Shown here: positions 1 through 64,000 of the stretch, one piece after another | Position numbering within the stretch: position 1 is the first letter of the stretch | Layout: every line of letters starts with the position of its first letter | Assembly: GCF_004087915.1 (NCBI RefSeq) | Contig: NZ_CP035108.1 | Location: 124,001 to 188,000 of the forward strand | DNA length: 64,000 bases | From: Geovibrio thiophilus | GTDB taxonomy: Bacteria > Chrysiogenota > Deferribacteres > Deferribacterales > Geovibrionaceae | Direction: 5' to 3' | Translations under genes and position numbers: made by a program | Notes under the pieces: model-generated | What the model was told of the DNA's origin: nothing | Databases searched by the model: none | What the model saw: the letters and a program-made list of their open reading frames with translations, nothing else

Positions 1-643
1 CAACAACGACAGCGTTTTCAAGGCTGCCGCCTTTGGCAAGCCCCATGGCGTGGAGAGCGTCAACATCCTTTTTGAAGCCGAAGGTTCTCGCCCTTGAAAC
101 ATCCTCAATGAAGCCGCCGTCGGAGAAGTTAAAGTATGCCTTCTGCTCCTGCACGAAGTTATCGTCAAATGAGATGCCGAAAGTTACCTTAAAAAAGCGT
201 GAGGGGATAAGCTCTATCCATTTGTCGCCTTTTTCGATGATGATTCTCTTTTTAAACTTGAGGTATTTCCTCTTTATATTGAGTTCTTTAATTCCTGCTT
301 CTTTTATCATGCCGACGAAAGGATATGCGCTGCCGTCGAGTATGGGCACTTCCGTGCCGTAAACGTCAACGAGTGCGTTGTCCACACCGAGACCGTAAAG
401 AGCGCTCATGAGATGCTCAATGGTGGAGATGCTTCCTTTCCCGCAGTTTATGCTTGTGGCGAGTTGTGTGGAGGTCACAGTATAGGGGCTGGCTTTTGTG
501 TAAGAGGAACCCTGAATATCCGCACGGCGGAACATTACGCCTGTTTCGGAATATGAGGGGTTTACAACAACCTGAATTACTTCTCCGGAGTGGAGCCCTA
601 TGCCTTCAAATGAAATTTTATTATTGAGTGTAGTCTGAAACAT
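1..643 (-). CDS. lpxC: UDP-3-O-acyl-N-acetylglucosamine deacetylase, C-terminus outside window
   Basis: LpxC is the zinc-dependent deacetylase that catalyses the committed step of lipid A synthesis in the cytoplasm. Only the N-terminal 214 codons are present, out of about 300 in the family. Visible signatures are the opening TTLNNKISFEGIGLHSGE, which is typical of LpxC, and IEHLMSALYG, which carries the first zinc-ligand histidine. The second zinc motif (HKxxD-type) lies beyond the window edge. The ATG is preceded by a GGAGG Shine-Dalgarno. It is the last gene of the leftward cluster here, about 130 nt downstream of dnaB, and that spacer contains several palindromes. The presence of LpxC shows that the cell makes lipopolysaccharide. 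Confidence 0.95.
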   Translation of the reverse strand, partial: MFQTTLNNKISFEGIGLHSGEVIQVVVNPSYSETGVMFRRADIQGSSYTKASPYTVTSTQLATSINCGKGSISTIEHLMSALYGLGVDNALVDVYGTEVPILDGSAYPFVGMIKEAGIKELNIKRKYLKFKKRIIIEKGDKWIELIPSRFFKVTFGISFDDNFVQEQKAYFNFSDGGFIEDVSRARTFGFKKDVDALHAMGLAKGGSLENAVVV

Positions 644-662
644 TTATTCTGTCCTCCAACAA

Positions 663-780
663 CACAGGTTATTGAGCAATAACTGTGCCAATGGCTGGAT
701 CCCTTAATTTAAGGGATCCTCAGATCAGATCCTGTACACAATGTACAACAGATCAGAAAAAATGTATGATTTTTTATACA
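663..780. repeat. Run of four short palindromes between dnaB and lpxC
   Basis: Four inverted repeats lie one after another in this spacer. The first (663-687) has TTATTG/CAATAA arms flanked by CACAG/CTGTG. The second (697-719) is GGATCCCTTAA paired with TTAAGGGATCC around a single base. The third (733-747) has two TGTACA blocks flanked by CAGATCAG direct repeats. The fourth (about 763-780) has TGTAT/ATACA arms around a T-rich loop and overlaps the dnaB stop. They could terminate dnaB transcription, regulate lpxC or bind a protein. The sequence does not decide between these. Confidence 0.55.
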
Positions 781-2117
781 TATCCCTGAACAACATCTCT
801 GAACTTCATGTATTCGCCCACGAACTCAAGGTTCACCGTGCCGGTGGAGCCGTTCCTGTGCTTGGCGATGATAACTTCCGTTATACCGGTCTTCTTCTCT
901 TTATTGTAAAAATCGTCTCTGTAAAGGAATACAATAATATCCGCATCCTGCTCTATGGCGCCCGATTCACGAAGATCGGAGATAAGCGGGCGTTTATCTA
1001 TCCTGCTTTCCACACCCCTGTTAAGCTGTGAGAGGGCGATTATGGGAATATCCATCTCTTTTGCCAGCGCTTTAAGCGATCTGGAAATATCGGCGATCTG
1101 CTGCTCTCTGCTTTCGGTCTTGTGAGAACCCATGAGCTGGAGGTAGTCGATTATGACAAGGTCGATCCCGTGCTCCCTTTTCAGCCTGCGGCATTTGGCG
1201 CGCAGCTCCATGGCTGTGATAGCCGGAGTGTCATCCAGAAAAAGCCCCAGCTCGCTGAGTTCGCCCGCGGCCGCGGTGAGTCTTGTCCATTCGTCATAGG
1301 AGAACTTGCCGGAACGGAGCTTGTTTGAGTTTACACCGGCCTCGCCGGAAAGAAGACGCTGGATAAGCTGCTGAGAAGACATTTCAAGGGAGAAGAACGC
1401 CACGTTGAACTTATCCTTCCCCTCCCTGACGGATTTTGAGCTGTTGAGTGCTACATTCAGCGTGAAAGCCGTCTTACCCATACCGGGACGTCCGGCTATG
1501 ACGATAAGGTCGGAGCGCTGAAAACCGTTTGTCATCTGATCCAAATCCATGAAGCCGGAGGGGATCCCTGTTGTATCCTCCTTCCGATGGTAGAGCTTTT
1601 CCAGCACCTCAAAGGTGCGGTGCATATGCTCGCCTATCGGGAGAATATCCGCCTTGAGTTTCTGCTCCGCAAGGGAGAATATCTTCTTTTCCGCCGCTTC
1701 CACAACCTCGGCTACATCGTCTGTCCGGGTGTAGCAGTCCTCCGTCATTTCAACGGCGACTCCGATAAGCTGGCGGAGGGTGGATTTATCCTTAACAATG
1801 TTGGCGTAGTACTCGGCATTGGCTGAATTGGGTATTATCTCCATCAGAGACGAGATATACTCCACGCCGCCCGCTCGGGGAAGTTCGTTTCTGTCATTTG
1901 CGTAATTAGCCAGAGATATTATATCCACGGGCTTTCCGCCTTCGTGCAGCTTGTAGATTATCGAATATATGTATTGATGGATCGGGGAATAAAAATCCCC
2001 CGGAGTCAGCATGTGCAGAACCTTATCCGCCGCCTTGTCGTCTATGAGGAGGGAGGCGAGAACCGCCTGCTCCGCGTCAAGACTGTGCGGCGGAATACGC
2101 TTTACATCACTCGCCAT
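774..2117 (-). CDS. dnaB: Replicative DNA helicase DnaB
   Basis: DnaB is the hexameric helicase that unwinds DNA at the replication fork. The 447-residue protein has the N-terminal helical domain (about 10-110) and a RecA-like C-terminal domain with Walker [10 protein letters not shown] near residue 210. Further motifs are [17 protein letters not shown] and [10 protein letters not shown] near the end. The ATG at 2117 was chosen because the sequence just upstream gives TTGAGG at good spacing. An in-frame TTG nine bases earlier is possible but less likely. The start lies inside the end of rplI (11-nt overlap), so the genes are probably translationally coupled. The rplI-dnaB order is common in bacteria. 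No intein or truncation is visible. Confidence 0.97.
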
Positions 2118-2550
2118 GAACCTCAACCTTGATTTCGGACTTGATGTCCATATATATATTGACTTTTACGGTATGCACGCCTGTTTCCTTAATGGGGTCA
2201 TGCAGGTCAATGTCACGCTTATCAACTTCGAGACCTTCCGCTTTGAGGGCTTCGGCTATGTCGCCGGAAGTAATTGCGCCGTAAAGCTTTCCGGTTTCAC
2301 CGCATTTTTTGCTCATTTTGATACCGACTTTTTTAAGTCTGTCGGCAAGCGCCCTCGCGTCATCCTTTCTTTTCTGTTCTTTCGCGGCTTCGTTTGCCTT
2401 CTGCTGCTCAAGCTTGCTCAGGTTCGCCTCGGTCGCCTCTATGGCAATATTCTGTTTAAAGAGGAAATTTTTGGCGTAGCCGTCCTTTGCTTCCTTTATG
2501 TCGCCTTTCTTCGCGACGCCTTTGACGTCTTTGAGAAATATCACTTTCAT
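2107..2550 (-). CDS. rplI: 50S ribosomal protein L9
   Basis: L9 is a structural protein of the large ribosomal subunit and contacts 23S rRNA near the L1 stalk. The 147-residue protein has the N-terminal domain with the L9 signature ([35 protein letters not shown]), a long central helix rich in Glu and Lys (about 40-75), and the C-terminal domain. Length is normal. A GGAGG lies just before the ATG. The usual upstream partners rpsF and rpsR are absent; recX comes next upstream instead. It overlaps the start of dnaB. Confidence 0.96.
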
Positions 2551-2587
2551 CCATCAACCTCCAATTTCCGTTAAGCACATTCAGTGC

Positions 2588-3010
2588 CTACCTGAAGTCA
2601 TTCTCTTTGAGAATGGCTTCAAGACGTTTTTCCGCCTCATATATATCAAAACCGCGTCCCAGCATAAATCTGAGACACTTTGAACGGACAGATATTCTAT
2701 CCTCATCCCCTGTTTTTGCAAGATACTTTTTCAGAGCGTTCTCCAGCAGGGCATCCGTGTCTATATCCCTCTTCTCCGCAACGGAGAGCACATAACCGCG
2801 GTTTACGTCCACGCCCTTCTCTCGGAGCTTTCTTATAACGGCATAGATCCCGAAGCCGGAAAGGAGTTTGGACACAACAAAATTTTCTGCGTAGCGGAGA
2901 TCATCGATATAGCCCAGTTCCTTCAAGCGGCTGAGGGTTTCCTCCGCCTCCTCGCTGCTGAACCTTGAAATAAGCTTCTCCCGCATGCCGTACTCAGAGT
3001 AGTCCCGCAT
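2588..3010 (-). CDS. recX: Regulatory protein RecX
   Basis: RecX binds RecA filaments and modulates recombinase and coprotease activity. The 140-residue product from the ATG has the tandem three-helix repeats typical of the family (RDYSEYGMREKLISRF, ...LKELGYIDDLRYAENFV, and later repeats). The reading frame stays open upstream of this ATG, and the upstream codons read DYAFRILS, which also matches the family N-terminus (compare RILAVRDHSE in E. coli RecX). The native start may therefore lie upstream, although no ATG, GTG or TTG is available in frame before pilT is reached. The gene sits between pilT and rplI, with recA one gene further upstream, which suits the function. Confidence 0.88.
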   Translation of the reverse strand: MRDYSEYGMREKLISRFSSEEAEETLSRLKELGYIDDLRYAENFVVSKLLSGFGIYAVIRKLREKGVDVNRGYVLSVAEKRDIDTDALLENALKKYLAKTGDEDRISVRSKCLRFMLGRGFDIYEAEKRLEAILKENDFR

Positions 3011-3044
3011 GGAAAGAATTCTGAAGGCGTAATCAAGGGGTGAT

Positions 3045-4181
3045 CTATTCCTCTTCTTCTTTATTGAGCATTCCTCCGAGTTTCCACTCGTTTTCCTCGT
3101 TGTCGCTGGAGGACGATATGCCGCGCATCTTCAGCGCGAAATCGTCCGGCTTTTTCGCCCACTTCATAGCCTCCTCAAAGGTGACCTGCCCTGAGCGTAC
3201 ATGATCGATGAGCGACTGATCAAAGCTCTGCGAGCCGTAAACCGAGCGCCCCTGCTCTATGAAGTCTGTAATCTGGCGGGTTTTCATCTTATCCGTGATA
3301 CATTCTCTGATTGTGGCGTTGGACACCATAACCTCAATGGCGGCAACACGCCCGTGTCCGTCTGATGTGGGAACAAGCCTCTGCGAAATAACGGCTTTTA
3401 TGATGCCCGCGAGCTGTATCCTTATCTGCTCCTGCTGGTGCGGCGGGAAAACGGATATTATTCTGTTTATGGTCTCCGGAGCATCCAGAGTGTGGAGCGT
3501 GGACATAACAAGGTGTCCGGTCTCTGCGGCGTGCATCGCCGTTTCTATGGTTTCCAGATCACGCATCTCACCCACGAGGATAACGTCCGGGTCCTGCCTA
3601 AGGGCACGCTTGAGGGCTTCGGAGAACGAGTTGGTATCAGCGCCGACCTCCCTCTGAGCTATGATGCAGTTTTTATCCACGTGCATAAACTCTATGGGGT
3701 CTTCGACGGTAATTACGTTTACACGCTTGTGGGTGTTGATATAGTCGATCATCGCCGCCAGAGTGGTTGACTTCCCGCTCCCTGTGATGCCTGTCACAAG
3801 TACAAGTCCTCTGTTCTCCAAGGCGATCGTCTTTATGACTTCGGGGAGACTGAGCTTCTCTATGTCGGGAATATCTATGGGGATTGTCCTGAAAACCATG
3901 CTGATTACGCCGCGCTGGAGAAATGCGTTCACCCTGAAGCGCCCGACCTTCGGCACGGCATAGGCGAAGTCCGCCTCCTTGCCTTCCTTAAATCGGTTTT
4001 TGGCGCTCTGAGGCATTACGTCCGTGGCAATTTTGAGAGTGTCCTCCGCGTTGAGCTTGGGAAGCCCCTGAATGGACTCAAGTGAGCCGTGCAGCCTCAC
4101 GGTGGGCGGTCTGCCGACTTTGAGGTGGAGATCTGACGCTCCCATTGCGACTGTTCTCTGAAGAATAGTATTAATGTCCAC
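3045..4181 (-). CDS. pilT: Type IV pilus retraction ATPase PilT
   Basis: PilT powers retraction of type IV pili, giving twitching motility and DNA uptake. The 378-residue protein has the N-terminal PAS-like domain with ASDLHLKVGRPP, Walker A GITGSGKST near residue 135, the Asp box (VEDPIEF), Walker B (DVILVGEMRD), the His box (MSTLHTLDAPETINR) and a C-terminal Glu-rich tail. The start is GTG with a GGAGG eight bases upstream; a nearby ATG is out of frame. No other pilus gene is in the window. It is downstream of recA, but a 315-nt repeat-filled gap separates them. Confidence 0.95.
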   Translation of the reverse strand: MDINTILQRTVAMGASDLHLKVGRPPTVRLHGSLESIQGLPKLNAEDTLKIATDVMPQSAKNRFKEGKEADFAYAVPKVGRFRVNAFLQRGVISMVFRTIPIDIPDIEKLSLPEVIKTIALENRGLVLVTGITGSGKSTTLAAMIDYINTHKRVNVITVEDPIEFMHVDKNCIIAQREVGADTNSFSEALKRALRQDPDVILVGEMRDLETIETAMHAAETGHLVMSTLHTLDAPETINRIISVFPPHQQEQIRIQLAGIIKAVISQRLVPTSDGHGRVAAIEVMVSNATIRECITDKMKTRQITDFIEQGRSVYGSQSFDQSLIDHVRSGQVTFEEAMKWAKKPDDFALKMRGISSSSDNEENEWKLGGMLNKEEEE

Positions 4182-4203
4182 GGCATTAACCTCCGACTTA
4201 ATA

Positions 4204-4302
4204 GTAAAAATTTGCCATCAATGGAAATTTTTACACACGCTCGCGCCTTGCAGAGCAAGGCTTCGCTGCGCACGGCTCAACTCCTTCCGTGGAGTTGTTA
4301 TA
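4204..4302 (+). repeat. Family B structured repeat, copy B1
   Basis: Three hairpins are linked by conserved sequence. Hairpin 1 (4204-4234) has arms GTAAAAATTT/AAATTTTTAC around a GCCATCAATGG loop. Next comes ACACGCTCGCGCC. Hairpin 2 (4246-4260) is CCTTG/CAAGG. Then come CTTCGCT and GCACGGC. Hairpin 3 (about 4278-4297) is CAACTCC/GGAGTTG. Other copies lie at 5563, 26391, 42240 (reversed) and 47503, with different but still complementary arms. It fills part of the gap between recA and pilT. Confidence 0.75.
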
Positions 4303-4330
4303 GCATTATCATCATTGCGAACCCTGAGGT

Positions 4331-4398
4331 GTCATTCTGAGCAACTGCGTAGAATCTCTCAGTATTTATTCAGAGATCCTTCACCTCGTTCAGGAGAC
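4331..4398. repeat. Imperfect inverted repeat of the GTCATTCTGAG type
   Basis: The left arm starts GTCATTCTGAG and includes AGAATCTCTC. The right arm has CAGAGATCCTTC and ends CAGGAGAC. The two can fold into a long imperfect hairpin. A shorter relative with GTCATTCTGAG and CTCAGGATGAC occurs at 42193-42229. Similar small dispersed repeats are common in bacterial intergenic DNA. The rest of the 4182-4496 gap holds the family B copy and no recognisable gene. Confidence 0.55.
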
Positions 4399-4496
4399 AC
4401 ATCAGCACCACTGACAGCAGCCCTCCTTATTACAAAGGAAGGGCAGGAAGGATTTAAGAATATCCCTTAAGCAAAAAGCCTATTTGAATTTTACCT

Positions 4497-5504
4497 TTAT
4501 TCTTTTTCAGCGGCAACGGCGATTCCGTAGTGTCCCCTGATCTTAGCGTCTATTTCCTTAGTTATTTCCTGATTAGCGGTAAGAAAAGCCCTTGCGTTCT
4601 CCTTACCCTGTCCGAGTTTGGTGTCGCCGTAGCTGAACCACGCTCCGGCTTTGTTGATGATGTCAAGCTTAGCGCCGAGGTCTATAAGCACGCCGATTTT
4701 TGAAACGCCTTCACCGTAGAGAATGTCGAACTCGGCGACTTTGAACGGGGGAGCTACCTTGTTTTTGACAATCTTGGCGCTGCCCTGATTGCCTACCTGC
4801 TCCTCCTTCTCTTTGAGAGCGGTGCTTCTCTTAATCTCCATACGGATTGAGGCGTAGAACTTCAGCGCGTTGCCGCCTGTGGTTGTTTCGGGGTTGCCGT
4901 AAACAACGCCTATCTTCGAGCGGGTCTGATTTATAAAAACAAGTGATGTCTTCGATTTATTGACTATTCCGGCAAGCTTTCTCAGCGCCTGACTCATAAG
5001 CCTTGCCTGAAGACCCATGTGAGAGTCACCCATTTCACCCTCTATCTCCGCTCTGGGAGTGAGCGCCGCCACTGAGTCCACGACTATTATGTCGATTGCG
5101 CCTGAGCGCACAAGGGTTTCGCATATCTCAAGGGCAGCCTCTCCGCTGTCCGGCTGACTGACTATGAGGTTATCGGTATCGACACCGATTGCCTTGGCAT
5201 ACACAGGGTCAAGGGCATGCTCGGCATCTATGAACGCAGCTATGCCGCCCGCCTTCTGCGCTTCCGCTATTGTATGGAGCGCAATGGTTGTCTTGCCTGA
5301 TGACTCACTGCCGTATATTTCGATTATGCGCCCTCTGGGTATTCCGCCCACACCGAGGGCTATATCTATGGACAGAACGCCCGTAGATATAACGGGAAGC
5401 TTCTCAACGGCACGGTCGCCGAGGCGCATCACCGCTCCCTTGCCGAAGTCTTTCTCTATCTTGCCCATGGCAAGGTCTAAGGCTTTCCTTTTCTCTGCAT
5501 CCAT
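4497..5504 (-). CDS. recA: Recombinase RecA
   Basis: RecA polymerises on single-stranded DNA, drives strand exchange and stimulates LexA self-cleavage. The 335-residue protein has Walker [10 protein letters not shown] at 65-73, Walker [11 protein letters not shown], the L1 region with [22 protein letters not shown] split over the loop, and the L2 region [21 protein letters not shown]. The C-terminal tail is fairly short. ATG with AAGGAG upstream. The leader contains a perfect GACTTAAGTC palindrome (5549-5558) that could be an operator. The leader is also partly duplicated 160 bp upstream, on the far side of a family B repeat. cinA lies upstream, a widespread linkage. Confidence 0.98.
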
Positions 5505-5509
5505 TTTAT

Positions 5510-5574
5510 AGGCTCCTTAAATTTATATTTTTTTCAAGTTTATAGTCTGACTTAAGTCGCACAATCTGAATCTG
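5510..5574. repeat. Leader direct repeat, recA-proximal copy
   Basis: About 65 nt of recA leader, from AGGCTCC to AATCTGAATCTG, is repeated almost exactly at 5674-5736. Between the two copies lie the rest of a family B element and a short tail. The last 12 bases of this copy form the left arm of that element's first hairpin. Confidence 0.85.
5549..5558. promoter_or_regulatory. Palindrome GACTTAAGTC in recA leader, candidate operator
   Basis: A perfect 10-bp palindrome lies about 45 nt upstream of the recA start. In the duplicated copy it reads GACTTACGTC, with symmetry broken by one base. recA is normally LexA-controlled, and LexA boxes differ widely between phyla, so this is a candidate operator. 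It matches neither the E. coli nor the B. subtilis box. Confidence 0.35.
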
Positions 5575-5664
5575 AACATCCTGTCAGATTCAGATTAACG
5601 CTCGCGGCTTGCAAAGCAACCCTTCGCTCCGCACGGCGCAACTCCCTCCATGGAGTCGTTTCAA
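5563..5664 (+). repeat. Family B structured repeat, copy B2
   Basis: Hairpin 1 (5563-5596) has 12-bp arms AATCTGAATCTG/CAGATTCAGATT around AACATCCTGT. The conserved ACGCTCGCGGC follows. Hairpin 2 has TTG/CAA-type arms around CAAAG. Then come CTTCGCT and GCACGGC, and hairpin 3 with ACTCC/GGAGT around CTCCAT. The arms differ from copy B1 but are complementary within the copy. Confidence 0.75.
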
Positions 5665-5673
5665 TGCTTTTAC

Positions 5674-5736
5674 AGGCTTCTTAATTTATATTTTTTCAAG
5701 TTTATAGTCTGACTTACGTCGCACAATCTGAATCTG
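5674..5736. repeat. Leader direct repeat, cinA-proximal copy
   Basis: This is a near-exact copy of the recA leader segment at 5510-5574, again ending AATCTGAATCTG. It lies just downstream of the cinA stop. It appears to be the original junction or a duplication made when the family B element was inserted. Confidence 0.85.
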
Positions 5737-5743
5737 CGCAACT

Positions 5744-6967
5744 CTATTTCAGTAAATCTATGAGCCAGCCGAAGGCGGTTTTCACGCTGCGTTCTCTTAT
5801 GGCGGATCTGTCGCCGGAGAAGCCGTAGCCTTTCACCTCTGTTTTTCCGTTCACACTTACAGCTATGAAAACAGTGCCCACAGGCTTTTCATCCGTTCCG
5901 CCGTCAGGTCCCGCTATGCCCGTTACAGCCGCGGCGCAGTCAGTACAGAGAACTCTTTTTGCTCCCTCAGCCATTGCGACGGCGCATTCGGCGCTCACAG
6001 CGCCGTAAGTTTCTATAACATCCGCCGGAACACCGAGGACATTTATTTTAACATCATTTGAGTATGACACCACGGAGCCCTTGAAGACTGCGGAGCTTCC
6101 TGAGACAGATGTAATATCCTCTCCCAGCATGCCTCCCGTGCAGCTTTCAGCGAAACCCACGGTAAGCCCTTTTTCCTTAAGCATACGCACAAGACGGACT
6201 TGGAAGGTTTCGTCTCCGTAACCTATGAAGTTACTCTCAAACGGTTTTCTTATTGCTTCGGCAAAGCTGTGGACTGCTTGCTCATCAAAGCCCCGCACCT
6301 TCACGAGAATGTCGCCTTTGCCTACATTGATTATGCAGTCCAGCCCGTCCGGTATGCCCAGCTCACGGATAACGTCATCCACTTCTGATTCAGGCTTGCC
6401 CGCTATTCGCAGGTCACGGATATGGCGCTCCCTGAGAGGAAAGAGCTCATGGAGCCAAGGCAGCACCTGTTCATCAAACATCGGCTTCATTTCATAGGGT
6501 ATGCCCGGCATGGAGATTATTCTTGAATTTCCGCAGGATACGGAAAAACCGAACGCCGTCCCCATACGGTTAAAGAAGGTTTTACAGCCTTCAGGAAGTT
6601 TTGCCTGATGAAAATGGTTTTCCTTGAGGCTTATGCCGAACTTGGCAAGCCGTTTCCTGATATGCTCAAGCTGTTCTTCGTTCAGTGTGTAGCTACTGCC
6701 TGAAACACGGCTGACCACCTCAGCCGTGAGGTCGTCAAATGTGGGTCCGAGACCTCCGGTAGTGATGATCAGATCGTATTTTTCAGATGCTTCCAGAAAG
6801 AGTTCCGCCATTCTGTCCATATTGTCGGGCAGAAGGCGCACATCCTCCACGTTTATTCCGTGCTTAACCAGACGGGAGCCTATCCACGAAGAATTGGTAT
6901 CGACAATGCTCCCCTCCAGCAGTTCGCTTCCGATGGCGAACACCGCCGCTGTTACAGTACAATCCAC
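5744..6967 (-). CDS. cinA: CinA-like protein: MoCF-like domain plus nicotinamide-nucleotide amidase
   Basis: CinA proteins combine an N-terminal molybdopterin-binding-like domain, linked to ADP-ribose or NMN pyrophosphatase activity, with a C-terminal PncC domain that deamidates nicotinamide mononucleotide in NAD salvage. The 407-residue protein shows IGSELLEGSIVDTNSSW and GGLGPTFDDLT in the first domain. AESCTGGMLGEDIT, VSYSNDVK and GIAGPDGGTDEKPVGTV mark the second. The start is GTG and overlaps the end of pgpA by 16 nt; a second GTG lies eight codons in. The pgpA-cinA-recA order is conserved in many bacteria. Length is normal. Confidence 0.94.
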   Translation of the reverse strand: MDCTVTAAVFAIGSELLEGSIVDTNSSWIGSRLVKHGINVEDVRLLPDNMDRMAELFLEASEKYDLIITTGGLGPTFDDLTAEVVSRVSGSSYTLNEEQLEHIRKRLAKFGISLKENHFHQAKLPEGCKTFFNRMGTAFGFSVSCGNSRIISMPGIPYEMKPMFDEQVLPWLHELFPLRERHIRDLRIAGKPESEVDDVIRELGIPDGLDCIINVGKGDILVKVRGFDEQAVHSFAEAIRKPFESNFIGYGDETFQVRLVRMLKEKGLTVGFAESCTGGMLGEDITSVSGSSAVFKGSVVSYSNDVKINVLGVPADVIETYGAVSAECAVAMAEGAKRVLCTDCAAAVTGIAGPDGGTDEKPVGTVFIAVSVNGKTEVKGYGFSGDRSAIRERSVKTAFGWLIDLLK

Positions 6968-7413
6968 AGCAGACCTTTAAGCACGAGAAGCGCGCCGAGG
7001 GAGTAAACCGCGGCGCCTATGTCGTCCAGCATAACGGCTATTCCGCCGCCGATCTCCTCAAGCTTTCCTATGGGGTGAGGCTTAACTATGTCGAATATGC
7101 GGAAAAGCACAAACGCCCAGAAAAGGTTAAGAGCCGAGTTCTGGAAGAACAGCATGAGAAAGTAATAGGCGGCTATTTCGTCTATTACCACTTCAGGGGC
7201 ATCCTTCTCCCCTGTGGTTCTCTCATGATATTCGGCGGCAAGGACACCTGCCGCGAACAGAAGGATAAACAGCATTATCTGGTAAAACAGGGAAAACCAT
7301 CCCGTGAGAATAACCAGACCTACTCCTGCCAGCGTGCCTGCCGTGCCGGGAGCGTAGGGACTTCTGCCCGAATAGAAACCTGTAGCGATAAAGTAAAGAA
7401 TGTTGTGGATCAT
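6952..7413 (-). CDS. pgpA: Phosphatidylglycerophosphatase A
   Basis: PgpA dephosphorylates phosphatidylglycerol phosphate to phosphatidylglycerol at the inner membrane. The 153-residue protein has the family features: a Gly/Pro-rich N-terminus (GFYSGRSPYAPGTAGTLAG), hydrophobic segments near 25-60, 85-110 and 135-153, the acidic motif VVIDEIAAYYF, and a C-terminal VMLDDIGAAVYS. Length is typical. The start is ATG with a weak ribosome site. It overlaps the GTG start of cinA, so the two are likely coupled. Confidence 0.92.
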   Translation of the reverse strand: MIHNILYFIATGFYSGRSPYAPGTAGTLAGVGLVILTGWFSLFYQIMLFILLFAAGVLAAEYHERTTGEKDAPEVVIDEIAAYYFLMLFFQNSALNLFWAFVLFRIFDIVKPHPIGKLEEIGGGIAVMLDDIGAAVYSLGALLVLKGLLWIVL

Positions 7414-7487
7414 GTTAGTCAGTACCCCAGAGCCTCATTAGTTAGTTTCAGAGGCGGCGCAATGCCGTCCTGAATGCTTTTATTGAA

Positions 7488-8210
7488 TCACCCCGCGATG
7501 GAGGCAGCTTCTTTTAAATCTATTGTTCCTTCGTAAAAGGCTTTTCCGGCTATGGTTCCTTTTATGTTCGGGTGGTTAAGCTCCCTTAGGTTCTTAACGT
7601 CAGTTATGTCCTTCAGCCCGCCGGAGGCTATTATGCCCCACGGGCTCTTGTCCGCAAGGGCTGCTGTAGCTTCTATATTAAGCCCCTGAAGCATACCGTC
7701 ACGGCTGATGTCGGTGTAGATTACGCTTTCGATGAAATATCCTGCGTAGGTTTTCAGCACATCCTCCGCCTTTGTTCCGCTGGTTTCATACCAGCCCTCG
7801 GTGGCGACATAGCCGTTCTTCGCGTCTACTCCCAGTATAATCCTGTTCGGATAAGTTTCAGCGGCTTTTTTCACAAAATCCGGATCTTTTATCACAACAG
7901 TACCCAGAATGGCGTACTTCACGCCAATATCGAAGTAAGCCTTTATCCTGTCCATGCTGCGGATTCCGCCGCCTACCTCTATCTCCATATCCGCTTTCGC
8001 TATAATCCGCTTTATAGTTTCAAAGTTAGTCATTTCGCCTTTTTTGGCTCCGTCCAGATCCACTATATGGAGCCTTTTTATCCCCAATTCACGGAACTGA
8101 GCGGCAGCTTCCGCCGGATCGTCAAAGTATATTTTATAATCATCCATATCCCCCTGACGGAGGCGCACAGCCTTTCCGCCGAGAAGGTCGATAGCGGGAA
8201 TTATCAGCAT
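7488..8210 (-). CDS. hisA: Phosphoribosylformimino-5-aminoimidazole carboxamide ribotide isomerase
   Basis: HisA catalyses the Amadori rearrangement of ProFAR to PRFAR, the fourth histidine-pathway step, in a TIM barrel. The 240-residue protein opens LIIPAIDLLGGKAVRLRQGD, with the catalytic Asp after the first strand. It has IEVGGGIRS, and the second Asp region is VIYTDISRDGML. The ATG at 8210 overlaps the hisH stop by 7 nt and has GGGGAG upstream; a GTG two codons earlier is less likely. The trio hisB-hisH-hisA lacks hisF, hisG and the other pathway genes in this window. Confidence 0.94.
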   Translation of the reverse strand: MLIIPAIDLLGGKAVRLRQGDMDDYKIYFDDPAEAAAQFRELGIKRLHIVDLDGAKKGEMTNFETIKRIIAKADMEIEVGGGIRSMDRIKAYFDIGVKYAILGTVVIKDPDFVKKAAETYPNRIILGVDAKNGYVATEGWYETSGTKAEDVLKTYAGYFIESVIYTDISRDGMLQGLNIEATAALADKSPWGIIASGGLKDITDVKNLRELNHPNIKGTIAGKAFYEGTIDLKEAASIAG

Positions 8211-8833
8211 TTCCACTCCCCGAAGTTTTTAAGCAGCCTAAGCCCTGTCGTCTGGGATTTTTCGGGATGAAACTGAGTGGCGAATATATTGTCCCTCGCC
8301 GCGGCTGCGGTGAATGTCACTCCATAGTCGCACTCAGCGGCAATTACCGCCGCATCCTCCGACTGAACATAGTAGGAATGCACGAAATACACCATATCTC
8401 CGTCATTTATCCCGTTCAGCACTGGGTGATTTTTCTGTTTTATGCTCAGGCTGTTCCAGCCCATGTGGGGAATCTTCATCCTTTGCTTTACTATTTCATC
8501 CGGAAACTTCTTCACCGAACCTCTGAAAATGCCCAAGCCGTCATGCTCGCCGAACTCATAGCTTTTGTCAAAGAGCATCTGCATGCCCACGCAAATGCCC
8601 AGAAAAGGTCTGCCGGAAGCTATCACGCCGAGAACTGTCTCCCTGAGCCCTGCTCTCTCCAGCCCGCTTACGCAGTCCCCGAAGGCGCCGACACCCGGCA
8701 GGACAACCTTGGCCGCGGATTTTATATCACCGGCGTCTGAAGTCACCGCGGCATCGTATCCGAGACTTTCAAATGCCTTCTGCACACTGCGGAGATTCCC
8801 CGCTTCGTAATCTATAATCGCGATCTTACTCAC
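8204..8833 (-). CDS. hisH: Imidazole glycerol phosphate synthase, glutaminase subunit
   Basis: HisH is the class I glutamine amidotransferase that supplies ammonia to HisF. The 209-residue protein shows the nucleophile motif LGICVGMQML, the oxyanion-strand region VLPGVGAFGDC, and the His/Glu pair in ATQFHPEKSQ. The start is GTG, overlapping the hisB stop by 8 nt (GTGAGTAA). The C-terminus overlaps hisA. The partner HisF is not in the window, so the cyclase is encoded elsewhere. Confidence 0.95.
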   Translation of the reverse strand: MSKIAIIDYEAGNLRSVQKAFESLGYDAAVTSDAGDIKSAAKVVLPGVGAFGDCVSGLERAGLRETVLGVIASGRPFLGICVGMQMLFDKSYEFGEHDGLGIFRGSVKKFPDEIVKQRMKIPHMGWNSLSIKQKNHPVLNGINDGDMVYFVHSYYVQSEDAAVIAAECDYGVTFTAAAARDNIFATQFHPEKSQTTGLRLLKNFGEWKC

Positions 8834-9419
8834 TCAAAGTACCCTTTGTGGACATTATCCTGTCCGATTCCACAACGACTGCGTCCTTTATCGATCTGGC
8901 AACTGCCTTGAATATTCCTTCTATAATGTGGTGGGTGTTGCGCCCGAACCTTTTTATTATATGCAGGTTCACCGCAGCGCGGTCAGCGAACGCCTTGAAA
9001 AATTCTTCGGCAAGCTCAGTCTCAAAGGTTCCCACACGCACAGCCTGAATATCAGCGGCGTAGTTAAGGTATGTTCTGCCGCTGAAGTCTATGGCGCATT
9101 CAATAAGTGTTTCATCCATGGGAAGGAGAAAGAAGCCGTAACGCCTTATCCCTTTTTTATCGCCGAGGGCTTTCTTAAACGCATCGCCAAGGCATATGCC
9201 TATATCCTCCACCGTATGGTGGTCGTCCACGTTTGTATCGCCCTTCGCTATCACCTCAAGGTCAAAGCCTCCGTGACGAGCGAAAAGCTCCAGCATGTGA
9301 TTGAGAAAGCCCACGCCTGTGGTTATTTTACTCTCACCGGAACCGTCAATGTTCAGCTTGAGATAAATGTCCGTTTCGTTTGTTTTTCTGGTGATTTCCG
9401 CCGTGCGGCTGCGGTTCAT
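8826..9419 (-). CDS. hisB: Imidazoleglycerol-phosphate dehydratase
   Basis: HisB (IGPD) dehydrates imidazole glycerol phosphate, using two metal ions. The 197-residue protein has both metal motifs, DDHHTVED and THHIIEG, and the characteristic GVGFLNHML. It is the stand-alone IGPD type, with no phosphatase fusion. The ATG at 9419 is preferred because a GGAGG lies 10 nt upstream. An ATG at 9443 would add eight residues but has a ribosome site that is too close. It is the first gene of the leftward cluster and diverges from the protoglobin-PsiE gene across about 200 nt. Confidence 0.95.
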   Translation of the reverse strand: MNRSRTAEITRKTNETDIYLKLNIDGSGESKITTGVGFLNHMLELFARHGGFDLEVIAKGDTNVDDHHTVEDIGICLGDAFKKALGDKKGIRRYGFFLLPMDETLIECAIDFSGRTYLNYAADIQAVRVGTFETELAEEFFKAFADRAAVNLHIIKRFGRNTHHIIEGIFKAVARSIKDAVVVESDRIMSTKGTLSE

Positions 9420-9621
9420 TTCAGGTAAACCTCCGTAAGGCATTCTCCAAGCTGCCGGTCAGCGAAAAGAGAAGCATGTTATAAGAGTGTCAGGAATAGT
9501 GCGGGCAGTCTGTTTTCCCTTTATTTTTAACGGATTTTATCATACATTACCGAAAAATAAATAACTATTTTCCTTTATCGGAAAAGCTGCCGGAGTTCGT
9601 TTTTCCCCTGCGGAGCCCCAC

Positions 9622-10512
9622 ATGAAATACTTTAAAAATCTTCAGAAAAGCTATGATGTCACGGAAGATGATCTCCGCAATATTGCGTCTCTCAAAGAGA
9701 TAATGGAAAACCATAAGGAAGACTTCGTAAGGGATGTCTTTGAAAACTTCACAAAAAAATTCCGCCTGCCGGACAATGTTTATCCCGTTGTTCTCGCCAA
9801 GCACAGGGAATTTCTTATCACATGGTACAACAGGTTTTTTGAAGCGAAACTCAGCAACGCCTATCTTGCCTATCTTGAAAAATTCGGCAACCTGCAAAAG
9901 AAATACGATATAGACTACGAATGGATAAACGCCATGATGAGCTATATACGCCTATGGATGCACGAGCGGATATTCCAGAGCCTTGACGATGACGTGTACA
10001 GAAAAAATATTCTCCTAAGTGTTCATAAATTTATGGATATTAATTTTGATGCGGTTAACTACGCATTTTGCGAAAACAAAATCAGGGAATATACATCTAT
10101 ATTCAGTGTGAGGAACTTTGTAGTTTCCGTTTCCGAGAAATTCTCATTCCTCATGCACGCGCTGATGGTGGTCATACTCATAGTAATGACAATCGCAGCG
10201 GCAGTGCTGTTCGGAGCGGAGATACTGGCTCTGCTGAAAGAAAACGCCGACAAGGTTCTCATAACCGCTCTCGGCTCTCTGCTTATGATATGGGTTCTGG
10301 TTGAGCTTCTCCATACAGAGGTCCAGATGCTCAAAGGGGGCAAGTTCAAGATAAGCATTTTCATCGGCGTGGCGCTCATAGCCTTCATCCGTGACTTGCT
10401 TATCATAACCCTCAAACATGAAACATCCAATCCGGTAACATACGGATTTGTTCTGGTATCGATAGCGGTACTGGGAGTAATATACTGGATGATTGCAAAA
10501 ACAGAAAAATAA
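9622..10512 (+). CDS. Protoglobin-like sensor domain fused to PsiE-type membrane domain
   Basis: The 296-residue protein has two parts. Residues 1 to about 160 resemble a protoglobin/globin-coupled-sensor fold: all helical, with [20 protein letters not shown], then [14 protein letters not shown] and [19 protein letters not shown]. Residues about 170-293 form four hydrophobic helices resembling the PsiE (phosphate-starvation-inducible E) family. In the usual globin-sensor motif a histidine lies nine residues before the Trp of the KWY-like motif; here that place appears to be Gln, and no His lies nearby. Haem binding is therefore doubtful. secA follows 13 nt later, so the two may be cotranscribed. 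Domain calls rest on pattern recognition. Confidence 0.7.
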
Positions 10513-10525
10513 GGAAGGTCAAAGG

Positions 10526-13129
10526 ATGATTAAAGATCTGGCGAAAAAACTGTTCGGCGACTTCAACCAGAGGTACCTCAAAAAGGTAGCCGGTGTTGTC
10601 GATAAAATAAACTCTCTTGAGAGCGTCTTTGAAAGACAATCCATTGAGGAGCTCAAGGCATGCACGGCGGAGTTCCGCAGGCGGCTTGAAAACGGAGAAA
10701 GCATTGACGACCTCCTTCCCGAAGCATTCGCTGCCGTAAGGGAAGTGAGCAAACGCAGAATGCACATGAGGCACTTTGACGCGCAGCTCATAGGCGGATA
10801 CGCACTGCACAAAGGCAAAATATCAGAAATGAAAACCGGTGAAGGCAAGACCCTTGTGGCGACCCTTCCCCTTTATCTTAACGCTCTCGAAGGCAAAGGC
10901 GCTCACCTTGTAACCGTGAACGACTATCTCGCCAGACGTGATGCCCTCTGGATGAGCCCTGTTTACCTCACTCTCGGACTCAGTGTCGGCATTATCCAGC
11001 ACGAAGCCTCATGGCTTGTGGAGTGGGAGGATGAGGAAACCTTCACCGCTAAAGCCGTTCCCTGCAACAGAAAACAGGCATATGCGGCAGACATTACCTA
11101 CGGAACAAATAATGAGTTCGGATTCGACTATCTGCGTGACAACATGAAACTCTCCGTTAACGATATGGCGCAGAGAAAGCTCCATTACGCAATAGTGGAT
11201 GAAGTGGACAGTATCCTTATAGATGAAGCGAGAACACCACTTATTATAAGCGGTCCGACTGAAAACTCCACTAATGTTTACTACAAAATAGATGAGGTAA
11301 TCCGCCTGCTTAACCCTCAAACTGATTTCAAGATTGATGAAAAGCGCCGTGATGTCCAGCTTCTTGACTCCGGCATAAACTCCATAGAAAAAACTCTCGG
11401 GCTGGAAAACCTTTTTGATGTCGCCAATGTTGACACCCTTCATTATGTCAACAACTCGCTGAAGGCTCACGCGGTCTTCAAGCGGGACAAGGACTATGTG
11501 GTGGAAAACGGCAAGGTAATAATTGTCGATGAATTTACAGGCAGGCTCATGCCCGGCAGAAGATACTCAGACGGTCAGCATCAGGCGATAGAGGCAAAAG
11601 AACAGGTTGTGATCGAAAACGAAAACCAGACACTCGCATCCATAACCTTCCAGAACTACTTCCGCATGTACGCCAAGCTCGCAGGCATGACCGGTACCGC
11701 CGCAACGGAAGCAGGCGAATTCATGCAGATATACGGACTCGGCGTGGTGAGCATACCCACACACCGCAAAATGATAAGAAATGACAGAGCGGATGTTATA
11801 TACAAGACCGCCCGTGAAAAATACGAGGCGATCGTAGCCGAAATAGAGGAAATGTTCAAATCAGGGCGCCCCGTCCTTGTGGGAACCTCATCCATTGAGA
11901 AGTCTGAGCTTGTAAGCAAAATGCTTGAGAAAAAGAAGATCAGACATGAGGTACTCAACGCCAAGCACCACGAACGTGAGGCTCAGATAGTAGCTCTCGC
12001 CGGGCAGAAAAGCGCGGTAACCATAGCAACCAACATGGCGGGACGCGGGACGGACATTAAGCTGGGCGAGGGAGTACTCGAACTCGGCGGTCTTCACATT
12101 CTCGGTACAGAGCGCAACGAATCCAGAAGGATAGACAACCAGCTCAGAGGACGTGCCGGACGTCAGGGAGACGCTGGCTCATCAAGATTCTTCCTCAGCC
12201 TTGAGGATGACCTCATGCGCATCTTCGGCTCCGAAAAGATCTCCTATATCATGAACAAACTCGGCATGAAGGACGGAGAACCGATTGAGCACAACATAAT
12301 CTCCAAAGCCATAGAGAACGCACAGAAAAAAGTCGAAGCGATGAACTTTGAAGTGCGTAAATACCTGCTGGATTACGACAACGTAATGAATCAGCAGAGA
12401 ACCATCGTCTACGGACTCCGCAACAGCATCCTAAACAAGGATCAGGTGGAAGAAGTAGCCAGAGAAACCATCAACAATACCATTAACTCCCTCTATGACG
12501 AATTTGTCACGGCGCAGGAGAAGCCTGATCTCGACGGCTTTATGAAGGCTCTGAAAGAAACCTTCGCCATTGATGATATATCAACTGACGTCAAGAAAGC
12601 CGATGACTTCCTTGACACCGCCGCTCTAAAGATCAGGGAAAAATTCGACGCCAAGAAGGCTGAGTTCGGCGAGCACTACAGAGGGCTTTTCAGCTACCTG
12701 ATGATAAGCATGCTGGACGATAAATGGAAGGAGCACCTCCTCAGCATGGATCACCTCCGTGACAGTGTGCGCCTAAGAGGATACGGACAGAAGGATCCTC
12801 TCAACGAATACAAGCGAGAGGCGTTTAACCTCTTCGCCGCTCTCATGGACAGAGTTTACTCCAACACCTGCCGCATCCTCTTCAACGTCAGAATGGGGCA
12901 GAAGCAGGAAGACGTGGATCTTGAGAAGAAAGAGCAGGAACGGCAGAAAGCAGCCAGAATATCCGAAGAGCGCAGAGATGTTCTCTCCGCCGCTCCCAAA
13001 GATGAGAAAGCGAAACCGGTCAGAAGAGTTGTTCCCAAAGTTGGCAGAAACGATGACTGCCCCTGCGGAAGCGGCAAAAAATATAAAAAGTGCTGCGGTC
13101 AGAACGAAGCCGACAGTGATGATGTTTAA
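10526..13129 (+). CDS. secA: Preprotein translocase ATPase SecA
   Basis: SecA drives proteins through the SecYEG channel by ATP hydrolysis. The 867-residue protein has Walker A MKTGEGKT, the [23 protein letters not shown]-box region, [13 protein letters not shown], the preprotein cross-linking domain, a helical scaffold, and a C-terminal zinc motif [13 protein letters not shown] that binds SecB or lipid. The ATG at 10526 follows AAGGAAGG-type ribosome sites; the open frame extends 11 codons further up into the previous gene but lacks a better start. The rather long loop in the first nucleotide-binding domain ([24 protein letters not shown]) is typical of this subgroup. Confidence 0.97.
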
Positions 13130-13151
13130 ATCCTAAGTATTTTGCTATGCT

Positions 13152-13211
13152 GAGGAAACCCTTCTTTAAAGAAAAAGAAGAGTTTCCTCGGACTCCTTCA
13201 CAAGGAGCCGG
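13152..13211 (-). repeat. Family C hairpin repeat, copy C1, downstream of secA
   Basis: Read on the minus strand, GACTCC-type arms (13191-13211) form one hairpin. A long one follows (13152-13189), with GAGGAAAC and GTTTCCTC arms around an A/T-rich loop. Related elements are at 26572 and 60636. It may serve as the secA terminator, but there is no clear plus-strand T-run. The rest of the 13130-13443 gap is AT-rich. Another possible hairpin near 13415-13440 (AGGGGTACTTT/AAAGTTCCCCT) precedes the azlD stop, and there is no gene. Confidence 0.6.
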
Positions 13212-13443
13212 ACTTTGTTTAAACTGTTTTTAAAACTCTGTATGTAATATTATTGTGTTTCTGAGACTTTTTTAACGGCAGAAAGATTCCCTGTATCTCC
13301 TCAAAAAACAGTCTTTTCGACTATATCCCGATATTATTTTCCAAGCTTAAGATTGTTTTGTCTTTTTCAAGCAACCCGATTTCCCTTAAACTTGAGTTTT
13401 TGAGGAGTGTAGGGGTACTTTGTTTCAAAAAGTTCCCCTTGCT

Positions 13444-13743
13444 TTAAATTATCAGAAGCAAAATGTAGACTGCCATAACGCCTGAGGCAAACACGGCAAT
13501 GAGGCTTCTGCCCATGAAGGCAAGCACTGCTGAGGTTATGATTCCTCCTGCTGCCGCAAGCGGCGGGGTGACGGAGAACAGTGCTCCGGGGAATATAAGC
13601 GCGCCGAGGGACGCGTAAGGGATGAATCTGAGAAATCTGTTCAGCCAAGGAGCCAGACGCATATTTTTAAGAAAAACCATCGGGAGCATTCTCGGGATGT
13701 ACGTCACCAGAGCCATGAGTATGATTATGTTAAGCTTGCTCAT
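13444..13743 (-). CDS. azlD: AzlD-type branched-chain amino acid export subunit
   Basis: This is the small integral membrane partner of AzlC in branched-chain amino-acid or azaleucine export. The 99-residue protein has about four hydrophobic helices (4-22, 38-55, 62-80, 84-99) and the family pattern TYIPRMLPMVFL...RFLRFIPYASLGALIFPG. The ATG at 13743 overlaps the end of azlC by 14 nt. Upstream in-frame codons exist but belong to azlC. Length is typical. Confidence 0.88.
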   Translation of the reverse strand: MSKLNIIILMALVTYIPRMLPMVFLKNMRLAPWLNRFLRFIPYASLGALIFPGALFSVTPPLAAAGGIITSAVLAFMGRSLIAVFASGVMAVYILLLII

Positions 13744-14407
13744 TCTCTTCTCCGTGCAGAACAGCGGCTGCGAAAGCACCGGCTATGGTGGCGCCGACTA
13801 TCATCCATCCCGAACCCAACTCAAAAAACGGCTGAAAGTACAGAGCGCCGCTCACCGCCATTGAGCACAATGCGGCGGTCACAGCTGGTCTTGTTCTTTT
13901 AAGCTCCGGCACAAGCAGACCTATGAACAGTGCGTACAATCCGAATGTCAGGCTCTGTTTAAGGGTATCGCTCAGGATTGAGCCCGCCATGACTCCGACG
14001 AAAGTTCCCGACGCCCATGCGGAGTAAGCCGTGAAATTAAGCCCGTACAGATAGGAAGGAGTGAGCTTTTCCTCCCCGCTCATGCTGGCGACAGCGAACG
14101 TTTCATCCGTGACCCCGAAAGCCGCCAGCGCCGATTGAGACTTCGTTGTCGCTTCCGGCAGTCTTCTGGAGAGGGATGAACTCATAAGAAAATGGCGGAA
14201 GTTCAGCACAAAGGTTGTGAGAACAATCTCCCAGCCGCCTACCCCCATGCCGAACATGCCGGCACCGACAAACTGGGACGCTCCGGCAAAAACTATTAAT
14301 GACATGAGAACGGCAAGCCAGCCGTCCAGCCCTGCGGAGACAGCGGTAAGACCAAACGAAACAGCCACAGGAAAATACCCGGCGGCTATGGGAAGCGCAT
14401 ATTTCAA
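13730..14407 (-). CDS. azlC: AzlC-type branched-chain amino acid permease
   Basis: AzlC is the large subunit of the AzlCD exporter. The 225-residue protein shows LPIAAGYFPVAVSFG, the SLIVFAGASQFVGAGM motif, NFRHFLMSSSL, and a set of hydrophobic helices through to the C-terminus. The start is uncertain. TTG at 14407 is used here, but the frame continues upstream with SPNHFSKGLKYALPIA, which also resembles the family N-terminus, so an upstream non-ATG start is possible. It overlaps azlD, so the pair is coupled. A parS-like site lies about 80 nt upstream. Confidence 0.87.
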   Translation of the reverse strand: MKYALPIAAGYFPVAVSFGLTAVSAGLDGWLAVLMSLIVFAGASQFVGAGMFGMGVGGWEIVLTTFVLNFRHFLMSSSLSRRLPEATTKSQSALAAFGVTDETFAVASMSGEEKLTPSYLYGLNFTAYSAWASGTFVGVMAGSILSDTLKQSLTFGLYALFIGLLVPELKRTRPAVTAALCSMAVSGALYFQPFFELGSGWMIVGATIAGAFAAAVLHGEENEQA

Positions 14408-14483
14408 GCCTTTGGAAAAATGATTAGGACTCAGGGGATCACCTATAAAGCAACAGTGCTGTGTACCGCTTTATTATATAGAA

Positions 14484-14499
14484 TGTTTCATGTGAAACA
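14484..14499. other. parS-like centromere site 1
   Basis: TGTTTCATGTGAAACA differs from the canonical ParB-binding palindrome TGTTTCACGTGAAACA at one central base. It lies between azlC and an unknown gene. Two more copies are at 24143 and 42100. Such sites cluster near origins in most bacteria. Confidence 0.8.
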
Positions 14500-14508
14500 A
14501 CAGAAATT

Positions 14509-14898
14509 TCAGTCGAAGAGTTCCACTCCGGCGGCACTTTCACGCTCTTTTTCCTTCTCCGCCAGCCATTCGTCAGTGGAGAAGCGCTTAACATGAAACG
14601 CAGTGACAAAATACGCCGCACCGCCGCAAATGTCTCCCCTGCCACCGATAACCGCTATGCTCAAGGCTACCGCAGCGGGATAATCCGCCCTGTTTTCCTG
14701 TAATTTATGTTCGATGAGAGAGGCGAAATGTCCGCAGAGCTCATCAACCATACAGGCATCGGCAGAGGTGAACAGCACTTTCCCGTCCGGCTGCCTTTCG
14801 CCTCTGAAATTCGATGCGTGCAGCAGCACAAGTGTCTTCTTATCCAGATACTCTTCAGGCAGAGCAGGAGAAATAACCGCATGGCGGAATGTTTTCAT
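14509..14898 (-). CDS. Hypothetical protein, 129 residues
   Basis: I do not recognise the family. The protein is soluble, with no signal peptide or membrane segment. It opens MKTFRHAVISPALPEEYLDKKTLVLLHASN, has a Gly-rich IAVIGGRGDICGGAAYF segment near 85-105, and ends in a charged tail. The ATG at 14898 is preferred over an adjacent TTG. It starts 24 nt downstream of the GGDEF-gene stop on the same strand, so it is probably the last gene of the kinase/GGDEF operon. A parS-like site follows its 3' end. The composition looks like its neighbours. Confidence 0.6.
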   Translation of the reverse strand: MKTFRHAVISPALPEEYLDKKTLVLLHASNFRGERQPDGKVLFTSADACMVDELCGHFASLIEHKLQENRADYPAAVALSIAVIGGRGDICGGAAYFVTAFHVKRFSTDEWLAEKEKERESAAGVELFD

Positions 14899-14922
14899 CA
14901 ATCACCGGCAGAATTTTATGAG

Positions 14923-16239
14923 TTAAAGAAAAGTTACTTTTTCCACTCTGTTGCGTCCTCTGCTTTTTGCCATGTAAAGGGCGTCATCAGCGGTTTTAAT
15001 AATAAGATCCCTAGACTGGAGCAGGACATACTCGGTCACGCCGAAGCTGCATGTCACTCTGCCCACATGCGGGAACTGCTGGCGCTCTATCTTGCCCCGT
15101 ATCTTGTCCGCAAGCTGGAAGCCGCCGTTTATATCTGTTTCGGGAGCGAGTATTATAAACTCCTCTCCGCCGTATCGGGCAAATGTGTCCACAACACGCA
15201 CATTCTGTCTGACAAGCTGGGCTATCTCTTTGATAATACTGTCGCCGACCTGTCTTCCGTAGCGCTCGTTTATTTCGCTGAAGCCGTCTATGTCGAACAG
15301 AATAAGAGTAAGGGGACGGGTGTAGCGCTGCACCCTGTAAAGCTCACGATCCAGCTCCTCAAGAAACTTCTGCCTGTTCACTACTCCGGTCAGGGGATCA
15401 ACCATCGCTGGTGTTTCCCCTATTGCTGAAGCTGTCTCAAGAGTGGATATATCAACCATTGAGACAAGGACGGAGTGCTCCTCCTCCACCCTGTTCAGGC
15501 GCACAAGGAAGTTCTTTGCCTCGCTTTTGAGCTTTCCGGCTCCCTGCATTTTGAGAACCGCCTCGTCCAGATTTCCGTCAACAGCTTTTTTCAGCCAGCT
15601 TTTCAGATCCGCTCCGCAGTATCCGCTGCCGTCCTTAAGTATATTGACACCTTCCAGAACAGCTGTCCTTGTACCGAGTTCCGCCATGTCCTCATAGCCG
15701 ATGTAGCGGAGGAAGGCTGTATTCATGTAATATATTTTTTCAAGGTCTGTAATGAGGTAAAATTCCGCGGAATTTTCCATAACAAGACGGAGCAGTCTGT
15801 CCTTCTTGGCTTTTTCCTTCTGCTGAATAATATTGAGAGCAACTTCGCTGAGGAGGCTTCTGAGCTTCTTGATGTCCACAGGTTTCTTGATGTACTTCAT
15901 TGCGCCTATGTCGATGGAACCGACGAGATATTTTTCATCATCGTACCCGGTGGTGATGATTATCGGTACATCCGCGTTCTCTTTTCTTATCTCTTCCGCC
16001 ATCTCAAGCCCGTTCATAAGAGGCATCTGAATGTCGGTAATAATTATGTCCGGCTTCTCCGACTTGAATACCTCAAGCCCCTCTATACCGTCGGACGCGC
16101 TGTAGACCACACCGAAATTTTTGCCGAGAAAGCCGGAAAGCTTATCTCTGGCATCCGATTCGTCTTCAACGCAAAGTATCGTGATTTCCTTCATTGCTTC
16201 AGGAAAATCGTCCGTCCATTTATTCATCTCAACCTTCAT
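14923..16239 (-). CDS. Response regulator with PAS and GGDEF (diguanylate cyclase) domains
   Basis: This is likely a phosphorylation-controlled diguanylate cyclase making cyclic di-GMP. Of 438 residues, 18-130 form a receiver (VEDESD pocket, phosphoacceptor near D69 in IIITDIQMPLMNG, YIKKP lysine). About 145-255 is PAS-like, and about 275-435 is GGDEF, with the active site GGEEF and an RVVD inhibitory-site motif just before it. All key residues are retained. The first ATG is used, although the ATG four codons in (16227) has the better ribosome site. The gene is 43 nt downstream of a hybrid kinase, which is the obvious partner. Confidence 0.92.
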   Translation of the reverse strand: MKVEMNKWTDDFPEAMKEITILCVEDESDARDKLSGFLGKNFGVVYSASDGIEGLEVFKSEKPDIIITDIQMPLMNGLEMAEEIRKENADVPIIITTGYDDEKYLVGSIDIGAMKYIKKPVDIKKLRSLLSEVALNIIQQKEKAKKDRLLRLVMENSAEFYLITDLEKIYYMNTAFLRYIGYEDMAELGTRTAVLEGVNILKDGSGYCGADLKSWLKKAVDGNLDEAVLKMQGAGKLKSEAKNFLVRLNRVEEEHSVLVSMVDISTLETASAIGETPAMVDPLTGVVNRQKFLEELDRELYRVQRYTRPLTLILFDIDGFSEINERYGRQVGDSIIKEIAQLVRQNVRVVDTFARYGGEEFIILAPETDINGGFQLADKIRGKIERQQFPHVGRVTCSFGVTEYVLLQSRDLIIKTADDALYMAKSRGRNRVEKVTFL

Positions 16240-16282
16240 GCGTTATATAATAATCTTTATCAAAAAAAATCACAGGGTATTA

Positions 16283-18529
16283 TTACCCGCCGCTAACACT
16301 TTTCTCACTCGCTGCTTCCGCAATAGCCTTCAGGAGCGAGTACGCAAAGACAGGCTTCCTGAGAATTATTTTCCCTTCACTGCCGATCCCTTTTCCTTTC
16401 AGGGATTCGTCGTCATATCCGGTCATATAGATTATCGGCAGATTTCCGTATTTCTCAAGCAGTGCTTCAGCGGCAATTACACTGCCCGAATCCGCAAGCA
16501 CCATATCAATCACAGCCAGAGAGACTTCACCAAGATGCTCAAGCTTATTGTACATGGACGGATACCCGTCAAAGCTCACAGCACGGTAGCCGAATTCCTC
16601 AAGCATAGTTTCTATTCCTTCCCTGACTCCCGGATCGTCGTCTATAACAACCACAGATCCCTTCAGCTTCACCAAACTGTCAGACGTTGCAGCCGCGCAG
16701 GAGATTTCATCTATATCCACAAACGGAAATTCCAGCGTGAAAACTGTCCCGTGACCCAAAATGCTGTCACAGACTATCTTTCCGCTGTTTGCGTCCATGA
16801 GGTCCTTTACTATAGCCAGCCCAAGCCCCGTCCCTTTTCCTTCGCTCTTAGTTGTGAAGAAGGGCTTGAAAATATTCGCCAGAACATCGGCGGGCATGCC
16901 TGTGCCTGTATCCCCTATACGGATCAGCACGCTCTTCCCTGAGGGGCTTTTAGAGCTTGCGACAGTAAGCAGCCCTCCGTCGGGCATTGCGTCCCTTGCG
17001 TTGTTAGCGAGGTTCAGCAGAATCTGCTCTATCTGAGACTCAACCGCTCTTATTCTCGCTCCTCCGCTGTTCATTTCAACATCTATTACAATATCCTCCG
17101 GAAAAACCAGAGAGATTATATCCGTAACCTTGCGAACAGTGCGCTCAAGCTCTATAATCCTGTACTCCTGCTCCTGCTTCCTGCTGTAGCCGAGAAGCCC
17201 CTGTGTGAGCGCCCTCCCTGATTCAGAGAGTTCAACAAGCTTATCCGCAAGGTAGCTCAGATCCTTCCTGTCCTTAAGCTTACGGCTTATCACACTCGCA
17301 AAACCGCCAATCGCAGTGAGTACATTGTTGAAGTCATGAGCTATCCCGCCAGCCAGCTCACCGAGGGTTTCCATCTTCTGCGCATGGATGAGCTGCATTT
17401 TCATCTCGTTAGCCAGCGTGGCGTCCTCATCAAAAAACGCCAGATTAGTTATCTCGCCTTTTGAGTTTCTGATTGGAGAAACAAATGAAAGTACCTCTAC
17501 CTGCCCGCCGTCCTTAGTTATGCTCTTTGTCCGCCCTGCCCATCTGCGTCCGGAGAGAACTGTCGCCCAGATGCGGTCATACTCTTCGCTGTCTTCGATT
17601 ATGTTTTTTATTATCTTTATATTCTGCCCTATTATATCCTTTTCGCCGAAGCCCGTCTGTCTGTGGAGCTTGGGGTTGGCATAGGTTACCGTGCCGTCCT
17701 TCTCTGTGACAAATATCCCAGAGGTGCTGTGCTCCACTACCTGCATCATACGCATTGCGTTTTCATGGGTGCGTATCTTCTCGCTGAGATCTTCAAGCCG
17801 CGCGTAGAAAAGGTTTTCGTTCTTTCGGTAAACCAGCTGCACGGTGGCTTCACTCTGGTGCACTTTGCCAGTTTTGGAGACTATTTCGGTGAAAAGCACG
17901 ATTTTGTCCTGCTCCCCTTCCGAAACTCCCGTAAGCCTTTCCCTCAGCACTTCTGCGCTGAGGTTCCGCACCAGATCGACTGGTGTCATGCCCCGCAGCT
18001 CGCCGAAGCTGTACTCTGTTTTCTCTATCACCGCGCGGTTGACGTATCTGAACCTGAGGCTCTTCTCATCTATGAGAAAGATAAGATCCCTGCTCTCCTC
18101 AATCATATCGGTCAGCAGCTCTCTTTCGTACTCCTCATAATCCTCTCTGCGCACCTTTTTTCTGGACAGAGCGCCACTGACCGATTCCATCAGTCCGGCT
18201 ATGTCGTCCTTGGTGCGAAAGTCCGCAGCACCCCGCCGCACGCACTCTACAGCGCCGCGTACATCGGAATAGGCGGAAAATACAAAAACAGGTATCTCCC
18301 TGCCGGAAGCGTTTATAATGTCCAGTATTTCAAAAGCATCGGTTTTGCTGAGATATTCTTCGGACACCACCATGTCCCAGTGGCGTCCGGTGAGAAGTTC
18401 GTGAAATTCGTCCGTTGTGGACGCCAGAGCGTGGATCTCTATTGTGAAATGCCTTTTGAGAGCTTCGAGAATTCTATTTTTTTCAACTCCTGAGTCTTCA
18501 ACAAAAAGAACGCTGACTGAAGGCAACAT
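16283..18529 (-). CDS. Hybrid histidine kinase: receiver-PAS-PAS-HisKA-HATPase-receiver
   Basis: This is a soluble sensor kinase with no membrane segment. Of 748 residues, 1-125 form a receiver-like domain, about 140-255 and 265-385 are PAS domains, and HisKA carries the phospho-His motif [13 protein letters not shown] near 400. A HATPase_c follows ([34 protein letters not shown]), then a C-terminal receiver with an intact Asp ([11 protein letters not shown]). In the N-terminal receiver the phosphoacceptor position appears to be Glu (about E57, DMVVSEEYL), which could mimic constant phosphorylation. The kinase region resembles NtrB/FixL-like enzymes. Its target is probably the adjacent GGDEF regulator. 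Confidence 0.92.
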
Positions 18530-18558
18530 AAATCACACCGCCCGGGAATTGAGGGAAT

Positions 18559-18578
18559 ACTGCGGATCAGTCCGCAGT
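18559..18578. other. Perfect hairpin downstream of the IclR-family gene
   Basis: ACTGCGGA and TCCGCAGT are separated by TCAG. It lies between the IclR-family gene stop and the hybrid kinase start on the minus strand. With no T-run on either side, termination is only a possibility. Confidence 0.4.
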
Positions 18579-18637
18579 CAGAACAGCGGCAACGAAACTG
18601 CCGAAACAGTTTCCGCAGGTCAAGGACTTCTCTTTTA

Positions 18638-19414
18638 TCAGCCCCTGTAGCCGAACTTGATGGACAGCGCTTTTGCCGCTTCCTGAACTATATGCGCGAT
18701 TTCCGTTTCGACACGTTCCATCGGAATGCGTTCCACAGGCGCGCTTACGCTTATTCCCGCTATAACATTGCCCATGAAGTCTCTCACGGGAGCACCCACA
18801 CACCTTACCCCGATTTCGTATTCCTCATCGTCCATGGAGTAGCCTCTTTCCTTGATCAGTCTGAGGTCAGCTTTAAGGGCGTCCATTGAGCCAATTGTGT
18901 TTTTGGTGAAAGTCATCATTTCGCCCGGGTAAAGTTTTTCAACATCACGCATGTCATAGTATGCGAGCTGAGCTTTCCCCGTGGCAGTGGCGTAGGCGGG
19001 TCCGACATTGCCTATGCGGGGAAGCACCCTGACGGCGTGGTCGGTTTCTATAACATTAAGGTAGACGACATTACCGTCCCTCATTACGCTTATGTAAGCG
19101 GATTCCCCTGTCTGCTGTTTAAGCTGCTGGAGAACCTGAATGGAGATTTCGATTATGTTAAGCTTGTTTATATATGCCTGAGATATTTGGAATGTCTTCA
19201 CGCCGAGCCTGAAGTTGCCGGTATAACGGTTGTATTCAACATAGCCGAACATCTCAAGTGTTGCCAGCAGCTTGTTTACGTTGCTTCTGGTAAGGTTGAG
19301 CTTTGTAACGACATCGCTTATGCTGAGCTCGTGCTCTCCGTCACCGAGCAGCTCAAGAATATCTATGGCGTTGTTCACCGCTTGGACGGCATATTCCGAC
19401 TTATCTCTTTTCAT
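18638..19414 (-). CDS. IclR-family transcriptional regulator
   Basis: This is a 258-residue regulator with an N-terminal winged helix-turn-helix (about 12-75: LELLGDGEHELSISDVVTKLNLTRSNVNKLLATLEMFGYV) and a C-terminal IclR effector-binding domain (about 90-255: GESAYISVMRDGNVVYLNV, ATGKAQLAY, GYSMDDEEYEIGVRCVGAPVRDFMGNVIAGISVSAP). The ATG at 19414 has GGAG seven bases before it; earlier in-frame codons lack a ribosome site. A good promoter lies about 70-100 nt upstream. No obvious catabolic operon adjoins it, so the effector and targets are unknown. Confidence 0.93.
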   Translation of the reverse strand: MKRDKSEYAVQAVNNAIDILELLGDGEHELSISDVVTKLNLTRSNVNKLLATLEMFGYVEYNRYTGNFRLGVKTFQISQAYINKLNIIEISIQVLQQLKQQTGESAYISVMRDGNVVYLNVIETDHAVRVLPRIGNVGPAYATATGKAQLAYYDMRDVEKLYPGEMMTFTKNTIGSMDALKADLRLIKERGYSMDDEEYEIGVRCVGAPVRDFMGNVIAGISVSAPVERIPMERVETEIAHIVQEAAKALSIKFGYRG

Positions 19415-19483
19415 TTTAGTCTCCGATAATAAATTAAAACCAAACGTTGTTACGAAAGACGGCAGCCAACGCATAGGTATCTA

Positions 19484-19513
19484 AATCTATTACATAATCT
19501 TATTTTTTGTCAA
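19484..19513 (-). promoter_or_regulatory. Sigma-70-type promoter for the IclR-family gene
   Basis: On the minus strand there is a consensus TTGACA, an 18-bp spacer and TAGATT. This places initiation about 60 nt upstream of the start codon at 19414. Confidence 0.55.
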
Positions 19514-19573
19514 TATAAATCATGTTTGAGGAAGAATGCCCCAGATCTCTCTTATAACAGCAGAACAGGGCAG

Positions 19574-19595
19574 CGGGCGCTTTCACGCCCGTTTT
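19574..19595. terminator. GC-rich hairpin with short T-run
   Basis: CGGGCG and CGCCCG flank CTTTCA, followed on the plus strand by TTTTAT. It lies beyond the 3' end of the minus-strand nitroreductase gene. The T-run favours plus-strand termination, but no plus-strand gene precedes it, so its role is unclear. Confidence 0.4.
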
Positions 19596-19628
19596 ATCAA
19601 TAATACCCTTAAAATATAAAATTAGCAT

Positions 19629-20135
19629 TCAAATAAAACAGCAGATGTCCCCGATGCTTTTTCTTTTTTTGATTTCGTGCGCTGTTCCTGCGGCATAGCC
19701 GAGAGGAGTCATAATATAAGGCTTCTCATTCTCCGGCAGATTCAGCGCAGAGGCAAGCCTGCTTTCATCGAAAGCAGCTATCCAGCAGGTGCCTAGACCT
19801 CTTTCATGGGCGGCGTTTATGAAATGGTCTGCAATTATCGCAATATCGCACATAAGATAATCAGTGCCGCCCGCCCTCATCCAGTTTTCTCCCCGAAGCC
19901 CGCAGAAGACAGCGATCATCGGCGCGTCTTTCAGCCAGTCTCTCGGGTATGCTCCGCATACCGCTCCTCTGAGCTTTTCATCCCGTACTACGTATATTTT
20001 CCAAGGCTGGAGGTTGCATGCGCTGGGAGCAATGCGCGCGCACTCCAGAATGTATTCGAGATCATCGTGCCTTACTTCCGTGTTTTTGTAGCCACGACAG
20101 CTGTACCTGCCCTTGGCTGTCTCGCAGAAGCTCAT
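19629..20135 (-). CDS. Nitroreductase-family FMN-dependent oxidoreductase
   Basis: A small (168-residue) nitroreductase-fold flavoprotein. The FMN phosphate-binding region is KGRYSCRGY. SACNLQPWKIYVV near 37-49 is the conserved SxxNxQPW motif. GLGTCWIAAFDE near 113-125 is the C-terminal FMN site. The substrate cannot be deduced. The ATG lies 1 nt after the stop of the LpoA-like gene, so the pair is translationally coupled. A second, unrelated-length nitroreductase is at 45635. Confidence 0.9.
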   Translation of the reverse strand: MSFCETAKGRYSCRGYKNTEVRHDDLEYILECARIAPSACNLQPWKIYVVRDEKLRGAVCGAYPRDWLKDAPMIAVFCGLRGENWMRAGGTDYLMCDIAIIADHFINAAHERGLGTCWIAAFDESRLASALNLPENEKPYIMTPLGYAAGTAHEIKKRKSIGDICCFI

Positions 20136-20136
20136 A

Positions 20137-21579
20137 TCAGCGCCCCAACATCTCTATTTTTTCCGCGGAAACTATCCTGAAACCCTTAACGCTTCTTACC
20201 GCTTTCCCGTTGTCCATATATTTAACGTCTGTGGCGAAAGTACTTACCGGCTCGCCTTTAAGAAAGGCTATCATATCATTGGCCATATATGCGGAAAGTG
20301 TCGGCTCCTCGCCGTACTGATCAATATATATTCTGCGAAATTCAGAGGCGTTAGCGTTGCCCGCAAGGTAAGCGGGGGTAAATATCATCGCCCTGCGGAA
20401 GTAGCCGACATAATCGTCGTTCAGGTATCTTTTGCCGAAGGAATCCGTGCCGATGAGCAGCTTCACCTTTTCGGGGTTCTTCACACTGTATCTCACAAGC
20501 GGAACAACCTTTATAAGCTTTATCTCAGAAGAGAAAATTACCACTGTGTAGCGGGTGTCCTGCTTATATTTGGCGGAAATGCTCTTCATTTCGTTCTGGA
20601 AGTTCCCCTTCTCAAAATTCATAACATGAACGGGAATATTCAGTGCTTTGAGTTCACTGGCGGCGATCTCCGCCTGAACAGCGTATTCGTTTGAAACGGC
20701 TATCACTGTCACTGCTTTCTCAAGAACCGCATAGCCTGTGGTTTCAGCCACTATATCATCCTTGCTGATGTCAAACCTGTATGTGTTCCCGTCCACCTGC
20801 ACTGTCCTGTGGAACGGGTCCACCTTTGCCGAGTTGAACCCGATGCCGTCGCCCATTTCAAGCTTGAAAGACGCACGTTTATACGCGACAGCGGCAATTG
20901 CCGCCTGCATGAACTCAGCATGGCTTCCTCCAACGAGAAAGACCTTGTCCGCTTTCGGCTCCTCACTGATTATTACGGGAGCCGGTGCCGGATCCGGTTC
21001 TCCGGCTTCCGGTTTGACGGACTCCGCCGCAGGCTCTCCAGCCTTTTTACCGGACGGCGCAGGCTTAAGTCTGCTGTCCACACAGTCAGCGAACGGATCA
21101 TCTCCGGCTTTTATCCCTTCAGTGCTGCAATATGTTTTTATAACAGAAGGAAAAGGCTCTTCATCCTTCCTGTTGCTTATCATTGTGTAAAATTCCAGTG
21201 CCTTGTCCTCTTTTCCCGTCTTGAGATATGCGTCGAAAAGCCAGAGCATTCCGGAAAAGCGCATATATCTGCTGAGATAAGTTTCTCTGTAACTGCGCTC
21301 AAGAAATTTCAATCCTTTATCATACTGCGCTTTCCGTATGTAGTGCCTGCCCATGATCAGTCCCGCCGCTGCGGACTGCTCCAGCGGAGCGTTGCTGTTT
21401 ATTGTCTGAAGCTTTTCAAGATCTCTGAAATTAAGGTCTTTACCTGCGTAAAAAGTCTCCGAGAACGGTTCAACGGGAGCCGACATCTGAGGGCGTGCCG
21501 CGCAGGATACCGTCAGCAAAAGAGCCACAGCCGCCGATAATAGTGTAAGTCCTCGTAAATGGTTCTTCAACCCTGACAT
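20137..21579 (-). CDS. LpoA-like lipoprotein: helical repeats plus periplasmic-binding-protein fold
   Basis: The 480-residue protein starts with a lipoprotein signal peptide (SAAVALLLTVSC, lipidation Cys near residue 26). Residues about 40-165 are TPR-like helices. A Pro/Glu/Ala-rich linker spans about 170-215. The rest has a type I periplasmic-binding-protein fold (VFLVGGSHAEFM, TVIAVSNEYA, YTVVIFSSE, AYLAGNANASEFRRIYIDQYGEEPTLSAYMANDMIAFL). This layout matches LpoA, the outer-membrane activator of PBP1A, but sequence identity is not obvious. It could instead be a solute-binding protein. The ATG at 21579 lies inside the 3' end of rsmG, a 110-nt overlap in another frame. Confidence 0.72.
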   Translation of the reverse strand: MSGLKNHLRGLTLLSAAVALLLTVSCAARPQMSAPVEPFSETFYAGKDLNFRDLEKLQTINSNAPLEQSAAAGLIMGRHYIRKAQYDKGLKFLERSYRETYLSRYMRFSGMLWLFDAYLKTGKEDKALEFYTMISNRKDEEPFPSVIKTYCSTEGIKAGDDPFADCVDSRLKPAPSGKKAGEPAAESVKPEAGEPDPAPAPVIISEEPKADKVFLVGGSHAEFMQAAIAAVAYKRASFKLEMGDGIGFNSAKVDPFHRTVQVDGNTYRFDISKDDIVAETTGYAVLEKAVTVIAVSNEYAVQAEIAASELKALNIPVHVMNFEKGNFQNEMKSISAKYKQDTRYTVVIFSSEIKLIKVVPLVRYSVKNPEKVKLLIGTDSFGKRYLNDDYVGYFRRAMIFTPAYLAGNANASEFRRIYIDQYGEEPTLSAYMANDMIAFLKGEPVSTFATDVKYMDNGKAVRSVKGFRIVSAEKIEMLGR

Positions 21580-22114
21580 TTTCAAACCCCAATCTGTATT
21601 TTTTAAGCAAGTCTTCTGCCTGCTTCATTTCTTCTTCCAGTCTCTCGCCTTTATATAATAGCCACAAAGTGTCTTTGCGGGCAAGGTGCTTCGTCCATTT
21701 TAATATTTCTCTGACCTTTGCCACACCTCTTGCGGTGATAAGATCAAACTGCCCTTTGACCTCTTCCGCACGGCAGTTAAGAACCCTTACATTATTCAGA
21801 CCTAGTTCAGATGCGGCATGTTCAAGAAATCTGCACTTTTTGGCTATGCTTTCCACCAGAGTTATCTTCATCTCCGGATGAAAAATTGCCGTCACAATCC
21901 CCGGAAAGCCGCCGCCGCTGCCTATATCCGCCATTGTTTCACGTAAAACATTTTTCAGGATGAATATGTAAATGCTGTCCAGATAATGCTTAAAATAAAA
22001 CTCTTCCCTGTCTTTGATAGCTGTGAGATTCAGCCCTGCGTTCATATGGAGCTCATAAAACTTTTCAAGCATTGCGCTCTGCTCCTTGGAAACCTTTATA
22101 TAATTACTCAGCAT
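21470..22114 (-). CDS. rsmG: 16S rRNA (guanine-527-N7)-methyltransferase RsmG
   Basis: RsmG (GidB) methylates G527 of 16S rRNA with S-adenosylmethionine. The 214-residue protein shows MNAGLNLTAIKD, the SAM motif MADIGSGGGFPGIVTAI and LDLITARGVAKVREILKW-type sequence. The ATG at 22114 has GGTGA upstream; a GTG three codons earlier is an alternative. The C-terminus (after TYTIIGG) lacks family resemblance and overlaps the start of the LpoA-like gene by 110 nt. The start overlaps mnmG by 11 nt. The mnmG-rsmG pair is a classic origin-proximal arrangement. Confidence 0.94.
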   Translation of the reverse strand: MLSNYIKVSKEQSAMLEKFYELHMNAGLNLTAIKDREEFYFKHYLDSIYIFILKNVLRETMADIGSGGGFPGIVTAIFHPEMKITLVESIAKKCRFLEHAASELGLNNVRVLNCRAEEVKGQFDLITARGVAKVREILKWTKHLARKDTLWLLYKGERLEEEMKQAEDLLKKYRLGFENVRVEEPFTRTYTIIGGCGSFADGILRGTPSDVGSR

Positions 22115-23987
22115 TCTGTTCACCGCTATTTTTTAACTTGCTGATGTGGACATGAAGCAGCGCAACCGCTGCGGGCGTCATCCCCTGTATTCTTGCCGCC
22201 TGCCCCAGAGTAGCGGGACGAATGGCACTCAGCTTATCAACATACTCTCTGCGCAGTCCAATTATTGAGGAATAATCTATTCCGGCAGGGATTTTTACAG
22301 ACTCTGTTTTCCGGAATTTCTCTATCTCAGTTCCCTGCCGCTGAATATAGCCTTCATACTTGGCGTTTATCTCTACCTGCTCCCTGACACGCTCATTGAC
22401 CTGACTTCCGCAAAGTTTCTCTATGGTGGAATAGTCAAACTCCGGACGCTTCATCAGCTCGAAGGCACTCACCGGATTCTTCAGTACCCCGCCGTATTCC
22501 GCCAAGACACTCAGCATTTCCGCAGAAGGAGTTATCCTGACAGACTTAAGCCTTTCTATTTCGTCTTCCTTTGCCTGTCTCTCGGCACAGAAACGCCCGT
22601 AACGGGATTCACTGATAAGCCCCAAGCTGTGACCTATATCGGAAAGCCTGTACTCGGCATTGTCCTCCCGAAGCTGCAACCTGTACTCCGCCCTTGAGGT
22701 GAACATGCGGTACGGCTCATCCACTCCTTTATTAACAAGGTCATCGATCATTACTCCAATGTAGCTCTGTTCACGTCCGACTATAAGCGGCTCTCTGCCG
22801 TCCAGAGCGAGAGCGGCGTTTATGCCTGCCACAAGCCCCTGAGCGGCTGCCTCTTCATAACCGCTGGTACCGTTAAGCTGACCTGCGAAATAAAGCCCTT
22901 TCACCGGCTTTGTTTCCAGTGTGGGGAACAGACCGGTCGGCTGAACAAAGTCATATTCGATGGCGTAAGCCGGACGGACAAACTCAACATTCTCCAGCCC
23001 CTCAACAGATCTGTACATGGAGATCTGAACATCAATGGGCAGAGAAGATGAAAATCCGTTCGCGTAGTACTCCCTTGAATTAAGCCCTTCCGGTTCGAGA
23101 AAAATCTGATGTCTAGTCTTCTCAGGGAACTTCTTCACCTTGTCCTCTATGGACGGACAGTATCTGGGTCCTATACCCTTTATAACCCCTCCGTAAAGAG
23201 GTGAGCGGTGAAGGTTATCTCTTATTATCTGATGTGTTTTTTCATTTGTATAAGTGACATAACAAGGAAGCTGCGGCAGGTGGATCTGCTCAGTCTCAAA
23301 GGAGAAGGGCTTCGCGAAGTCATCGCCGTGCTGTGCGTCAAGCTTAGAGAAATCTATGGTATTTACATCAAGCCGCGCCGGAGTGCCTGTCTTGAGTCTC
23401 TCAAGCTTAAAGCCAGCTTTAGTCAGTGAAGCCGACATACCGATTGACGCAAATTCATTCATTCGCCCCGCGGGATAGTTGCAGTCTCCAATGTGGATAA
23501 GCCCCCTGAGGAATGTTCCTGTACAGAGCACAACTTTTTTCGCCCTGTACAGCATTCCGGTATCGGCGACGATTCCGCGGATTTCTCCGTTTTCGATAGA
23601 GAGCCCTTCAACCATGCCCTGTTTGAGATCAAGACCCGACTGCTCCATTATCACACGCTGCATCCGCTGCTTATAAAGATCCTTATCCGCCTGTGCTCTG
23701 CTGCTGCGAACAGCGGGACCCTTCTTCATATTCAAAACACGGAACTGAATCCCTGTCTCGTCTATATTCCGCCCCATCTCGCCGCCGAGAGCGTCAATAT
23801 CTTTAACGATATTGCCCTTCGCAAGCCCGCCGATGGCAGGATTACAGCTCATGTGCGCCACATTGTCCGCATTAATGGTAAAAAGTGCCGCAGAAGCGCC
23901 CATACGGGCAGCAGCAAGCGCAGCTTCACACCCCGCATGACCGGCACCGACGACAATCACATCATAAAACTTGTCATAAACAAGCAT
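22104..23987 (-). CDS. mnmG: tRNA uridine-5-carboxymethylaminomethyl modification enzyme MnmG
   Basis: MnmG (GidA) is an FAD- and NADH-using enzyme that, with MnmE, modifies wobble uridine-34 of several tRNAs. The 627-residue protein has the N-terminal FAD motif VIVVGAGHAGCEAALAAARMGA, the signature MSCNPAIGGLAKG, and the second signature GPRYCPSIEDKV. Helical C-terminal sequence ends near LLHVHISKLK. Length is normal. AGGTGA lies before the ATG. A canonical parS lies between this gene and the upstream mnmE, its functional partner. Confidence 0.97.
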   Translation of the reverse strand: MLVYDKFYDVIVVGAGHAGCEAALAAARMGASAALFTINADNVAHMSCNPAIGGLAKGNIVKDIDALGGEMGRNIDETGIQFRVLNMKKGPAVRSSRAQADKDLYKQRMQRVIMEQSGLDLKQGMVEGLSIENGEIRGIVADTGMLYRAKKVVLCTGTFLRGLIHIGDCNYPAGRMNEFASIGMSASLTKAGFKLERLKTGTPARLDVNTIDFSKLDAQHGDDFAKPFSFETEQIHLPQLPCYVTYTNEKTHQIIRDNLHRSPLYGGVIKGIGPRYCPSIEDKVKKFPEKTRHQIFLEPEGLNSREYYANGFSSSLPIDVQISMYRSVEGLENVEFVRPAYAIEYDFVQPTGLFPTLETKPVKGLYFAGQLNGTSGYEEAAAQGLVAGINAALALDGREPLIVGREQSYIGVMIDDLVNKGVDEPYRMFTSRAEYRLQLREDNAEYRLSDIGHSLGLISESRYGRFCAERQAKEDEIERLKSVRITPSAEMLSVLAEYGGVLKNPVSAFELMKRPEFDYSTIEKLCGSQVNERVREQVEINAKYEGYIQRQGTEIEKFRKTESVKIPAGIDYSSIIGLRREYVDKLSAIRPATLGQAARIQGMTPAAVALLHVHISKLKNSGEQNAE

Positions 23988-24142
23988 CTTTCACCTGTTT
24001 AATTATATATTTCGAGCAACTTTTAAAAGTTCCCCGAGTTCCCTCAAAACTTAACGTGAGAATTTAATCAGGTTTCAGAGGAGAGAGGAAACATCTTTTC
24101 AAAAAATGAGTTTCTCATAATCCAAAGTTTAATTATAAAAAC

Positions 24143-24158
24143 TGTTTCACGTGAAACA
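24143..24158. other. parS centromere site 2 (exact consensus)
   Basis: TGTTTCACGTGAAACA matches the ParB-binding consensus at all 16 positions. It lies in the 194-nt gap between mnmE and mnmG. A weak hairpin, GAGGAAAC to GTTTCTC near 24083-24113, also lies in this gap and may be a decayed family C element. Confidence 0.92.
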
Positions 24159-24181
24159 ATCAGTTTTTCCACAATTGCACA

Positions 24182-25510
24182 TTATTTACCTATGCAGAAG
24201 CTATTGAAGATATTCGTCAATATTTCCTCGGTATAAGTTTCGCCCGTGATCTCGGAGAGGATGTTCAGGCTGTCTCGCAGTTCAAACGAAAGAGAGTCCA
24301 GATCATCACATCCTATAATTCTTATTTCTTCCAGAGAGGCAAGCATCCGCAGAAAACCGTTTTTCTGTCTCTCATTCACCGCTATGGAGTGTTCATGTAT
24401 TTGTGAATCCTCTTCAGAGATCATCTGCTCAAGAATATTCATAAATTCATGGACGTTCGCCCCTGTTTTTACGGAAATTTCAACATCAGCGCCGTGGTCA
24501 TGCTTTTTGACATCTGCCTTGCTGCCGACAATTATCCGCTTGGTTCCTTTTGTCTTCTCAAGGACTAAGCAGTCCTCAGCGGAGAGTTCCTCTGACAGGT
24601 CAAGAACAGTAATGACAATATGCGAGCTTTCCACACGCTCAAGGGAACGTTCTATCCCGGCTTTCTCCACAAAGTCCTCCGTGTGGCGGATACCTGCCGT
24701 ATCAACTATTTTTACAGGATGTCCGGCTATGGTCATATCAGCGTCGATAAAGTCTCTTGTTGTGCCCGGAATATCAGAGACAATAGCCCTGTTCTCCTTC
24801 AAAAGGCAGTTGAGTATGGATGACTTCCCCACATTCGGGCGTCCCGCAATGGAGACATACACAGAGTCATTCACGGATTTCAGCATGGCATAGCTTTTCA
24901 CCAAAACCTTCAGTTCCGCTTCAATATGATCATATTTGGCGGTGATGTAGTCAAGCTCCCTGTCTGACAGATCCTCCTCCGGAAAGTCAATATATGCCTC
25001 AACAACAGTGAGAACGTCCACATAGAGGTTTTTCAGACTCTCTATCTGCGTTTTGAGCCCGCCCTTAAGCTGATTGTAAGAGTAAAACAGTCCTGCCTCA
25101 GACTTCGCCGCTATCATCTCCTCCACCGCCTCAGCCTGAGAGAGATCCATTTTCCCGTTGACAAACGCCCTGCGGGTGAACTCTCCGGGTTCAGCAAAAC
25201 GCATCCCGACAGACATAAAAGACCCCAGAGCGCTTCTGATGATGAGCGGATTACCGTGGAAGGAGATTTCCACAACATCTTCACCTGTATATGATTTAGG
25301 GGATTTAAAGTAGCTGAATATTACGTCGTCTCTGACTTTGCCGTCATCATAACATGCGTGGTAAACCCTGCGGGGCGCAGGGAGAGGGAGGCTTTCACCG
25401 CTCTGTTTTTTAAGAAATGTCAGTGCCTTGAGACTGTCGGAACCGGAAATACGCAGAACGGTGACGGCGGAACGGATAACGGGAGTTATAGGGGCAACTA
25501 TCGTATCCAT
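24182..25510 (-). CDS. mnmE: tRNA modification GTPase MnmE
   Basis: MnmE (TrmE) works with MnmG on tRNA wobble uridines. The 442-residue protein has the folate-binding N-terminal domain, a helical domain with an inserted Ras-like G domain (GRPNVGKSS near 223, DTAGIRHTEDFVE, GSKADV), and the strictly conserved C-terminal CIGK (FCIGK), whose Cys is needed for function. The ATG at 25510 begins MDTIVAPITP, as in the family. The frame extends 21 codons further up but without homology. folD ends 14 nt upstream. Confidence 0.96.
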   Translation of the reverse strand: MDTIVAPITPVIRSAVTVLRISGSDSLKALTFLKKQSGESLPLPAPRRVYHACYDDGKVRDDVIFSYFKSPKSYTGEDVVEISFHGNPLIIRSALGSFMSVGMRFAEPGEFTRRAFVNGKMDLSQAEAVEEMIAAKSEAGLFYSYNQLKGGLKTQIESLKNLYVDVLTVVEAYIDFPEEDLSDRELDYITAKYDHIEAELKVLVKSYAMLKSVNDSVYVSIAGRPNVGKSSILNCLLKENRAIVSDIPGTTRDFIDADMTIAGHPVKIVDTAGIRHTEDFVEKAGIERSLERVESSHIVITVLDLSEELSAEDCLVLEKTKGTKRIIVGSKADVKKHDHGADVEISVKTGANVHEFMNILEQMISEEDSQIHEHSIAVNERQKNGFLRMLASLEEIRIIGCDDLDSLSFELRDSLNILSEITGETYTEEILTNIFNSFCIGK

Positions 25511-25523
25511 TCCGCATACCGTA

Positions 25524-26369
25524 TTAAAATGTTTTTTCAAACGCTTTAAGCGTGTTGCTGAGCAGCATGGCAATGGTCATGGGACCCACGCCGCCGGGGA
25601 CTGGGGTAATATATGAAGCCTTGCTGAAAACACCTTCATAGTCAACATCACCGACAAGCTTGTCCTCGACTCTGTTGATCCCGACGTCTATTATCACAGC
25701 TCCGTCGCTCACCATATCGGCAGTGACAAAGTTCGCCTTGCCGATGGCGGCGACTATAATATCTGAGCGGCGGCATATGTCTTTAATGTTTTTTGTGCGG
25801 GAGTGGCACACGGTCACTGTGGCGTTGGCTTTAATAAGCAGCGCAGCCATGGGCTTGCCGACTATATTGCTTCTGCCGAGAACCGCAACGTTTTTGCCGC
25901 TGAGCTCTATGCCGTATTCCTCGAACATCACCATGACACCCGCCGGCGTGCATGGAGCCAGCGCATCCTCACCTATGTTGAGAAGTCCGACATTAACAGG
26001 ATGGAAGCCGTCAACATCCTTTTCAGACCTGATGGCGTAAAGCACCCTTTTCTCGTCTATCTGCTTGGGCAGGGGCAGCTGAACCAGTATTCCGTTTATG
26101 CTGCTGTCATTATTATACTGATCCACACGGGCGAGAAGCTCGTCTGTCGTGGTGGTGTCGGGCATCCTGTCCACGACGGACTTGAAGCCGGCTTCCTCAC
26201 ACGCCTTGTTCTTCATGCGGACATAAACCTGACTGGCAGGGTCTTCACCCACAAGGATAACGGCAAGACCGGGCACACGTCCGGTTTTGTCTTTGTACTC
26301 TGCGGCCTTCTCTTTCAGACCGTTTCTGATCTTCTGTGCCAGCTCTTTTCCGTCAATCTTCGTCGGCAT
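25524..26369 (-). CDS. folD: Bifunctional methylenetetrahydrofolate dehydrogenase/cyclohydrolase FolD
   Basis: FolD interconverts 5,10-methylene- and 10-formyl-tetrahydrofolate with NADP. The 281-residue protein has the catalytic YVRMKNKACEEAG region with the active-site Lys, LPLPKQIDEKRVLYAI, the dinucleotide-binding VAVLGRSNIVGKPMA, and the C-terminal signature TPVPGGVGPMTIAML. Length is normal. Upstream, a 297-nt gap filled with repeats separates it from gyrA. Confidence 0.97.
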   Translation of the reverse strand: MPTKIDGKELAQKIRNGLKEKAAEYKDKTGRVPGLAVILVGEDPASQVYVRMKNKACEEAGFKSVVDRMPDTTTTDELLARVDQYNNDSSINGILVQLPLPKQIDEKRVLYAIRSEKDVDGFHPVNVGLLNIGEDALAPCTPAGVMVMFEEYGIELSGKNVAVLGRSNIVGKPMAALLIKANATVTVCHSRTKNIKDICRRSDIIVAAIGKANFVTADMVSDGAVIIDVGINRVEDKLVGDVDYEGVFSKASYITPVPGGVGPMTIAMLLSNTLKAFEKTF

Positions 26370-26390
26370 CGTTAACTCCTATACTTTATA

Positions 26391-26484
26391 GCAAAAATTT
26401 GCCATCCTTGGAAATTTTTGCACACGCTCGCGCCGTGATAAACACGGCTTCGCTACTCACGGCGGAACTACTTCCTGTACTTCT
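26391..26484 (+). repeat. Family B structured repeat, copy B3
   Basis: Hairpin 1 (26391-26421) is GCAAAAATTT/AAATTTTTGC around GCCATCCTTGG. ACACGCTCGCGCC follows. Hairpin 2 (26433-26447) is CCGTG/CACGG, a compensatory change against CCTTG/CAAGG in B1. Then come CTTCGCT, CACGGC and a weak hairpin 3. The left flank TTTATAGCAAAAATTT recurs as TTTATAGCAAAATTT at 26491, just after the element. Confidence 0.75.
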
Positions 26485-26571
26485 CTCCCGTTTATAGCAA
26501 AATTTACCATTCTTTAGATACTTCTCAAGCCTATCATAAACCTGAGAAGGACTCGTTCTTGATTTGCTTTC

Positions 26572-26628
26572 TTTGGGAAGAGTTTGAGTAAACCTTTCTT
26601 TTCCATTAAAGAAAGAGTTCACTCAGCA
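26572..26628 (+). repeat. Family C hairpin repeat, copy C2
   Basis: The hairpin has arms TGAGTAAACCTTTCT (26585-26599) and AGAAAGAGTTCACTCA (26610-26625) around a loop that includes TTCCATT. It matches copies at 13152 (reversed) and 60636. It may act as a gyrA terminator, because it lies 40-90 nt past the gyrA stop. The short open frame across this gap is repeat-derived and not a gene. Confidence 0.65.
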
Positions 26629-26666
26629 TCAAGCCCCGTGCAAAAAGCCTTTCCATAAAGCAGCTT

Positions 26667-29096
26667 TTATTCTACCTCTGCGTCGTCCTCTTTGACTATT
26701 GCAAAGGAGATTATTCTGTCTTCGTCAGTGGACATGAGCTTGACACCTTGAGTATCTCTGCCCATAACAGGGATCTCTTTAACAGAGAGTCTGATGATTT
26801 TGCCGCCTTTAGTGATCAGCATAACGTCATCCTCTTCGTTAACCTGTTTAGCACCGCAGACAAGACCTGTTTTCGGGCTTACTTTGCAGAGTTTTACCCC
26901 TTTTCCGCCTCTCGTCTGGAGTCTGTAGTCCGCAACGAGTGAGCATTTTCCGTAGCCGCACTCGGTTACGTTAAGAATATAGGGGTGTCCGGTGAGAACT
27001 TCCATGGAAACCACTTCATCGGCGTCTTCAAGGGAAACACCTCTTACGCCTGTTGCGGATCTGCCCATTGCTCTCACGTCCATTGAGCTGAACTGTATTG
27101 TTTTGCCGTTTCTGGTGGCAAGGAAGATGCTGTCATTATCAGTCGTAACGTCAGCTGCCATTATCTCGTCACCGTCACGGAGCTTAAGTGCTATCATGCC
27201 GCTTCTGCCGCTCTTAAAGTCCATAACGGGAGTCTTTTTGACAACACCGTGCTTGGTGGACATGAAGAGGTACTTATCGTTATCCGCTTCGCTGAGAGTG
27301 ACAACTGAGGCAAGGTTCTCGTCCTTTTCAAAGGTGAGAAGGTTACTGAGGTGCCTGCCTTTGGTATCTCTGGCGCTTTCGGGTATATCGTACACCTTGA
27401 GGAAGTGTATTTTACCTGTGTTGGTAAAGAAGAACACCTTAGCATGGTTAGTGGTGACGAGCATCCTTTCGGCGAAGTCGTCTCCTTTGCTTTTGGCGCC
27501 GCTTTTGCCTTTTCCGCCGCGTCTCTGAGCCACGAAGTTGTCAAGAAGCGTACGCTTTATGTAACCGTTGTGGGTAATGGTTACCACCGTCTCACTGTCG
27601 GGGATGAGGTCTTCCATATTAAACTCGCCCGCGGCAGCGACAATTTCGGTTCTTCTTTCGTCACCGTATTTGTCATTAACCTCAGTGAGTTCGTCACGGA
27701 TAACACCCATCATGACGGCTCTGTTTCCAAGAATGCTTTTGTAGTATTCTATATCCTTCAGGGTATCTTCGTATTCGCCCTGAAGCTTTTCGATCTCAAG
27801 CCCTGTGAGCTTGCTCAGTCTCATTTCGAGAATAGCCTGACTCTGAACATCGCTGAAGCTGAACGCTTCCTTCAGTTTGAGTTTGGCTTCGGGAGTATCC
27901 TTCGATGTTTTGATCAGTCTGATCACTTCATCAATGTTTTCAACTGCTCTTATAAGGCCTTCCAAAATGTGCAGGCGTCTCTCAGCCTTATCGAGGAGGT
28001 AGGCGGTTCTGCGGGTGACAACAACTATCCTGTGATCAAGGAAAGCCTCAAGAATGCGCAGCAAGGTAAGAGTCTGGGGTCTGCCGTCCACGATAGCAAC
28101 CATGTTCATGCCGAAGGTAGTCTGCATCTGAGTGAACTTGTAGAGCTGGTTCAGCAGCACATCGGGCATTTGCTCACGCTTGAGCTCTATGACAACACGT
28201 ATGCCGTCTCTGTCCGATTCGTCACGGAGATCGGAAATACCCGTAATAATCTTGTCACGCACCAGCTCAGCTATTTTCTCAATCAGCAGAGCCTTGTTTA
28301 CCTGATAAGGCAGCTCATCGACAACGATCATTTCCTTGCCGGTTTTGGTCTCTTCTATGTGGGTTTTGGCTCTGATGGTTATGGAGCCTCTGCCCGTTTT
28401 GTATGCCTTATAGATGTCTTCCCTGCCGAGGATCATTCCTGCGGTAGGGAAGTCGGGTCCCTTAATCACTGAGAATATATCATCCTCAGTATATTCGGGA
28501 TTGTCTATCATGAGAATGAGGGCGTCCACTGCCTCTGTGAGGTTGTGAGGCGGTATGTTGGTAGCCATGCCCACTGCGATGCCGCTTGTGCCGTTGACAA
28601 GAAGATTGGGGATTCTCGTGGGGAAAACCACAGGTTCCTGCATGGAGCCGTCATAGTTGTCCGTGTAATCCACAGTGTCTTTGTCAAGGTCGCTTACGAA
28701 TTCATCGCTTATTCTGGAGAGTCTTACCTCTGTGTACCTCATTGCCGCCGCGCGGTCTCCGTCCACAGAGCCGAAGTTACCCTGACCGTCCACAAGAGGG
28801 TAGCGAAGGGAGAAATCCTGCGCCATACGCACAAGGGTATCATACACTGCCGAGTCGCCGTGAGGGTGATACTTACCTATAACGTCACCGACTATACGGG
28901 CGGATTTTTTATAAGCCTTATTGTAATAAACGCCCATTTCGTGCATGGCAAAAAGAGTACGTCTGTGAACGGGTTTCAGACCGTCCCGCACATCAGGCAG
29001 CGCACGCCCGACAATAACGCTCATGGCGTAATCGAGGTAACTGTCCTTAAGGGAGTCTTCAATATTAAGATTGATAATGCCTTTATTTTCCATCAT
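26667..29096 (-). CDS. gyrA: DNA gyrase subunit A
   Basis: GyrA cuts and rejoins DNA in the type II topoisomerase that introduces negative supercoils. The 809-residue protein has the conserved N-terminus, the quinolone-resistance region [22 protein letters not shown], the catalytic Tyr in [10 protein letters not shown], and a C-terminal beta-pinwheel with the GyrA box [10 protein letters not shown]. Two adjacent ATGs begin the frame; the second has better spacing from AGGTG. It follows gyrB by 4 nt, so the two subunits are made together. The order dnaN-recF-gyrB-gyrA marks the origin region. Confidence 0.98.
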
Positions 29097-29100
29097 TCAC

Positions 29101-31470
<2,370 letters not shown>

Positions 31471-31513
31471 TCACCTGACTTTTTATTTCAAACCGCGGCT
31501 GAAAACCGCAAAA

Positions 31514-31530
31514 GCGGGACATAAGCCCGC
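31514..31530 (-). terminator. Hairpin between recF and gyrB
   Basis: On the minus strand GCGGG and CCCGC flank CTTATGT, followed by TTTTGCGGTTTTC. The T-run is short and interrupted, so this could be a partial terminator or attenuator between recF and gyrB. Confidence 0.45.
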
Positions 31531-31555
31531 AATGTATTAAAAGGCGTGTGAACAC

Positions 31556-32563
31556 TCACAGCCTTATTGTTCGTATATCGCTGAATATACGGTTTTTTAC
31601 CCCTGTCATAATGACCTGCCTCTTGCCTGAGAACATTGAGAAAAAGGCAGCCGAACGTTTTTCATCCAATCCTGCTTCAAAATCATCTAAAAGGGTTATT
31701 ATATCAGTTTTGAGCATTTCTTCAACATCTAATAAAATTGCCGCTAAAACAAGAAGCTCAAATGTTTTTTTCTGACCGTAGGATGAGAACTTGTCATAAA
31801 TTCTTCCGGTGTTCCTGCTGTAAAATCTGTCCCTGTGGACACCGTAAAGACACTTACCCGCCGAAGCCTCTTTCCGCATAATTTCAGTGTCGCCCGTATT
31901 TGTGACATAGTCCAGAGTAAAAAATTCGTCTTCGCCCCCGAAGCCTGCGTACATAGCTTCAAGCTTTGAGTTTATCATTCCTGCTGCGGATTTTCGTCTT
32001 AATGATATTTTATCACAAACTTCTGTAAGTTTCTCGTTTACGGTTTCGATGTAGTCTATGTCCGGTCTCTGCTTCTGAAGCTCAGCGGTTTTTTGTGCGA
32101 CCAGCCTGTTGAAGTACCTGAGATCAAAGATATGCGCCCTCTCCCTGTAGAAACAGAGACGGTCAATGAAGTTTCTTCTTATCTTCTGCTCCTTCGCCAG
32201 AATTGTGCTTGTATCGGGAGAGTAGCAGAAAACAGGGTTGGAGGTGAGATAGTCGGGAATATCCAGTACACATACACCGTTCTTCTTCAGCGTTCTGACG
32301 TCGTCAAAGAAATAAATCAGGCTGCCCGAATCGTCTTCGGAAAAATACTCGGCTTCGATACGGAGAAATTCTTTGCCGAATCCGGTAACGCTTTTGGGAG
32401 AAGGTTCTTTGAAGCTCTTGAGGTTGAGGAGAAGATAAACGGCTTCGACAACGCTTGTTTTGCCGGAGCCGTTTTCGCCCTCTATGAAAGTTGCCTTGTC
32501 AAAACTGTAGTTTGAATCGGCATGGCATCTGAAATTCTGTAAGCGTATACTCTCTATCAGCAT
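31556..32563 (-). CDS. recF: DNA replication and repair protein RecF
   Basis: RecF loads RecA at single-strand gaps in the RecFOR pathway. The 335-residue SMC-like ATPase has Walker A GENGSGKTS near 30, a signature region (SYGQKKTFELLVLAAI) and Walker B ITLLDDFEAGLDEKR. The ATG shares its A with the dnaN stop (TGATG), giving tight coupling. It is slightly shorter than the E. coli protein, and divergent, as usual for the family. RecR, its partner, is encoded at 42744. Confidence 0.94.
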   Translation of the reverse strand: MLIESIRLQNFRCHADSNYSFDKATFIEGENGSGKTSVVEAVYLLLNLKSFKEPSPKSVTGFGKEFLRIEAEYFSEDDSGSLIYFFDDVRTLKKNGVCVLDIPDYLTSNPVFCYSPDTSTILAKEQKIRRNFIDRLCFYRERAHIFDLRYFNRLVAQKTAELQKQRPDIDYIETVNEKLTEVCDKISLRRKSAAGMINSKLEAMYAGFGGEDEFFTLDYVTNTGDTEIMRKEASAGKCLYGVHRDRFYSRNTGRIYDKFSSYGQKKTFELLVLAAILLDVEEMLKTDIITLLDDFEAGLDEKRSAAFFSMFSGKRQVIMTGVKNRIFSDIRTIRL

Positions 32564-33669
32564 CAGAACTTATCGATGGAAATGGGAACCACCAGATATT
32601 TGTAAGATTCATCCTCAGGGAGGATAACCGCCGGGCTTCGCCTCCCCTGCATCTCAAGGGAAAAATACTCGGAATGTATATTGGAAACAATCTCAAGCAT
32701 ATGGCGGGCGTTGAAGATGATGTCCATGTCCTCGCCGTTGTAGATTATGTCGTCCATGGTCTCATGACCCTGACCGTACTCGGTCTCAAGGCTGTTTACC
32801 GAAAGATTGCCGTTGTTGAAGGAAAGAACCACGCCGTGAGTTATCTCACTGGTAATCGCGGATACCCTTCTGACCACTTCAACAAAGGATTTCGTGTTTA
32901 TCTTAGCCTTTATCGGGTATTCAACCTCGAAAAGCTTGGTTATGCTTTTTATATATTTCTCTATCAGCTTGGAGTAGATGACTATATCACCGACTTTGAA
33001 GAGAACCTGCTTCTTGTCGGTTTCAACATCCACAAACTCGGTAATATCAAGGATCTTCATCAGCTCCATAATGGTCTTTTTGGGAATGTTTATGGTAAAC
33101 TCGTCTGAAAATTCCTCTTCAAAACCTGCTTTTGAGGTGGCTATCCTCTGAAAATCCGCTGCGGATATTTCAAGCCTGTGACCGTAAACGCTGAAATGGG
33201 CTCCAGTGTACTCGATCTTGGATGAGTCGTTAGAGATGCAGAATGCCGTCCTCTTGAGGAGGGTCTGCAAAGTATCACTCTTCACCTTAATGAAGTACTC
33301 AGGTGTGATTTCAGACATGGTAGGGAACATCTCAGGGCTTATGGTAGACAGACGGAAGCTCGACTTGCCCGATTTGATGTTGAGCTTGGAGCCGTCGTGA
33401 TAAAAATCCACCACTGCTCCTTCGGGAAGCTCCTTCAGAATGTCCATCAGCTTTTTGCCTGACACGGTGGCGGAGCCTATCTCTTCCACCGCCGCCTTTA
33501 GCGAGCCTGAAAAACCTATCTGCATGTTTGTTGAACGAAGGGTTACCGTATCGCTTTCAGCTTCGATTAGGATATTCTGAAGCACCGTATTCAGGTTCTT
33601 CGGGCTGGTGTAGCTGTTTGCATACTGGACGAAAGGGAAAATATCGTCCCTGACAACTTTAAACCTCAT
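32563..33669 (-). CDS. dnaN: DNA polymerase III sliding clamp (beta subunit)
   Basis: DnaN forms the ring-shaped dimer that tethers DNA polymerase III to DNA. The 368-residue protein has three similar domains of about 120 residues. It shows the family N-terminus (VVRDDIFPFVQYANSYTSPKNLNTVLQNILIEA) and the conserved C-terminal YKYLVVPI. GGGGAG lies four bases before the ATG. It is the first gene leftward of the candidate origin; dnaA, which often precedes it, is absent. Confidence 0.97.
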   Translation of the reverse strand: MRFKVVRDDIFPFVQYANSYTSPKNLNTVLQNILIEAESDTVTLRSTNMQIGFSGSLKAAVEEIGSATVSGKKLMDILKELPEGAVVDFYHDGSKLNIKSGKSSFRLSTISPEMFPTMSEITPEYFIKVKSDTLQTLLKRTAFCISNDSSKIEYTGAHFSVYGHRLEISAADFQRIATSKAGFEEEFSDEFTINIPKKTIMELMKILDITEFVDVETDKKQVLFKVGDIVIYSKLIEKYIKSITKLFEVEYPIKAKINTKSFVEVVRRVSAITSEITHGVVLSFNNGNLSVNSLETEYGQGHETMDDIIYNGEDMDIIFNARHMLEIVSNIHSEYFSLEMQGRRSPAVILPEDESYKYLVVPISIDKF

Positions 33670-34002
33670 GGACTCCCCTGCTTTATATATTAATGTAATT
33701 TTAATAGTAAGTAATAATAGGGTATCTTGAAACTGTTTACAAGTGATATTTAGTCTTGTCTGTTAAGGTTTTCGGTGTTGAAAAGTTATGTGGTAAACTA
33801 CTGATCATTTTTACACATTATACAGCAGGATGAATTATTATTGTTGAAATATCCGTCTAATGTTTATATCTATATGATTATTCCCAAGCAGATCACACGT
33901 GTTCAACACATTTTTGACATTCTTGATTTGTGTTGGTATATTTACGTTGAAGCCCGAAAAAGGGATATATTATTACTCTTTTGAGTTTACAAGGCAGGGA
34001 AA
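33670..34002. other. Candidate replication origin (oriC) in divergent AT-rich gap
   Basis: This 333-bp gap is strongly AT-rich and separates leftward dnaN-recF-gyrB-gyrA from rightward genes. One sequence fits the DnaA-box pattern TTWTNCACA exactly (TTTTACACA, 33809-33817). Another on the opposite strand is one base off (33789-33797). A weaker one is at 33902. The palindrome ACACGTGT is at about 33896-33903. Three parS sites surround the locus. With so few DnaA boxes and no adjacent dnaA, the assignment rests mostly on gene order and strand polarity. Confidence 0.55.
33914..33942 (+). promoter_or_regulatory. Strong sigma-70-type promoter for the tandem hfq gene
   Basis: TTGACA, a 17-bp spacer and TATATT lie about 60 nt before the tandem hfq start. 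This is the best promoter match seen in the window, and it lies inside the candidate origin. Confidence 0.75.
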
Positions 34003-34506
34003 ATGTCTATTTATGCCCAGATTGAATTTGTGTTCATGCACAATGCGAGGAATAAGAACGTTCCGTTGATGTTCATTATGCGCAACAAGGAACGGTTCAG
34101 GGGAAAGATTGTGGATTTCGATCAGTATCACTTCATTATAGACGATGCTGATATTAAGATTCTGCTCTCTAAGAGGGATATTGCGACGGTCGCTTCTGCG
34201 AAAACCGTTGTGGATATAGACTTCATCAGTAAAATTTATTACCACACGCATCAGGGCAAGCACCCGAGGCACACACGCCCGCCCATGCAGGATATTTTTC
34301 TGAACGAAGTGCGCAAATCCAAGTCTCCTATTATAAGCTTTCTGACCAACGGGGTTAAGATAAGAGGCTCTCTCATAGGGTTTGATAATTATACTATTCT
34401 CACATCCTTTGAAGGCAGGCAGCAGCTTCTTTACAAAAGCGCTATTTCAACTGTATTCCCCCTCTACCAGTACGGTGAGATAATAAAATACGATGACGAG
34501 AGATAA
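34003..34506 (+). CDS. Tandem Hfq protein (two Sm-like domains in one chain)
   Basis: Hfq is a hexameric RNA chaperone for small RNAs. This 167-residue protein holds two Hfq-like domains. The C-terminal one (about 94-156) is clear: QDIFLNEVRKSKSP, LTNGVKIRGSLIGFDNYTIL and YKSAISTVFPL, matching the Hfq Sm1 and Sm2 motifs, with Ser where most Hfq have the His of YKHAIS. The N-terminal one (about 6-66) keeps the pattern with IMRNKERFRGKIVDFDQYHFII and SKRDIATV. A His/Pro/Arg-rich linker (about 76-94) joins them. By inference, three chains could build a pseudo-hexamer. It is followed 3 nt later by a receiver gene. No ordinary hfq or miaA is present here. Confidence 0.88.
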   Translation: MSIYAQIEFVFMHNARNKNVPLMFIMRNKERFRGKIVDFDQYHFIIDDADIKILLSKRDIATVASAKTVVDIDFISKIYYHTHQGKHPRHTRPPMQDIFLNEVRKSKSPIISFLTNGVKIRGSLIGFDNYTILTSFEGRQQLLYKSAISTVFPLYQYGEIIKYDDER

Positions 34507-34509
34507 AGC

Positions 34510-34881
34510 ATGAAAGATATTAAGATTCTTGTCGTGGACGATGAGGAGCACACGAGGCTCGGCTATGCCGAAGTTCTTGAGATGGAAAACTTCAAGGTGA
34601 GCACGGCGGAAGACGCGTTTAAGGCGATAGAGCTTCTTAAACAGGACAAATTCGACATAGTTGTGACAGACCTTCGTATGCCGGAAATGGACGGTCTGGC
34701 GTTTCTTGAAAGGCTTAAGCAGATAGATAAGAATACCAAGGCGATTATGATAACCGCCTTCGGCTCATTCAAAACATATAAAAAAGCCAGCGACAGCGGA
34801 GTGGTTATCTACCTGAACAAGCCTGTGCGTGCGGCTGAGCTCATGGAAGCGGTGCACGCAGTGGTTGCTATGAACGACTGA
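34510..34881 (+). CDS. Stand-alone receiver-domain response regulator
   Basis: A 123-residue single receiver domain of the CheY/Spo0F type with no output domain. Key residues are present: the acidic pocket VVDDEE near 8-13, phosphoacceptor D54 in VVTDLRMPEMDG, Thr in MITAFGS near 82, and Lys in YLNKPV near 104. It starts 3 nt after the tandem hfq stop, so it is almost certainly cotranscribed. A terminator follows. The partner kinase and the output are unknown; the operon suggests a link with RNA-based regulation, but this is inference. Confidence 0.92.
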   Translation: MKDIKILVVDDEEHTRLGYAEVLEMENFKVSTAEDAFKAIELLKQDKFDIVVTDLRMPEMDGLAFLERLKQIDKNTKAIMITAFGSFKTYKKASDSGVVIYLNKPVRAAELMEAVHAVVAMND

Positions 34882-34903
34882 GCTTAAAAGCCTGCCGAAA
34901 GCC

Positions 34904-34940
34904 AAGCCCCTTTCCGTTGAGAGAGCAGGGGCTTTTTCTT
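34904..34940. terminator. Bidirectional terminator between convergent genes
   Basis: AAGCCCC and GGGGCTT flank a loop of about 17 nt. TTTTTCTTT follows on the plus strand. It ends transcription from the hfq-receiver operon and abuts the stop of the convergent RACE-like gene, which it may also serve. Confidence 0.85.
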
Positions 34941-36703
34941 TATCCCTCGCCTTCAAATTCAGACTTAACCTTCTCAAAGATTCCTTCAAATATTTCGTCC
35001 TCTTCCAGCGATATGTCCTCACCCATCTTAAGTGTGCTTTCAATGTATGAAAGAACCGTGGACTTGTGGAAAAAATTGATCGCGAACAGTGTGGGATCTT
35101 CAGAGAATGTGCGTATAACCTCATGGTACCTTTTGGGAACCATCTCAAGTGTTATCATACTGTCCGCCAGCTCCTTCACGGGGAAGAGAGAGTAGAAAAT
35201 GACCGTGTCCGGCTTGCCGCACCGTTTCTCCGCATATTTTATGGCGGCATGGATGAAGTTCCGCAGAACAAAAAGATCATCAAGGGCAGCCTGAGGGATA
35301 AGCATTTCGTGACCGGAGTCAATTTTGAATGACTGACCGCTGAACTTGGCTATGAGGCGTATGTGGTGACCGCCCTCAAGCCCGTCACCGACGAGAGACA
35401 TCTTGTCCGCCAGCTTGAACTGCCTTGAGAGCAGCCCCTTGCTGTAAAGCAGCGCCGCTGTCTTAAACAGCACCGAGAGCGATATTGAATCCGGCGGAAG
35501 ATCAGCGTTCTTCTTCTCATAGCTCATGAGGTCATCCGCGATTTTTGTCACAGGGTTCCTGCCGCCTGTCTTTATATGCTCAAAAAGAAAGTCGCTCCTG
35601 AGGGATGCGTCCATTCCCATTATGGTTCCGCTGTTGAAAAAGTAAATTTTCTCTAATGCGTCAAGGGGTATTATCATTTTGCGTCCGGATGTCTGGTTGA
35701 GGAAGCGGAAGAATTTCAGAATATCCTTCGGTGAGCCCGCCGGCTGTATGACCTCGCAGAAAAGACCGTTGTCGGTGAAGGAGCAGTAATTTATCAGCCC
35801 GAAGACGTTTTCGCCCTCGAAATGCTTCTCACTGAGGATCAGTATAGCTCTCTCATAACCGCTGTAGCGGAGGCTAGAGTCAAGAAACTGCTTCAGCTCG
35901 CCCTGACGGAGAAGTTCAGCTATGGTTCTGTCGGTCTCTATGAAATCCTTTGAGGATATTCCGCCTATGCCCGCTGAATAGTGGAAGTAGGTTATGCCTC
36001 TTGGTGCCTGAATGAGAAGCAAACCGTCCGTGCTGTAGTCCACGTCTCTTTCCTCCGGCTCCTCCTCAGGTTCAGGCTCCGGCTCTGGTTCCGTGTATTT
36101 CACGATAACAGGCTCCTGCTCCTCTTCCTGCGCTGGTTCTTCCCCGGGTTCATGTTCTGCTGCGGATTCTTCCTCGTACTCCGGCTCATCCTGCTGAGAA
36201 TGGAACATTCCGCCTGAGAGGACAGACTTAAACTCGTTTTCGTCCTCCTCGGAGTTCTCGTGCTCCTCTTCTTCCGTGTGTTCCTGCTCAGGCTCTGCCA
36301 TGCCGGACATTAGCGGAAGTTCGTCAGCTCCGTACACGTCTGCGGCTTCCTCAAGCTTGGCAAGGGTCTGCACCGAGAGCACGCAGGGATCGTCATTCGC
36401 TCTTTTGGCAAGTTCGTCCGTATCTATGACTATATCGCTTTTCACCGCATATTCGCACGCAAGGCGTATGCCCATGCTGATGCTGAGCTCGGAGAGTGAT
36501 CTCCGTTCAAGACGTGTGGGCTTGTTGATATTTTTAGTCTCTATCCTTATTTTGCATTTGCCGCACTGACCGTTGCCGCGGCAAAGGCTCGAAATTTTTA
36601 TTCCGTTCTCCTCCAGCGCCGTGAAAAGGTTCTTGCCGGATTTGACCTCAAAGCTTATATCCATGTTCTTGACATAAACCGTGTGTTTTTTTGAAAGGAA
36701 CAT
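34940..36703 (-). CDS. 2Fe-2S ferredoxin domain with degenerate RACE/ASKHA-like region and acidic linker
   Basis: In this 587-residue protein, residues 1 to about 95 form a ferredoxin domain with Cys at 41, 47, 50 and 83 (CRGNGQCGKC, then LACEY). This is the spacing seen in reductive activators of corrinoid enzymes (DUF4445-type RACE proteins). An extremely Glu-rich linker follows (about 133-225). The C-terminal 360 residues align loosely with the RACE ATPase domain (YSAGIGGISSKDF, SISLSVLFKTAALLYSKGLL, ELADSMITLEMVPKRYHEVIRTF). The usual DIGTT-type phosphate motifs and GN..GA element are not seen, so it may not hydrolyse ATP. No corrinoid methyltransferase gene is nearby. It converges on the hfq-receiver operon. 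Function unknown. Confidence 0.68.
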   Translation of the reverse strand: MFLSKKHTVYVKNMDISFEVKSGKNLFTALEENGIKISSLCRGNGQCGKCKIRIETKNINKPTRLERRSLSELSISMGIRLACEYAVKSDIVIDTDELAKRANDDPCVLSVQTLAKLEEAADVYGADELPLMSGMAEPEQEHTEEEEHENSEEDENEFKSVLSGGMFHSQQDEPEYEEESAAEHEPGEEPAQEEEQEPVIVKYTEPEPEPEPEEEPEERDVDYSTDGLLLIQAPRGITYFHYSAGIGGISSKDFIETDRTIAELLRQGELKQFLDSSLRYSGYERAILILSEKHFEGENVFGLINYCSFTDNGLFCEVIQPAGSPKDILKFFRFLNQTSGRKMIIPLDALEKIYFFNSGTIMGMDASLRSDFLFEHIKTGGRNPVTKIADDLMSYEKKNADLPPDSISLSVLFKTAALLYSKGLLSRQFKLADKMSLVGDGLEGGHHIRLIAKFSGQSFKIDSGHEMLIPQAALDDLFVLRNFIHAAIKYAEKRCGKPDTVIFYSLFPVKELADSMITLEMVPKRYHEVIRTFSEDPTLFAINFFHKSTVLSYIESTLKMGEDISLEEDEIFEGIFEKVKSEFEGEG

Positions 36704-36871
36704 ATATACCCGCCGAAATAGTGTTAATACATAATTATACTTCTAAAATACCAAACATACCTATACACGTTTTTTCGGCAAATGTGCAGTTAAGTTTAGC
36801 CTGCGAAAGACAAAGACGTCATATTTCTGAAAATTGTTGCTTATCTGTTTCGTTTGTCATATTTTGACGCA

Positions 36872-37798
36872 ATGCAGGTAATCCGAAACATTGAAGGCTT
36901 TTTTACCGAAAAACCCCATGCCGTTGTTCTGGGAAACTTTGACGGCTTTCATCTGGGGCATAAGGCAATAACAGACAGACTCTGTCATATTTCCGAAACC
37001 AAAGGGCTTGTTCCCTCCGTGGTAACCTTCCAGCCGCATCCGATGAAATTTTTCGGTGCCGATCTCAAGCTGATCATGACAGAGGAATCAAAGATAAAAG
37101 CGTTCGCCGAAGCCGGGGTGGAGAGCATGTTCATTCTGGAGTTCAGCCGCAAATTCGCGGACATTGACCCGGAAGTTTTTGTGAGAGAGTTTCTGGTAAA
37201 GAAATTCCGCGCGGTCGTCGTCATTGTCGGTTATGACTACCGCTTCGGCAGAGCAAGGAGCGGAGATTATAACCTGCTTGTCACCCTCGGCAGCAAATAC
37301 GGCTTCACAGCCGTTCGTGTACCGAAGGTCACCTGCGGGGGCGTCACCGTTTCCAGCACGAATATCCGCAATTTTCTCCTTGAGGGAGATATGGAAAAAG
37401 CCGCCGAATTTCTCGGACGCCCGTTTTTTATCGAGGGAAAAGTCGTTGACGGAAACAAGGTGGGCAGACAATTGGGCTACCCGACGGCGAATATAGACTT
37501 CCGTAATGAACTGATCCCCAAGGCGGGAATCTATATCAGCATGGCGGTAATCGGCGGAGTGCGGCACAGGTCTGTCACAAACATAGGCAGAAGACCCACC
37601 TTCAGTTTTCCTGATCAGATGAAGGTGGAAACGCACATCTTCGATTTCGGCAGAGACATTTACGGGGAGGATACGGAAATTGAGCTGCTTAAATACATCC
37701 GTCCAGAAGAGAAATTCCCGGATGTGGAAACACTCATAAAAGCAATAGACAACGACTGCGTAATTGCGAAGAAATGGTTTGAGGACGAAGGGTACTGA
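36872..37798 (+). CDS. ribF: Bifunctional riboflavin kinase/FAD synthetase
   Basis: RibF phosphorylates riboflavin to FMN and adenylates it to FAD. The 308-residue protein has the N-terminal nucleotidyltransferase domain (VVLGNFDGFHLGHKAI, FQPHPM, VVIVGYDYRFGRARSGD, VSSTNIRNFLLEGD) and the C-terminal kinase domain (GRQLGYPTANI, GIYISMAVI, GRRPTF, VETHIFDFGRDIYGE). The ATG at 36872 is preferred. A TTG six codons upstream is possible but neither start has a strong ribosome site. It diverges from the RACE-like gene across about 170 AT-rich nt. Confidence 0.95.
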   Translation: MQVIRNIEGFFTEKPHAVVLGNFDGFHLGHKAITDRLCHISETKGLVPSVVTFQPHPMKFFGADLKLIMTEESKIKAFAEAGVESMFILEFSRKFADIDPEVFVREFLVKKFRAVVVIVGYDYRFGRARSGDYNLLVTLGSKYGFTAVRVPKVTCGGVTVSSTNIRNFLLEGDMEKAAEFLGRPFFIEGKVVDGNKVGRQLGYPTANIDFRNELIPKAGIYISMAVIGGVRHRSVTNIGRRPTFSFPDQMKVETHIFDFGRDIYGEDTEIELLKYIRPEEKFPDVETLIKAIDNDCVIAKKWFEDEGY

Positions 37799-37879
37799 AC
37801 AGAAAAAAAAGTGTTTCTCAAACTCTTCTCAGAAAACTGAGCCTGCTTCGCTGATAAAAATACAAAAGAAAAGGACAAC

Positions 37880-39187
37880 ATGAAGATTTCTTACATAAGT
37901 TTAGGATGCTCAAAAAACAAAGTCGATCTTGAGTATCTCATGGGTTCGCTTCAGGAAGGCGGGCATGAGATAAGCCTTGAGATGGCCGACGCGGACGCGA
38001 TAATAATCAACACATGCGGATTTATTGAACCTGCGGTGAACGAGGCTGTGGAGGCTGTGCTTGAGGCGGCGCAGGTGAAAAAGCCTGATGCGAAGCTGAT
38101 AGTCACCGGCTGCATGACAGAGAGATTCAAGAACGATGTGGCAGGCGAGCTGCCGGAGATAGATTTTCATACGGGCGTAGGCAAAATGAGCGATGTCATA
38201 GCCTATCTGGAAGGGGTCGAGCCTGTGAGGAAGGAGCGTGATTTCCTTTACGGCGGCGCGCGCGTACTCACCGGAGTGCCCTTCAGCGCATACATCAAAA
38301 TATCCGAAGGGTGCAACAACCGCTGCACATACTGCACCATCCCCTCCATCAGAGGAAACCTTACCGGAAGGCGCATTGAGGACATAGTGAACGAGATAAC
38401 CGCCCTGAAGGATCAGGGAGTCAAGGAGTTTGTGCTTGTTTCTCAGGATAATACCAAATACGGAACAGATATTTACAAAAAGCCGATGCTTTGCAGGCTT
38501 CTGCGGGAGATAGATAAAATCGGGGGCGACTTCTACGTGAGGATCATGTACCTCAACCCCGACGGAGTGACGGAGGAACTTGTAAAACTCGTCAAAAACT
38601 CAGAGAAGATTCTAAGCTACTACGATATTCCGGTTCAGCACATCAATAAACGTGTGCTGAAGGATATGCACAGGAAATCCACACCGGACGGCATAAAACA
38701 TGTTTTCAGCATGATAAGGGAAATCGATCCTGAAGCGTTCATCCGTACGACAATGATAGTCGGCTTCCCCGGGGAAACAGATGAGGAGTTCGCAGAACTC
38801 CTTGAATTTGTGAAGGAGTACAAGCCGGATTATGCAGGCTTCTTCCCGTTCTACCCCGAGGAAGGCACAAAAGCCACCGCGATGGGCATGAGGGTGGACG
38901 GCAGGACGGTTCGGGGAAGGATCGGCGCGCTCCGTAAGGCGCAGATAAAAAACACCCGTGAACGCTTGAAAAAAGTTAAGAAAAATGACATCATCTGCTT
39001 TGCCGAAAAGCCTAACGATGAGTTCGGGTTTCTGATGGAAGGAAGAGCCCTGTTTCAGGCTCCGGAGGTGGACGGGAAAGTCCTCTTCACCGATTCCGAA
39101 GCGATCAGCGGCTATGGTCCGTATGTCTGCCGGATAGAAAAAATAAGCTATCCGGATATAGTGTGCGAGGTCATAAGACCGCTTTAA
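37880..39187 (+). CDS. rimO: Ribosomal protein S12 methylthiotransferase RimO
   Basis: RimO is a radical-SAM enzyme that methylthiolates an aspartate of ribosomal protein S12. The 435-residue protein has the UPF0004 N-terminal domain with three cluster Cys (LGCSKNKVD, INTCGFI, VTGCMTE). The radical-SAM motif CNNRCTYCTIPSIRG is near residue 150. A C-terminal TRAM-like domain ends ...GPYVCRIEKISYPDIVCEVI. AAAAGGA precedes the ATG. Length fits RimO better than MiaB. Confidence 0.95.
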   Translation: MKISYISLGCSKNKVDLEYLMGSLQEGGHEISLEMADADAIIINTCGFIEPAVNEAVEAVLEAAQVKKPDAKLIVTGCMTERFKNDVAGELPEIDFHTGVGKMSDVIAYLEGVEPVRKERDFLYGGARVLTGVPFSAYIKISEGCNNRCTYCTIPSIRGNLTGRRIEDIVNEITALKDQGVKEFVLVSQDNTKYGTDIYKKPMLCRLLREIDKIGGDFYVRIMYLNPDGVTEELVKLVKNSEKILSYYDIPVQHINKRVLKDMHRKSTPDGIKHVFSMIREIDPEAFIRTTMIVGFPGETDEEFAELLEFVKEYKPDYAGFFPFYPEEGTKATAMGMRVDGRTVRGRIGALRKAQIKNTRERLKKVKKNDIICFAEKPNDEFGFLMEGRALFQAPEVDGKVLFTDSEAISGYGPYVCRIEKISYPDIVCEVIRPL

Positions 39188-39260
39188 GAATTTTGGTTTG
39201 TATGCTGAGATAATAACAATAAAAAATAAATTTCTCATAAAAACAGCAGAGGTAAAACTG

Positions 39261-40037
39261 ATGCGTAAATTAATTATCACACTGATGGCTATGGTTATTG
39301 CGGTTTCCTGCGCCAAGCAGCCCCCTAAAGAGATTCCCGCCGAAGTGAGCATGAAGAAAGGCATGCAGTACTTTGAGCGCAAGAAGTATAAAGACGCTGC
39401 GGAGCAGTTTGAAGCGGCAATAAGAAACGCCGGAGATCCCGACATGGCGGGCAATGCGCAGATTTTCCTTGCGGACAGCCATTTCCTTGCGAAGGATTAC
39501 GAACTCGCCATTCCAAGCTATGAGACATATCTGCGGATTTATCCCTATTCATCCGATGCTCCGAGGGCAAAGCTGAGGCTCGGGCTCTGCTATTACAGGC
39601 AGATAGGCGCTCCGGACAGGGATATGAAAAACGCTGAGGAGGCTCTTCGTATTTTCAGCGAACTGAGGAACGAAAACCCGGGATATGCGAAAGAGTATGA
39701 GCTTGCGGATAAAATACGTGAGCTCAGGGGTCTTATGGGCGAGCGTGAGCTTCTTGTGGCTAAGTTTTACCTCCGTACGGACAAGGAACGCCCCGCTGTT
39801 AAAAGATTGCAGTACATTGTGGAAAACTATCCGGACACAGTTGTTTACCCTGAGAGCCTGACTATGCTGGGTGATTACTACGCAGGGAAAGAGGGGTACG
39901 AGGCGGAAGCCATAAAGTATTACAGGGCGCTTATCAGGGAGTTTCCGAACAGCAAATACTCGTCGGACATAACATCCAAGCTTTCAAAACTGCTGACGAG
40001 AATTACCGATAATCTGGGCGGAACGGAGAATAATTAA
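39261..40037 (+). CDS. bamD: Outer membrane assembly lipoprotein BamD
   Basis: BamD is an outer-membrane lipoprotein of the BAM complex, which folds beta-barrel proteins. The 258-residue protein has a signal peptide with lipobox AVSC (Cys near 18) and tetratricopeptide repeats. KKYKDAAEQFEAAI and DYELAIPSYETYLRIYPYSSDAPRAKLRLGLCYYRQI are diagnostic. The ATG at 39261 has AGAGGT upstream; an earlier in-frame ATG would disrupt the signal peptide. serS starts at the next base after its stop. Confidence 0.92.
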   Translation: MRKLIITLMAMVIAVSCAKQPPKEIPAEVSMKKGMQYFERKKYKDAAEQFEAAIRNAGDPDMAGNAQIFLADSHFLAKDYELAIPSYETYLRIYPYSSDAPRAKLRLGLCYYRQIGAPDRDMKNAEEALRIFSELRNENPGYAKEYELADKIRELRGLMGERELLVAKFYLRTDKERPAVKRLQYIVENYPDTVVYPESLTMLGDYYAGKEGYEAEAIKYYRALIREFPNSKYSSDITSKLSKLLTRITDNLGGTENN

Positions 40038-41306
40038 ATGATTGATATTAAATATATAACTGCCAATCTGGAATTGGTTAAGGAAAAAACGGCGAAGAGG
40101 GGCGCAGAGTTCGACTTCGATACCCTGCTTCGGCTGGATGATGAAAGAAAGAAGCTTATCTTTGAAGCGGAAGAGCTTAAGAAAAAAAGGAACGATTTTT
40201 CCAAGTCATTCCCTCTCATAAAGCAGCAGGGCGGCGATGTTGACGCCGCTCAGAAAGAAATGAAGCAGGTTTCAGAGCGCATAGCGGAGATGGACAGAGA
40301 GCTTACGGATATTCAGGAGCGCCAGAGGATGATGCTCCTCACTCTGCCGAACCTTGTGGATGACTCACTCCCGCTTGGCAGAAGCGAGGAGGATAATGTT
40401 CTCTACCGTGAATGGGGGGCGAAGCCTTCGTTGGATTTTGAAGCAAAGCCTCACTGGGATATAGCGGAAAACCTCAAGCTTGTGGATTTCGAGCGGGGTA
40501 CAAAGGTTGCCGCTGCCCGCTTTTCCGCATATACCGGAATGGGTGCCAAGCTTGAGAGAGCGCTTATCAACTTCATGCTGGATACTCAGTCCTCAAGGGG
40601 ATACACGGAGGTAATGACACCGTTTCTGGTGAACGCCGCGTCCATGACCGGAACAGGTCAGCTTCCCAAGTTTGAGGAGGACGCTTTCAAGTGCGAGCGT
40701 GACGGGCTTTATCTCATACCCACTGCGGAAGTACCCGTGACAAACCTTTACGCCGGTGAAATTCTTGATGAGTCGGCTCTGCCCATAAAACACTGCGCAT
40801 ATTCACCCTGCTTCCGGAGAGAAGCGGGTTCACACGGCAAGGATGTTCGGGGTCTTATCCGCCAGCACCAGTTCAATAAAGTGGAGCTTGTGAAGCTTGT
40901 GAAGCCGGAGGACGGCTGGGCAGAGCTTGAACTTCTGCTCCGTGACGCCGAGAACATCCTCCAGCTTCTGGGTATCCACTACAGAGTAATGACCCTCTCC
41001 ACGGGGGATATAGGTTTTGCTTCTGCAAAAACCTACGATATAGAAGTATGGCTGCCCGGGCAGAACTGCTACAGGGAGATCTCCTCATGCAGCTGCTTTA
41101 CGGACTTTCAGGCACGCAGAGCCAATATCCGCTTCAGAAAGGCGGGGGATAAACGGCTGGATTTCGTATATACGCTCAACGGTTCAGGACTCGCCGTGGG
41201 CAGAACCTTCCTGTCCGTGCTTGAAAACTATCAGCTGCCGGACGGGCGTGTGAAAGTTCCCGAAGTTCTCCGCCCTTATCTCGGCGGAGTGGAGATAATA
41301 GGCTGA
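40038..41306 (+). CDS. serS: Serine--tRNA ligase
   Basis: SerRS charges tRNA-Ser. The 422-residue class II synthetase has the N-terminal coiled-coil tRNA-binding arm (about 25-105), motif 2 (FRREAGSHGKDVRGLIRQHQFNKVEL) and motif 3 (TLNGSGLAVGRTF). The class signature TAEVPVTNLYAGE is present. Length is normal. The ATG follows the bamD stop directly, and the stop overlaps the next ATG (TGATG), so three genes are tightly coupled. Confidence 0.97.
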   Translation: MIDIKYITANLELVKEKTAKRGAEFDFDTLLRLDDERKKLIFEAEELKKKRNDFSKSFPLIKQQGGDVDAAQKEMKQVSERIAEMDRELTDIQERQRMMLLTLPNLVDDSLPLGRSEEDNVLYREWGAKPSLDFEAKPHWDIAENLKLVDFERGTKVAAARFSAYTGMGAKLERALINFMLDTQSSRGYTEVMTPFLVNAASMTGTGQLPKFEEDAFKCERDGLYLIPTAEVPVTNLYAGEILDESALPIKHCAYSPCFRREAGSHGKDVRGLIRQHQFNKVELVKLVKPEDGWAELELLLRDAENILQLLGIHYRVMTLSTGDIGFASAKTYDIEVWLPGQNCYREISSCSCFTDFQARRANIRFRKAGDKRLDFVYTLNGSGLAVGRTFLSVLENYQLPDGRVKVPEVLRPYLGGVEIIG

Positions 41307-41974
41307 TGGCTCTTTTAAAAATACTCGCATCACCCATAAGCGGAAACTATTCGCAGCTCCCCGCTTATGCGCTAGATGAAATAAAGAACGCGGATCTCAT
41401 AATAGGCGAGGAGCGCAAGACTACCCTGCGTTTTCTTGCCGCCGTGGGCTGCCGTGAACACTCATACAGGCTTCTTAACGAGCATTCAACGGATGAGGAG
41501 AAGAAGGAGCTGATCGCCGCCGTCTCCTCATGCGGCACTGCGATACTTTTTTCGGATGCCGGAACGCCCTGTGTGGCTGATCCCGGGTATGACTTTGTGG
41601 ATATGTGCATAAACGCAGGTGCTGAGGTACGTTCACTGAACGCTGTCTCGGCTGTGACAGCCGCCCTCTCTGTGAGCGGCTTTTATGCCGAATCCTTCCT
41701 TTTTGCGGGCTTTCCGCCGAAGGATAAGCAGGAGCGCGCCAAGTTTTTCAACCATATGAAGAATACCAAGCAGACTGCGGTTATCTTTGAACGCCCCTAC
41801 GCCCTTGTCCGCACCCTTGAGGAGCTTAAAGGCATAGGCAAACGGGTATCCCTTTCCATAAACCTCTCCATGCCTGATGAAAAAAATTACAGAGGCACCG
41901 CCACCGATATACTCGGCTTACTTCCCGAAGGGATCAAGGCTCCGTTTGCCGTTGTGATTGAGGGGAAAAAGTAG
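41306..41974 (+). CDS. RsmI-like SAM-dependent methyltransferase (tetrapyrrole methylase fold)
   Basis: A 222-residue protein of the tetrapyrrole-methylase fold, resembling RsmI (16S rRNA C1402 2'-O-methyltransferase). It shows IIGEERKTTLRFL, AILFSDAGTPCVADPGYDFV, the SAM-site SLNAVSAVTAALSVSGF and FLFAGFPPKDKQER. RsmI is usually about 280 residues; this one lacks the C-terminal extension and opens with LASPISGNYSQLP, not the usual LYLVATPIGN. It may be a divergent RsmI or a paralogue with another target. It is the last gene of the bamD-serS run, with a terminator after it. Confidence 0.8.
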   Translation: MALLKILASPISGNYSQLPAYALDEIKNADLIIGEERKTTLRFLAAVGCREHSYRLLNEHSTDEEKKELIAAVSSCGTAILFSDAGTPCVADPGYDFVDMCINAGAEVRSLNAVSAVTAALSVSGFYAESFLFAGFPPKDKQERAKFFNHMKNTKQTAVIFERPYALVRTLEELKGIGKRVSLSINLSMPDEKNYRGTATDILGLLPEGIKAPFAVVIEGKK

Positions 41975-41996
41975 GAGTTTCGCCTGTACCGATTGT

Positions 41997-42026
41997 AGCT
42001 GTCCCTGCTTGCGGGGGCAGCTTTTT
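41997..42026 (+). terminator. Rho-independent terminator of the bamD-serS-rsmI-like operon
   Basis: AGCTGTCCC pairs with GGGGCAGCT (one G-U) around a short loop, followed by TTTTT. It lies about 25 nt past the stop codon. Confidence 0.85.
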
Positions 42027-42099
42027 GATCAAGCATTTCCAATGCCCTTTTAAAGATTCTTAATTATTTTGCGTCCTTTAACAGCGTTGTGCCCGCAAT

Positions 42100-42115
42100 T
42101 GTTTCCCGTGAAACA
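42100..42115. other. parS-like centromere site 3
   Basis: TGTTTCCCGTGAAACA differs from the canonical site at one base. It lies in the 430-bp gap between the rsmI-like gene and ybaB. Together with the sites at 14484 and 24143 it brackets the candidate origin. Confidence 0.8.
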
Positions 42116-42130
42116 TTTTTATTATTATCT

Positions 42131-42159
42131 TTGAAAAAATCTGTTTTTAGTCTTATAAT
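42131..42159 (+). promoter_or_regulatory. Sigma-70-type promoter for ybaB-recR-rng
   Basis: TTGAAA, a 17-bp spacer and a perfect TATAAT. The first gene starts about 245 nt downstream. Between the promoter and the gene lie a GTCATTCTGAG hairpin and a reversed family B element, so these would form a long 5' leader. Confidence 0.65.
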
Positions 42160-42192
42160 ATGCAGTTCAGGGCGCGGGTTGATCCTTGCCTC

Positions 42193-42229
42193 CGTCATTC
42201 TGAGATCCTTCGCTTTGCTCAGGATGACG
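42193..42229. repeat. GTCATTCTGAG-type hairpin
   Basis: CGTCATTCTGAG pairs with CTCAGGATGACG (one T-G) around a 13-nt loop. It is related to the longer inverted repeat at 4331-4398. Confidence 0.65.
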
Positions 42230-42239
42230 AAGTAACGCA

Positions 42240-42335
42240 CAGCTCCATGGATGGAAGCTGCGCCGTGCGGAGCGAAGACGGACGAAGTCCGGCGCGAGCG
42301 TGTGCGGTTTTCTGACAGGATGTTCTGAAAACCGC
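42240..42335 (-). repeat. Family B structured repeat, copy B4 (reversed)
   Basis: Read on the minus strand, hairpin 1 is GCGGTTTTC/GAAAACCGC around a loop with ACATCCTGT. Then come ACACGCTCGCGCC, hairpin 2 CGGAC/GTCCG, CTTCGCT, GCACGGC, and hairpin 3 CAGCT/AGCTG with inner CCAT/ATGG. All arms differ from the other copies but pair within the copy. Confidence 0.75.
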
Positions 42336-42404
42336 TGTTAAGCAGCCAAAACGTAAGTAACAGAATCTAATATATATATTTCAGAATTTTAAGGAGAATT
42401 AAAC

Positions 42405-42719
42405 ATGAACATTCAGATGATGATGAAGCAGGCACAGAAGATGCAGAAAAAGATCGAGGAAGCCCAAGCCGAGGCAGCGCAGGAGGTTGTAGAGGCTTCC
42501 GCGGGCGGCGGAATGGTGACGGTTCAGGTAAACGGCAAGAACGAGCTTCTCGGCATAAAAATCGAGAAGGATGTTGTAGACCCCGAAGATATTGAAATGC
42601 TTCAGGATCTTGTTGTGGCTGCTGTTAATGAAGGCATGGGCAAGGCTCAGGCTAAGATGCAGGAAAAACTTTCCAAGATTACGGGAAATCTGGGCATTAA
42701 TCTGCCCGGAATGTTTTAA
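42405..42719 (+). CDS. ybaB: YbaB/EbfC-family nucleoid-associated protein
   Basis: YbaB proteins are small dimeric DNA-binding proteins of the nucleoid. The 104-residue protein starts with a Met/Gln/Lys-rich coiled coil (about 1-35), then the conserved core (VVEASAGGGMVTVQVNGKNELLGIKI, DVVDPEDIEMLQDLVVAAVNEG) and a C-terminal helix ending NLPGMF. AAGGAG precedes the ATG. recR follows 24 nt later as usual, but dnaX, which commonly precedes ybaB, is missing. Confidence 0.95.
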   Translation: MNIQMMMKQAQKMQKKIEEAQAEAAQEVVEASAGGGMVTVQVNGKNELLGIKIEKDVVDPEDIEMLQDLVVAAVNEGMGKAQAKMQEKLSKITGNLGINLPGMF

Positions 42720-42743
42720 GGCGTTTTTTGCCTCTGTTGCGGC

Positions 42744-43343
42744 ATGATAAAGAACAGAATATTTGAAAACTGCCTTAATGAGCTTTCCCGTCTGCCCGGT
42801 ATAGGGCGGAAAACAGCGGGACGCCTTGCCCTCCACGTGCTCAAGATGAAGCCGGAGGATGTAAAGCGCCTTGCGGAAAGCATTGTATACCTTAAGGAAA
42901 AAACCGTCTTCTGCTCAGTCTGCGGCGGCATATCCGAGGCTCCGGTCTGCTCGGTCTGTGAGGATCGGTACCGTGTGCGCTCTCAGATATGCGTTGTTGA
43001 GGAACCGAAGGATATTTTCATCATAGAAAACACAGGAAGCTTCAGGGGACTGTACCATGTTCTCGGCGGGAGAATTTCCCCCCTTGACGGCATAGGACCC
43101 GACGAGCTGCGCATAGCCTCCCTGCTGGAAAGGCTTGAGGGCGGCGAGGTAACGGAAGTTATAATGGCGATGAACACAGATGTTGAGGGTGAAACCACAG
43201 CAATCTACATCGCCCGTCTTCTGAAACGTTTTCCTGAAATAAGCGTGACGAAAATAGCAAGCGGAGTCCCCATAGGCTCCAATCTTGAACACACGGACGA
43301 GGTAACACTGCTGAAGGCTCTGGAGGGCAGAATCAGGCTTTAA
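42744..43343 (+). CDS. recR: Recombination mediator RecR
   Basis: RecR forms a ring clamp that helps RecO/RecF load RecA. The 199-residue protein has the N-terminal helix-hairpin-helix (LSRLPGIGRKTAGRLALHVL), a four-Cys zinc finger (CSVCGGISEAPVCSVC), the TOPRIM domain (ICVVEEPKDIFIIENTG, YHVLGGRISPLDGIGPDEL) and the C-terminal Walker B-like region. Length is normal. The ribosome site is weak, so coupling to ybaB is likely. Confidence 0.97.
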   Translation: MIKNRIFENCLNELSRLPGIGRKTAGRLALHVLKMKPEDVKRLAESIVYLKEKTVFCSVCGGISEAPVCSVCEDRYRVRSQICVVEEPKDIFIIENTGSFRGLYHVLGGRISPLDGIGPDELRIASLLERLEGGEVTEVIMAMNTDVEGETTAIYIARLLKRFPEISVTKIASGVPIGSNLEHTDEVTLLKALEGRIRL

Positions 43344-43356
43344 GGTGAGCTGATTT

Positions 43357-44883
43357 ATGTCCAGAGAGATAATAATAAATTCAACGGTAAATGAATGCCG
43401 TGTGGCTGTGCTGGAAAACGGAAGCACGGCTGAAATATTCATAGAACGCGCCCACAGCAAAAATGTTGCGGGCAATATATACAAAGGCAGGGTGGTTAAG
43501 GTGCTTCCGGGCATACAGTCCGCCTTCGTTGATATTGGCTTAAGCAAGGCAGCCTTTCTTCCCGTCGCGGATATTTATGTGGAAAACGGGGATAAGGTGG
43601 CTTTTTTTGAAAAAAGCGTGGACGGCACAATCGAGTTTGATGATCTTGAGGCTGAGCGCCGCGTTCAGGAATTCCCCCCCATTCAGGATCTTCTGCGTGA
43701 AGGGCAGGAGATAATCGTTCAGGTCGCCAAGGAAGCCATAGGGCAGAAAGGCGCCCGCCTTACCACGCATATAACCGTTCCCGGGCGCTATATCGTCCTC
43801 ATGCCCGGTTATGAGCATGTGGGTGTTTCCCGCAAGATAGAGCAGGATGAGGAGCGTGAGCGCCTCCGCCAGATACTCAAGGATACCAAGCCGAAGGGCA
43901 TGGGGCTGATCGCCCGCACGGTCTCCGCTGACCGCAGCTACGAAGAGATAAAGAGCGATTTTGAGTATCTCCTGCGTCTCTGGACGAAGATTCAGGAGCG
44001 GATGACCCGCTCCGGCGCGCCCGCCCTTGTATATGAGGATCATGATCTTATCTTCCGCATACTCCGTGATGTGGTTAATGAGAAGGTCAGCCGCATCATC
44101 ATAGACAACAAGGCGGACTATCTGAAAATGAAGACCTTCCTGCGGGAATATATGCCGGATCTCCATGTCGAAGTGGCGCTCTATGAACATGAGCTGCCCG
44201 TTTTTGACCATTACAACATAGAGATAGAGATCAACCGCATACTGGACAAAAAAGTATGGCTGAAATCCGGCGGTTATATCGTAATAGATCAGGCGGAAGC
44301 GCTCACCGTGATAGACGTGAACACCGGACGTTTTGTGGGCAAGCGCAACTTTGAGGAAACCATACTGAAAACCAACCTTGAGGCGGCAAAAGAGATAGCA
44401 TGGCAGCTTCGGCTCCGCAATATCGGCGGTATAATAATCGTGGATTTCATAGATATGAGCAGGGACGAGAACAAAGAAAAAGTCCTTGTCTCTCTGGAAG
44501 GCGAGCTTAAGGGCGACAGGGCGAAATGCTCCGTGGTGAACATCTCCCCTCTCGGCTTGGTGGAGGTCACAAGAAAGCGTGTGCAGGAAAGCCTCACACG
44601 CACCCTCAGCGAGCCGTGCCCCTACTGTGAAGGGCGGGGGATAGTGAAGTCCAAGCTCACTGTCTGCTATGACATACTCCGTGAAATACGCCGCATAGCG
44701 CCCTACTTCAAAAATAAAAGGATTCTCGTTGAGGCGCATCCCGATGTTGTCGACCTGATACTAAACGACGAAAAGGAAAGCCTTGATGAAATAGAGCTCA
44801 TGATGAGCGTGACAATAGAGGTCAATCCCAGTGAGGACTTCCACATAGAGCATTATGACGTGGTTCCGGTCAGCAAGGAATAA
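43357..44883 (+). CDS. rng: Ribonuclease G
   Basis: RNase G is a 5'-end-dependent endoribonuclease in rRNA and mRNA processing. The 508-residue protein has the S1 domain (about 35-125: GNIYKGRVVKVLPGIQSAFVDIGLSKAAFL), the RNase H-like and 5'-sensor regions (RTVSADRSYEEIKSDF), the catalytic Asp motif VIDVNTGRFVGKRN, FIDM, and the zinc-link CPYCEGRG. It lacks the long C-terminal scaffold of RNase E, so rng is the fitting name. It follows recR by 13 nt. Confidence 0.95.
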   Translation: MSREIIINSTVNECRVAVLENGSTAEIFIERAHSKNVAGNIYKGRVVKVLPGIQSAFVDIGLSKAAFLPVADIYVENGDKVAFFEKSVDGTIEFDDLEAERRVQEFPPIQDLLREGQEIIVQVAKEAIGQKGARLTTHITVPGRYIVLMPGYEHVGVSRKIEQDEERERLRQILKDTKPKGMGLIARTVSADRSYEEIKSDFEYLLRLWTKIQERMTRSGAPALVYEDHDLIFRILRDVVNEKVSRIIIDNKADYLKMKTFLREYMPDLHVEVALYEHELPVFDHYNIEIEINRILDKKVWLKSGGYIVIDQAEALTVIDVNTGRFVGKRNFEETILKTNLEAAKEIAWQLRLRNIGGIIIVDFIDMSRDENKEKVLVSLEGELKGDRAKCSVVNISPLGLVEVTRKRVQESLTRTLSEPCPYCEGRGIVKSKLTVCYDILREIRRIAPYFKNKRILVEAHPDVVDLILNDEKESLDEIELMMSVTIEVNPSEDFHIEHYDVVPVSKE

Positions 44884-44971
44884 GTCAGCCTTATCCGGCT
44901 TCAGGGAGAGAACCTGAGAACTTAAAAAAAGCTGCTCACGGCTAAGATGTTCAGCAAGAGAGAAATGATAA

Positions 44972-45565
44972 ATGTATAACAGAAAAGACGCTTTTTACAG
45001 AAAAGCGAAGAAGGAAGGCTACAAATCCCGTGCTGCGTACAAGCTGACGGAGCTTAACAAGAAGTACGCCCTTTATAATCCGAACAGCCGTGTTCTGGAT
45101 GCGGGATGCTCCCCGGGCGGCTGGAGCCAGATTGTGCTTGAGACGGTGAAAAAGCAGCCTGTGGTGGGAGTTGATCTCATTCAGGTCGAGGGGATGGGGC
45201 ATCCGAATTTTCATTTTGTTCTGGGCGATCTGACCGACAATGAGGTGCTGCTCAGGGTGCTTGCCGTATGCCCCGAGTTTGACACTGTTCTCTCGGACGC
45301 GGCGCCGAACACATCTGGAACGAAGCTTCTGGATCATGTAAACAGTTGTGATCTGGTGAAGATAATTTTTGATTTCACTAAAAAGGTTCTGAGGAAAAAC
45401 GGCAATTTCTGCTTCAAGCTGTTCGACGGCGAGGACACGCAGGAGCTCCTCAAGGCGGTTCGCAAGTGCTTCAGTATGGTGAAGGTTATCAGACCCTCAG
45501 CCACAAGGAAGAGCTCCTTTGAGATTTATGTGGTCTGCAAGGGCTACACCGGAGAAAAAGAATAG
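44972..45565 (+). CDS. rlmE: 23S rRNA (uridine-2552-2'-O)-methyltransferase RlmE
   Basis: RlmE (FtsJ/RrmJ) methylates U2552 in the A-loop of 23S rRNA. The 197-residue Rossmann methyltransferase has YKSRAAYKLTELNKKY with the first catalytic Lys, the SAM motif VLDAGCSPGGWSQI, VVGVDLIQVEG, SDAAPNTSGTKLLDH with the catalytic Asp, and FKLFDGEDTQELL with the second Lys. The KDKE-type tetrad appears intact. An 88-nt spacer with a TCAGG/CCTGA hairpin separates it from rng. Confidence 0.95.
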   Translation: MYNRKDAFYRKAKKEGYKSRAAYKLTELNKKYALYNPNSRVLDAGCSPGGWSQIVLETVKKQPVVGVDLIQVEGMGHPNFHFVLGDLTDNEVLLRVLAVCPEFDTVLSDAAPNTSGTKLLDHVNSCDLVKIIFDFTKKVLRKNGNFCFKLFDGEDTQELLKAVRKCFSMVKVIRPSATRKSSFEIYVVCKGYTGEKE

Positions 45566-45605
45566 ACATTTTTAACGAACTTTACATACCTTAATCGGAT
45601 CGGAA

Positions 45606-45614
45606 TGGTATAAT
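45606..45614 (+). promoter_or_regulatory. Extended -10 promoter for nitroreductase gene
   Basis: TGGTATAAT gives a TGn extended -10 with a perfect TATAAT, 20 nt before the start codon of the nitroreductase at 45635. No good -35 is seen at standard spacing, which extended -10 promoters can do without. Confidence 0.5.
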
Positions 45615-45634
45615 AGTCCATGACGAGGTGAAAC

Positions 45635-46258
45635 ATGGAAACCATTCAGACCATTATTACCCGCAGATCAGTGAATTTCTTCGATCCGTCCTTCAAAATT
45701 TCCGATAATGAGCTTACGGAGCTTCTGAGGCTTGCGGCTCTTGCTCCGTCCTCTTACAACATCCAGCCTTGGGAGGTTGTGGTTGTGCGTTCGCCGGAGC
45801 GCAAGAAGGCTCTCCGTGAGTGCGCCTTTAACCAGCCTAAGGCTGAGGAGGCTTCCGCAGTGCTGATAATCATAGGCAATACGGACGCGGTGGAGGAAAA
45901 TCTGGACGCAGTGGCAAGCGACCTTGTGGACAAGGGTTATGCGGACGCGGCGGCGGCAGAGAGTGTGAAGAAGACAGCAGGCGGCTTTTACGGTCTGCCT
46001 GACAGCGAGCGCAGAAAGGTTTTCTCCGCTAAGAACGCGGGTCTTTTCGCCATGAATTTTATGACAGCGGCGGAAGGACTCGGCTATGTTACCCACCCCA
46101 TGGACGGTTTCGACGAGGGTAAGATAAAAGAAGCCTTCGGCATAAAAGCGGACAAGGTTGTGCCGATGCTCATAGCAGTCGGCAGATTTAAGGACGGCGT
46201 ATCGCTTCCTGACAGAAAAATGAGGTTTTCTCCCGAAAGGTTCGCAAGATTTGAATAG
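45635..46258 (+). CDS. Nitroreductase-family FMN-dependent oxidoreductase
   Basis: A 207-residue nitroreductase-fold protein with RRSVNFFDPSFKIS (FMN phosphate contact), the hallmark APSSYNIQPWEVVVVRSPE near 37-55, and AGLFAMNFMTAAEGLGYVTHPMDGFDE near the second FMN site. It resembles NAD(P)H nitroreductases that act on quinones, nitro compounds or similar; the substrate cannot be deduced. AGGTG precedes the ATG. It is a single-gene unit with its own promoter, unlike the 168-residue relative at 19629. Confidence 0.9.
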   Translation: METIQTIITRRSVNFFDPSFKISDNELTELLRLAALAPSSYNIQPWEVVVVRSPERKKALRECAFNQPKAEEASAVLIIIGNTDAVEENLDAVASDLVDKGYADAAAAESVKKTAGGFYGLPDSERRKVFSAKNAGLFAMNFMTAAEGLGYVTHPMDGFDEGKIKEAFGIKADKVVPMLIAVGRFKDGVSLPDRKMRFSPERFARFE

Positions 46259-46578
46259 CGGAGCTGCGCTCCTGAGTCTTCGGGTTCAGGTTAGCACCGG
46301 TGTTCAGTCTGTTTTTAGCTATAGTATGCGGAATCGCACCAGTGTAAAGTATAAGTAAATGTAAATGGTCAGACATCTGAACAATTTTTAAAATAATTTC
46401 AGAGTATAAATTATTTGTGATTAAGCTAAAAATGGGCTCCTTATTAAGGGGCTAACAATTTAATTGTTGACAAATGCGCTAAATGATGATTTTACATACC
46501 GAAACGGTAGTAATAACAGCTATTACGTTTTTTAATTTGTGCAACCATCGTTAGTTTTTTCATTGGAGGACGTGTACT
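46259..46578. other. 320-bp AT-rich gap without a gene
   Basis: I see no gene, tRNA or member of the hairpin families here. A TTGACA at 46467-46472 lacks a good -10 at usual spacing (TTTTAC-type only). The distal 100 bp contains short imperfect symmetry around CATACCGAAACGGTAGTAATAAC. This may hold the promoter and operator of the DUF134 gene, which starts after TTGGAGG. Confidence 0.4.
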
Positions 46579-46998
46579 ATGCCCAGACCATTAAAACCAC
46601 GCACAGTAGGTGTTGTGCCGGAAATTTGTCATTTCAAACCCCGGGGGGTTCCGGCTAAGAAGCTGAAAACTGTGGGAATCACTCTTGACGAGTTTGAAGC
46701 TATAAGACTCGCAGACTATGAAGGACTCTCCCACGAGGAAGCCGCCGTGCTTATGAACGTTTCACGCCCCACTTTCAGCAGGCTTGTTGAAAAAGCCAGA
46801 GTAAAGGTGGCGGGATTTCTTGTGAACGGAACCCAGCTTGTGATTGACGGCGGAAATATCGAGTTTGACCCCGACAGAGCATGTGTTAAATGCAAGGAAA
46901 ACATGCCTGAAAAACGTATGGAGCGGAGAAAACGCTCATGCGGGATAATCACCGGATGCGTTGAAGAGGAAACAGAGCTTACAGATGCGCAGGTCTGA
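46579..46998 (+). CDS. DUF134 (UPF0251) family DNA-binding protein
   Basis: A 139-residue protein of the DUF134 family, which is thought to be regulatory. It opens MPRPLKPRTVGVVPEICHFKPRGVP. The family motif LDEFEAIRLADYEGLSHEEAAVLMNVSRPTFSRLVEKAR includes a sigma-70 region-4-like helix-turn-helix (about 50-80). A Cys pair, CVKC, lies near 100, with two more Cys (CGIITGC) near 121-127, suggesting a metal or redox site. GGAGG precedes the ATG. It overlaps the start of the next gene by 14 nt, which may indicate control of that flavoprotein. Confidence 0.88.
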   Translation: MPRPLKPRTVGVVPEICHFKPRGVPAKKLKTVGITLDEFEAIRLADYEGLSHEEAAVLMNVSRPTFSRLVEKARVKVAGFLVNGTQLVIDGGNIEFDPDRACVKCKENMPEKRMERRKRSCGIITGCVEEETELTDAQV

Positions 46999-47443
46999 GA
47001 GAGAGATAAAAGATTATAAATTATTGGAAAATCTGCTGAAGCAGGGTGAAGTGATTCACCTTGCTCTGGCGGACGCCCCCTACCCTTACCTTGTGACCGT
47101 GAACTACGGCTACAGGGATGACGCGCTGTATTTCCACTGTGCGTCACAGGGGCGTAAGATAGATCTTCTTAAGCAAGACCCGAAGGTATATTTCCAGATA
47201 ATTCTGAGAAATGAGCTTGTAAGGGCAGAAAGCGCATGCAGGTGGACAACAAAGTTTACCTCTGTCTGCGGCGAGGCAGATGCTGTTATTCAGGAGAGCC
47301 ATGCGGAAAAGCGTAAGGCGCTGCAAATAATAATGGGCCACTACGGTCTGCATGATTCCGAATTTACCGAAAACATGACCAAAAACATGCTCACGGTGAA
47401 GCTGAACATTGTTTCCCTTTCCGCCAAAAGCAATGAGGAATAA
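46985..47443 (+). CDS. Pyridoxamine 5'-phosphate oxidase-like (NimA-type) flavoprotein
   Basis: A 152-residue split-barrel flavin-binding protein of the PNPOx-like superfamily, closest in pattern to NimA-type proteins: GEVIHLALADAPYPYLVTVNYGY, LYFHCASQGRKIDLLKQDPKVYFQI and TSVCGEADAV. NimA relatives reduce 5-nitroimidazoles or bind haem/FMN; the actual activity here is unknown. The ATG at 46985 lies inside the 3' end of the DUF134 gene; a TTG eight codons earlier is less likely. The two form an operon. Confidence 0.85.
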   Translation: MRRSEREIKDYKLLENLLKQGEVIHLALADAPYPYLVTVNYGYRDDALYFHCASQGRKIDLLKQDPKVYFQIILRNELVRAESACRWTTKFTSVCGEADAVIQESHAEKRKALQIIMGHYGLHDSEFTENMTKNMLTVKLNIVSLSAKSNEE

Positions 47444-47452
47444 ACGGGCAAC

Positions 47453-47575
47453 TTATCACGGTGCCATTCTTAACTGAAGCGAAGGGTCTACGTTTTATCA
47501 CATCAAACTGTACATCATGTCAGTTTGACTTACACGCCCGCACCGTGATAAACACGGCTTCGCTTCAACGCATCC
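47453..47575 (+). repeat. Family B structured repeat, copy B5, with inverted fragments
   Basis: The recognisable core runs from 47503. Hairpin 1 is TCAAACTG/CAGTTTGA around TACATCATGT. TACACGCCCGC follows, then hairpin 2 CCGTG/CACGG (identical to B3) and CTTCGCT. Hairpin 3 is missing. Upstream, TTATCACGGTG (47453) and TGAAGCGAAG (47475) are inverted copies of CACCGTGATAA (47541) and CTTCGCTTCA (47558), so this is a composite. The short open frame across it is not a gene. Confidence 0.65.
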
Positions 47576-47594
47576 CCAAAAAAACAGCTTGTGT

Positions 47595-48554
47595 CTATAA
47601 AAATATCTTCAGTCCGGCATATCTTTTCATAACATTCTCAGCATAGCGCATCCAATCAGCGGGTATTGCGGCGCATCCGTAGATTGCCCCTGCCACGGCT
47701 CCGGTTACGGCGCCGACCGTGTCTGTGTCTCCGCCTATGTTAACTGCCTTCAGGAGCGCCTCCTCGAATGAAGCGGATTCCATATTCAGCCAGATTGCCG
47801 TCTCAAGTGTTGTCACGCAGTACGGTGTGGTCTGGTAGACCTCCGGCTCAAGGAATATATCCCTCAGGTCATCCATAAGCCCTTCGTATTCATCCCGCAG
47901 GGACATCACTGCCTGTTCCGGCTCAAAACCCGAAATGAGCTTCTTGAGGAGCAGGTTGTAGACAACGTTCGTGAATTTGGCTATGGGGTGAGCGTGGGTG
48001 ACCGAGCAGGAGAGACCGGAGGCGTCAATGAGGTTTTTATCCGCGGAGCTGATGTACCAAGCCGTGATAACTGACGAGCGCATGAGGGCTCCGTTTCCGT
48101 TGGATTCCCTGTCGGAAGGGGCGGTGCCTGTCGTGAGCGCCTCCCTTGTGGTGCGCCCTATGTCAAAGGCTTCTCCGGACGGTGTATATGCGCCTTCGAT
48201 AAACCATTTCATGTAGTGTCTGCGTTCATTTTCCGGATTGACGCATCCTTTTTCAAGGAGGCTTTCAGCAAGGGCTATAAGCATTGAAGTGTCATCCGTC
48301 CAGCTTCCGGCGGGCAGTCCATATATTCCGCCTCCGGTTATATCCTTCTGATATTTTCCCTTAAGCTGAACCGGGCGGACCGGCGTAAGCGTGCCCTCTC
48401 CCGACATCTGGGTGAGACCGAGCATATCGCCTATGATATTTCCGGCAATCATCCCCTTGATGCGGTCTTTGAAGTTCTCTTCGGTTTCCGTCAGCACATG
48501 CTGAACCCTTGGCGAATGCAGGCAGTCTGAGACGTTTTCAAAGTTTTCTTCCAT
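47595..48554 (-). CDS. ADP-ribosylglycohydrolase family protein
   Basis: These dimagnesium hydrolases remove ADP-ribose from arginine (DraG, ARH1) or other acceptors. In the 319-residue protein the metal and substrate motifs are intact: GNIIGDMLG near 39-47, GSWTDDTSM near 85, GRTTREAL, NGNGALMRS, and GGDTDTVGAVTGAVAGAIYG near 274-293. An N-terminal extension of about 28 residues precedes the domain. The ATG lies 6 nt after the stop of the PEP-synthase-like gene, so the two form an operon. The target is unknown; no nitrogenase genes suggest a DraG role here. Confidence 0.9.
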   Translation of the reverse strand: MEENFENVSDCLHSPRVQHVLTETEENFKDRIKGMIAGNIIGDMLGLTQMSGEGTLTPVRPVQLKGKYQKDITGGGIYGLPAGSWTDDTSMLIALAESLLEKGCVNPENERRHYMKWFIEGAYTPSGEAFDIGRTTREALTTGTAPSDRESNGNGALMRSSVITAWYISSADKNLIDASGLSCSVTHAHPIAKFTNVVYNLLLKKLISGFEPEQAVMSLRDEYEGLMDDLRDIFLEPEVYQTTPYCVTTLETAIWLNMESASFEEALLKAVNIGGDTDTVGAVTGAVAGAIYGCAAIPADWMRYAENVMKRYAGLKIFL

Positions 48555-48560
48555 AGGGCA

Positions 48561-50363
48561 TCAGTCCTTTATTTCTATTTTGTCTCCGTAAAGCTTTATT
48601 CTTTTACCGTTTCCGATGAGTCCGGCGAAGCGCACTCCGGAGTACAGCGGCGTTTCAGTGCGTATGCAGTATTCCGTGAGGTATGCAAACAGCGGAGCCG
48701 TGTCTGTCACCACTGCGTGGCACCCGTCCAGACAGCTCAGCATCACGGGGGAGAGATTGCGCACAAGGGCAATGTCCGTGAGTCTGTCACCAATGCGGAC
48801 AGGAGCGCAGCCCACACCCTCATAATCCTTATGACCGAACGACACGCAGGGGATTTCCGTCTGCTTTTTTGTCAGCATTTTTTTGACTATTGAGGCAGTG
48901 TCCGCTATGTCCTTTTCGTAAATATCGTAAGGCACAAACTGAGCCGCCGTGCGTTCCCCCTGCCATTTCTTGAACCAAAGGGTGACGGGTATGTTGCCGT
49001 AGTACTCGTCATTATAGAAATTTTTGAGATCAGTGAGGTCAAATGCGAATGCGTCCATTGGGCTTTTTATCAGCCTGCCCTCAACCATTTCACTGCCGAA
49101 GGAGAGCACAAGACCGCTGAGAGCAGCCGAAACGCCGAAGAGAGCTTCCGCCGCCCGATCTCTGAGGTCAAGGCAGGCGTGGAGGCTTTTCACTGCTCTG
49201 CGGAGCTTATCCTTACCGATAAGGAACCTTTTTGCGGCGGGCAGTGCAGCGAACAGAGAATCAAAGTCCGCGGTCTTAAAGCTCCGGTGTATCACCGATT
49301 TTACAGGCGGGTAGAACGGATCAAGAAACGGCGGCATATCGAGAGATGAGTCTATCAGCGATTTTTCTCTTGTGAGATAGACAAACCTCAGCAGGGTTTC
49401 AAAATCCTTCAGCATGGAGTAGGCTTCGGTGAACGCTTCCCACGTTTTAAGCTGGATAAGCTGCATTGTCATTGCGCAGAGGGCTAAAAGCTCGCTGAAA
49501 TCATCTGAGAAGAGGAGTTCTTTAGTGATCTCCTTTGACTTTATGTCCTCTATGCCTTCGGTGATCTCTTCATCGTTTATGGCGAAGATCTTAAGGTTCG
49601 GATGCTTAAAGGATGACTTGGTGTTCTTCACATATATCCACGGAGCGTAGTTCAGCAGGTAGTAGTCCTGAGTTGTTCCGGCGGTGGTGCAGATGTGCTC
49701 GGCGTTTGAGGTGTTGATAAACGGCTTGCCGCATATGCAGGCGAGGGACGGGCTGGATGTTTTCACGTTAACGCTTATCATCAGCGGGTTAAACAAATCA
49801 GGCACAGTCTTTGCGAGGGACAGGGCAAAGGGCGAAAGGGTTTCGGGGAGGTATCCGCTCAGCATACCCCTTCCGTACAGGGTTTTTTCCGGTGCTCCTT
49901 CGTTCTGGGAGAGTGTGTATTCCACTGAGGAAAGAGCTGCGGGAACCGACGGAATCCGCCTGTCGTACAGGTATTTGTCGGCTGGCGTTATCTCCTCCGC
50001 CCTGAAAACGAAGCGCTGGTCCTCCCCTGAGAGGAAAACACCGAGGCGCACGGAAATATCAAGCCCCTTTTCAATATTGACCGCTGTTTCCGCAAGCTTT
50101 ACCATTTTGGCGGGTTCAATATTGGGCTCACCCTCTATGAGGCGCACGAAGTCCTTATAAACGCCTTTAAGCAGAACTGCCCTGAACTCCCCGCTGGTAA
50201 GCCCGACAAGACCTGCGTTGTCGGCAAACACTGTTTCCAGCCAAACCGTCACGGTGCCCGCAGGCATGTCATAGCTTGCTCCGTCAAAGGAAAAGGCGCC
50301 GTTTTCGGACGGACGGATCACTTTTATTCCGAGATTTTCGATTTTATTAAGCATATCTTCCAT
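48561..50363 (-). CDS. Degenerate PEP synthase/pyruvate-phosphate-dikinase-like protein
   Basis: I read this 600-residue protein as a reduced relative of PEP synthase and rifampicin phosphotransferase. Residues about 55-120 resemble only the end of the ATP-grasp domain. GMLSGYLPETLSPFALSLAKTV follows, as in the linker of those enzymes. The C-terminal about 80 residues resemble the swivelling domain (SPVMLSCLDGCHAVVTDTAPLF, then KRIKLYGDKIEI). The catalytic His motif (GG.TSHAA) is replaced by TAPLFAYLTEYC. A Cys/His cluster (CICG...HICTT) lies near 220-235. It probably lacks phosphotransfer activity. The ATG at 50363 is preceded by AAAGGA; the frame extends much further upstream without homology. 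It is paired with an ADP-ribosylglycohydrolase. Confidence 0.6.
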   Translation of the reverse strand: MEDMLNKIENLGIKVIRPSENGAFSFDGASYDMPAGTVTVWLETVFADNAGLVGLTSGEFRAVLLKGVYKDFVRLIEGEPNIEPAKMVKLAETAVNIEKGLDISVRLGVFLSGEDQRFVFRAEEITPADKYLYDRRIPSVPAALSSVEYTLSQNEGAPEKTLYGRGMLSGYLPETLSPFALSLAKTVPDLFNPLMISVNVKTSSPSLACICGKPFINTSNAEHICTTAGTTQDYYLLNYAPWIYVKNTKSSFKHPNLKIFAINDEEITEGIEDIKSKEITKELLFSDDFSELLALCAMTMQLIQLKTWEAFTEAYSMLKDFETLLRFVYLTREKSLIDSSLDMPPFLDPFYPPVKSVIHRSFKTADFDSLFAALPAAKRFLIGKDKLRRAVKSLHACLDLRDRAAEALFGVSAALSGLVLSFGSEMVEGRLIKSPMDAFAFDLTDLKNFYNDEYYGNIPVTLWFKKWQGERTAAQFVPYDIYEKDIADTASIVKKMLTKKQTEIPCVSFGHKDYEGVGCAPVRIGDRLTDIALVRNLSPVMLSCLDGCHAVVTDTAPLFAYLTEYCIRTETPLYSGVRFAGLIGNGKRIKLYGDKIEIKD

Positions 50364-50469
50364 AGCTGAATTATCCTTTTCCCGCCTTCGTTCGTCAAGG
50401 TGATTATTTATTATGAAAAGATGTTGCAGAGTTAAGCTTAATACGGATAATATGAACTTGGAGAACGTT

Positions 50470-51012
50470 ATGAAGGTTTTGATAATTAACGGGAGCCCCC
50501 GTGCAAAAGGCAACTGCGCATGGCTTTCAGAACAGCTTGCTGAAAAATACAGCGGCGAGGACTGCGAGGTTATCGCACTGAAGGATCTTAAATTTTCAAA
50601 CTGCGGCGGATGCGAAAACTGCCGCACAGGTGAAGGAATCTGTGAAACGGACGACGACCTTAAAGCCGTGCTGCCCAAGCTCCTTGAGGCGGATCTGATT
50701 ATTCTCTCCTCCCCCAACTATTACGCGGCGGTTTCAGGCATCTGCAAAACCTTTATGGACAGATGGGTCTGCCTCAAGAAAAGAGCCGGAATCCCCCAGT
50801 TCAGACCGGAGCAGAAGCTGTTCTTTGTCTTTGTTCAGGGCGCGGGGAACAGAGGTCACGGCGAACCGGCAGTGGAATGGGCGAAGAAGGTTTGCACCCA
50901 CTACGGGCTTAAGTTTTACGGAATGGTTATACCCAACTGCGCCGCTGACAGCAGAGACGGCATAAGGCTCAAAATGGATGAAATCCGCATGAACCTGAGC
51001 ATGTTTCTTTAA
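50470..51012 (+). CDS. NADPH-dependent FMN reductase-like flavodoxin-fold protein
   Basis: A 180-residue flavodoxin-fold protein. INGSPRAKGNCAWLSEQL near 5-22 is the FMN phosphate loop. SNCGGCENCRTGEGIC near 43-58 is the Cys cluster typical of iron-sulfur flavoprotein-like or multimeric flavodoxin WrbA-like reductases. SSPNYYAAVSGICKTFMDRW is the second FMN loop. The ATG at 50470 has TTGGAGA before it; an in-frame ATG 19 codons upstream lacks homology. It diverges from the PEP-synthase-like gene. Confidence 0.9.
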   Translation: MKVLIINGSPRAKGNCAWLSEQLAEKYSGEDCEVIALKDLKFSNCGGCENCRTGEGICETDDDLKAVLPKLLEADLIILSSPNYYAAVSGICKTFMDRWVCLKKRAGIPQFRPEQKLFFVFVQGAGNRGHGEPAVEWAKKVCTHYGLKFYGMVIPNCAADSRDGIRLKMDEIRMNLSMFL

Positions 51013-51050
51013 TAACCCGAGCATAAAGAAGCCCGCCCTGAAGGGGATTA

Positions 51051-51080
51051 TTGATTGGCGGTTTTCTTGACAGATATAAT
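51051..51080 (+). promoter_or_regulatory. Sigma-70-type promoter for fba
   Basis: TTGATT, an 18-bp spacer and a perfect TATAAT, ending 18 nt before the fba start codon. The very short leader leaves room only for GGAGG. A TTGACA within the spacer has no -10 at normal distance. Confidence 0.55.
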
Positions 51081-51098
51081 GTAACGGAGGTTTTATAA

Positions 51099-52073
51099 AT
51101 GGCTGTTTCCTACAGAGAATTAGGTCTTGTGAACACAAGGGAAATGTTCAAAAAAGCTATGGAAGGCAAGTACGCCGTACCCGCTTACAACTTCAACAAC
51201 CTTGAGCAGCTTCAGGCGATAGTAACCGCCTGCGTGCAGACCAAGTCACCCCTGATCCTTCAGGTTTCCAAAGGGGCAAGGGAATACGCGAACGCCACCA
51301 TGCTCCGCTATATGGCAATGGGCGCCACGGCGCTTGCCAAGGAAATGGGCTGCGAAATACCCATAGCGCTGCATCTTGACCACGGGGATACCTTTGAGAC
51401 ATGCAAGGACTGCGTTGACTTCGGTTTCTCATCAGTAATGATAGACGGCAGCCACCACTCCTTTGAAGACAACATAGCAGTCACCAAAAAAGTCGTTGAG
51501 TACGCCCACCAGTTTGATGTAACGGTTGAGGGCGAACTCGGTGTTCTCGCAGGGATAGAGGACGATGTTTCCGCCGAGAAATCTCACTACACCAACCCTG
51601 ACGAGGTTGAGGAATTTGTCAAGAGAACAGGCGTTGATTCCCTTGCGATCTCCATCGGCACCTCACACGGGGCTTACAAATTTAAGGTTAAACCCGGCGA
51701 ATCAGTGCCCCCTCTCCGTTTTGACATACTTGAGGAGTGCGAAAAACGTCTTCCCGGTTTTCCCATAGTTCTCCACGGCGCGTCTTCTGTTGTCCCGAAA
51801 TATGTGGAAATCATTAATAATTACGGCGGCAAGCTTGACGGCGCGGTGGGAATCCCCGAGGAGCAGCTGAGAAAAGCCGCCGAAAGCGCCGTGTGCAAAA
51901 TCAACATAGACAGCGACGGCAGGCTGGCATTCACGGCGATGATAAGGGAAACTCTGGCAAAACACCCCGATGAGTTTGACCCCAGAAAATATCTTAAACC
52001 CGCAAGAACAGAGCTTATAGAGCTTTACAAGCATAAAAACCTTAACGTTCTCGGCTCCGCCGGCAAAGCGTAA
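51099..52073 (+). CDS. fba: Class II fructose-bisphosphate aldolase
   Basis: This zinc-dependent aldolase interconverts fructose 1,6-bisphosphate and the two triose phosphates, in glycolysis or gluconeogenesis. The 324-residue protein has the N-terminal FKKAMEGKYAVPAYNFNNLEQLQAI, the metal-site HLDHGDTFETCKDCVDFGFSSVMIDGSHH, EGELGVLAG, SIGTSHGAYKF and LHGASSV. Zinc ligands are retained. AACGGAGG precedes the ATG. It is a single-gene unit ending in a terminator. Confidence 0.96.
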   Translation: MAVSYRELGLVNTREMFKKAMEGKYAVPAYNFNNLEQLQAIVTACVQTKSPLILQVSKGAREYANATMLRYMAMGATALAKEMGCEIPIALHLDHGDTFETCKDCVDFGFSSVMIDGSHHSFEDNIAVTKKVVEYAHQFDVTVEGELGVLAGIEDDVSAEKSHYTNPDEVEEFVKRTGVDSLAISIGTSHGAYKFKVKPGESVPPLRFDILEECEKRLPGFPIVLHGASSVVPKYVEIINNYGGKLDGAVGIPEEQLRKAAESAVCKINIDSDGRLAFTAMIRETLAKHPDEFDPRKYLKPARTELIELYKHKNLNVLGSAGKA

Positions 52074-52086
52074 AAAGACGATTCCC

Positions 52087-52118
52087 AAGCCCTTCTGAAT
52101 AAAACGGGAGGGCTTTTC
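52087..52118. terminator. Terminator between fba and convergent membrane-protein gene
   Basis: AAGCCCT and AGGGCTT flank a 15-nt loop, followed by TTC on the plus strand. It lies between the fba stop and the convergent gene stop at 52118. Confidence 0.75.
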
Positions 52119-52705
52119 TATTTCCTGAGTATTTCCGATTTCGGTTCGAGGATAAGGCTGAACCTGTTGTTTTTCCCTGTGGGCGGTCTTCTGCTTATTA
52201 TGCGGTATTCGCTCCTGACAGCCTCTTCCACGAAACGGTAAAGCTCTTTGGCGTCATATTTTCCGTTGCTCTCAAGGTTAATTGCTCTTTCCGTCCGGTC
52301 GTAATCTATGCGGCAGTAGGGAATATTCAGATCCAAATGCTTTTTCTTGGGGATGAACGGTGAGGCGAGGTCGTTAATATAAGTTTCTATGAGGGTTTTC
52401 TCTTTTTCCGCCGCGGTTTCTATCAGCAGCGGGATCCTTACTCCGAAATAGTGGGTGTAGACGAAGCATGCAAGGCTGACGGACAGTACGAACGCAAGGG
52501 AGTTGAAATCAGGCTCAAAAGGCATGAGACCGCTTACCGCAATAAATCCGGAGAAGCCGCACAAAACGTATGATGATGCCTTAAATCTTATTATTCTGTA
52601 GGATATTATCTCGGAAAACATTGCGAGTATTCCGTAAAGTCCGGCAATCAGAAATAATGTCCTTACCGCTATCAGGGCCAGCGTTCCGCCGTAATCATAA
52701 AACAT
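52118..52705 (-). CDS. Hypothetical membrane protein, 195 residues
   Basis: I do not recognise the family. The N-terminal 95 residues hold three likely membrane helices (about 8-30, 42-60, 66-90). The C-terminal half is soluble and charged, with a possible small domain (LNIPYCRIDYDRTERAINLESNGKYDAKELYRFVEEAV) and a basic end. The ATG at 52705 is the first in frame. It stands alone, convergent with fba. The upstream region is AT-rich. Function unknown. Confidence 0.6.
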   Translation of the reverse strand: MFYDYGGTLALIAVRTLFLIAGLYGILAMFSEIISYRIIRFKASSYVLCGFSGFIAVSGLMPFEPDFNSLAFVLSVSLACFVYTHYFGVRIPLLIETAAEKEKTLIETYINDLASPFIPKKKHLDLNIPYCRIDYDRTERAINLESNGKYDAKELYRFVEEAVRSEYRIISRRPPTGKNNRFSLILEPKSEILRK

Positions 52706-52804
52706 AAATACCTTTTCGGAATCAGTGATAATACATATATCGGTATTAATTATTATAATATTAATCTTAATTCATGAAAGTTCCAGTGAATTTTACCTTA
52801 AATG

Positions 52805-52828
52805 AAAAAAGGAGGCTGTGAAGCCTCC
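52805..52828 (-). terminator. Rho-independent terminator of the FecR gene
   Basis: On the minus strand GGAGGCT and AGCCTCC flank TCAC, followed by TTTTTT. It lies about 140 nt past the stop of the FecR gene, with a family A repeat in between, suggesting that the repeat inserted between gene and terminator. Confidence 0.85.
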
Positions 52829-52870
52829 TCAGACTGGTGATAAATTGCGGGATTTGATATAGAAGATAGA

Positions 52871-52950
52871 TGAGATTGCTTCGCTAAGATCTGCAATGAC
52901 AGTCGGTTACGTCACTATGAGGAGCAAAGAGGCGCGGCAGTCTCAAACTT
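52871..52950 (-). repeat. Family A dispersed repeat, copy A1 (reversed)
   Basis: Read on the minus strand, it runs TTTGAGACTGCCGCG, TTTGCTCCTC, AGTGACGTAA, ACTGTCATTGC and GAAGCAATCTC. The order and sequence match 58462-58538, with a partial copy at 60991. These resemble the small dispersed repeats (CATTGCGA...GAAGCAATCTC) seen in many bacterial genomes. Confidence 0.75.
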
Positions 52951-52967
52951 TTCAGTTTGCTATAAGA

Positions 52968-53753
52968 CTAATGCTCAAAGTCAATGCGGATTCTTGCCCT
53001 TCCTGTGAGCGCCTCCACAAGGTTTTCCCTGTCCTGCGGTTTTTCGTATATCTGGTCTATATCTCTCGTGCCGTCCTGAAGACTGGTCAGTAGGAGGTTC
53101 GGCTGCTGAATAACAGGAGCCCTGTTTTCAGAGAGAGCGCTTCTGTCGGCTAAGCCGTCCGTTTCGTCCTCATAGTCAATGTCGGTCTCCGGCTGGCTGC
53201 GTGTGACGTTCATCTCATCGCTGTCCTGCCTGATCAGCAGCGACTGCCCCGGGTTGAGAAGCACACTCTGCTCCGGCACATCAAGCCTGCTGACCTCCAC
53301 CACACCTTCGTTAACGGTTACCCTCGTGAGCTCGGGCAGAACATCTATGCGGAAGGAAGTGCCCTTGACGCCTATGATCGATGTGGTGGTCTTGACCTTG
53401 AAGTCTCCGCTGACGTCCTCAGACTTGGCAATGTCAAAGAGAACACGTCCTTTCTGAATATCGGCGTTGTAGTCCTTTCCGCGCTCTATGCCGTTTATTT
53501 TCAGCCTGCTTCTTTCATAGATCTTAACGCTGGAGCCGTCCACAAAAGTGACCTCAGCGTAGCTCTTTCTTTTTGTGCGTATGAGGTCGTCGGTGAGGAA
53601 CTCTGTCCCGGGCTTGGCTGCCCTGCCCACCACCTGCTGCTCTTTCAGGACTTCGACTTTTCCGTTAACCAGTTTTATATCTCCCGCTTTTTCCGCAGCA
53701 AAAGCAGGGAGTGCGAGGAGAAAAGCGGTCAGTAATATTGCTGTTGATCTCAT
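52968..53753 (-). CDS. FecR-domain periplasmic protein
   Basis: In this 261-residue protein a clear signal peptide (cleavage near AFA-AEK, residue 19-20) is followed by a FecR domain (about 45-160: VGRAAKPGTEFLTDDLIRTKRKSYAEVTFVDGSSVKIYERSRLKI, TTTSIIGVKGTSFRID, VNEGVVEVS, GQSLLIRQ). It lacks the transmembrane anchor and anti-sigma part of classical FecR, so it is the secreted type found with surface or secretion systems. It starts 10 nt after the TPR/beta-barrel gene, so the two form an operon. Confidence 0.88.
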   Translation of the reverse strand: MRSTAILLTAFLLALPAFAAEKAGDIKLVNGKVEVLKEQQVVGRAAKPGTEFLTDDLIRTKRKSYAEVTFVDGSSVKIYERSRLKINGIERGKDYNADIQKGRVLFDIAKSEDVSGDFKVKTTTSIIGVKGTSFRIDVLPELTRVTVNEGVVEVSRLDVPEQSVLLNPGQSLLIRQDSDEMNVTRSQPETDIDYEDETDGLADRSALSENRAPVIQQPNLLLTSLQDGTRDIDQIYEKPQDRENLVEALTGRARIRIDFEH

Positions 53754-53763
53754 CTTTTGCTCC

Positions 53764-55359
53764 TTAATAGAAATAGCTCACGCCCATATCGAAGACGTGC
53801 TTTTTATAGTCGTTAATATCTTCATTGGAGTCGTTGAGGCTGAATCTGTAGCCGAAGTTAATGTAATGCCTCTCAAGGAATTTGTAGAGGACTGTCGCTG
53901 CCGCGCTGTGGTATCTGTCCTCACGTCCGCCGTTTTTGTAGTCATAGAGAATCGTATTGTAGTCAAGCTGGAGGGTGGTGTCCTTCATGACCTGTCCGGC
54001 ATAGGTGAGTTTAAGCTCGCCGGTAGTGACTTCTCTGAATTTTCCGTCAGTGTCTTCCGTGCCGAGGTGTCCTTCAAGGCTTGCCATGTGGATTTTGCTG
54101 AAAATTCTGGAAACGCCTAAGCCGCCCTTGTATTCGGTTCCGTCTCTGCTGTAGTCAGCGGGAGTTGCCGTGTCGTAATCCCTGAAGGTGACGGACACGG
54201 GGGCATAAAAACGCCATTTGTCCATGAGGTATGCTCCCTTCGCCTCAAGGGTAATTGTGTCGGAGTATTTTTCACCGTCCATGTAAGTGAGAGCATAGCT
54301 TACATAAGGGAGAGTCAGCTCGAAATCATCATACTTTTTGATAAAGCCGGCATAAAGCTTATGAGACTGGGCGTCGTATTCCGAAACGCTGTGGTTCCAT
54401 GATTTGTAGTTGAGCAGTCCGGTATCTATCCTGTCGTAGAGAACGTCATAGAAGCTCAGTCTGAGATCTGCGAATATGTATGTTCTGAAGCTGTCCTCTT
54501 CGGAGAAGCTCTCCACCTTGTCCTCATCCACTGAGGTAACGTTGGTGTCGTACTGCTCGCCTATGGCGATAACAGCGCCGAAAAGTTTTTTCTGTTTTTC
54601 AAGCTCCTGCTTCTTCTGTCTTACGAAGTTGGGCGAGGAGGAAGCCATAGCCTCATAGGCTTTTTCACTGCATCCGAAGCGTTTCTGTGAGGCGCACATT
54701 TCGGCTATCATGTAGCTGCTGTTTGCGTATGCTTCGGTGTTTTCGCCGCTTACGCCGCGGAAATTCCTGAAAGCCGTCTGCACGTTACCTTTTTTCAGGT
54801 CAAGTATGCCCCTGCGGTAGGTGTAGCGGTCGTCCTTAACACGGACTGCCTCAAGCTCTGCTTCGGCTTTTTCAAGGTCGCCTGAGTTTATGTATATGTC
54901 TGTTATGCGGTAGTCCACTTCCGGATCGGATTCCTTAGTTGTTTTGTATTTAAGGAAATATTTGAGAGCTGATTCAAGGTCGCCTGTGCCGTAGTAGGAG
55001 AACCCTTTATTTTTGTAGACATCAGGCCAGTAGAGATCCTTCTTTTCCTCCCTGTCCATGAGATATATCGCCTCATCGAAGTCTTCGGCGGCAACCAGCC
55101 TGCCCGCTGCGGCGTAGCCTTTAGCAAGCTGCCCGCTGTCAAAGAGGCAGAGGGCGAGATAAAAGTCCTGTGAAACGCCTTCCTTTTCAGCAAGCTCCGT
55201 GAGCTCTGCGGTCATGTTATCACACTGACCGCTGCTTATTTTTTCAAAAACTGGCGTGTAGTTTTCCGGACTGCCGCCGGATATGGGATAATCATAAGCT
55301 GACGCGGCGGAAGCGCAAAACAGTATTGCAGCCGCGAAAACAGTTGTCCTTATACTCAT
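53764..55359 (-). CDS. Outer-membrane protein with TPR region and C-terminal beta-barrel
   Basis: The 531-residue protein has a signal peptide (cleavage near ASA-YDY, about residue 21), then tetratricopeptide-like repeats to about 250 (NKGFSYYGTGDLESALKYFLKYKT, INSGDLEKAEAELEAV). About 265-531 is a region of alternating strands ending in YFY, typical of a beta-barrel signal. The layout resembles Slam-type surface lipoprotein assembly proteins (TPR plus DUF560-like barrel) without clear proof. GGAGG lies upstream of the ATG. The FecR protein is its operon partner, so the pair may form an envelope assembly or export unit. Confidence 0.75.
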   Translation of the reverse strand: MSIRTTVFAAAILFCASAASAYDYPISGGSPENYTPVFEKISSGQCDNMTAELTELAEKEGVSQDFYLALCLFDSGQLAKGYAAAGRLVAAEDFDEAIYLMDREEKKDLYWPDVYKNKGFSYYGTGDLESALKYFLKYKTTKESDPEVDYRITDIYINSGDLEKAEAELEAVRVKDDRYTYRRGILDLKKGNVQTAFRNFRGVSGENTEAYANSSYMIAEMCASQKRFGCSEKAYEAMASSSPNFVRQKKQELEKQKKLFGAVIAIGEQYDTNVTSVDEDKVESFSEEDSFRTYIFADLRLSFYDVLYDRIDTGLLNYKSWNHSVSEYDAQSHKLYAGFIKKYDDFELTLPYVSYALTYMDGEKYSDTITLEAKGAYLMDKWRFYAPVSVTFRDYDTATPADYSRDGTEYKGGLGVSRIFSKIHMASLEGHLGTEDTDGKFREVTTGELKLTYAGQVMKDTTLQLDYNTILYDYKNGGREDRYHSAAATVLYKFLERHYINFGYRFSLNDSNEDINDYKKHVFDMGVSYFY

Positions 55360-55461
55360 GAAGTGTTCCTCCGGAGGAATTAAATTTGTTTATGGCTTTA
55401 TGGGCAAAACAGTAAGAAAGCTGATTAATTTTAAAGCCGCTCCGCCCTTTTGTAAAGCCGA

Positions 55462-56421
55462 TCAGAGCTTTTTTGCCCTGTAGTGCCCGTTAATTATGAA
55501 GCCGATACCCGCAATCACCATGATAATGCTGACGATATGAGGGGCGCGGAGGAGACCGAGCATGAGATCATCGGCACGGAAGAATGTAACCAGCGCACGG
55601 ATTACTCCGTAGGCAATGAGGTAGCCGCCGACAATTCTGCCCGTGCCTATATTGGAGTCTTTTCTCCACATAATGAACAGAATCGCGAAGCCGATGAAGT
55701 TGAGGAACATTTCATAGAAAAATGTGGGGTGAACGGGCAGAGTGCCGAAATCACGCCATGCGGCGGCGCCGAACTTATTGGTGAAGCTTATTCCCCAAGG
55801 GAAGTACTCCCTGATGTAATAGACTTTGTCCATAAAGGTCACAGCCAGTCCGTCCGGGGTCTGCGCTGCTATATCCTTAAGGCGGGAGACGCTTTCGGGG
55901 TTATTGTTGAGTCCCGCTGTTTTCAGCGTCTGCGCCCAGAACTGAGGGAAGACGTTTTCAGCGCGGAAGATGATTGAAGGGGGCGTAAGAGTGGGCACAC
56001 CGTGCGCCTCGCCGTTGGCGAAGTTGCCGAATCTGCCCAGTCCCTGACTGAGCAGAAGCCAAGGGATAATAATGTCGCCCATTTTGAAAGGGCTTATTTT
56101 TTTATGGAGGCAGAAGCCTATGGCTGCGATGAATCCCGCTATGAGTCCGCCGTGTATGGCGAGTCCGCCGTGCCAGATGGCAATCATTTCAAAGAAGCTG
56201 CCGCCGTAATAGTCCCACCGGAAGAGTACGTAATAGATCCGCGCGCCGATGAGGGCGAAAAGAAATGTGAAGAGAATGAAGTTCTCCGTCTCTTCCGATT
56301 TGATGCCGAGCTTAGCCGCTTTTCTGCGGGAAAAGTATATGGTGAGCAGCAGCCCTGTGATGTACATCAGGCTGTATATTCTCAGTTCAAAGAATCCGAT
56401 TTTGAAAAGATAGGGGAACAT
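55462..56421 (-). CDS. lgt: Prolipoprotein diacylglyceryl transferase
   Basis: Lgt transfers diacylglycerol from phosphatidylglycerol to the lipobox Cys of prolipoproteins in the inner membrane. The 319-residue protein has several membrane helices, the HGGLAIHGGLIAG motif and the Lgt signature GRFGNFANGEAHG with the catalytic region. The C-terminal helices end near GHYRAKKL. It is longer than many Lgt proteins because of an insertion near 145-215. The lipoproteins BamD and the LpoA-like protein are its likely substrates. Confidence 0.95.
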   Translation of the reverse strand: MFPYLFKIGFFELRIYSLMYITGLLLTIYFSRRKAAKLGIKSEETENFILFTFLFALIGARIYYVLFRWDYYGGSFFEMIAIWHGGLAIHGGLIAGFIAAIGFCLHKKISPFKMGDIIIPWLLLSQGLGRFGNFANGEAHGVPTLTPPSIIFRAENVFPQFWAQTLKTAGLNNNPESVSRLKDIAAQTPDGLAVTFMDKVYYIREYFPWGISFTNKFGAAAWRDFGTLPVHPTFFYEMFLNFIGFAILFIMWRKDSNIGTGRIVGGYLIAYGVIRALVTFFRADDLMLGLLRAPHIVSIIMVIAGIGFIINGHYRAKKL

Positions 56422-56557
56422 TCAGCGGGTCTCCTTGTTTTTATAACTTTTGAGTTACTTTAAAGCCTGTTTTAGGTTTTTTTAATTGCTTAGTAAAGAA
56501 GTATGGGGGCAGTTAAAAAAAATTGTACAAAAATACCGCTGAAAAGCCCATTAATCC

Positions 56558-56586
56558 TTGATCTTTTCCTATGCAAATGTTAAAAG
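56558..56586 (+). promoter_or_regulatory. Possible promoter of rpsB-tsf
   Basis: TTGATC, a 17-bp spacer and TAAAAG (four of six -10 matches), about 105 nt before rpsB. The leader between this and GGAGGG could hold an S2 autoregulatory site, but no known leader motif is recognised. Confidence 0.4.
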
Positions 56587-56693
56587 TCAAGTCCATTTCA
56601 CACGCCTGATCACCATTTCCGGCGGCATGTGCCTGTTAAACAAGGTGCTTTCCGGAATACGGGCGGAGGAAAAACAAAAAGGAGGGACTTGTA

Positions 56694-57506
56694 ATGTCCT
56701 ATATTTCAATGAAAAACCTGCTTGAGGCAGGCGTTCACTTCGGTCACCAGACAAAACGCTGGAACCCCAAAATGTCCAAATATGTTTTCGGCGCGAGAAA
56801 CGGTATCTACATTCTCGACCTTCAGAAAACCGTGCAGTGCTTCAATCAGGCTTACGAATTCACAAGAGACGCTTCCAAGGCAGGCAGCAAATTTCTCTTC
56901 GTGGGCACTAAAAAACAGGCTCAGGAAGCTATCAAGGAAGCTGCTGAGAAATGCGGCGCATTCTACGTAAACCAGAGATGGCTCGGCGGTATGCTCACTA
57001 ACTTTGAAACAATCAAAGGACGTATCGCAAGGCTTAAAGAGCTTGAGGATATGTTTGAAAGCGGCTACATCAACAGATTCACCAAAAAAGAGCAGGCCGT
57101 TCTTCGCAGAGAGTTTGAAAAACTCACTAAAAACCTCAGCGGTATCAAAGAAATGACAGACATCCCCGATGTTATGTTCGTAATAGACATCAAACTTGAG
57201 CAGAACGCCATCAGCGAAGCTCACAAACTCGGCATACCCGTTGTTGCCATAGTTGACACCAACTGCGACCCCGACCTTGTAGACTTCCCCATCCCCGGTA
57301 ACGATGATGCTATCCGTGCCTGCCAGCTTATCGCTGTGAGAATAGCCGACGCTGTTCTTGAAGGCAAACAGCTCAGAGAGGACAACCTTATTGAAGAGAT
57401 CAGAAGCGCAGGCTCTGACGATGTTCCCGTTGAGGAAATAGTTGACGAAGCCGAACTCGCGAAAGAGCTCGCCTCTGTTAAACCCGAAATAAAGGATGAG
57501 GACTAA
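56694..57506 (+). CDS. rpsB: 30S ribosomal protein S2
   Basis: S2 belongs to the small ribosomal subunit and is needed for S1 binding. The 270-residue protein opens [40 protein letters not shown]. It has the S2 signatures [19 protein letters not shown] and [26 protein letters not shown], and an acidic C-terminal extension. AAAGGAGGG precedes the ATG. It forms the widely conserved operon with tsf. Confidence 0.98.
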
Positions 57507-57511
57507 TCACC

Positions 57512-58381
57512 ATGGCAGAAATATCAGCAGCACTTGTAAAAGAACTCCGTGAGAAAACCGGCGCAGGCATGATGGACTGCAAAAAGGCTCTTTCTGAAAC
57601 AAACGGCGACATGGAAGCGGCTATAGACTTTCTCAGGAAGAAAGGGCTTTCCGCCGCTGCTAAAAAAGAAGGCAGAATCGCAGCCGAAGGCGTTGTGGCG
57701 GACTGCCTTAAAGGAAACGTGGGCGTTATAGTTGAAATCAACTCCGAGACGGACTTCGTTGCCAAAAACGCGGATTTCCTCGCTTTCACAAAACAGATTG
57801 CGGAAATCATCACAGACAAAAATCCCGCTGATGTTGAGGCTCTTCTTCAGGTTCAGGCGGAAGGCAAGACAGTTGCCGAAGTCCTTAACGAGAAAATAGC
57901 CACAATTGGCGAAAAAATAAGCATACGCCGTTTCAAAAGATGTGAGGGCGGCAACATCGGCACTTACATCCACATGGGCGGTAAAATCGGCGTTGTTGTT
58001 GAGCTTGAGGGCGGAAACGCAGAGCTTGCGAAAGACATCTGCCTCCATGTTGCGGCTGCCAACCCCAAGTTCCTTGACTCCAGCTCAGTTGATCCCGCTT
58101 ATATAGCGAAGGAAGAGGAAATCTTCGCCGCTAAACTTGCTGAGCAGGGCAAGCCCGCGAACATGATCCCCAACATAGTCAAGGGTCAGGTTGCCAAGCT
58201 CCTTAAGGAAGTGTGCCTTGTTCACCAGCCTTTCGTTAAGGATCCCGATACCACAATAGAAAAGCTTGCCGCCGATAAGGGCGCAAAAATCGTTTCCTTT
58301 ACCCGCTTCCAGATGGGCGAGGGCATCGAAAAAAAGCAGGAAAACTTTGTGGAAGAGGTAATGAAACAGATCAAGCAGTAG
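57512..58381 (+). CDS. tsf: Elongation factor Ts
   Basis: EF-Ts exchanges GDP for GTP on EF-Tu. The 289-residue protein has the N-terminal UBA-like domain (LVKELREKTGAGMMDCKKALSETNGDMEAAIDFLRKKGL), the EF-Tu-contact INSETDFVAKNADF, the core subdomains and the C-terminal module (VCLVHQPFVKDPDTTIEKL). It starts 5 nt after the rpsB stop. Two related terminator hairpins follow, separated by a family A repeat. Confidence 0.98.
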   Translation: MAEISAALVKELREKTGAGMMDCKKALSETNGDMEAAIDFLRKKGLSAAAKKEGRIAAEGVVADCLKGNVGVIVEINSETDFVAKNADFLAFTKQIAEIITDKNPADVEALLQVQAEGKTVAEVLNEKIATIGEKISIRRFKRCEGGNIGTYIHMGGKIGVVVELEGGNAELAKDICLHVAAANPKFLDSSSVDPAYIAKEEEIFAAKLAEQGKPANMIPNIVKGQVAKLLKEVCLVHQPFVKDPDTTIEKLAADKGAKIVSFTRFQMGEGIEKKQENFVEEVMKQIKQ

Positions 58382-58424
58382 GCTCCTGTTTCGTAACAGC
58401 TTTCTCAATAATGAAAAAAATTCA

Positions 58425-58451
58425 GGGTCTGCTTCCTTAGGGTGCAGACCC
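58425..58451 (+). repeat. Terminator-like hairpin after tsf, first copy
   Basis: GGGTCTGC and GCAGACCC flank TTCCTTAGGGT, preceded by TGAAAAAAA but with no T-run after. It is a near copy of the terminator at 58578 and probably its displaced duplicate. Confidence 0.7.
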
Positions 58452-58461
58452 GATAATAAAG

Positions 58462-58538
58462 AATTTGAGACTGCCGCGTCGATTTGCTTCTCGCAGTGAC
58501 GTAAGCTACTGTCATTGCGAACGAAGTGAAGCAATTTC
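58462..58538 (+). repeat. Family A dispersed repeat, copy A2
   Basis: TTTGAGACTGCCGCG, TTTGCTTCTCGCAGTGACGTAA, then ACTGTCATTGCGAACGAAG and GAAGCAATTTC. It matches A1 (reversed at 52871) along its whole length. It lies between the two copies of the tsf terminator hairpin. Confidence 0.75.
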
Positions 58539-58577
58539 ATATACGCATTTCAAAAGGATAAGTCTGAAAAAATCTCC

Positions 58578-58609
58578 GGTCTGCTACCTTATGGGGCAGA
58601 CCTTTTTTT
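58578..58609 (+). terminator. Rho-independent terminator of rpsB-tsf
   Basis: GGTCTGC and GCAGACC flank a loop (TACCTTATGGG), followed by seven T residues. The convergent AI-2E-family gene ends inside the T-run (stop at 58608-58610). Confidence 0.9.
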
Positions 58610-59675
58610 ATGCCTTGCGGTGCCTGTCCGCCTTTTCCGTTTTGATTCTGCTGAGATATTCATCCCCCACGACCTTAACAAAGGACGCCACAGGCAGGGC
58701 GATGATCATTCCTCCTATCCCCATCAGTGAGCCCCCCGCCATAAGAGCGAATATAACCGCGGTGGGGTGAAGCCCCAGAGACTCACCGACTATTTTCGGG
58801 GTGACATAATTGCTTTCCAGCGCCTGAACTATGGAGAAGCCTATTACCACCATGGCGGGATGGAGCAAATCCCCGTACTGAACAACGGAGAGCATAAGCG
58901 AGGCGGAGAAGCCGATCATGAAGCCGAGATAAGGCACAATGCTCAGCACTCCGGAGATAAGCCCCAGAAGTATGGCGGGCTTAACCCCCGCAATGAGCAG
59001 GACTATGGTGTAAGACACCCCGAGGAAGATCGCCACGAGCACCTGCCCCCTGAAATATCTGCTGAGGAGCGAGTTGAAGTGCATGAAGTGCTTAGGGTAG
59101 TCTATGCTTGAGGTTCCGGAGAACTTATCGAACATCTTGTCCTTTATGCTGCTGAAATCCTTGAGGAAATAGAATGTGAGGATAGGTATCAGCGCTATGT
59201 TGAGAAGAAGGCTCACTATGGTATTGACTGATCTCATCACTCCCTCAGCGGAGGAAAGAACCGTGCTGCCCACTCCTGCCAGCTTGGGAAGAAGCTGCTT
59301 TTGTATGTCTTCAAAGGAGATGTCTATTCCGAAGCGGTCTGTGAGCTTGTCCACAAGGCTGAAAAGCTTTTCGGAGTACGCGGGCAGAGCATCTGCCAGA
59401 TGCACGCTCTCCTGATAGACAACGGGAACAATTGAGCCGAAAAACAGCACACTGACAAAAACAATTACAGCGTACAGCAGCAGGATTGACAGATAACGGG
59501 GAACCTTTTTGCTCTCAAACCAGTTTATCAGCGGATCGAAGAGATATGCGAGAAAAAAGGAGATAGCGAATATGGTCACAAGGGTCTGGAGCTTGATCAC
59601 AAGGAGGATCACAACAGCCAGAGCGACAACTACAGCAATATTTTTAATTGTGAAATCGAATTTCATGATATTCAT
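58608..59675 (-). CDS. AI-2E family transporter
   Basis: A 355-residue polytopic inner-membrane protein of the AI-2E (PerM/YdiK/TqsA) family. It has about eight hydrophobic helices, a mid-protein soluble segment (about 85-145), and the family motif LIAGVKPAILLGLISGVLSIVPYLG plus QALESNYVTPKIVGESLGLHPTAVIFALMAGGSLMG. Members export autoinducer-2 or act as Na+/H+ antiporters; the substrate cannot be deduced. Two nearby ATGs (59675, 59666) could start it. Convergent with tsf. Confidence 0.92.
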   Translation of the reverse strand: MNIMKFDFTIKNIAVVVALAVVILLVIKLQTLVTIFAISFFLAYLFDPLINWFESKKVPRYLSILLLYAVIVFVSVLFFGSIVPVVYQESVHLADALPAYSEKLFSLVDKLTDRFGIDISFEDIQKQLLPKLAGVGSTVLSSAEGVMRSVNTIVSLLLNIALIPILTFYFLKDFSSIKDKMFDKFSGTSSIDYPKHFMHFNSLLSRYFRGQVLVAIFLGVSYTIVLLIAGVKPAILLGLISGVLSIVPYLGFMIGFSASLMLSVVQYGDLLHPAMVVIGFSIVQALESNYVTPKIVGESLGLHPTAVIFALMAGGSLMGIGGMIIALPVASFVKVVGDEYLSRIKTEKADRHRKA

Positions 59676-59727
59676 AAACGGATATTACGGCAGGTTTGCG
59701 GCGCTGTAAACAGGAATCGGCGGACTG

Positions 59728-60555
59728 TCAGTCCTTCACGCATGCCTCCATGGCGATCATTGCTTTTTTACGTGCGGAGCCCCAGCGGTAGCCCGTGACT
59801 GCCCCCGTATCCCGCAGTACCCTGTGGCAGGGGATCACGTAGCCTATGCGGTTCTGCCCCAGTGCCGTGCCGACGGCACGTGATGCGGAAGGAGCGCCTA
59901 TCATCGCCGCCAGCTCCCCGTAGCTTGTGAAGACACCGTAAGGCAGGCTGAGAACTGCAGTCCAGACCTTGATCTGGAAGTTTGTCCCCTTCATGAAAAC
60001 CCTTATCCCCTCCCCTTTTTCAGGTTTGAAAATCCTTCGTACTGTTTCCTCAACAGCTCCATCATCACGTATCAGTCTTGCGTTCTGCCAGCGGATTTTC
60101 AGATCTTCCGTTTCCGCTTCGGCACTGCTTTCATCGTGAAATGACAGAGCACAGAGCCCCCGCTCCGTGAGAGCTGCCATGCAGATGCCGAAGGGTGTAG
60201 GCTGAAATCCGTATTTTATTACGAGACCGCCGCCCATGCTCTTGTATTCCCCGGGAGTGACGGCATCGACACTGACAAAGAGATCATGCAGACGGGAAGG
60301 ACCGCTTAAACCGGATTCGATAGCCGCCTCCAGCACTGAGCGGGATTCGTCAAGGAGCCTTTTCGCCGTTTCGATGGTGAGGCACTGCAAAAAACGCTTG
60401 GGGCTGATCCCTGCCCATTCGGTGAACATCCGCTGGACGTGAAACGGACTCAGACCCAGATGCGCAGCTATCTCATCCAGCGAGGGCTGCTCTCCGGCGT
60501 TCTGCTCTATGAAGCGTATGGCTTTTTCTATGCGGTAATAATCTGCATGGTTCAT
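59728..60555 (-). CDS. AraC-type regulator fused to O6-methylguanine-DNA methyltransferase (Ada-like)
   Basis: In this 275-residue protein, residues 1 to about 105 are an AraC helix-turn-helix domain (DEIAAHLGLSPFHVQRMFTEWAGISPKRFLQ). About 190-270 form the methyltransferase domain, with the acceptor Cys in VIPCHRVLRDTGAVTGYRWG. The middle is the ferredoxin-like MGMT N-domain. It lacks the N-terminal zinc methylphosphotriester sensor (AdaA part) of E. coli Ada, so any induction must work through the C-terminal Cys or another signal. The ATG at 60555 is the first in frame. It stands alone, with a family C repeat upstream. Confidence 0.93.
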   Translation of the reverse strand: MNHADYYRIEKAIRFIEQNAGEQPSLDEIAAHLGLSPFHVQRMFTEWAGISPKRFLQCLTIETAKRLLDESRSVLEAAIESGLSGPSRLHDLFVSVDAVTPGEYKSMGGGLVIKYGFQPTPFGICMAALTERGLCALSFHDESSAEAETEDLKIRWQNARLIRDDGAVEETVRRIFKPEKGEGIRVFMKGTNFQIKVWTAVLSLPYGVFTSYGELAAMIGAPSASRAVGTALGQNRIGYVIPCHRVLRDTGAVTGYRWGSARKKAMIAMEACVKD

Positions 60556-60635
60556 GCGCTGCCTTCCGTTTTTATGATAACAATAAAATAAACCGAAAAA
60601 CGAACCGTATCCACCCGATTCTTGCGGAAAAAAAA

Positions 60636-60707
60636 GCCTCCATTTGGAAGGAGTCTGAGAAAACCTTCCTTTTCCATTAAAGAAAGGTTTTTTCAGTGCT
60701 GAAACCG
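60636..60707 (+). repeat. Family C hairpin repeat, copy C3
   Basis: A GCCTCC/GGAGTC-type hairpin is followed by arms CTGAGAAAACCTTCCT (60655-60670) and AGAAAGGTTTTTTCAG (60681-60696) around TTTCCATTAA. It shares the TTTTCCATTAAAGAAAG core with C2, while stem bases differ in a paired way from C1 and C2. Confidence 0.65.
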
Positions 60708-60722
60708 TTAAAAAGCTGCGGT

Positions 60723-60914
60723 TTATTCCTTCGGTATACCCATCTTGATCAGGATGTCCTCAAGGAGGCACCACTTGGTGAACGCCGACTGGAGCAGGTT
60801 CAGTCCGACAAAGGCGGCAAGAAGAAGCCACCACTGGCTTACCCATACGCCGAGGGCAAGGCTCACAAGTATCATTATTCCCGGTACAAGTCTTAAAATA
60901 TCTTTAACTGACAT
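60723..60914 (-). CDS. DUF2892-like small membrane protein
   Basis: The 63-residue protein has two hydrophobic helices (about 8-25 and 29-46) and the pattern RLVPGIMILVSLALGVWVSQWWLLLAAFVGLNLLQSAFTKWCLLEDIL. This fits the YgaP-like/DUF2892 inner-membrane family, often attached to or near rhodanese genes; none is present here. The ATG at 60914 is preferred because AAGGAGG lies seven bases upstream, while the ATG two codons earlier is too close. Confidence 0.82.
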   Translation of the reverse strand: MSVKDILRLVPGIMILVSLALGVWVSQWWLLLAAFVGLNLLQSAFTKWCLLEDILIKMGIPKE

Positions 60915-60990
60915 CTTCATACCTCCTTCTTTTTATTGGTTTACTCAGGCATTTGCCCAAGAAACAGCAGTTTTTTGACTAAAGCTAAGA

Positions 60991-61040
60991 ATCTGGGACT
61001 GCCGCGTCGCTTTGCTCCTCGCAGTGACGCAATCCTGTCA
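60991..61040 (+). repeat. Family A dispersed repeat, partial copy A3
   Basis: ATCTGGGACTGCCGCGTCG, CTTTGCTCCTCGCAGTGACG, CAATCCTGTCAA. It matches the first two-thirds of A2. It lies between the DUF2892-like gene and the RND pump gene. Confidence 0.65.
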
Positions 61041-61052
61041 AAGCCTGCGTTC

Positions 61053-64000
61053 TTATTTCAAAAATCTCTCCGCAAATCTGTGGTACCTGTAATATGCCAG
61101 CGGTATTACAAGAAGCGTGAGTATGGTGGACACAAACGCCCCTGTTATCAATGATACGCCGAGACCGGAGAATATCGGGTCGGGCAGCATGAACAGAGCG
61201 CCCACCATAACCGTAACAGTGGTGAGAACAACAGGGCGTGTCCTGATCGCTCCGGATTCTATGACTGCGTCCTCCATGCTTTTTCCGTTTGCCGTTCCGT
61301 GGTTTATGAAGTCTATCAGCAGTACTGCGTTACGCACCATTATCCCCGCCAGAGCCATGAAGCCTATCATGCTTGTTGCGGTGAAAAACTCGCCGAAAAG
61401 CCAGTGCCCGGGAATAATTCCCAGAAGGCTTAAGGGGATCGGTATCATCATTATGATCGGTGTTACGAAAGAGCGGAACCAGCCCACAAGCACGAAATAC
61501 ATGATCACAAGCACTGCGGCGAAGGCGAGCCCGAGGTCACGGAAAACTTCGTAGGTTATCTGCCATTCACCGTCCCATTTAATGGAGGGAGTATCAGTAA
61601 ATTCCGGCGAGTTTGTCCAGTACTGCTTTATTGGAGTGCCGTTGCTGGTTATCTCCGCCACACGCTCCTTCATTTTCAGGATGGCGTAGACGGGGCTTTC
61701 CTCAACGCCTGCCACATCTGCGGTGATGTAGGTGACCGGCTGCATATTCTTGTGGTATATAGCCTTATCTTTCAGCGTTTCCCGCATGTTAACAAGCTCG
61801 CTCAATGCCACAGGCACGCCCGCCGTGGAGATGAGGTGAATATCCTGAAGGCTGTTCAGGGCATTTTTCTCCGCTTCGGGGAGCTGAACCATGATGCTCA
61901 CGTCCTCCCTGTCCGTTCCTGTGTGGAGAACGCCCGCCTTCATCCCTTTCAGCGCCATGTACAGCGTCTGAGAGACCATTTCGGAGGAAACTCCGACAAG
62001 AGCCGCCTTCTCCTTGTCCACAGTGAAACCGAGCTGGCGCATGTCCGCCTCTTCGTAAGTGTCTATATCCACAACGCCTTCAGTGTCATGGAAGACCTTT
62101 AGAACCTTAGAGGCAATATCAGCTCTTGTTTCTGCATCGGGACCGTAGATCTCCGCAACAAGTGTGGAAAGAACCGGAGGACCGGGCGGAACCTCAGTCA
62201 TTTTAACATTGGCGCCGAAACGGTTTGCTATCTCCTGAACAGGGGTACGGAGCTTCTTGGCGAGGTCGTGGCTCTTAAGCTTTCTCATGTCTTTGTCCAC
62301 GAAGTTCACCTGAATGTCCGCCATGTTCGGGGCGTTTCTGTGGAAGTAGTGGCGCACAAGTCCGTTAAAATTTATGGGAGCATGGGTGCCGGAATATATC
62401 TGATAATTGTCCACCTCAGCAACTGTTGAGAGGTAGGCGCCGATCTCAGCGGCAACAAGAGTCGTCTGCTCAAGGGGCGTGCCTTCGGGCATGTCTATTA
62501 TTATCTGCATCTCGTTCTTGTTGTCGAACGGGAGCATCTTCATGACAACAAGCTTGGCGGGCACAAACATGAACGCTCCTGCAAAAAGGACTAAAACCGC
62601 AAGACCGAGAATAAGCCTTTTGCTCAGGCTGTGCATAAACGGAGTGAGTATGCGGTTGTAGAACTTATAGAGCTTAGTGCTTTTCACATACTCTTCCTCA
62701 TCAATTTCCTGTTCGCTGTGCTTCTGCCTGCCGAGAAGCTTGTAGGCAAGCCAAGGAGTTATGATCAGCGCCACAAAGAGCGAGAAGATCATAGCCAGCG
62801 AAGCGCCTATGGGCATAGGCTTCATGTAGGGTCCCATCAACCCCCGCACGAACGCCATGGGGTAAAGGGCTACAATAACCGTGACTGTGGCGAGAATAGT
62901 AGGGTTGCCCACTTCTCCCACTGCGTAGACAGCACGTTTCAGCAGGTTTTTCCGGGACATCTTGAAGTGCCGCTCCATGTTCTCCACAACGATTATAGCG
63001 TCGTCCACCACAAGCCCCGTGACGAAGATAAGGGCGAAAAGCGTTACCCTGTTCAGCGTGTAGTCCAGCATGAAGTACACGAACAGCGTCAGGGCGAAGG
63101 TGACGGGCAGAGCCACGAAAACCACGGTTCCGGCACGCCAGCCCATGGTGACTGTCATAACGATGATAACCGCCAGTATAGCGCCCAGAAGGTGCTCAAG
63201 GAGAGTCATAACCTTTTCGTATGCGGTTTCGCCGTAGTTTTTTGTAACGGTAACGTTCACGCCGTCCGGAATTATGTAGCCCTTGAGACCTTCAAGCTTA
63301 TTCAGCACATTTTCGGCGACCACAACAGAGTCGCTCCCTTTGCGTTTGGAGAGAGATATTGTAACCGCCTGATACCTGTCGGCGGAGGTTTTTTCATTGA
63401 ACCCCATCATGGTGTAAGCCGAGGGGATTTCGGCTCCGTCCGTTATTTTCGCAACATCCTTCAGCAGAACCGCTTTTCCGTTGTGTGCGCCGACAACCGC
63501 GCCGCGCACTTCGTCAGGATCTTTGAAGAATCCGCCGGCGGTGATGTACAGTACCTCATTGTTCTGCACAATCTCCCCTGTGTTCAGAGATTTGTTGGAT
63601 GCCTCAAGGGCTTTGAAAAGGCTGAACAGATCAAGATTATACGCCCTGAGTTTCTCCATTTCAGGCTCTATCCTCAATACACGTTTGTAGCCGCCGAGGA
63701 TCGATGTTCTGGAAACGTCCGGCACTTCCTTGAGATATTTCTGAGCCTCAGCCGCCACACGGCGGAGCTCGAAGGCATCCAGAGTGTCAGACCAGAGAGT
63801 GATCGCCACCTGCGGAACATCGTCTATGGATTCCTTCTTGATCAGCGGAGGGAGAACGCCGTGGGGCATTCTGTCCATATTGCTGTCTATCTTCATTTTC
63901 AGATTGGTTATGCTCTCCTCTTCGTTCATGCCGACATTGAAGCGCACAATCACCACGCCCATATCATTCGCCGCGGTGCTGTAGACGTATTCCACGCCCG
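61053..64000 (-). CDS. RND-superfamily efflux pump permease, N-terminus outside window
   Basis: An inner-membrane proton-driven resistance-nodulation-division pump of the AcrB/CusA class. About 982 codons are present; the start lies beyond the window edge. Visible are the N-terminal porter domain (GVEYVYSTAANDMGVVIVRF), membrane helices with the proton-relay region LIFVTGLVVDDAIIVVENMERHF, the second porter domain, and a C-terminal helix block (ATSMIGFMALAGIMVRNAVLLIDFINHG, TRPVVLTTVTVMVGALFMLPDPIFSGLGVSLITG). The double acidic DD of helix 4 is retained. Substrate class is unknown; the partner fusion protein and outer-membrane channel would lie upstream, outside the window. Confidence 0.93.
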   Translation of the reverse strand, partial: GVEYVYSTAANDMGVVIVRFNVGMNEEESITNLKMKIDSNMDRMPHGVLPPLIKKESIDDVPQVAITLWSDTLDAFELRRVAAEAQKYLKEVPDVSRTSILGGYKRVLRIEPEMEKLRAYNLDLFSLFKALEASNKSLNTGEIVQNNEVLYITAGGFFKDPDEVRGAVVGAHNGKAVLLKDVAKITDGAEIPSAYTMMGFNEKTSADRYQAVTISLSKRKGSDSVVVAENVLNKLEGLKGYIIPDGVNVTVTKNYGETAYEKVMTLLEHLLGAILAVIIVMTVTMGWRAGTVVFVALPVTFALTLFVYFMLDYTLNRVTLFALIFVTGLVVDDAIIVVENMERHFKMSRKNLLKRAVYAVGEVGNPTILATVTVIVALYPMAFVRGLMGPYMKPMPIGASLAMIFSLFVALIITPWLAYKLLGRQKHSEQEIDEEEYVKSTKLYKFYNRILTPFMHSLSKRLILGLAVLVLFAGAFMFVPAKLVVMKMLPFDNKNEMQIIIDMPEGTPLEQTTLVAAEIGAYLSTVAEVDNYQIYSGTHAPINFNGLVRHYFHRNAPNMADIQVNFVDKDMRKLKSHDLAKKLRTPVQEIANRFGANVKMTEVPPGPPVLSTLVAEIYGPDAETRADIASKVLKVFHDTEGVVDIDTYEEADMRQLGFTVDKEKAALVGVSSEMVSQTLYMALKGMKAGVLHTGTDREDVSIMVQLPEAEKNALNSLQDIHLISTAGVPVALSELVNMRETLKDKAIYHKNMQPVTYITADVAGVEESPVYAILKMKERVAEITSNGTPIKQYWTNSPEFTDTPSIKWDGEWQITYEVFRDLGLAFAAVLVIMYFVLVGWFRSFVTPIIMMIPIPLSLLGIIPGHWLFGEFFTATSMIGFMALAGIMVRNAVLLIDFINHGTANGKSMEDAVIESGAIRTRPVVLTTVTVMVGALFMLPDPIFSGLGVSLITGAFVSTILTLLVIPLAYYRYHRFAERFLK

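Follow-up and report, generated by a model that had tools for sequence, protein, structure and literature searches.

A two-lobed Hfq protein encoded beside a stand-alone receiver in Deferribacterota: a candidate RNA-binding ring under phospho-control

The window analysed here is a stretch of 64,000 nucleotides of the Geovibrio thiophilus genome (contig NZ_CP035108.1, positions 124,001 to 188,000). Within it, a gene for a tandem Hfq protein (tHfq) is followed at once by the gene for a stand-alone receiver (Table 1). The receiver domain spans residues 6-115 of the 123 residues of its protein, and no output domain accompanies it. A promoter-like site is located approximately 60 nt upstream of the tHfq start, and an inverted repeat resembling a terminator lies beyond the receiver; since the folding energy of this repeat is not better than that of shuffled sequences, it is a weak candidate. 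An Rfam scan of the tHfq region gave no match. The product of the convergent gene on the far side carries a 2Fe-2S (Fer2) domain at its N-terminus, and the rest of this protein is acid-rich and otherwise unmatched.

Table 1. Features of the tHfq locus (window positions) and of other Hfq-like loci in further genomes (positions within the locus named).
Feature	Position	Strand	Description
Promoter-like site	33914..33942	+	TTGACA-17-TATATT, TG before -10; 11/12 consensus matches, consensus scan only
Tandem Hfq gene (tHfq)	34003..34506	+	167 aa; two PF17209 stretches; orthologues in 25 genomes of the phylum
N-terminal diverged Hfq lobe	34015..34209	+	residues 5-69; PF17209, hhalign, Foldseek
Conserved linker	34210..34278	+	residues 70-92; VDIDFISKIYY and basic/His stretch
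C-terminal Hfq lobe	34279..34464	+	residues 93-154; starts PPMQDIFLNEVRK; PF17209
Conserved C-terminal tail	34465..34503	+	residues 155-167; EIIKYD motif
Stand-alone CheY-like receiver gene	34510..34881	+	PF00072, 103.1 bits, sole domain; 3 nt past tHfq
Terminator-like inverted repeat	34904..34934	+	AAGCCCCT...AGGGGCTT then T-run, between convergent genes; read from the sequence
Fer2-domain protein gene	34940-36703	-	587 aa, convergent to receiver
f9 Hfq-like ORF	L063 7898-8353	+	adjoins htpG-like gene
f9 Hfq-like ORF	L064 7857-8312	-	adjoins htpG-like gene
f20 HTH-Hfq gene pair	L094 4854-5927	-	
f20 HTH-Hfq gene pair	L095 4618-5624	+	
f20 HTH-Hfq gene pair	L096 5065-6053	-	

The Pfam Hfq model (PF17209) matches two stretches of the whole tHfq protein with 111.4 bits. 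Taken separately, the C-terminal half scores 85.8 bits (E 1.5e-24; residues 95-154) and the N-terminal half 30.8 bits (E 2.2e-7; residues 11-69), both above the curated cut-off of 27 bits, and the two halves share 28% identity over 54 aa when compared by BLAST. An hhalign comparison of 17 N-lobes with 13 canonical Hfqs gave a probability of 95% (E 2.3e-8). The AF2 model of the whole-protein monomer, built on a 20-sequence alignment, contains two complete Sm folds, each with alpha1 and five strands, at a pTM of 0.76: the N-lobe comprises H7-17, E22-26, E31-39, E43-48, E51-56 and E60-65, and the C-lobe H95-106, E110-114, E119-127, E131-136, E139-144 and E148-153. The mean pLDDT per block is approximately 93-96 in the N-core and 79-91 in the C-core, and it is low in the linker. 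With this model, Foldseek returns Hfq structures. Folded by itself, the N-lobe again forms alpha1 and a five-stranded Sm barrel (mean pLDDT 71, core blocks approximately 84-86), and the best PDB matches of this isolated model are all Hfq chains. Based on these profile and model data, tHfq almost certainly holds two Sm folds, and a chance Sm match at residues 1-70 is ruled out by PF17209, AF2, Foldseek and hhalign together. The sequence-only reading of this DNA had proposed two Hfq-like domains, the N-terminal one diverged; both are borne out, also when residues 1-70 alone are compared with Hfq.

The residues of the two lobes were compared across 25 tHfq proteins in E. coli Hfq numbering. The C-lobe retains Q8, D9, N13, R16, K17, G34, F39, D40, Y55 and K56 in every protein (Q96, D97, N101, R104, K105, G122, F127, D128, Y144 and K145 in tHfq numbering), as well as G29 and V30 in 23, K31 in 22 and F or Y at position 25 in 23 of them. 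The N-lobe keeps F39 and D40, with Y42, in all 25, but lacks the distal-site residues Y25, G29 and Q33 and the proximal residues Q8 and D9. It carries instead E8, F9, H/Q13, I25, K29, E30, R33 and D58, and because these substitutions are conserved too, the N-lobe has changed its role rather than decayed. The rim patch N13-R16-R/K17-F39 is complete in the C-lobe of all 25 proteins (N, R, K, F), whereas the N-lobe holds only R16 (21/25) and F39 (25/25) of it. Lys56 is invariant in each lobe. On the other hand, His57 of the Sm2 motif Y/F-K-H, part of the proximal U site, occurs in neither lobe of any of the 25 proteins; position 57 is R, N, K or Q in the N-lobes and N, S or T in the C-lobes. In the protein of the window, the residue is Arg in lobe 1 and Ser in lobe 2, in agreement with the serine that had been pointed out earlier in the second lobe.

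The linker contains the invariant residues D71, I75, S76, K77, Y79, Y80 and H90. The linker had been described as His-rich, which is true of the G. thiophilus protein, but in the relatives its character is mainly basic, with K and R, and H90 is the only invariant histidine. In the tail, Q156, E159, I160, I161, K162, Y163 and E166 are invariant among 20 aligned orthologues, and the EIIKYD motif is found in none of the canonical Hfqs compared. Judged from these alignments, the conserved linker and the tail are features foreign to Hfq. The dN/dS values of tHfq range from 0 to 0.08 in comparisons unsaturated at synonymous sites, and between genomes G000 and G021 the two genes differ by 43 synonymous changes while the proteins are identical. 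Purifying selection acts strongly on each of the two lobes and on the linker, and this rules out that tHfq is a pseudogene or that one lobe is in decay.

The receiver gene directly follows tHfq in all 25 tandem genomes, with a gap of -14 to +14 nt and a product of 120-125 aa. A receiver profile search found one strong orthologue in each of these genomes (E 3e-56 to 3e-63), always beside tHfq, and none in the 26 genomes without tHfq; the next receivers score 3e-29 or weaker. The association with a lone receiver that had been noted in this single genome, where the two genes lie 3 nt apart, is therefore far stronger across the phylum than one genome could show. D10, D11, D54, T82, K104 and P105 are invariant and make up a complete phosphorylation pocket. 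The first helix, DDEEHTRLGY, is very constant and could be a docking face for a kinase or for tHfq. Neither a histidine kinase nor a second receiver partner was found among the neighbours examined. Between genomes G000 and G023 the receivers are approximately 60% identical and the tHfq proteins 95%; the receiver is thus by far the faster-evolving of the two. In all likelihood, tHfq and the receiver are a functional pair, although the coupling of the genes leaves physical contact between the two proteins unproven.

An ordinary hfq gene (74 aa) is also found in the genome that carries tHfq, a single contig of 2,997,552 bp; it is located at C1:1,179,573, where miaA and the end of mutL flank it. 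Since this is the classical mutL-miaA-hfq locus, tHfq is an additional paralogue. The sequence-only reading had counted such a standard hfq as half of a case against itself, and the gene is indeed present. In a survey of 51 Deferribacterota genomes, full-length tHfq occurs in 25, at 43-100% identity, namely in all genomes of families f1, f3, f4, f5 and f8 and in three of the four of f2. The remaining f2 genome (G008; 92% complete, 170 contigs) has canonical hfq but neither tHfq nor the receiver orthologue, an absence that may be an assembly gap. Canonical hfq is present in all 25 tHfq genomes; f10 has canonical hfq only, and f9 has it together with a divergent Hfq-like ORF. The 20 genomes of f6 and f7 (G029-G048), two families of Deferribacterales, show no Hfq of any kind at the thresholds used and no tandem-type receiver. 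Because the GyrB tree does not settle the branching position of f6 and f7, their absence of the pair is not claimed as a joint loss, and the pattern of 25 against 26 genomes may reflect few evolutionary events. tHfq appears to be old within the order Deferribacterales.

Beyond the phylum, a scan of sampled genome contigs returned, apart from Deferribacterota, one canonical Bacillota Hfq; the out-of-phylum genomes sampled gave no full-length homologue, and a larger survey, likewise a sample, gave no out-of-phylum ORF with two Hfq matches. In a lobe tree of approximately 70 columns with long branches, the N-lobes form one clade and the C-lobes another, a topology that fits internal duplication and fusion alike. 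The f9 ORF, from relatives in the same class, was considered as a candidate missing link. It encodes 151 aa; a degenerate Hfq lobe scoring 37.2 bits makes up the C-half, the N-half has no significant match and is unassigned, and no receiver lies near the ORF. Another arrangement was observed in f20, where three genomes of approximately 1.5-1.6 Mb have two adjoining genes, each with an HTH-like N-terminal part (a weak Pfam match) and a C-terminal Hfq domain; a biotin carboxylase gene adjoins them, and canonical hfq is also present there.

The genes around the pair mostly vary by family and include dnaN, an ArsR-type regulator, YceD, a pseudouridine synthase, a transposase, PheT and a cytochrome peroxidase. 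In four of six families (f1, f4, f5 and f8), the gene for the Fer2 protein lies downstream in convergent orientation, and the gene order up to ribF-rimO-bamD-serS-rsmI is common to f1 and f8. It follows that this flank looks ancestral, whereas the dnaN side is specific to f1, the only family in which dnaN adjoins tHfq. The gene had also been placed at a candidate replication origin. In fact, the cumulative GC skew of the window turns at approximately 30-34 kb, beside dnaN-recF-gyrB-gyrA, and the origin in this family may lie at window positions 30000-34000 or so; however, dnaA is found at contig position 325, approximately 158 kb from the tHfq locus. Together with the restriction of the dnaN adjacency to f1, this rules out an origin-linked function of tHfq and makes its location incidental.

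By combining the conserved residues with the gene linkage, a mechanism may be outlined. tHfq and the receiver would be made from one two-gene operon, and three tHfq chains would close into one six-lobed Hfq-like ring, with C-lobes of near-canonical type and altered N-lobes taking turns around it. Since each chain has two lobes, joined by a linker of approximately 25 residues that in the model would be long enough to connect ring neighbours, the simplest way to build a ring of six lobes would be from three chains. Such a ring would keep three near-standard distal sites for purine-rich mRNA and three near-standard rim patches, all on the C-lobes, and its proximal pore would be lined by six lysines and no histidines; with this make-up, its RNA specificity is proposed to differ from that of ordinary Hfq. 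An unlinked histidine kinase would phosphorylate the receiver, which would then dock on the ring, with the conserved linker and the EIIKYD tail as candidate surfaces, and switch the RNA binding or the partners of the ring. It is probable that tHfq binds RNA, and a three-chain ring is on balance likely. For phospho-control of the ring by the receiver, the chances seem even, and the explanation as a whole, a three-chain RNA ring with two kinds of site under receiver control, is also given an even chance. When the ring is considered together with its obligate receiver, control of its RNA binding by phosphorylation would be the most economical reading. In its fullest form, that of a two-component system in which the phosphorylated lone receiver would act in trans and the output would be a pseudo-hexamer of three chains whose RNA sites alternate between two types, the proposal is tentative and is itself rather doubtful.

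The loss of RNA-contact residues from the N-lobe and of His57 from both lobes implies that RNA binding could be weak, and the same losses would fit a protein that has given up RNA chaperoning and serves as an oligomeric scaffold for the signalling pathway of the receiver. The conserved linker VDIDYISK-YY, which is not part of the Sm fold, and the EIIKYD tail resemble protein-binding motifs, in favour of such a scaffold. Nevertheless, the distal and rim residues of the C-lobe and Lys56 of both lobes are invariant or nearly so, a degree of conservation that is difficult to account for unless they touch RNA, and a scaffold role is regarded as improbable. A further reading, also unlikely but slightly less so, is that tHfq enters or caps canonical Hfq rings, in mixed hexamers or by competition, and thereby tunes the sRNA network, while the supply of tHfq is governed by the receiver. 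Every tHfq genome has canonical hfq and the 20 genomes of f6 and f7 lack both, and the beta4 and beta5 strands through which Hfq rings close are present in both predicted lobes. However, the occurrence of canonical hfq without tHfq in f10 and G008 means that any dependence is one-way, the absence in f6 and f7 may be a single event, and the fusion of the lobes through a conserved linker is better suited to self-contained three-chain rings.

Receivers commonly act alone in phosphorelays, and the linkage described here rests on gene order and co-occurrence; the receiver might therefore serve a separate phosphorelay, be merely co-expressed with tHfq and never touch it. Perfect co-occurrence argues against this, as does an immediate adjacency that persists while the surroundings vary and neither a kinase nor another partner for the receiver lies close by, and it is held to be the least probable of the alternatives. 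If the phospho-controlled ring is real, an obligate and dedicated signalling partner would place an RNA chaperone, and with it post-transcriptional regulation, under direct phospho-control; the regulation of Hfq is usually ascribed to its abundance and to competition among RNAs. In a naturally alternating ring, the six sites of Hfq could moreover be studied one lobe at a time, and tHfq with its receiver offers a two-gene system ready for testing.

The fusion of two Hfq domains is not unprecedented, because Hfq with two Sm domains has been described in Zymomonas mobilis (ZMO0347) and six other Sphingomonadales species, and the authors already raised the question of whether three such chains form a hexameric ring (PMC2877685). 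The rare fused Hfq mentioned in the sequence-only reading is thus real in Sphingomonadales (PMC2877685); for the example it gave, Novosphingobium, two hfq-like copies are described in N. aromaticivorans (PMC3474761). The comparison with the Sphingomonadales proteins was made solely through NF010691 / PRK14091 (NCBIfam, 176 positions), taken as the model of tandem-length Hfq. tHfq scores 81.0 bits against it, below the curated cut-off of 270, and its C-lobe matches the first repeat best while the weak N-lobe matches the second, so the lobes differ in their order of divergence. Like those proteins, tHfq has two Hfq domains in one chain; it differs in coexisting with a separate canonical hfq and, further, in its obligate receiver.

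Hfq2 of Burkholderia cenocepacia is likewise a second Hfq-like protein beside a normal Hfq (PMC3474761, PMC7074383), but its extra length is described as an unstructured glycine-rich tail and not as a second Sm domain. Four Deferribacteraceae species are reported to have two Hfq-like proteins, and the excerpted text of that report mentions neither the tandem form nor the receiver (PMC7074383). With canonical Hfq (PF17209, TIGR02383), tHfq has in common the fold, the Sm1/Sm2 layout, the rim and distal residues of the C-lobe and Lys56; it is set apart by two lobes per chain, the lack of His57, the conserved linker, the EIIKYD tail and the operon with the receiver. A limited literature search found no paper that joins Hfq to a dedicated receiver, and the partnership of tHfq with its receiver is so far undescribed, whereas two-domain Hfq as such is already known. 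ANTAR-type response regulators such as EutV and NasT carry the receiver and an RNA-binding domain in one fused chain. Both these regulators and the tHfq pair couple a receiver to control at the RNA level, but the proposed output of the latter would be a separate Hfq-type ring.
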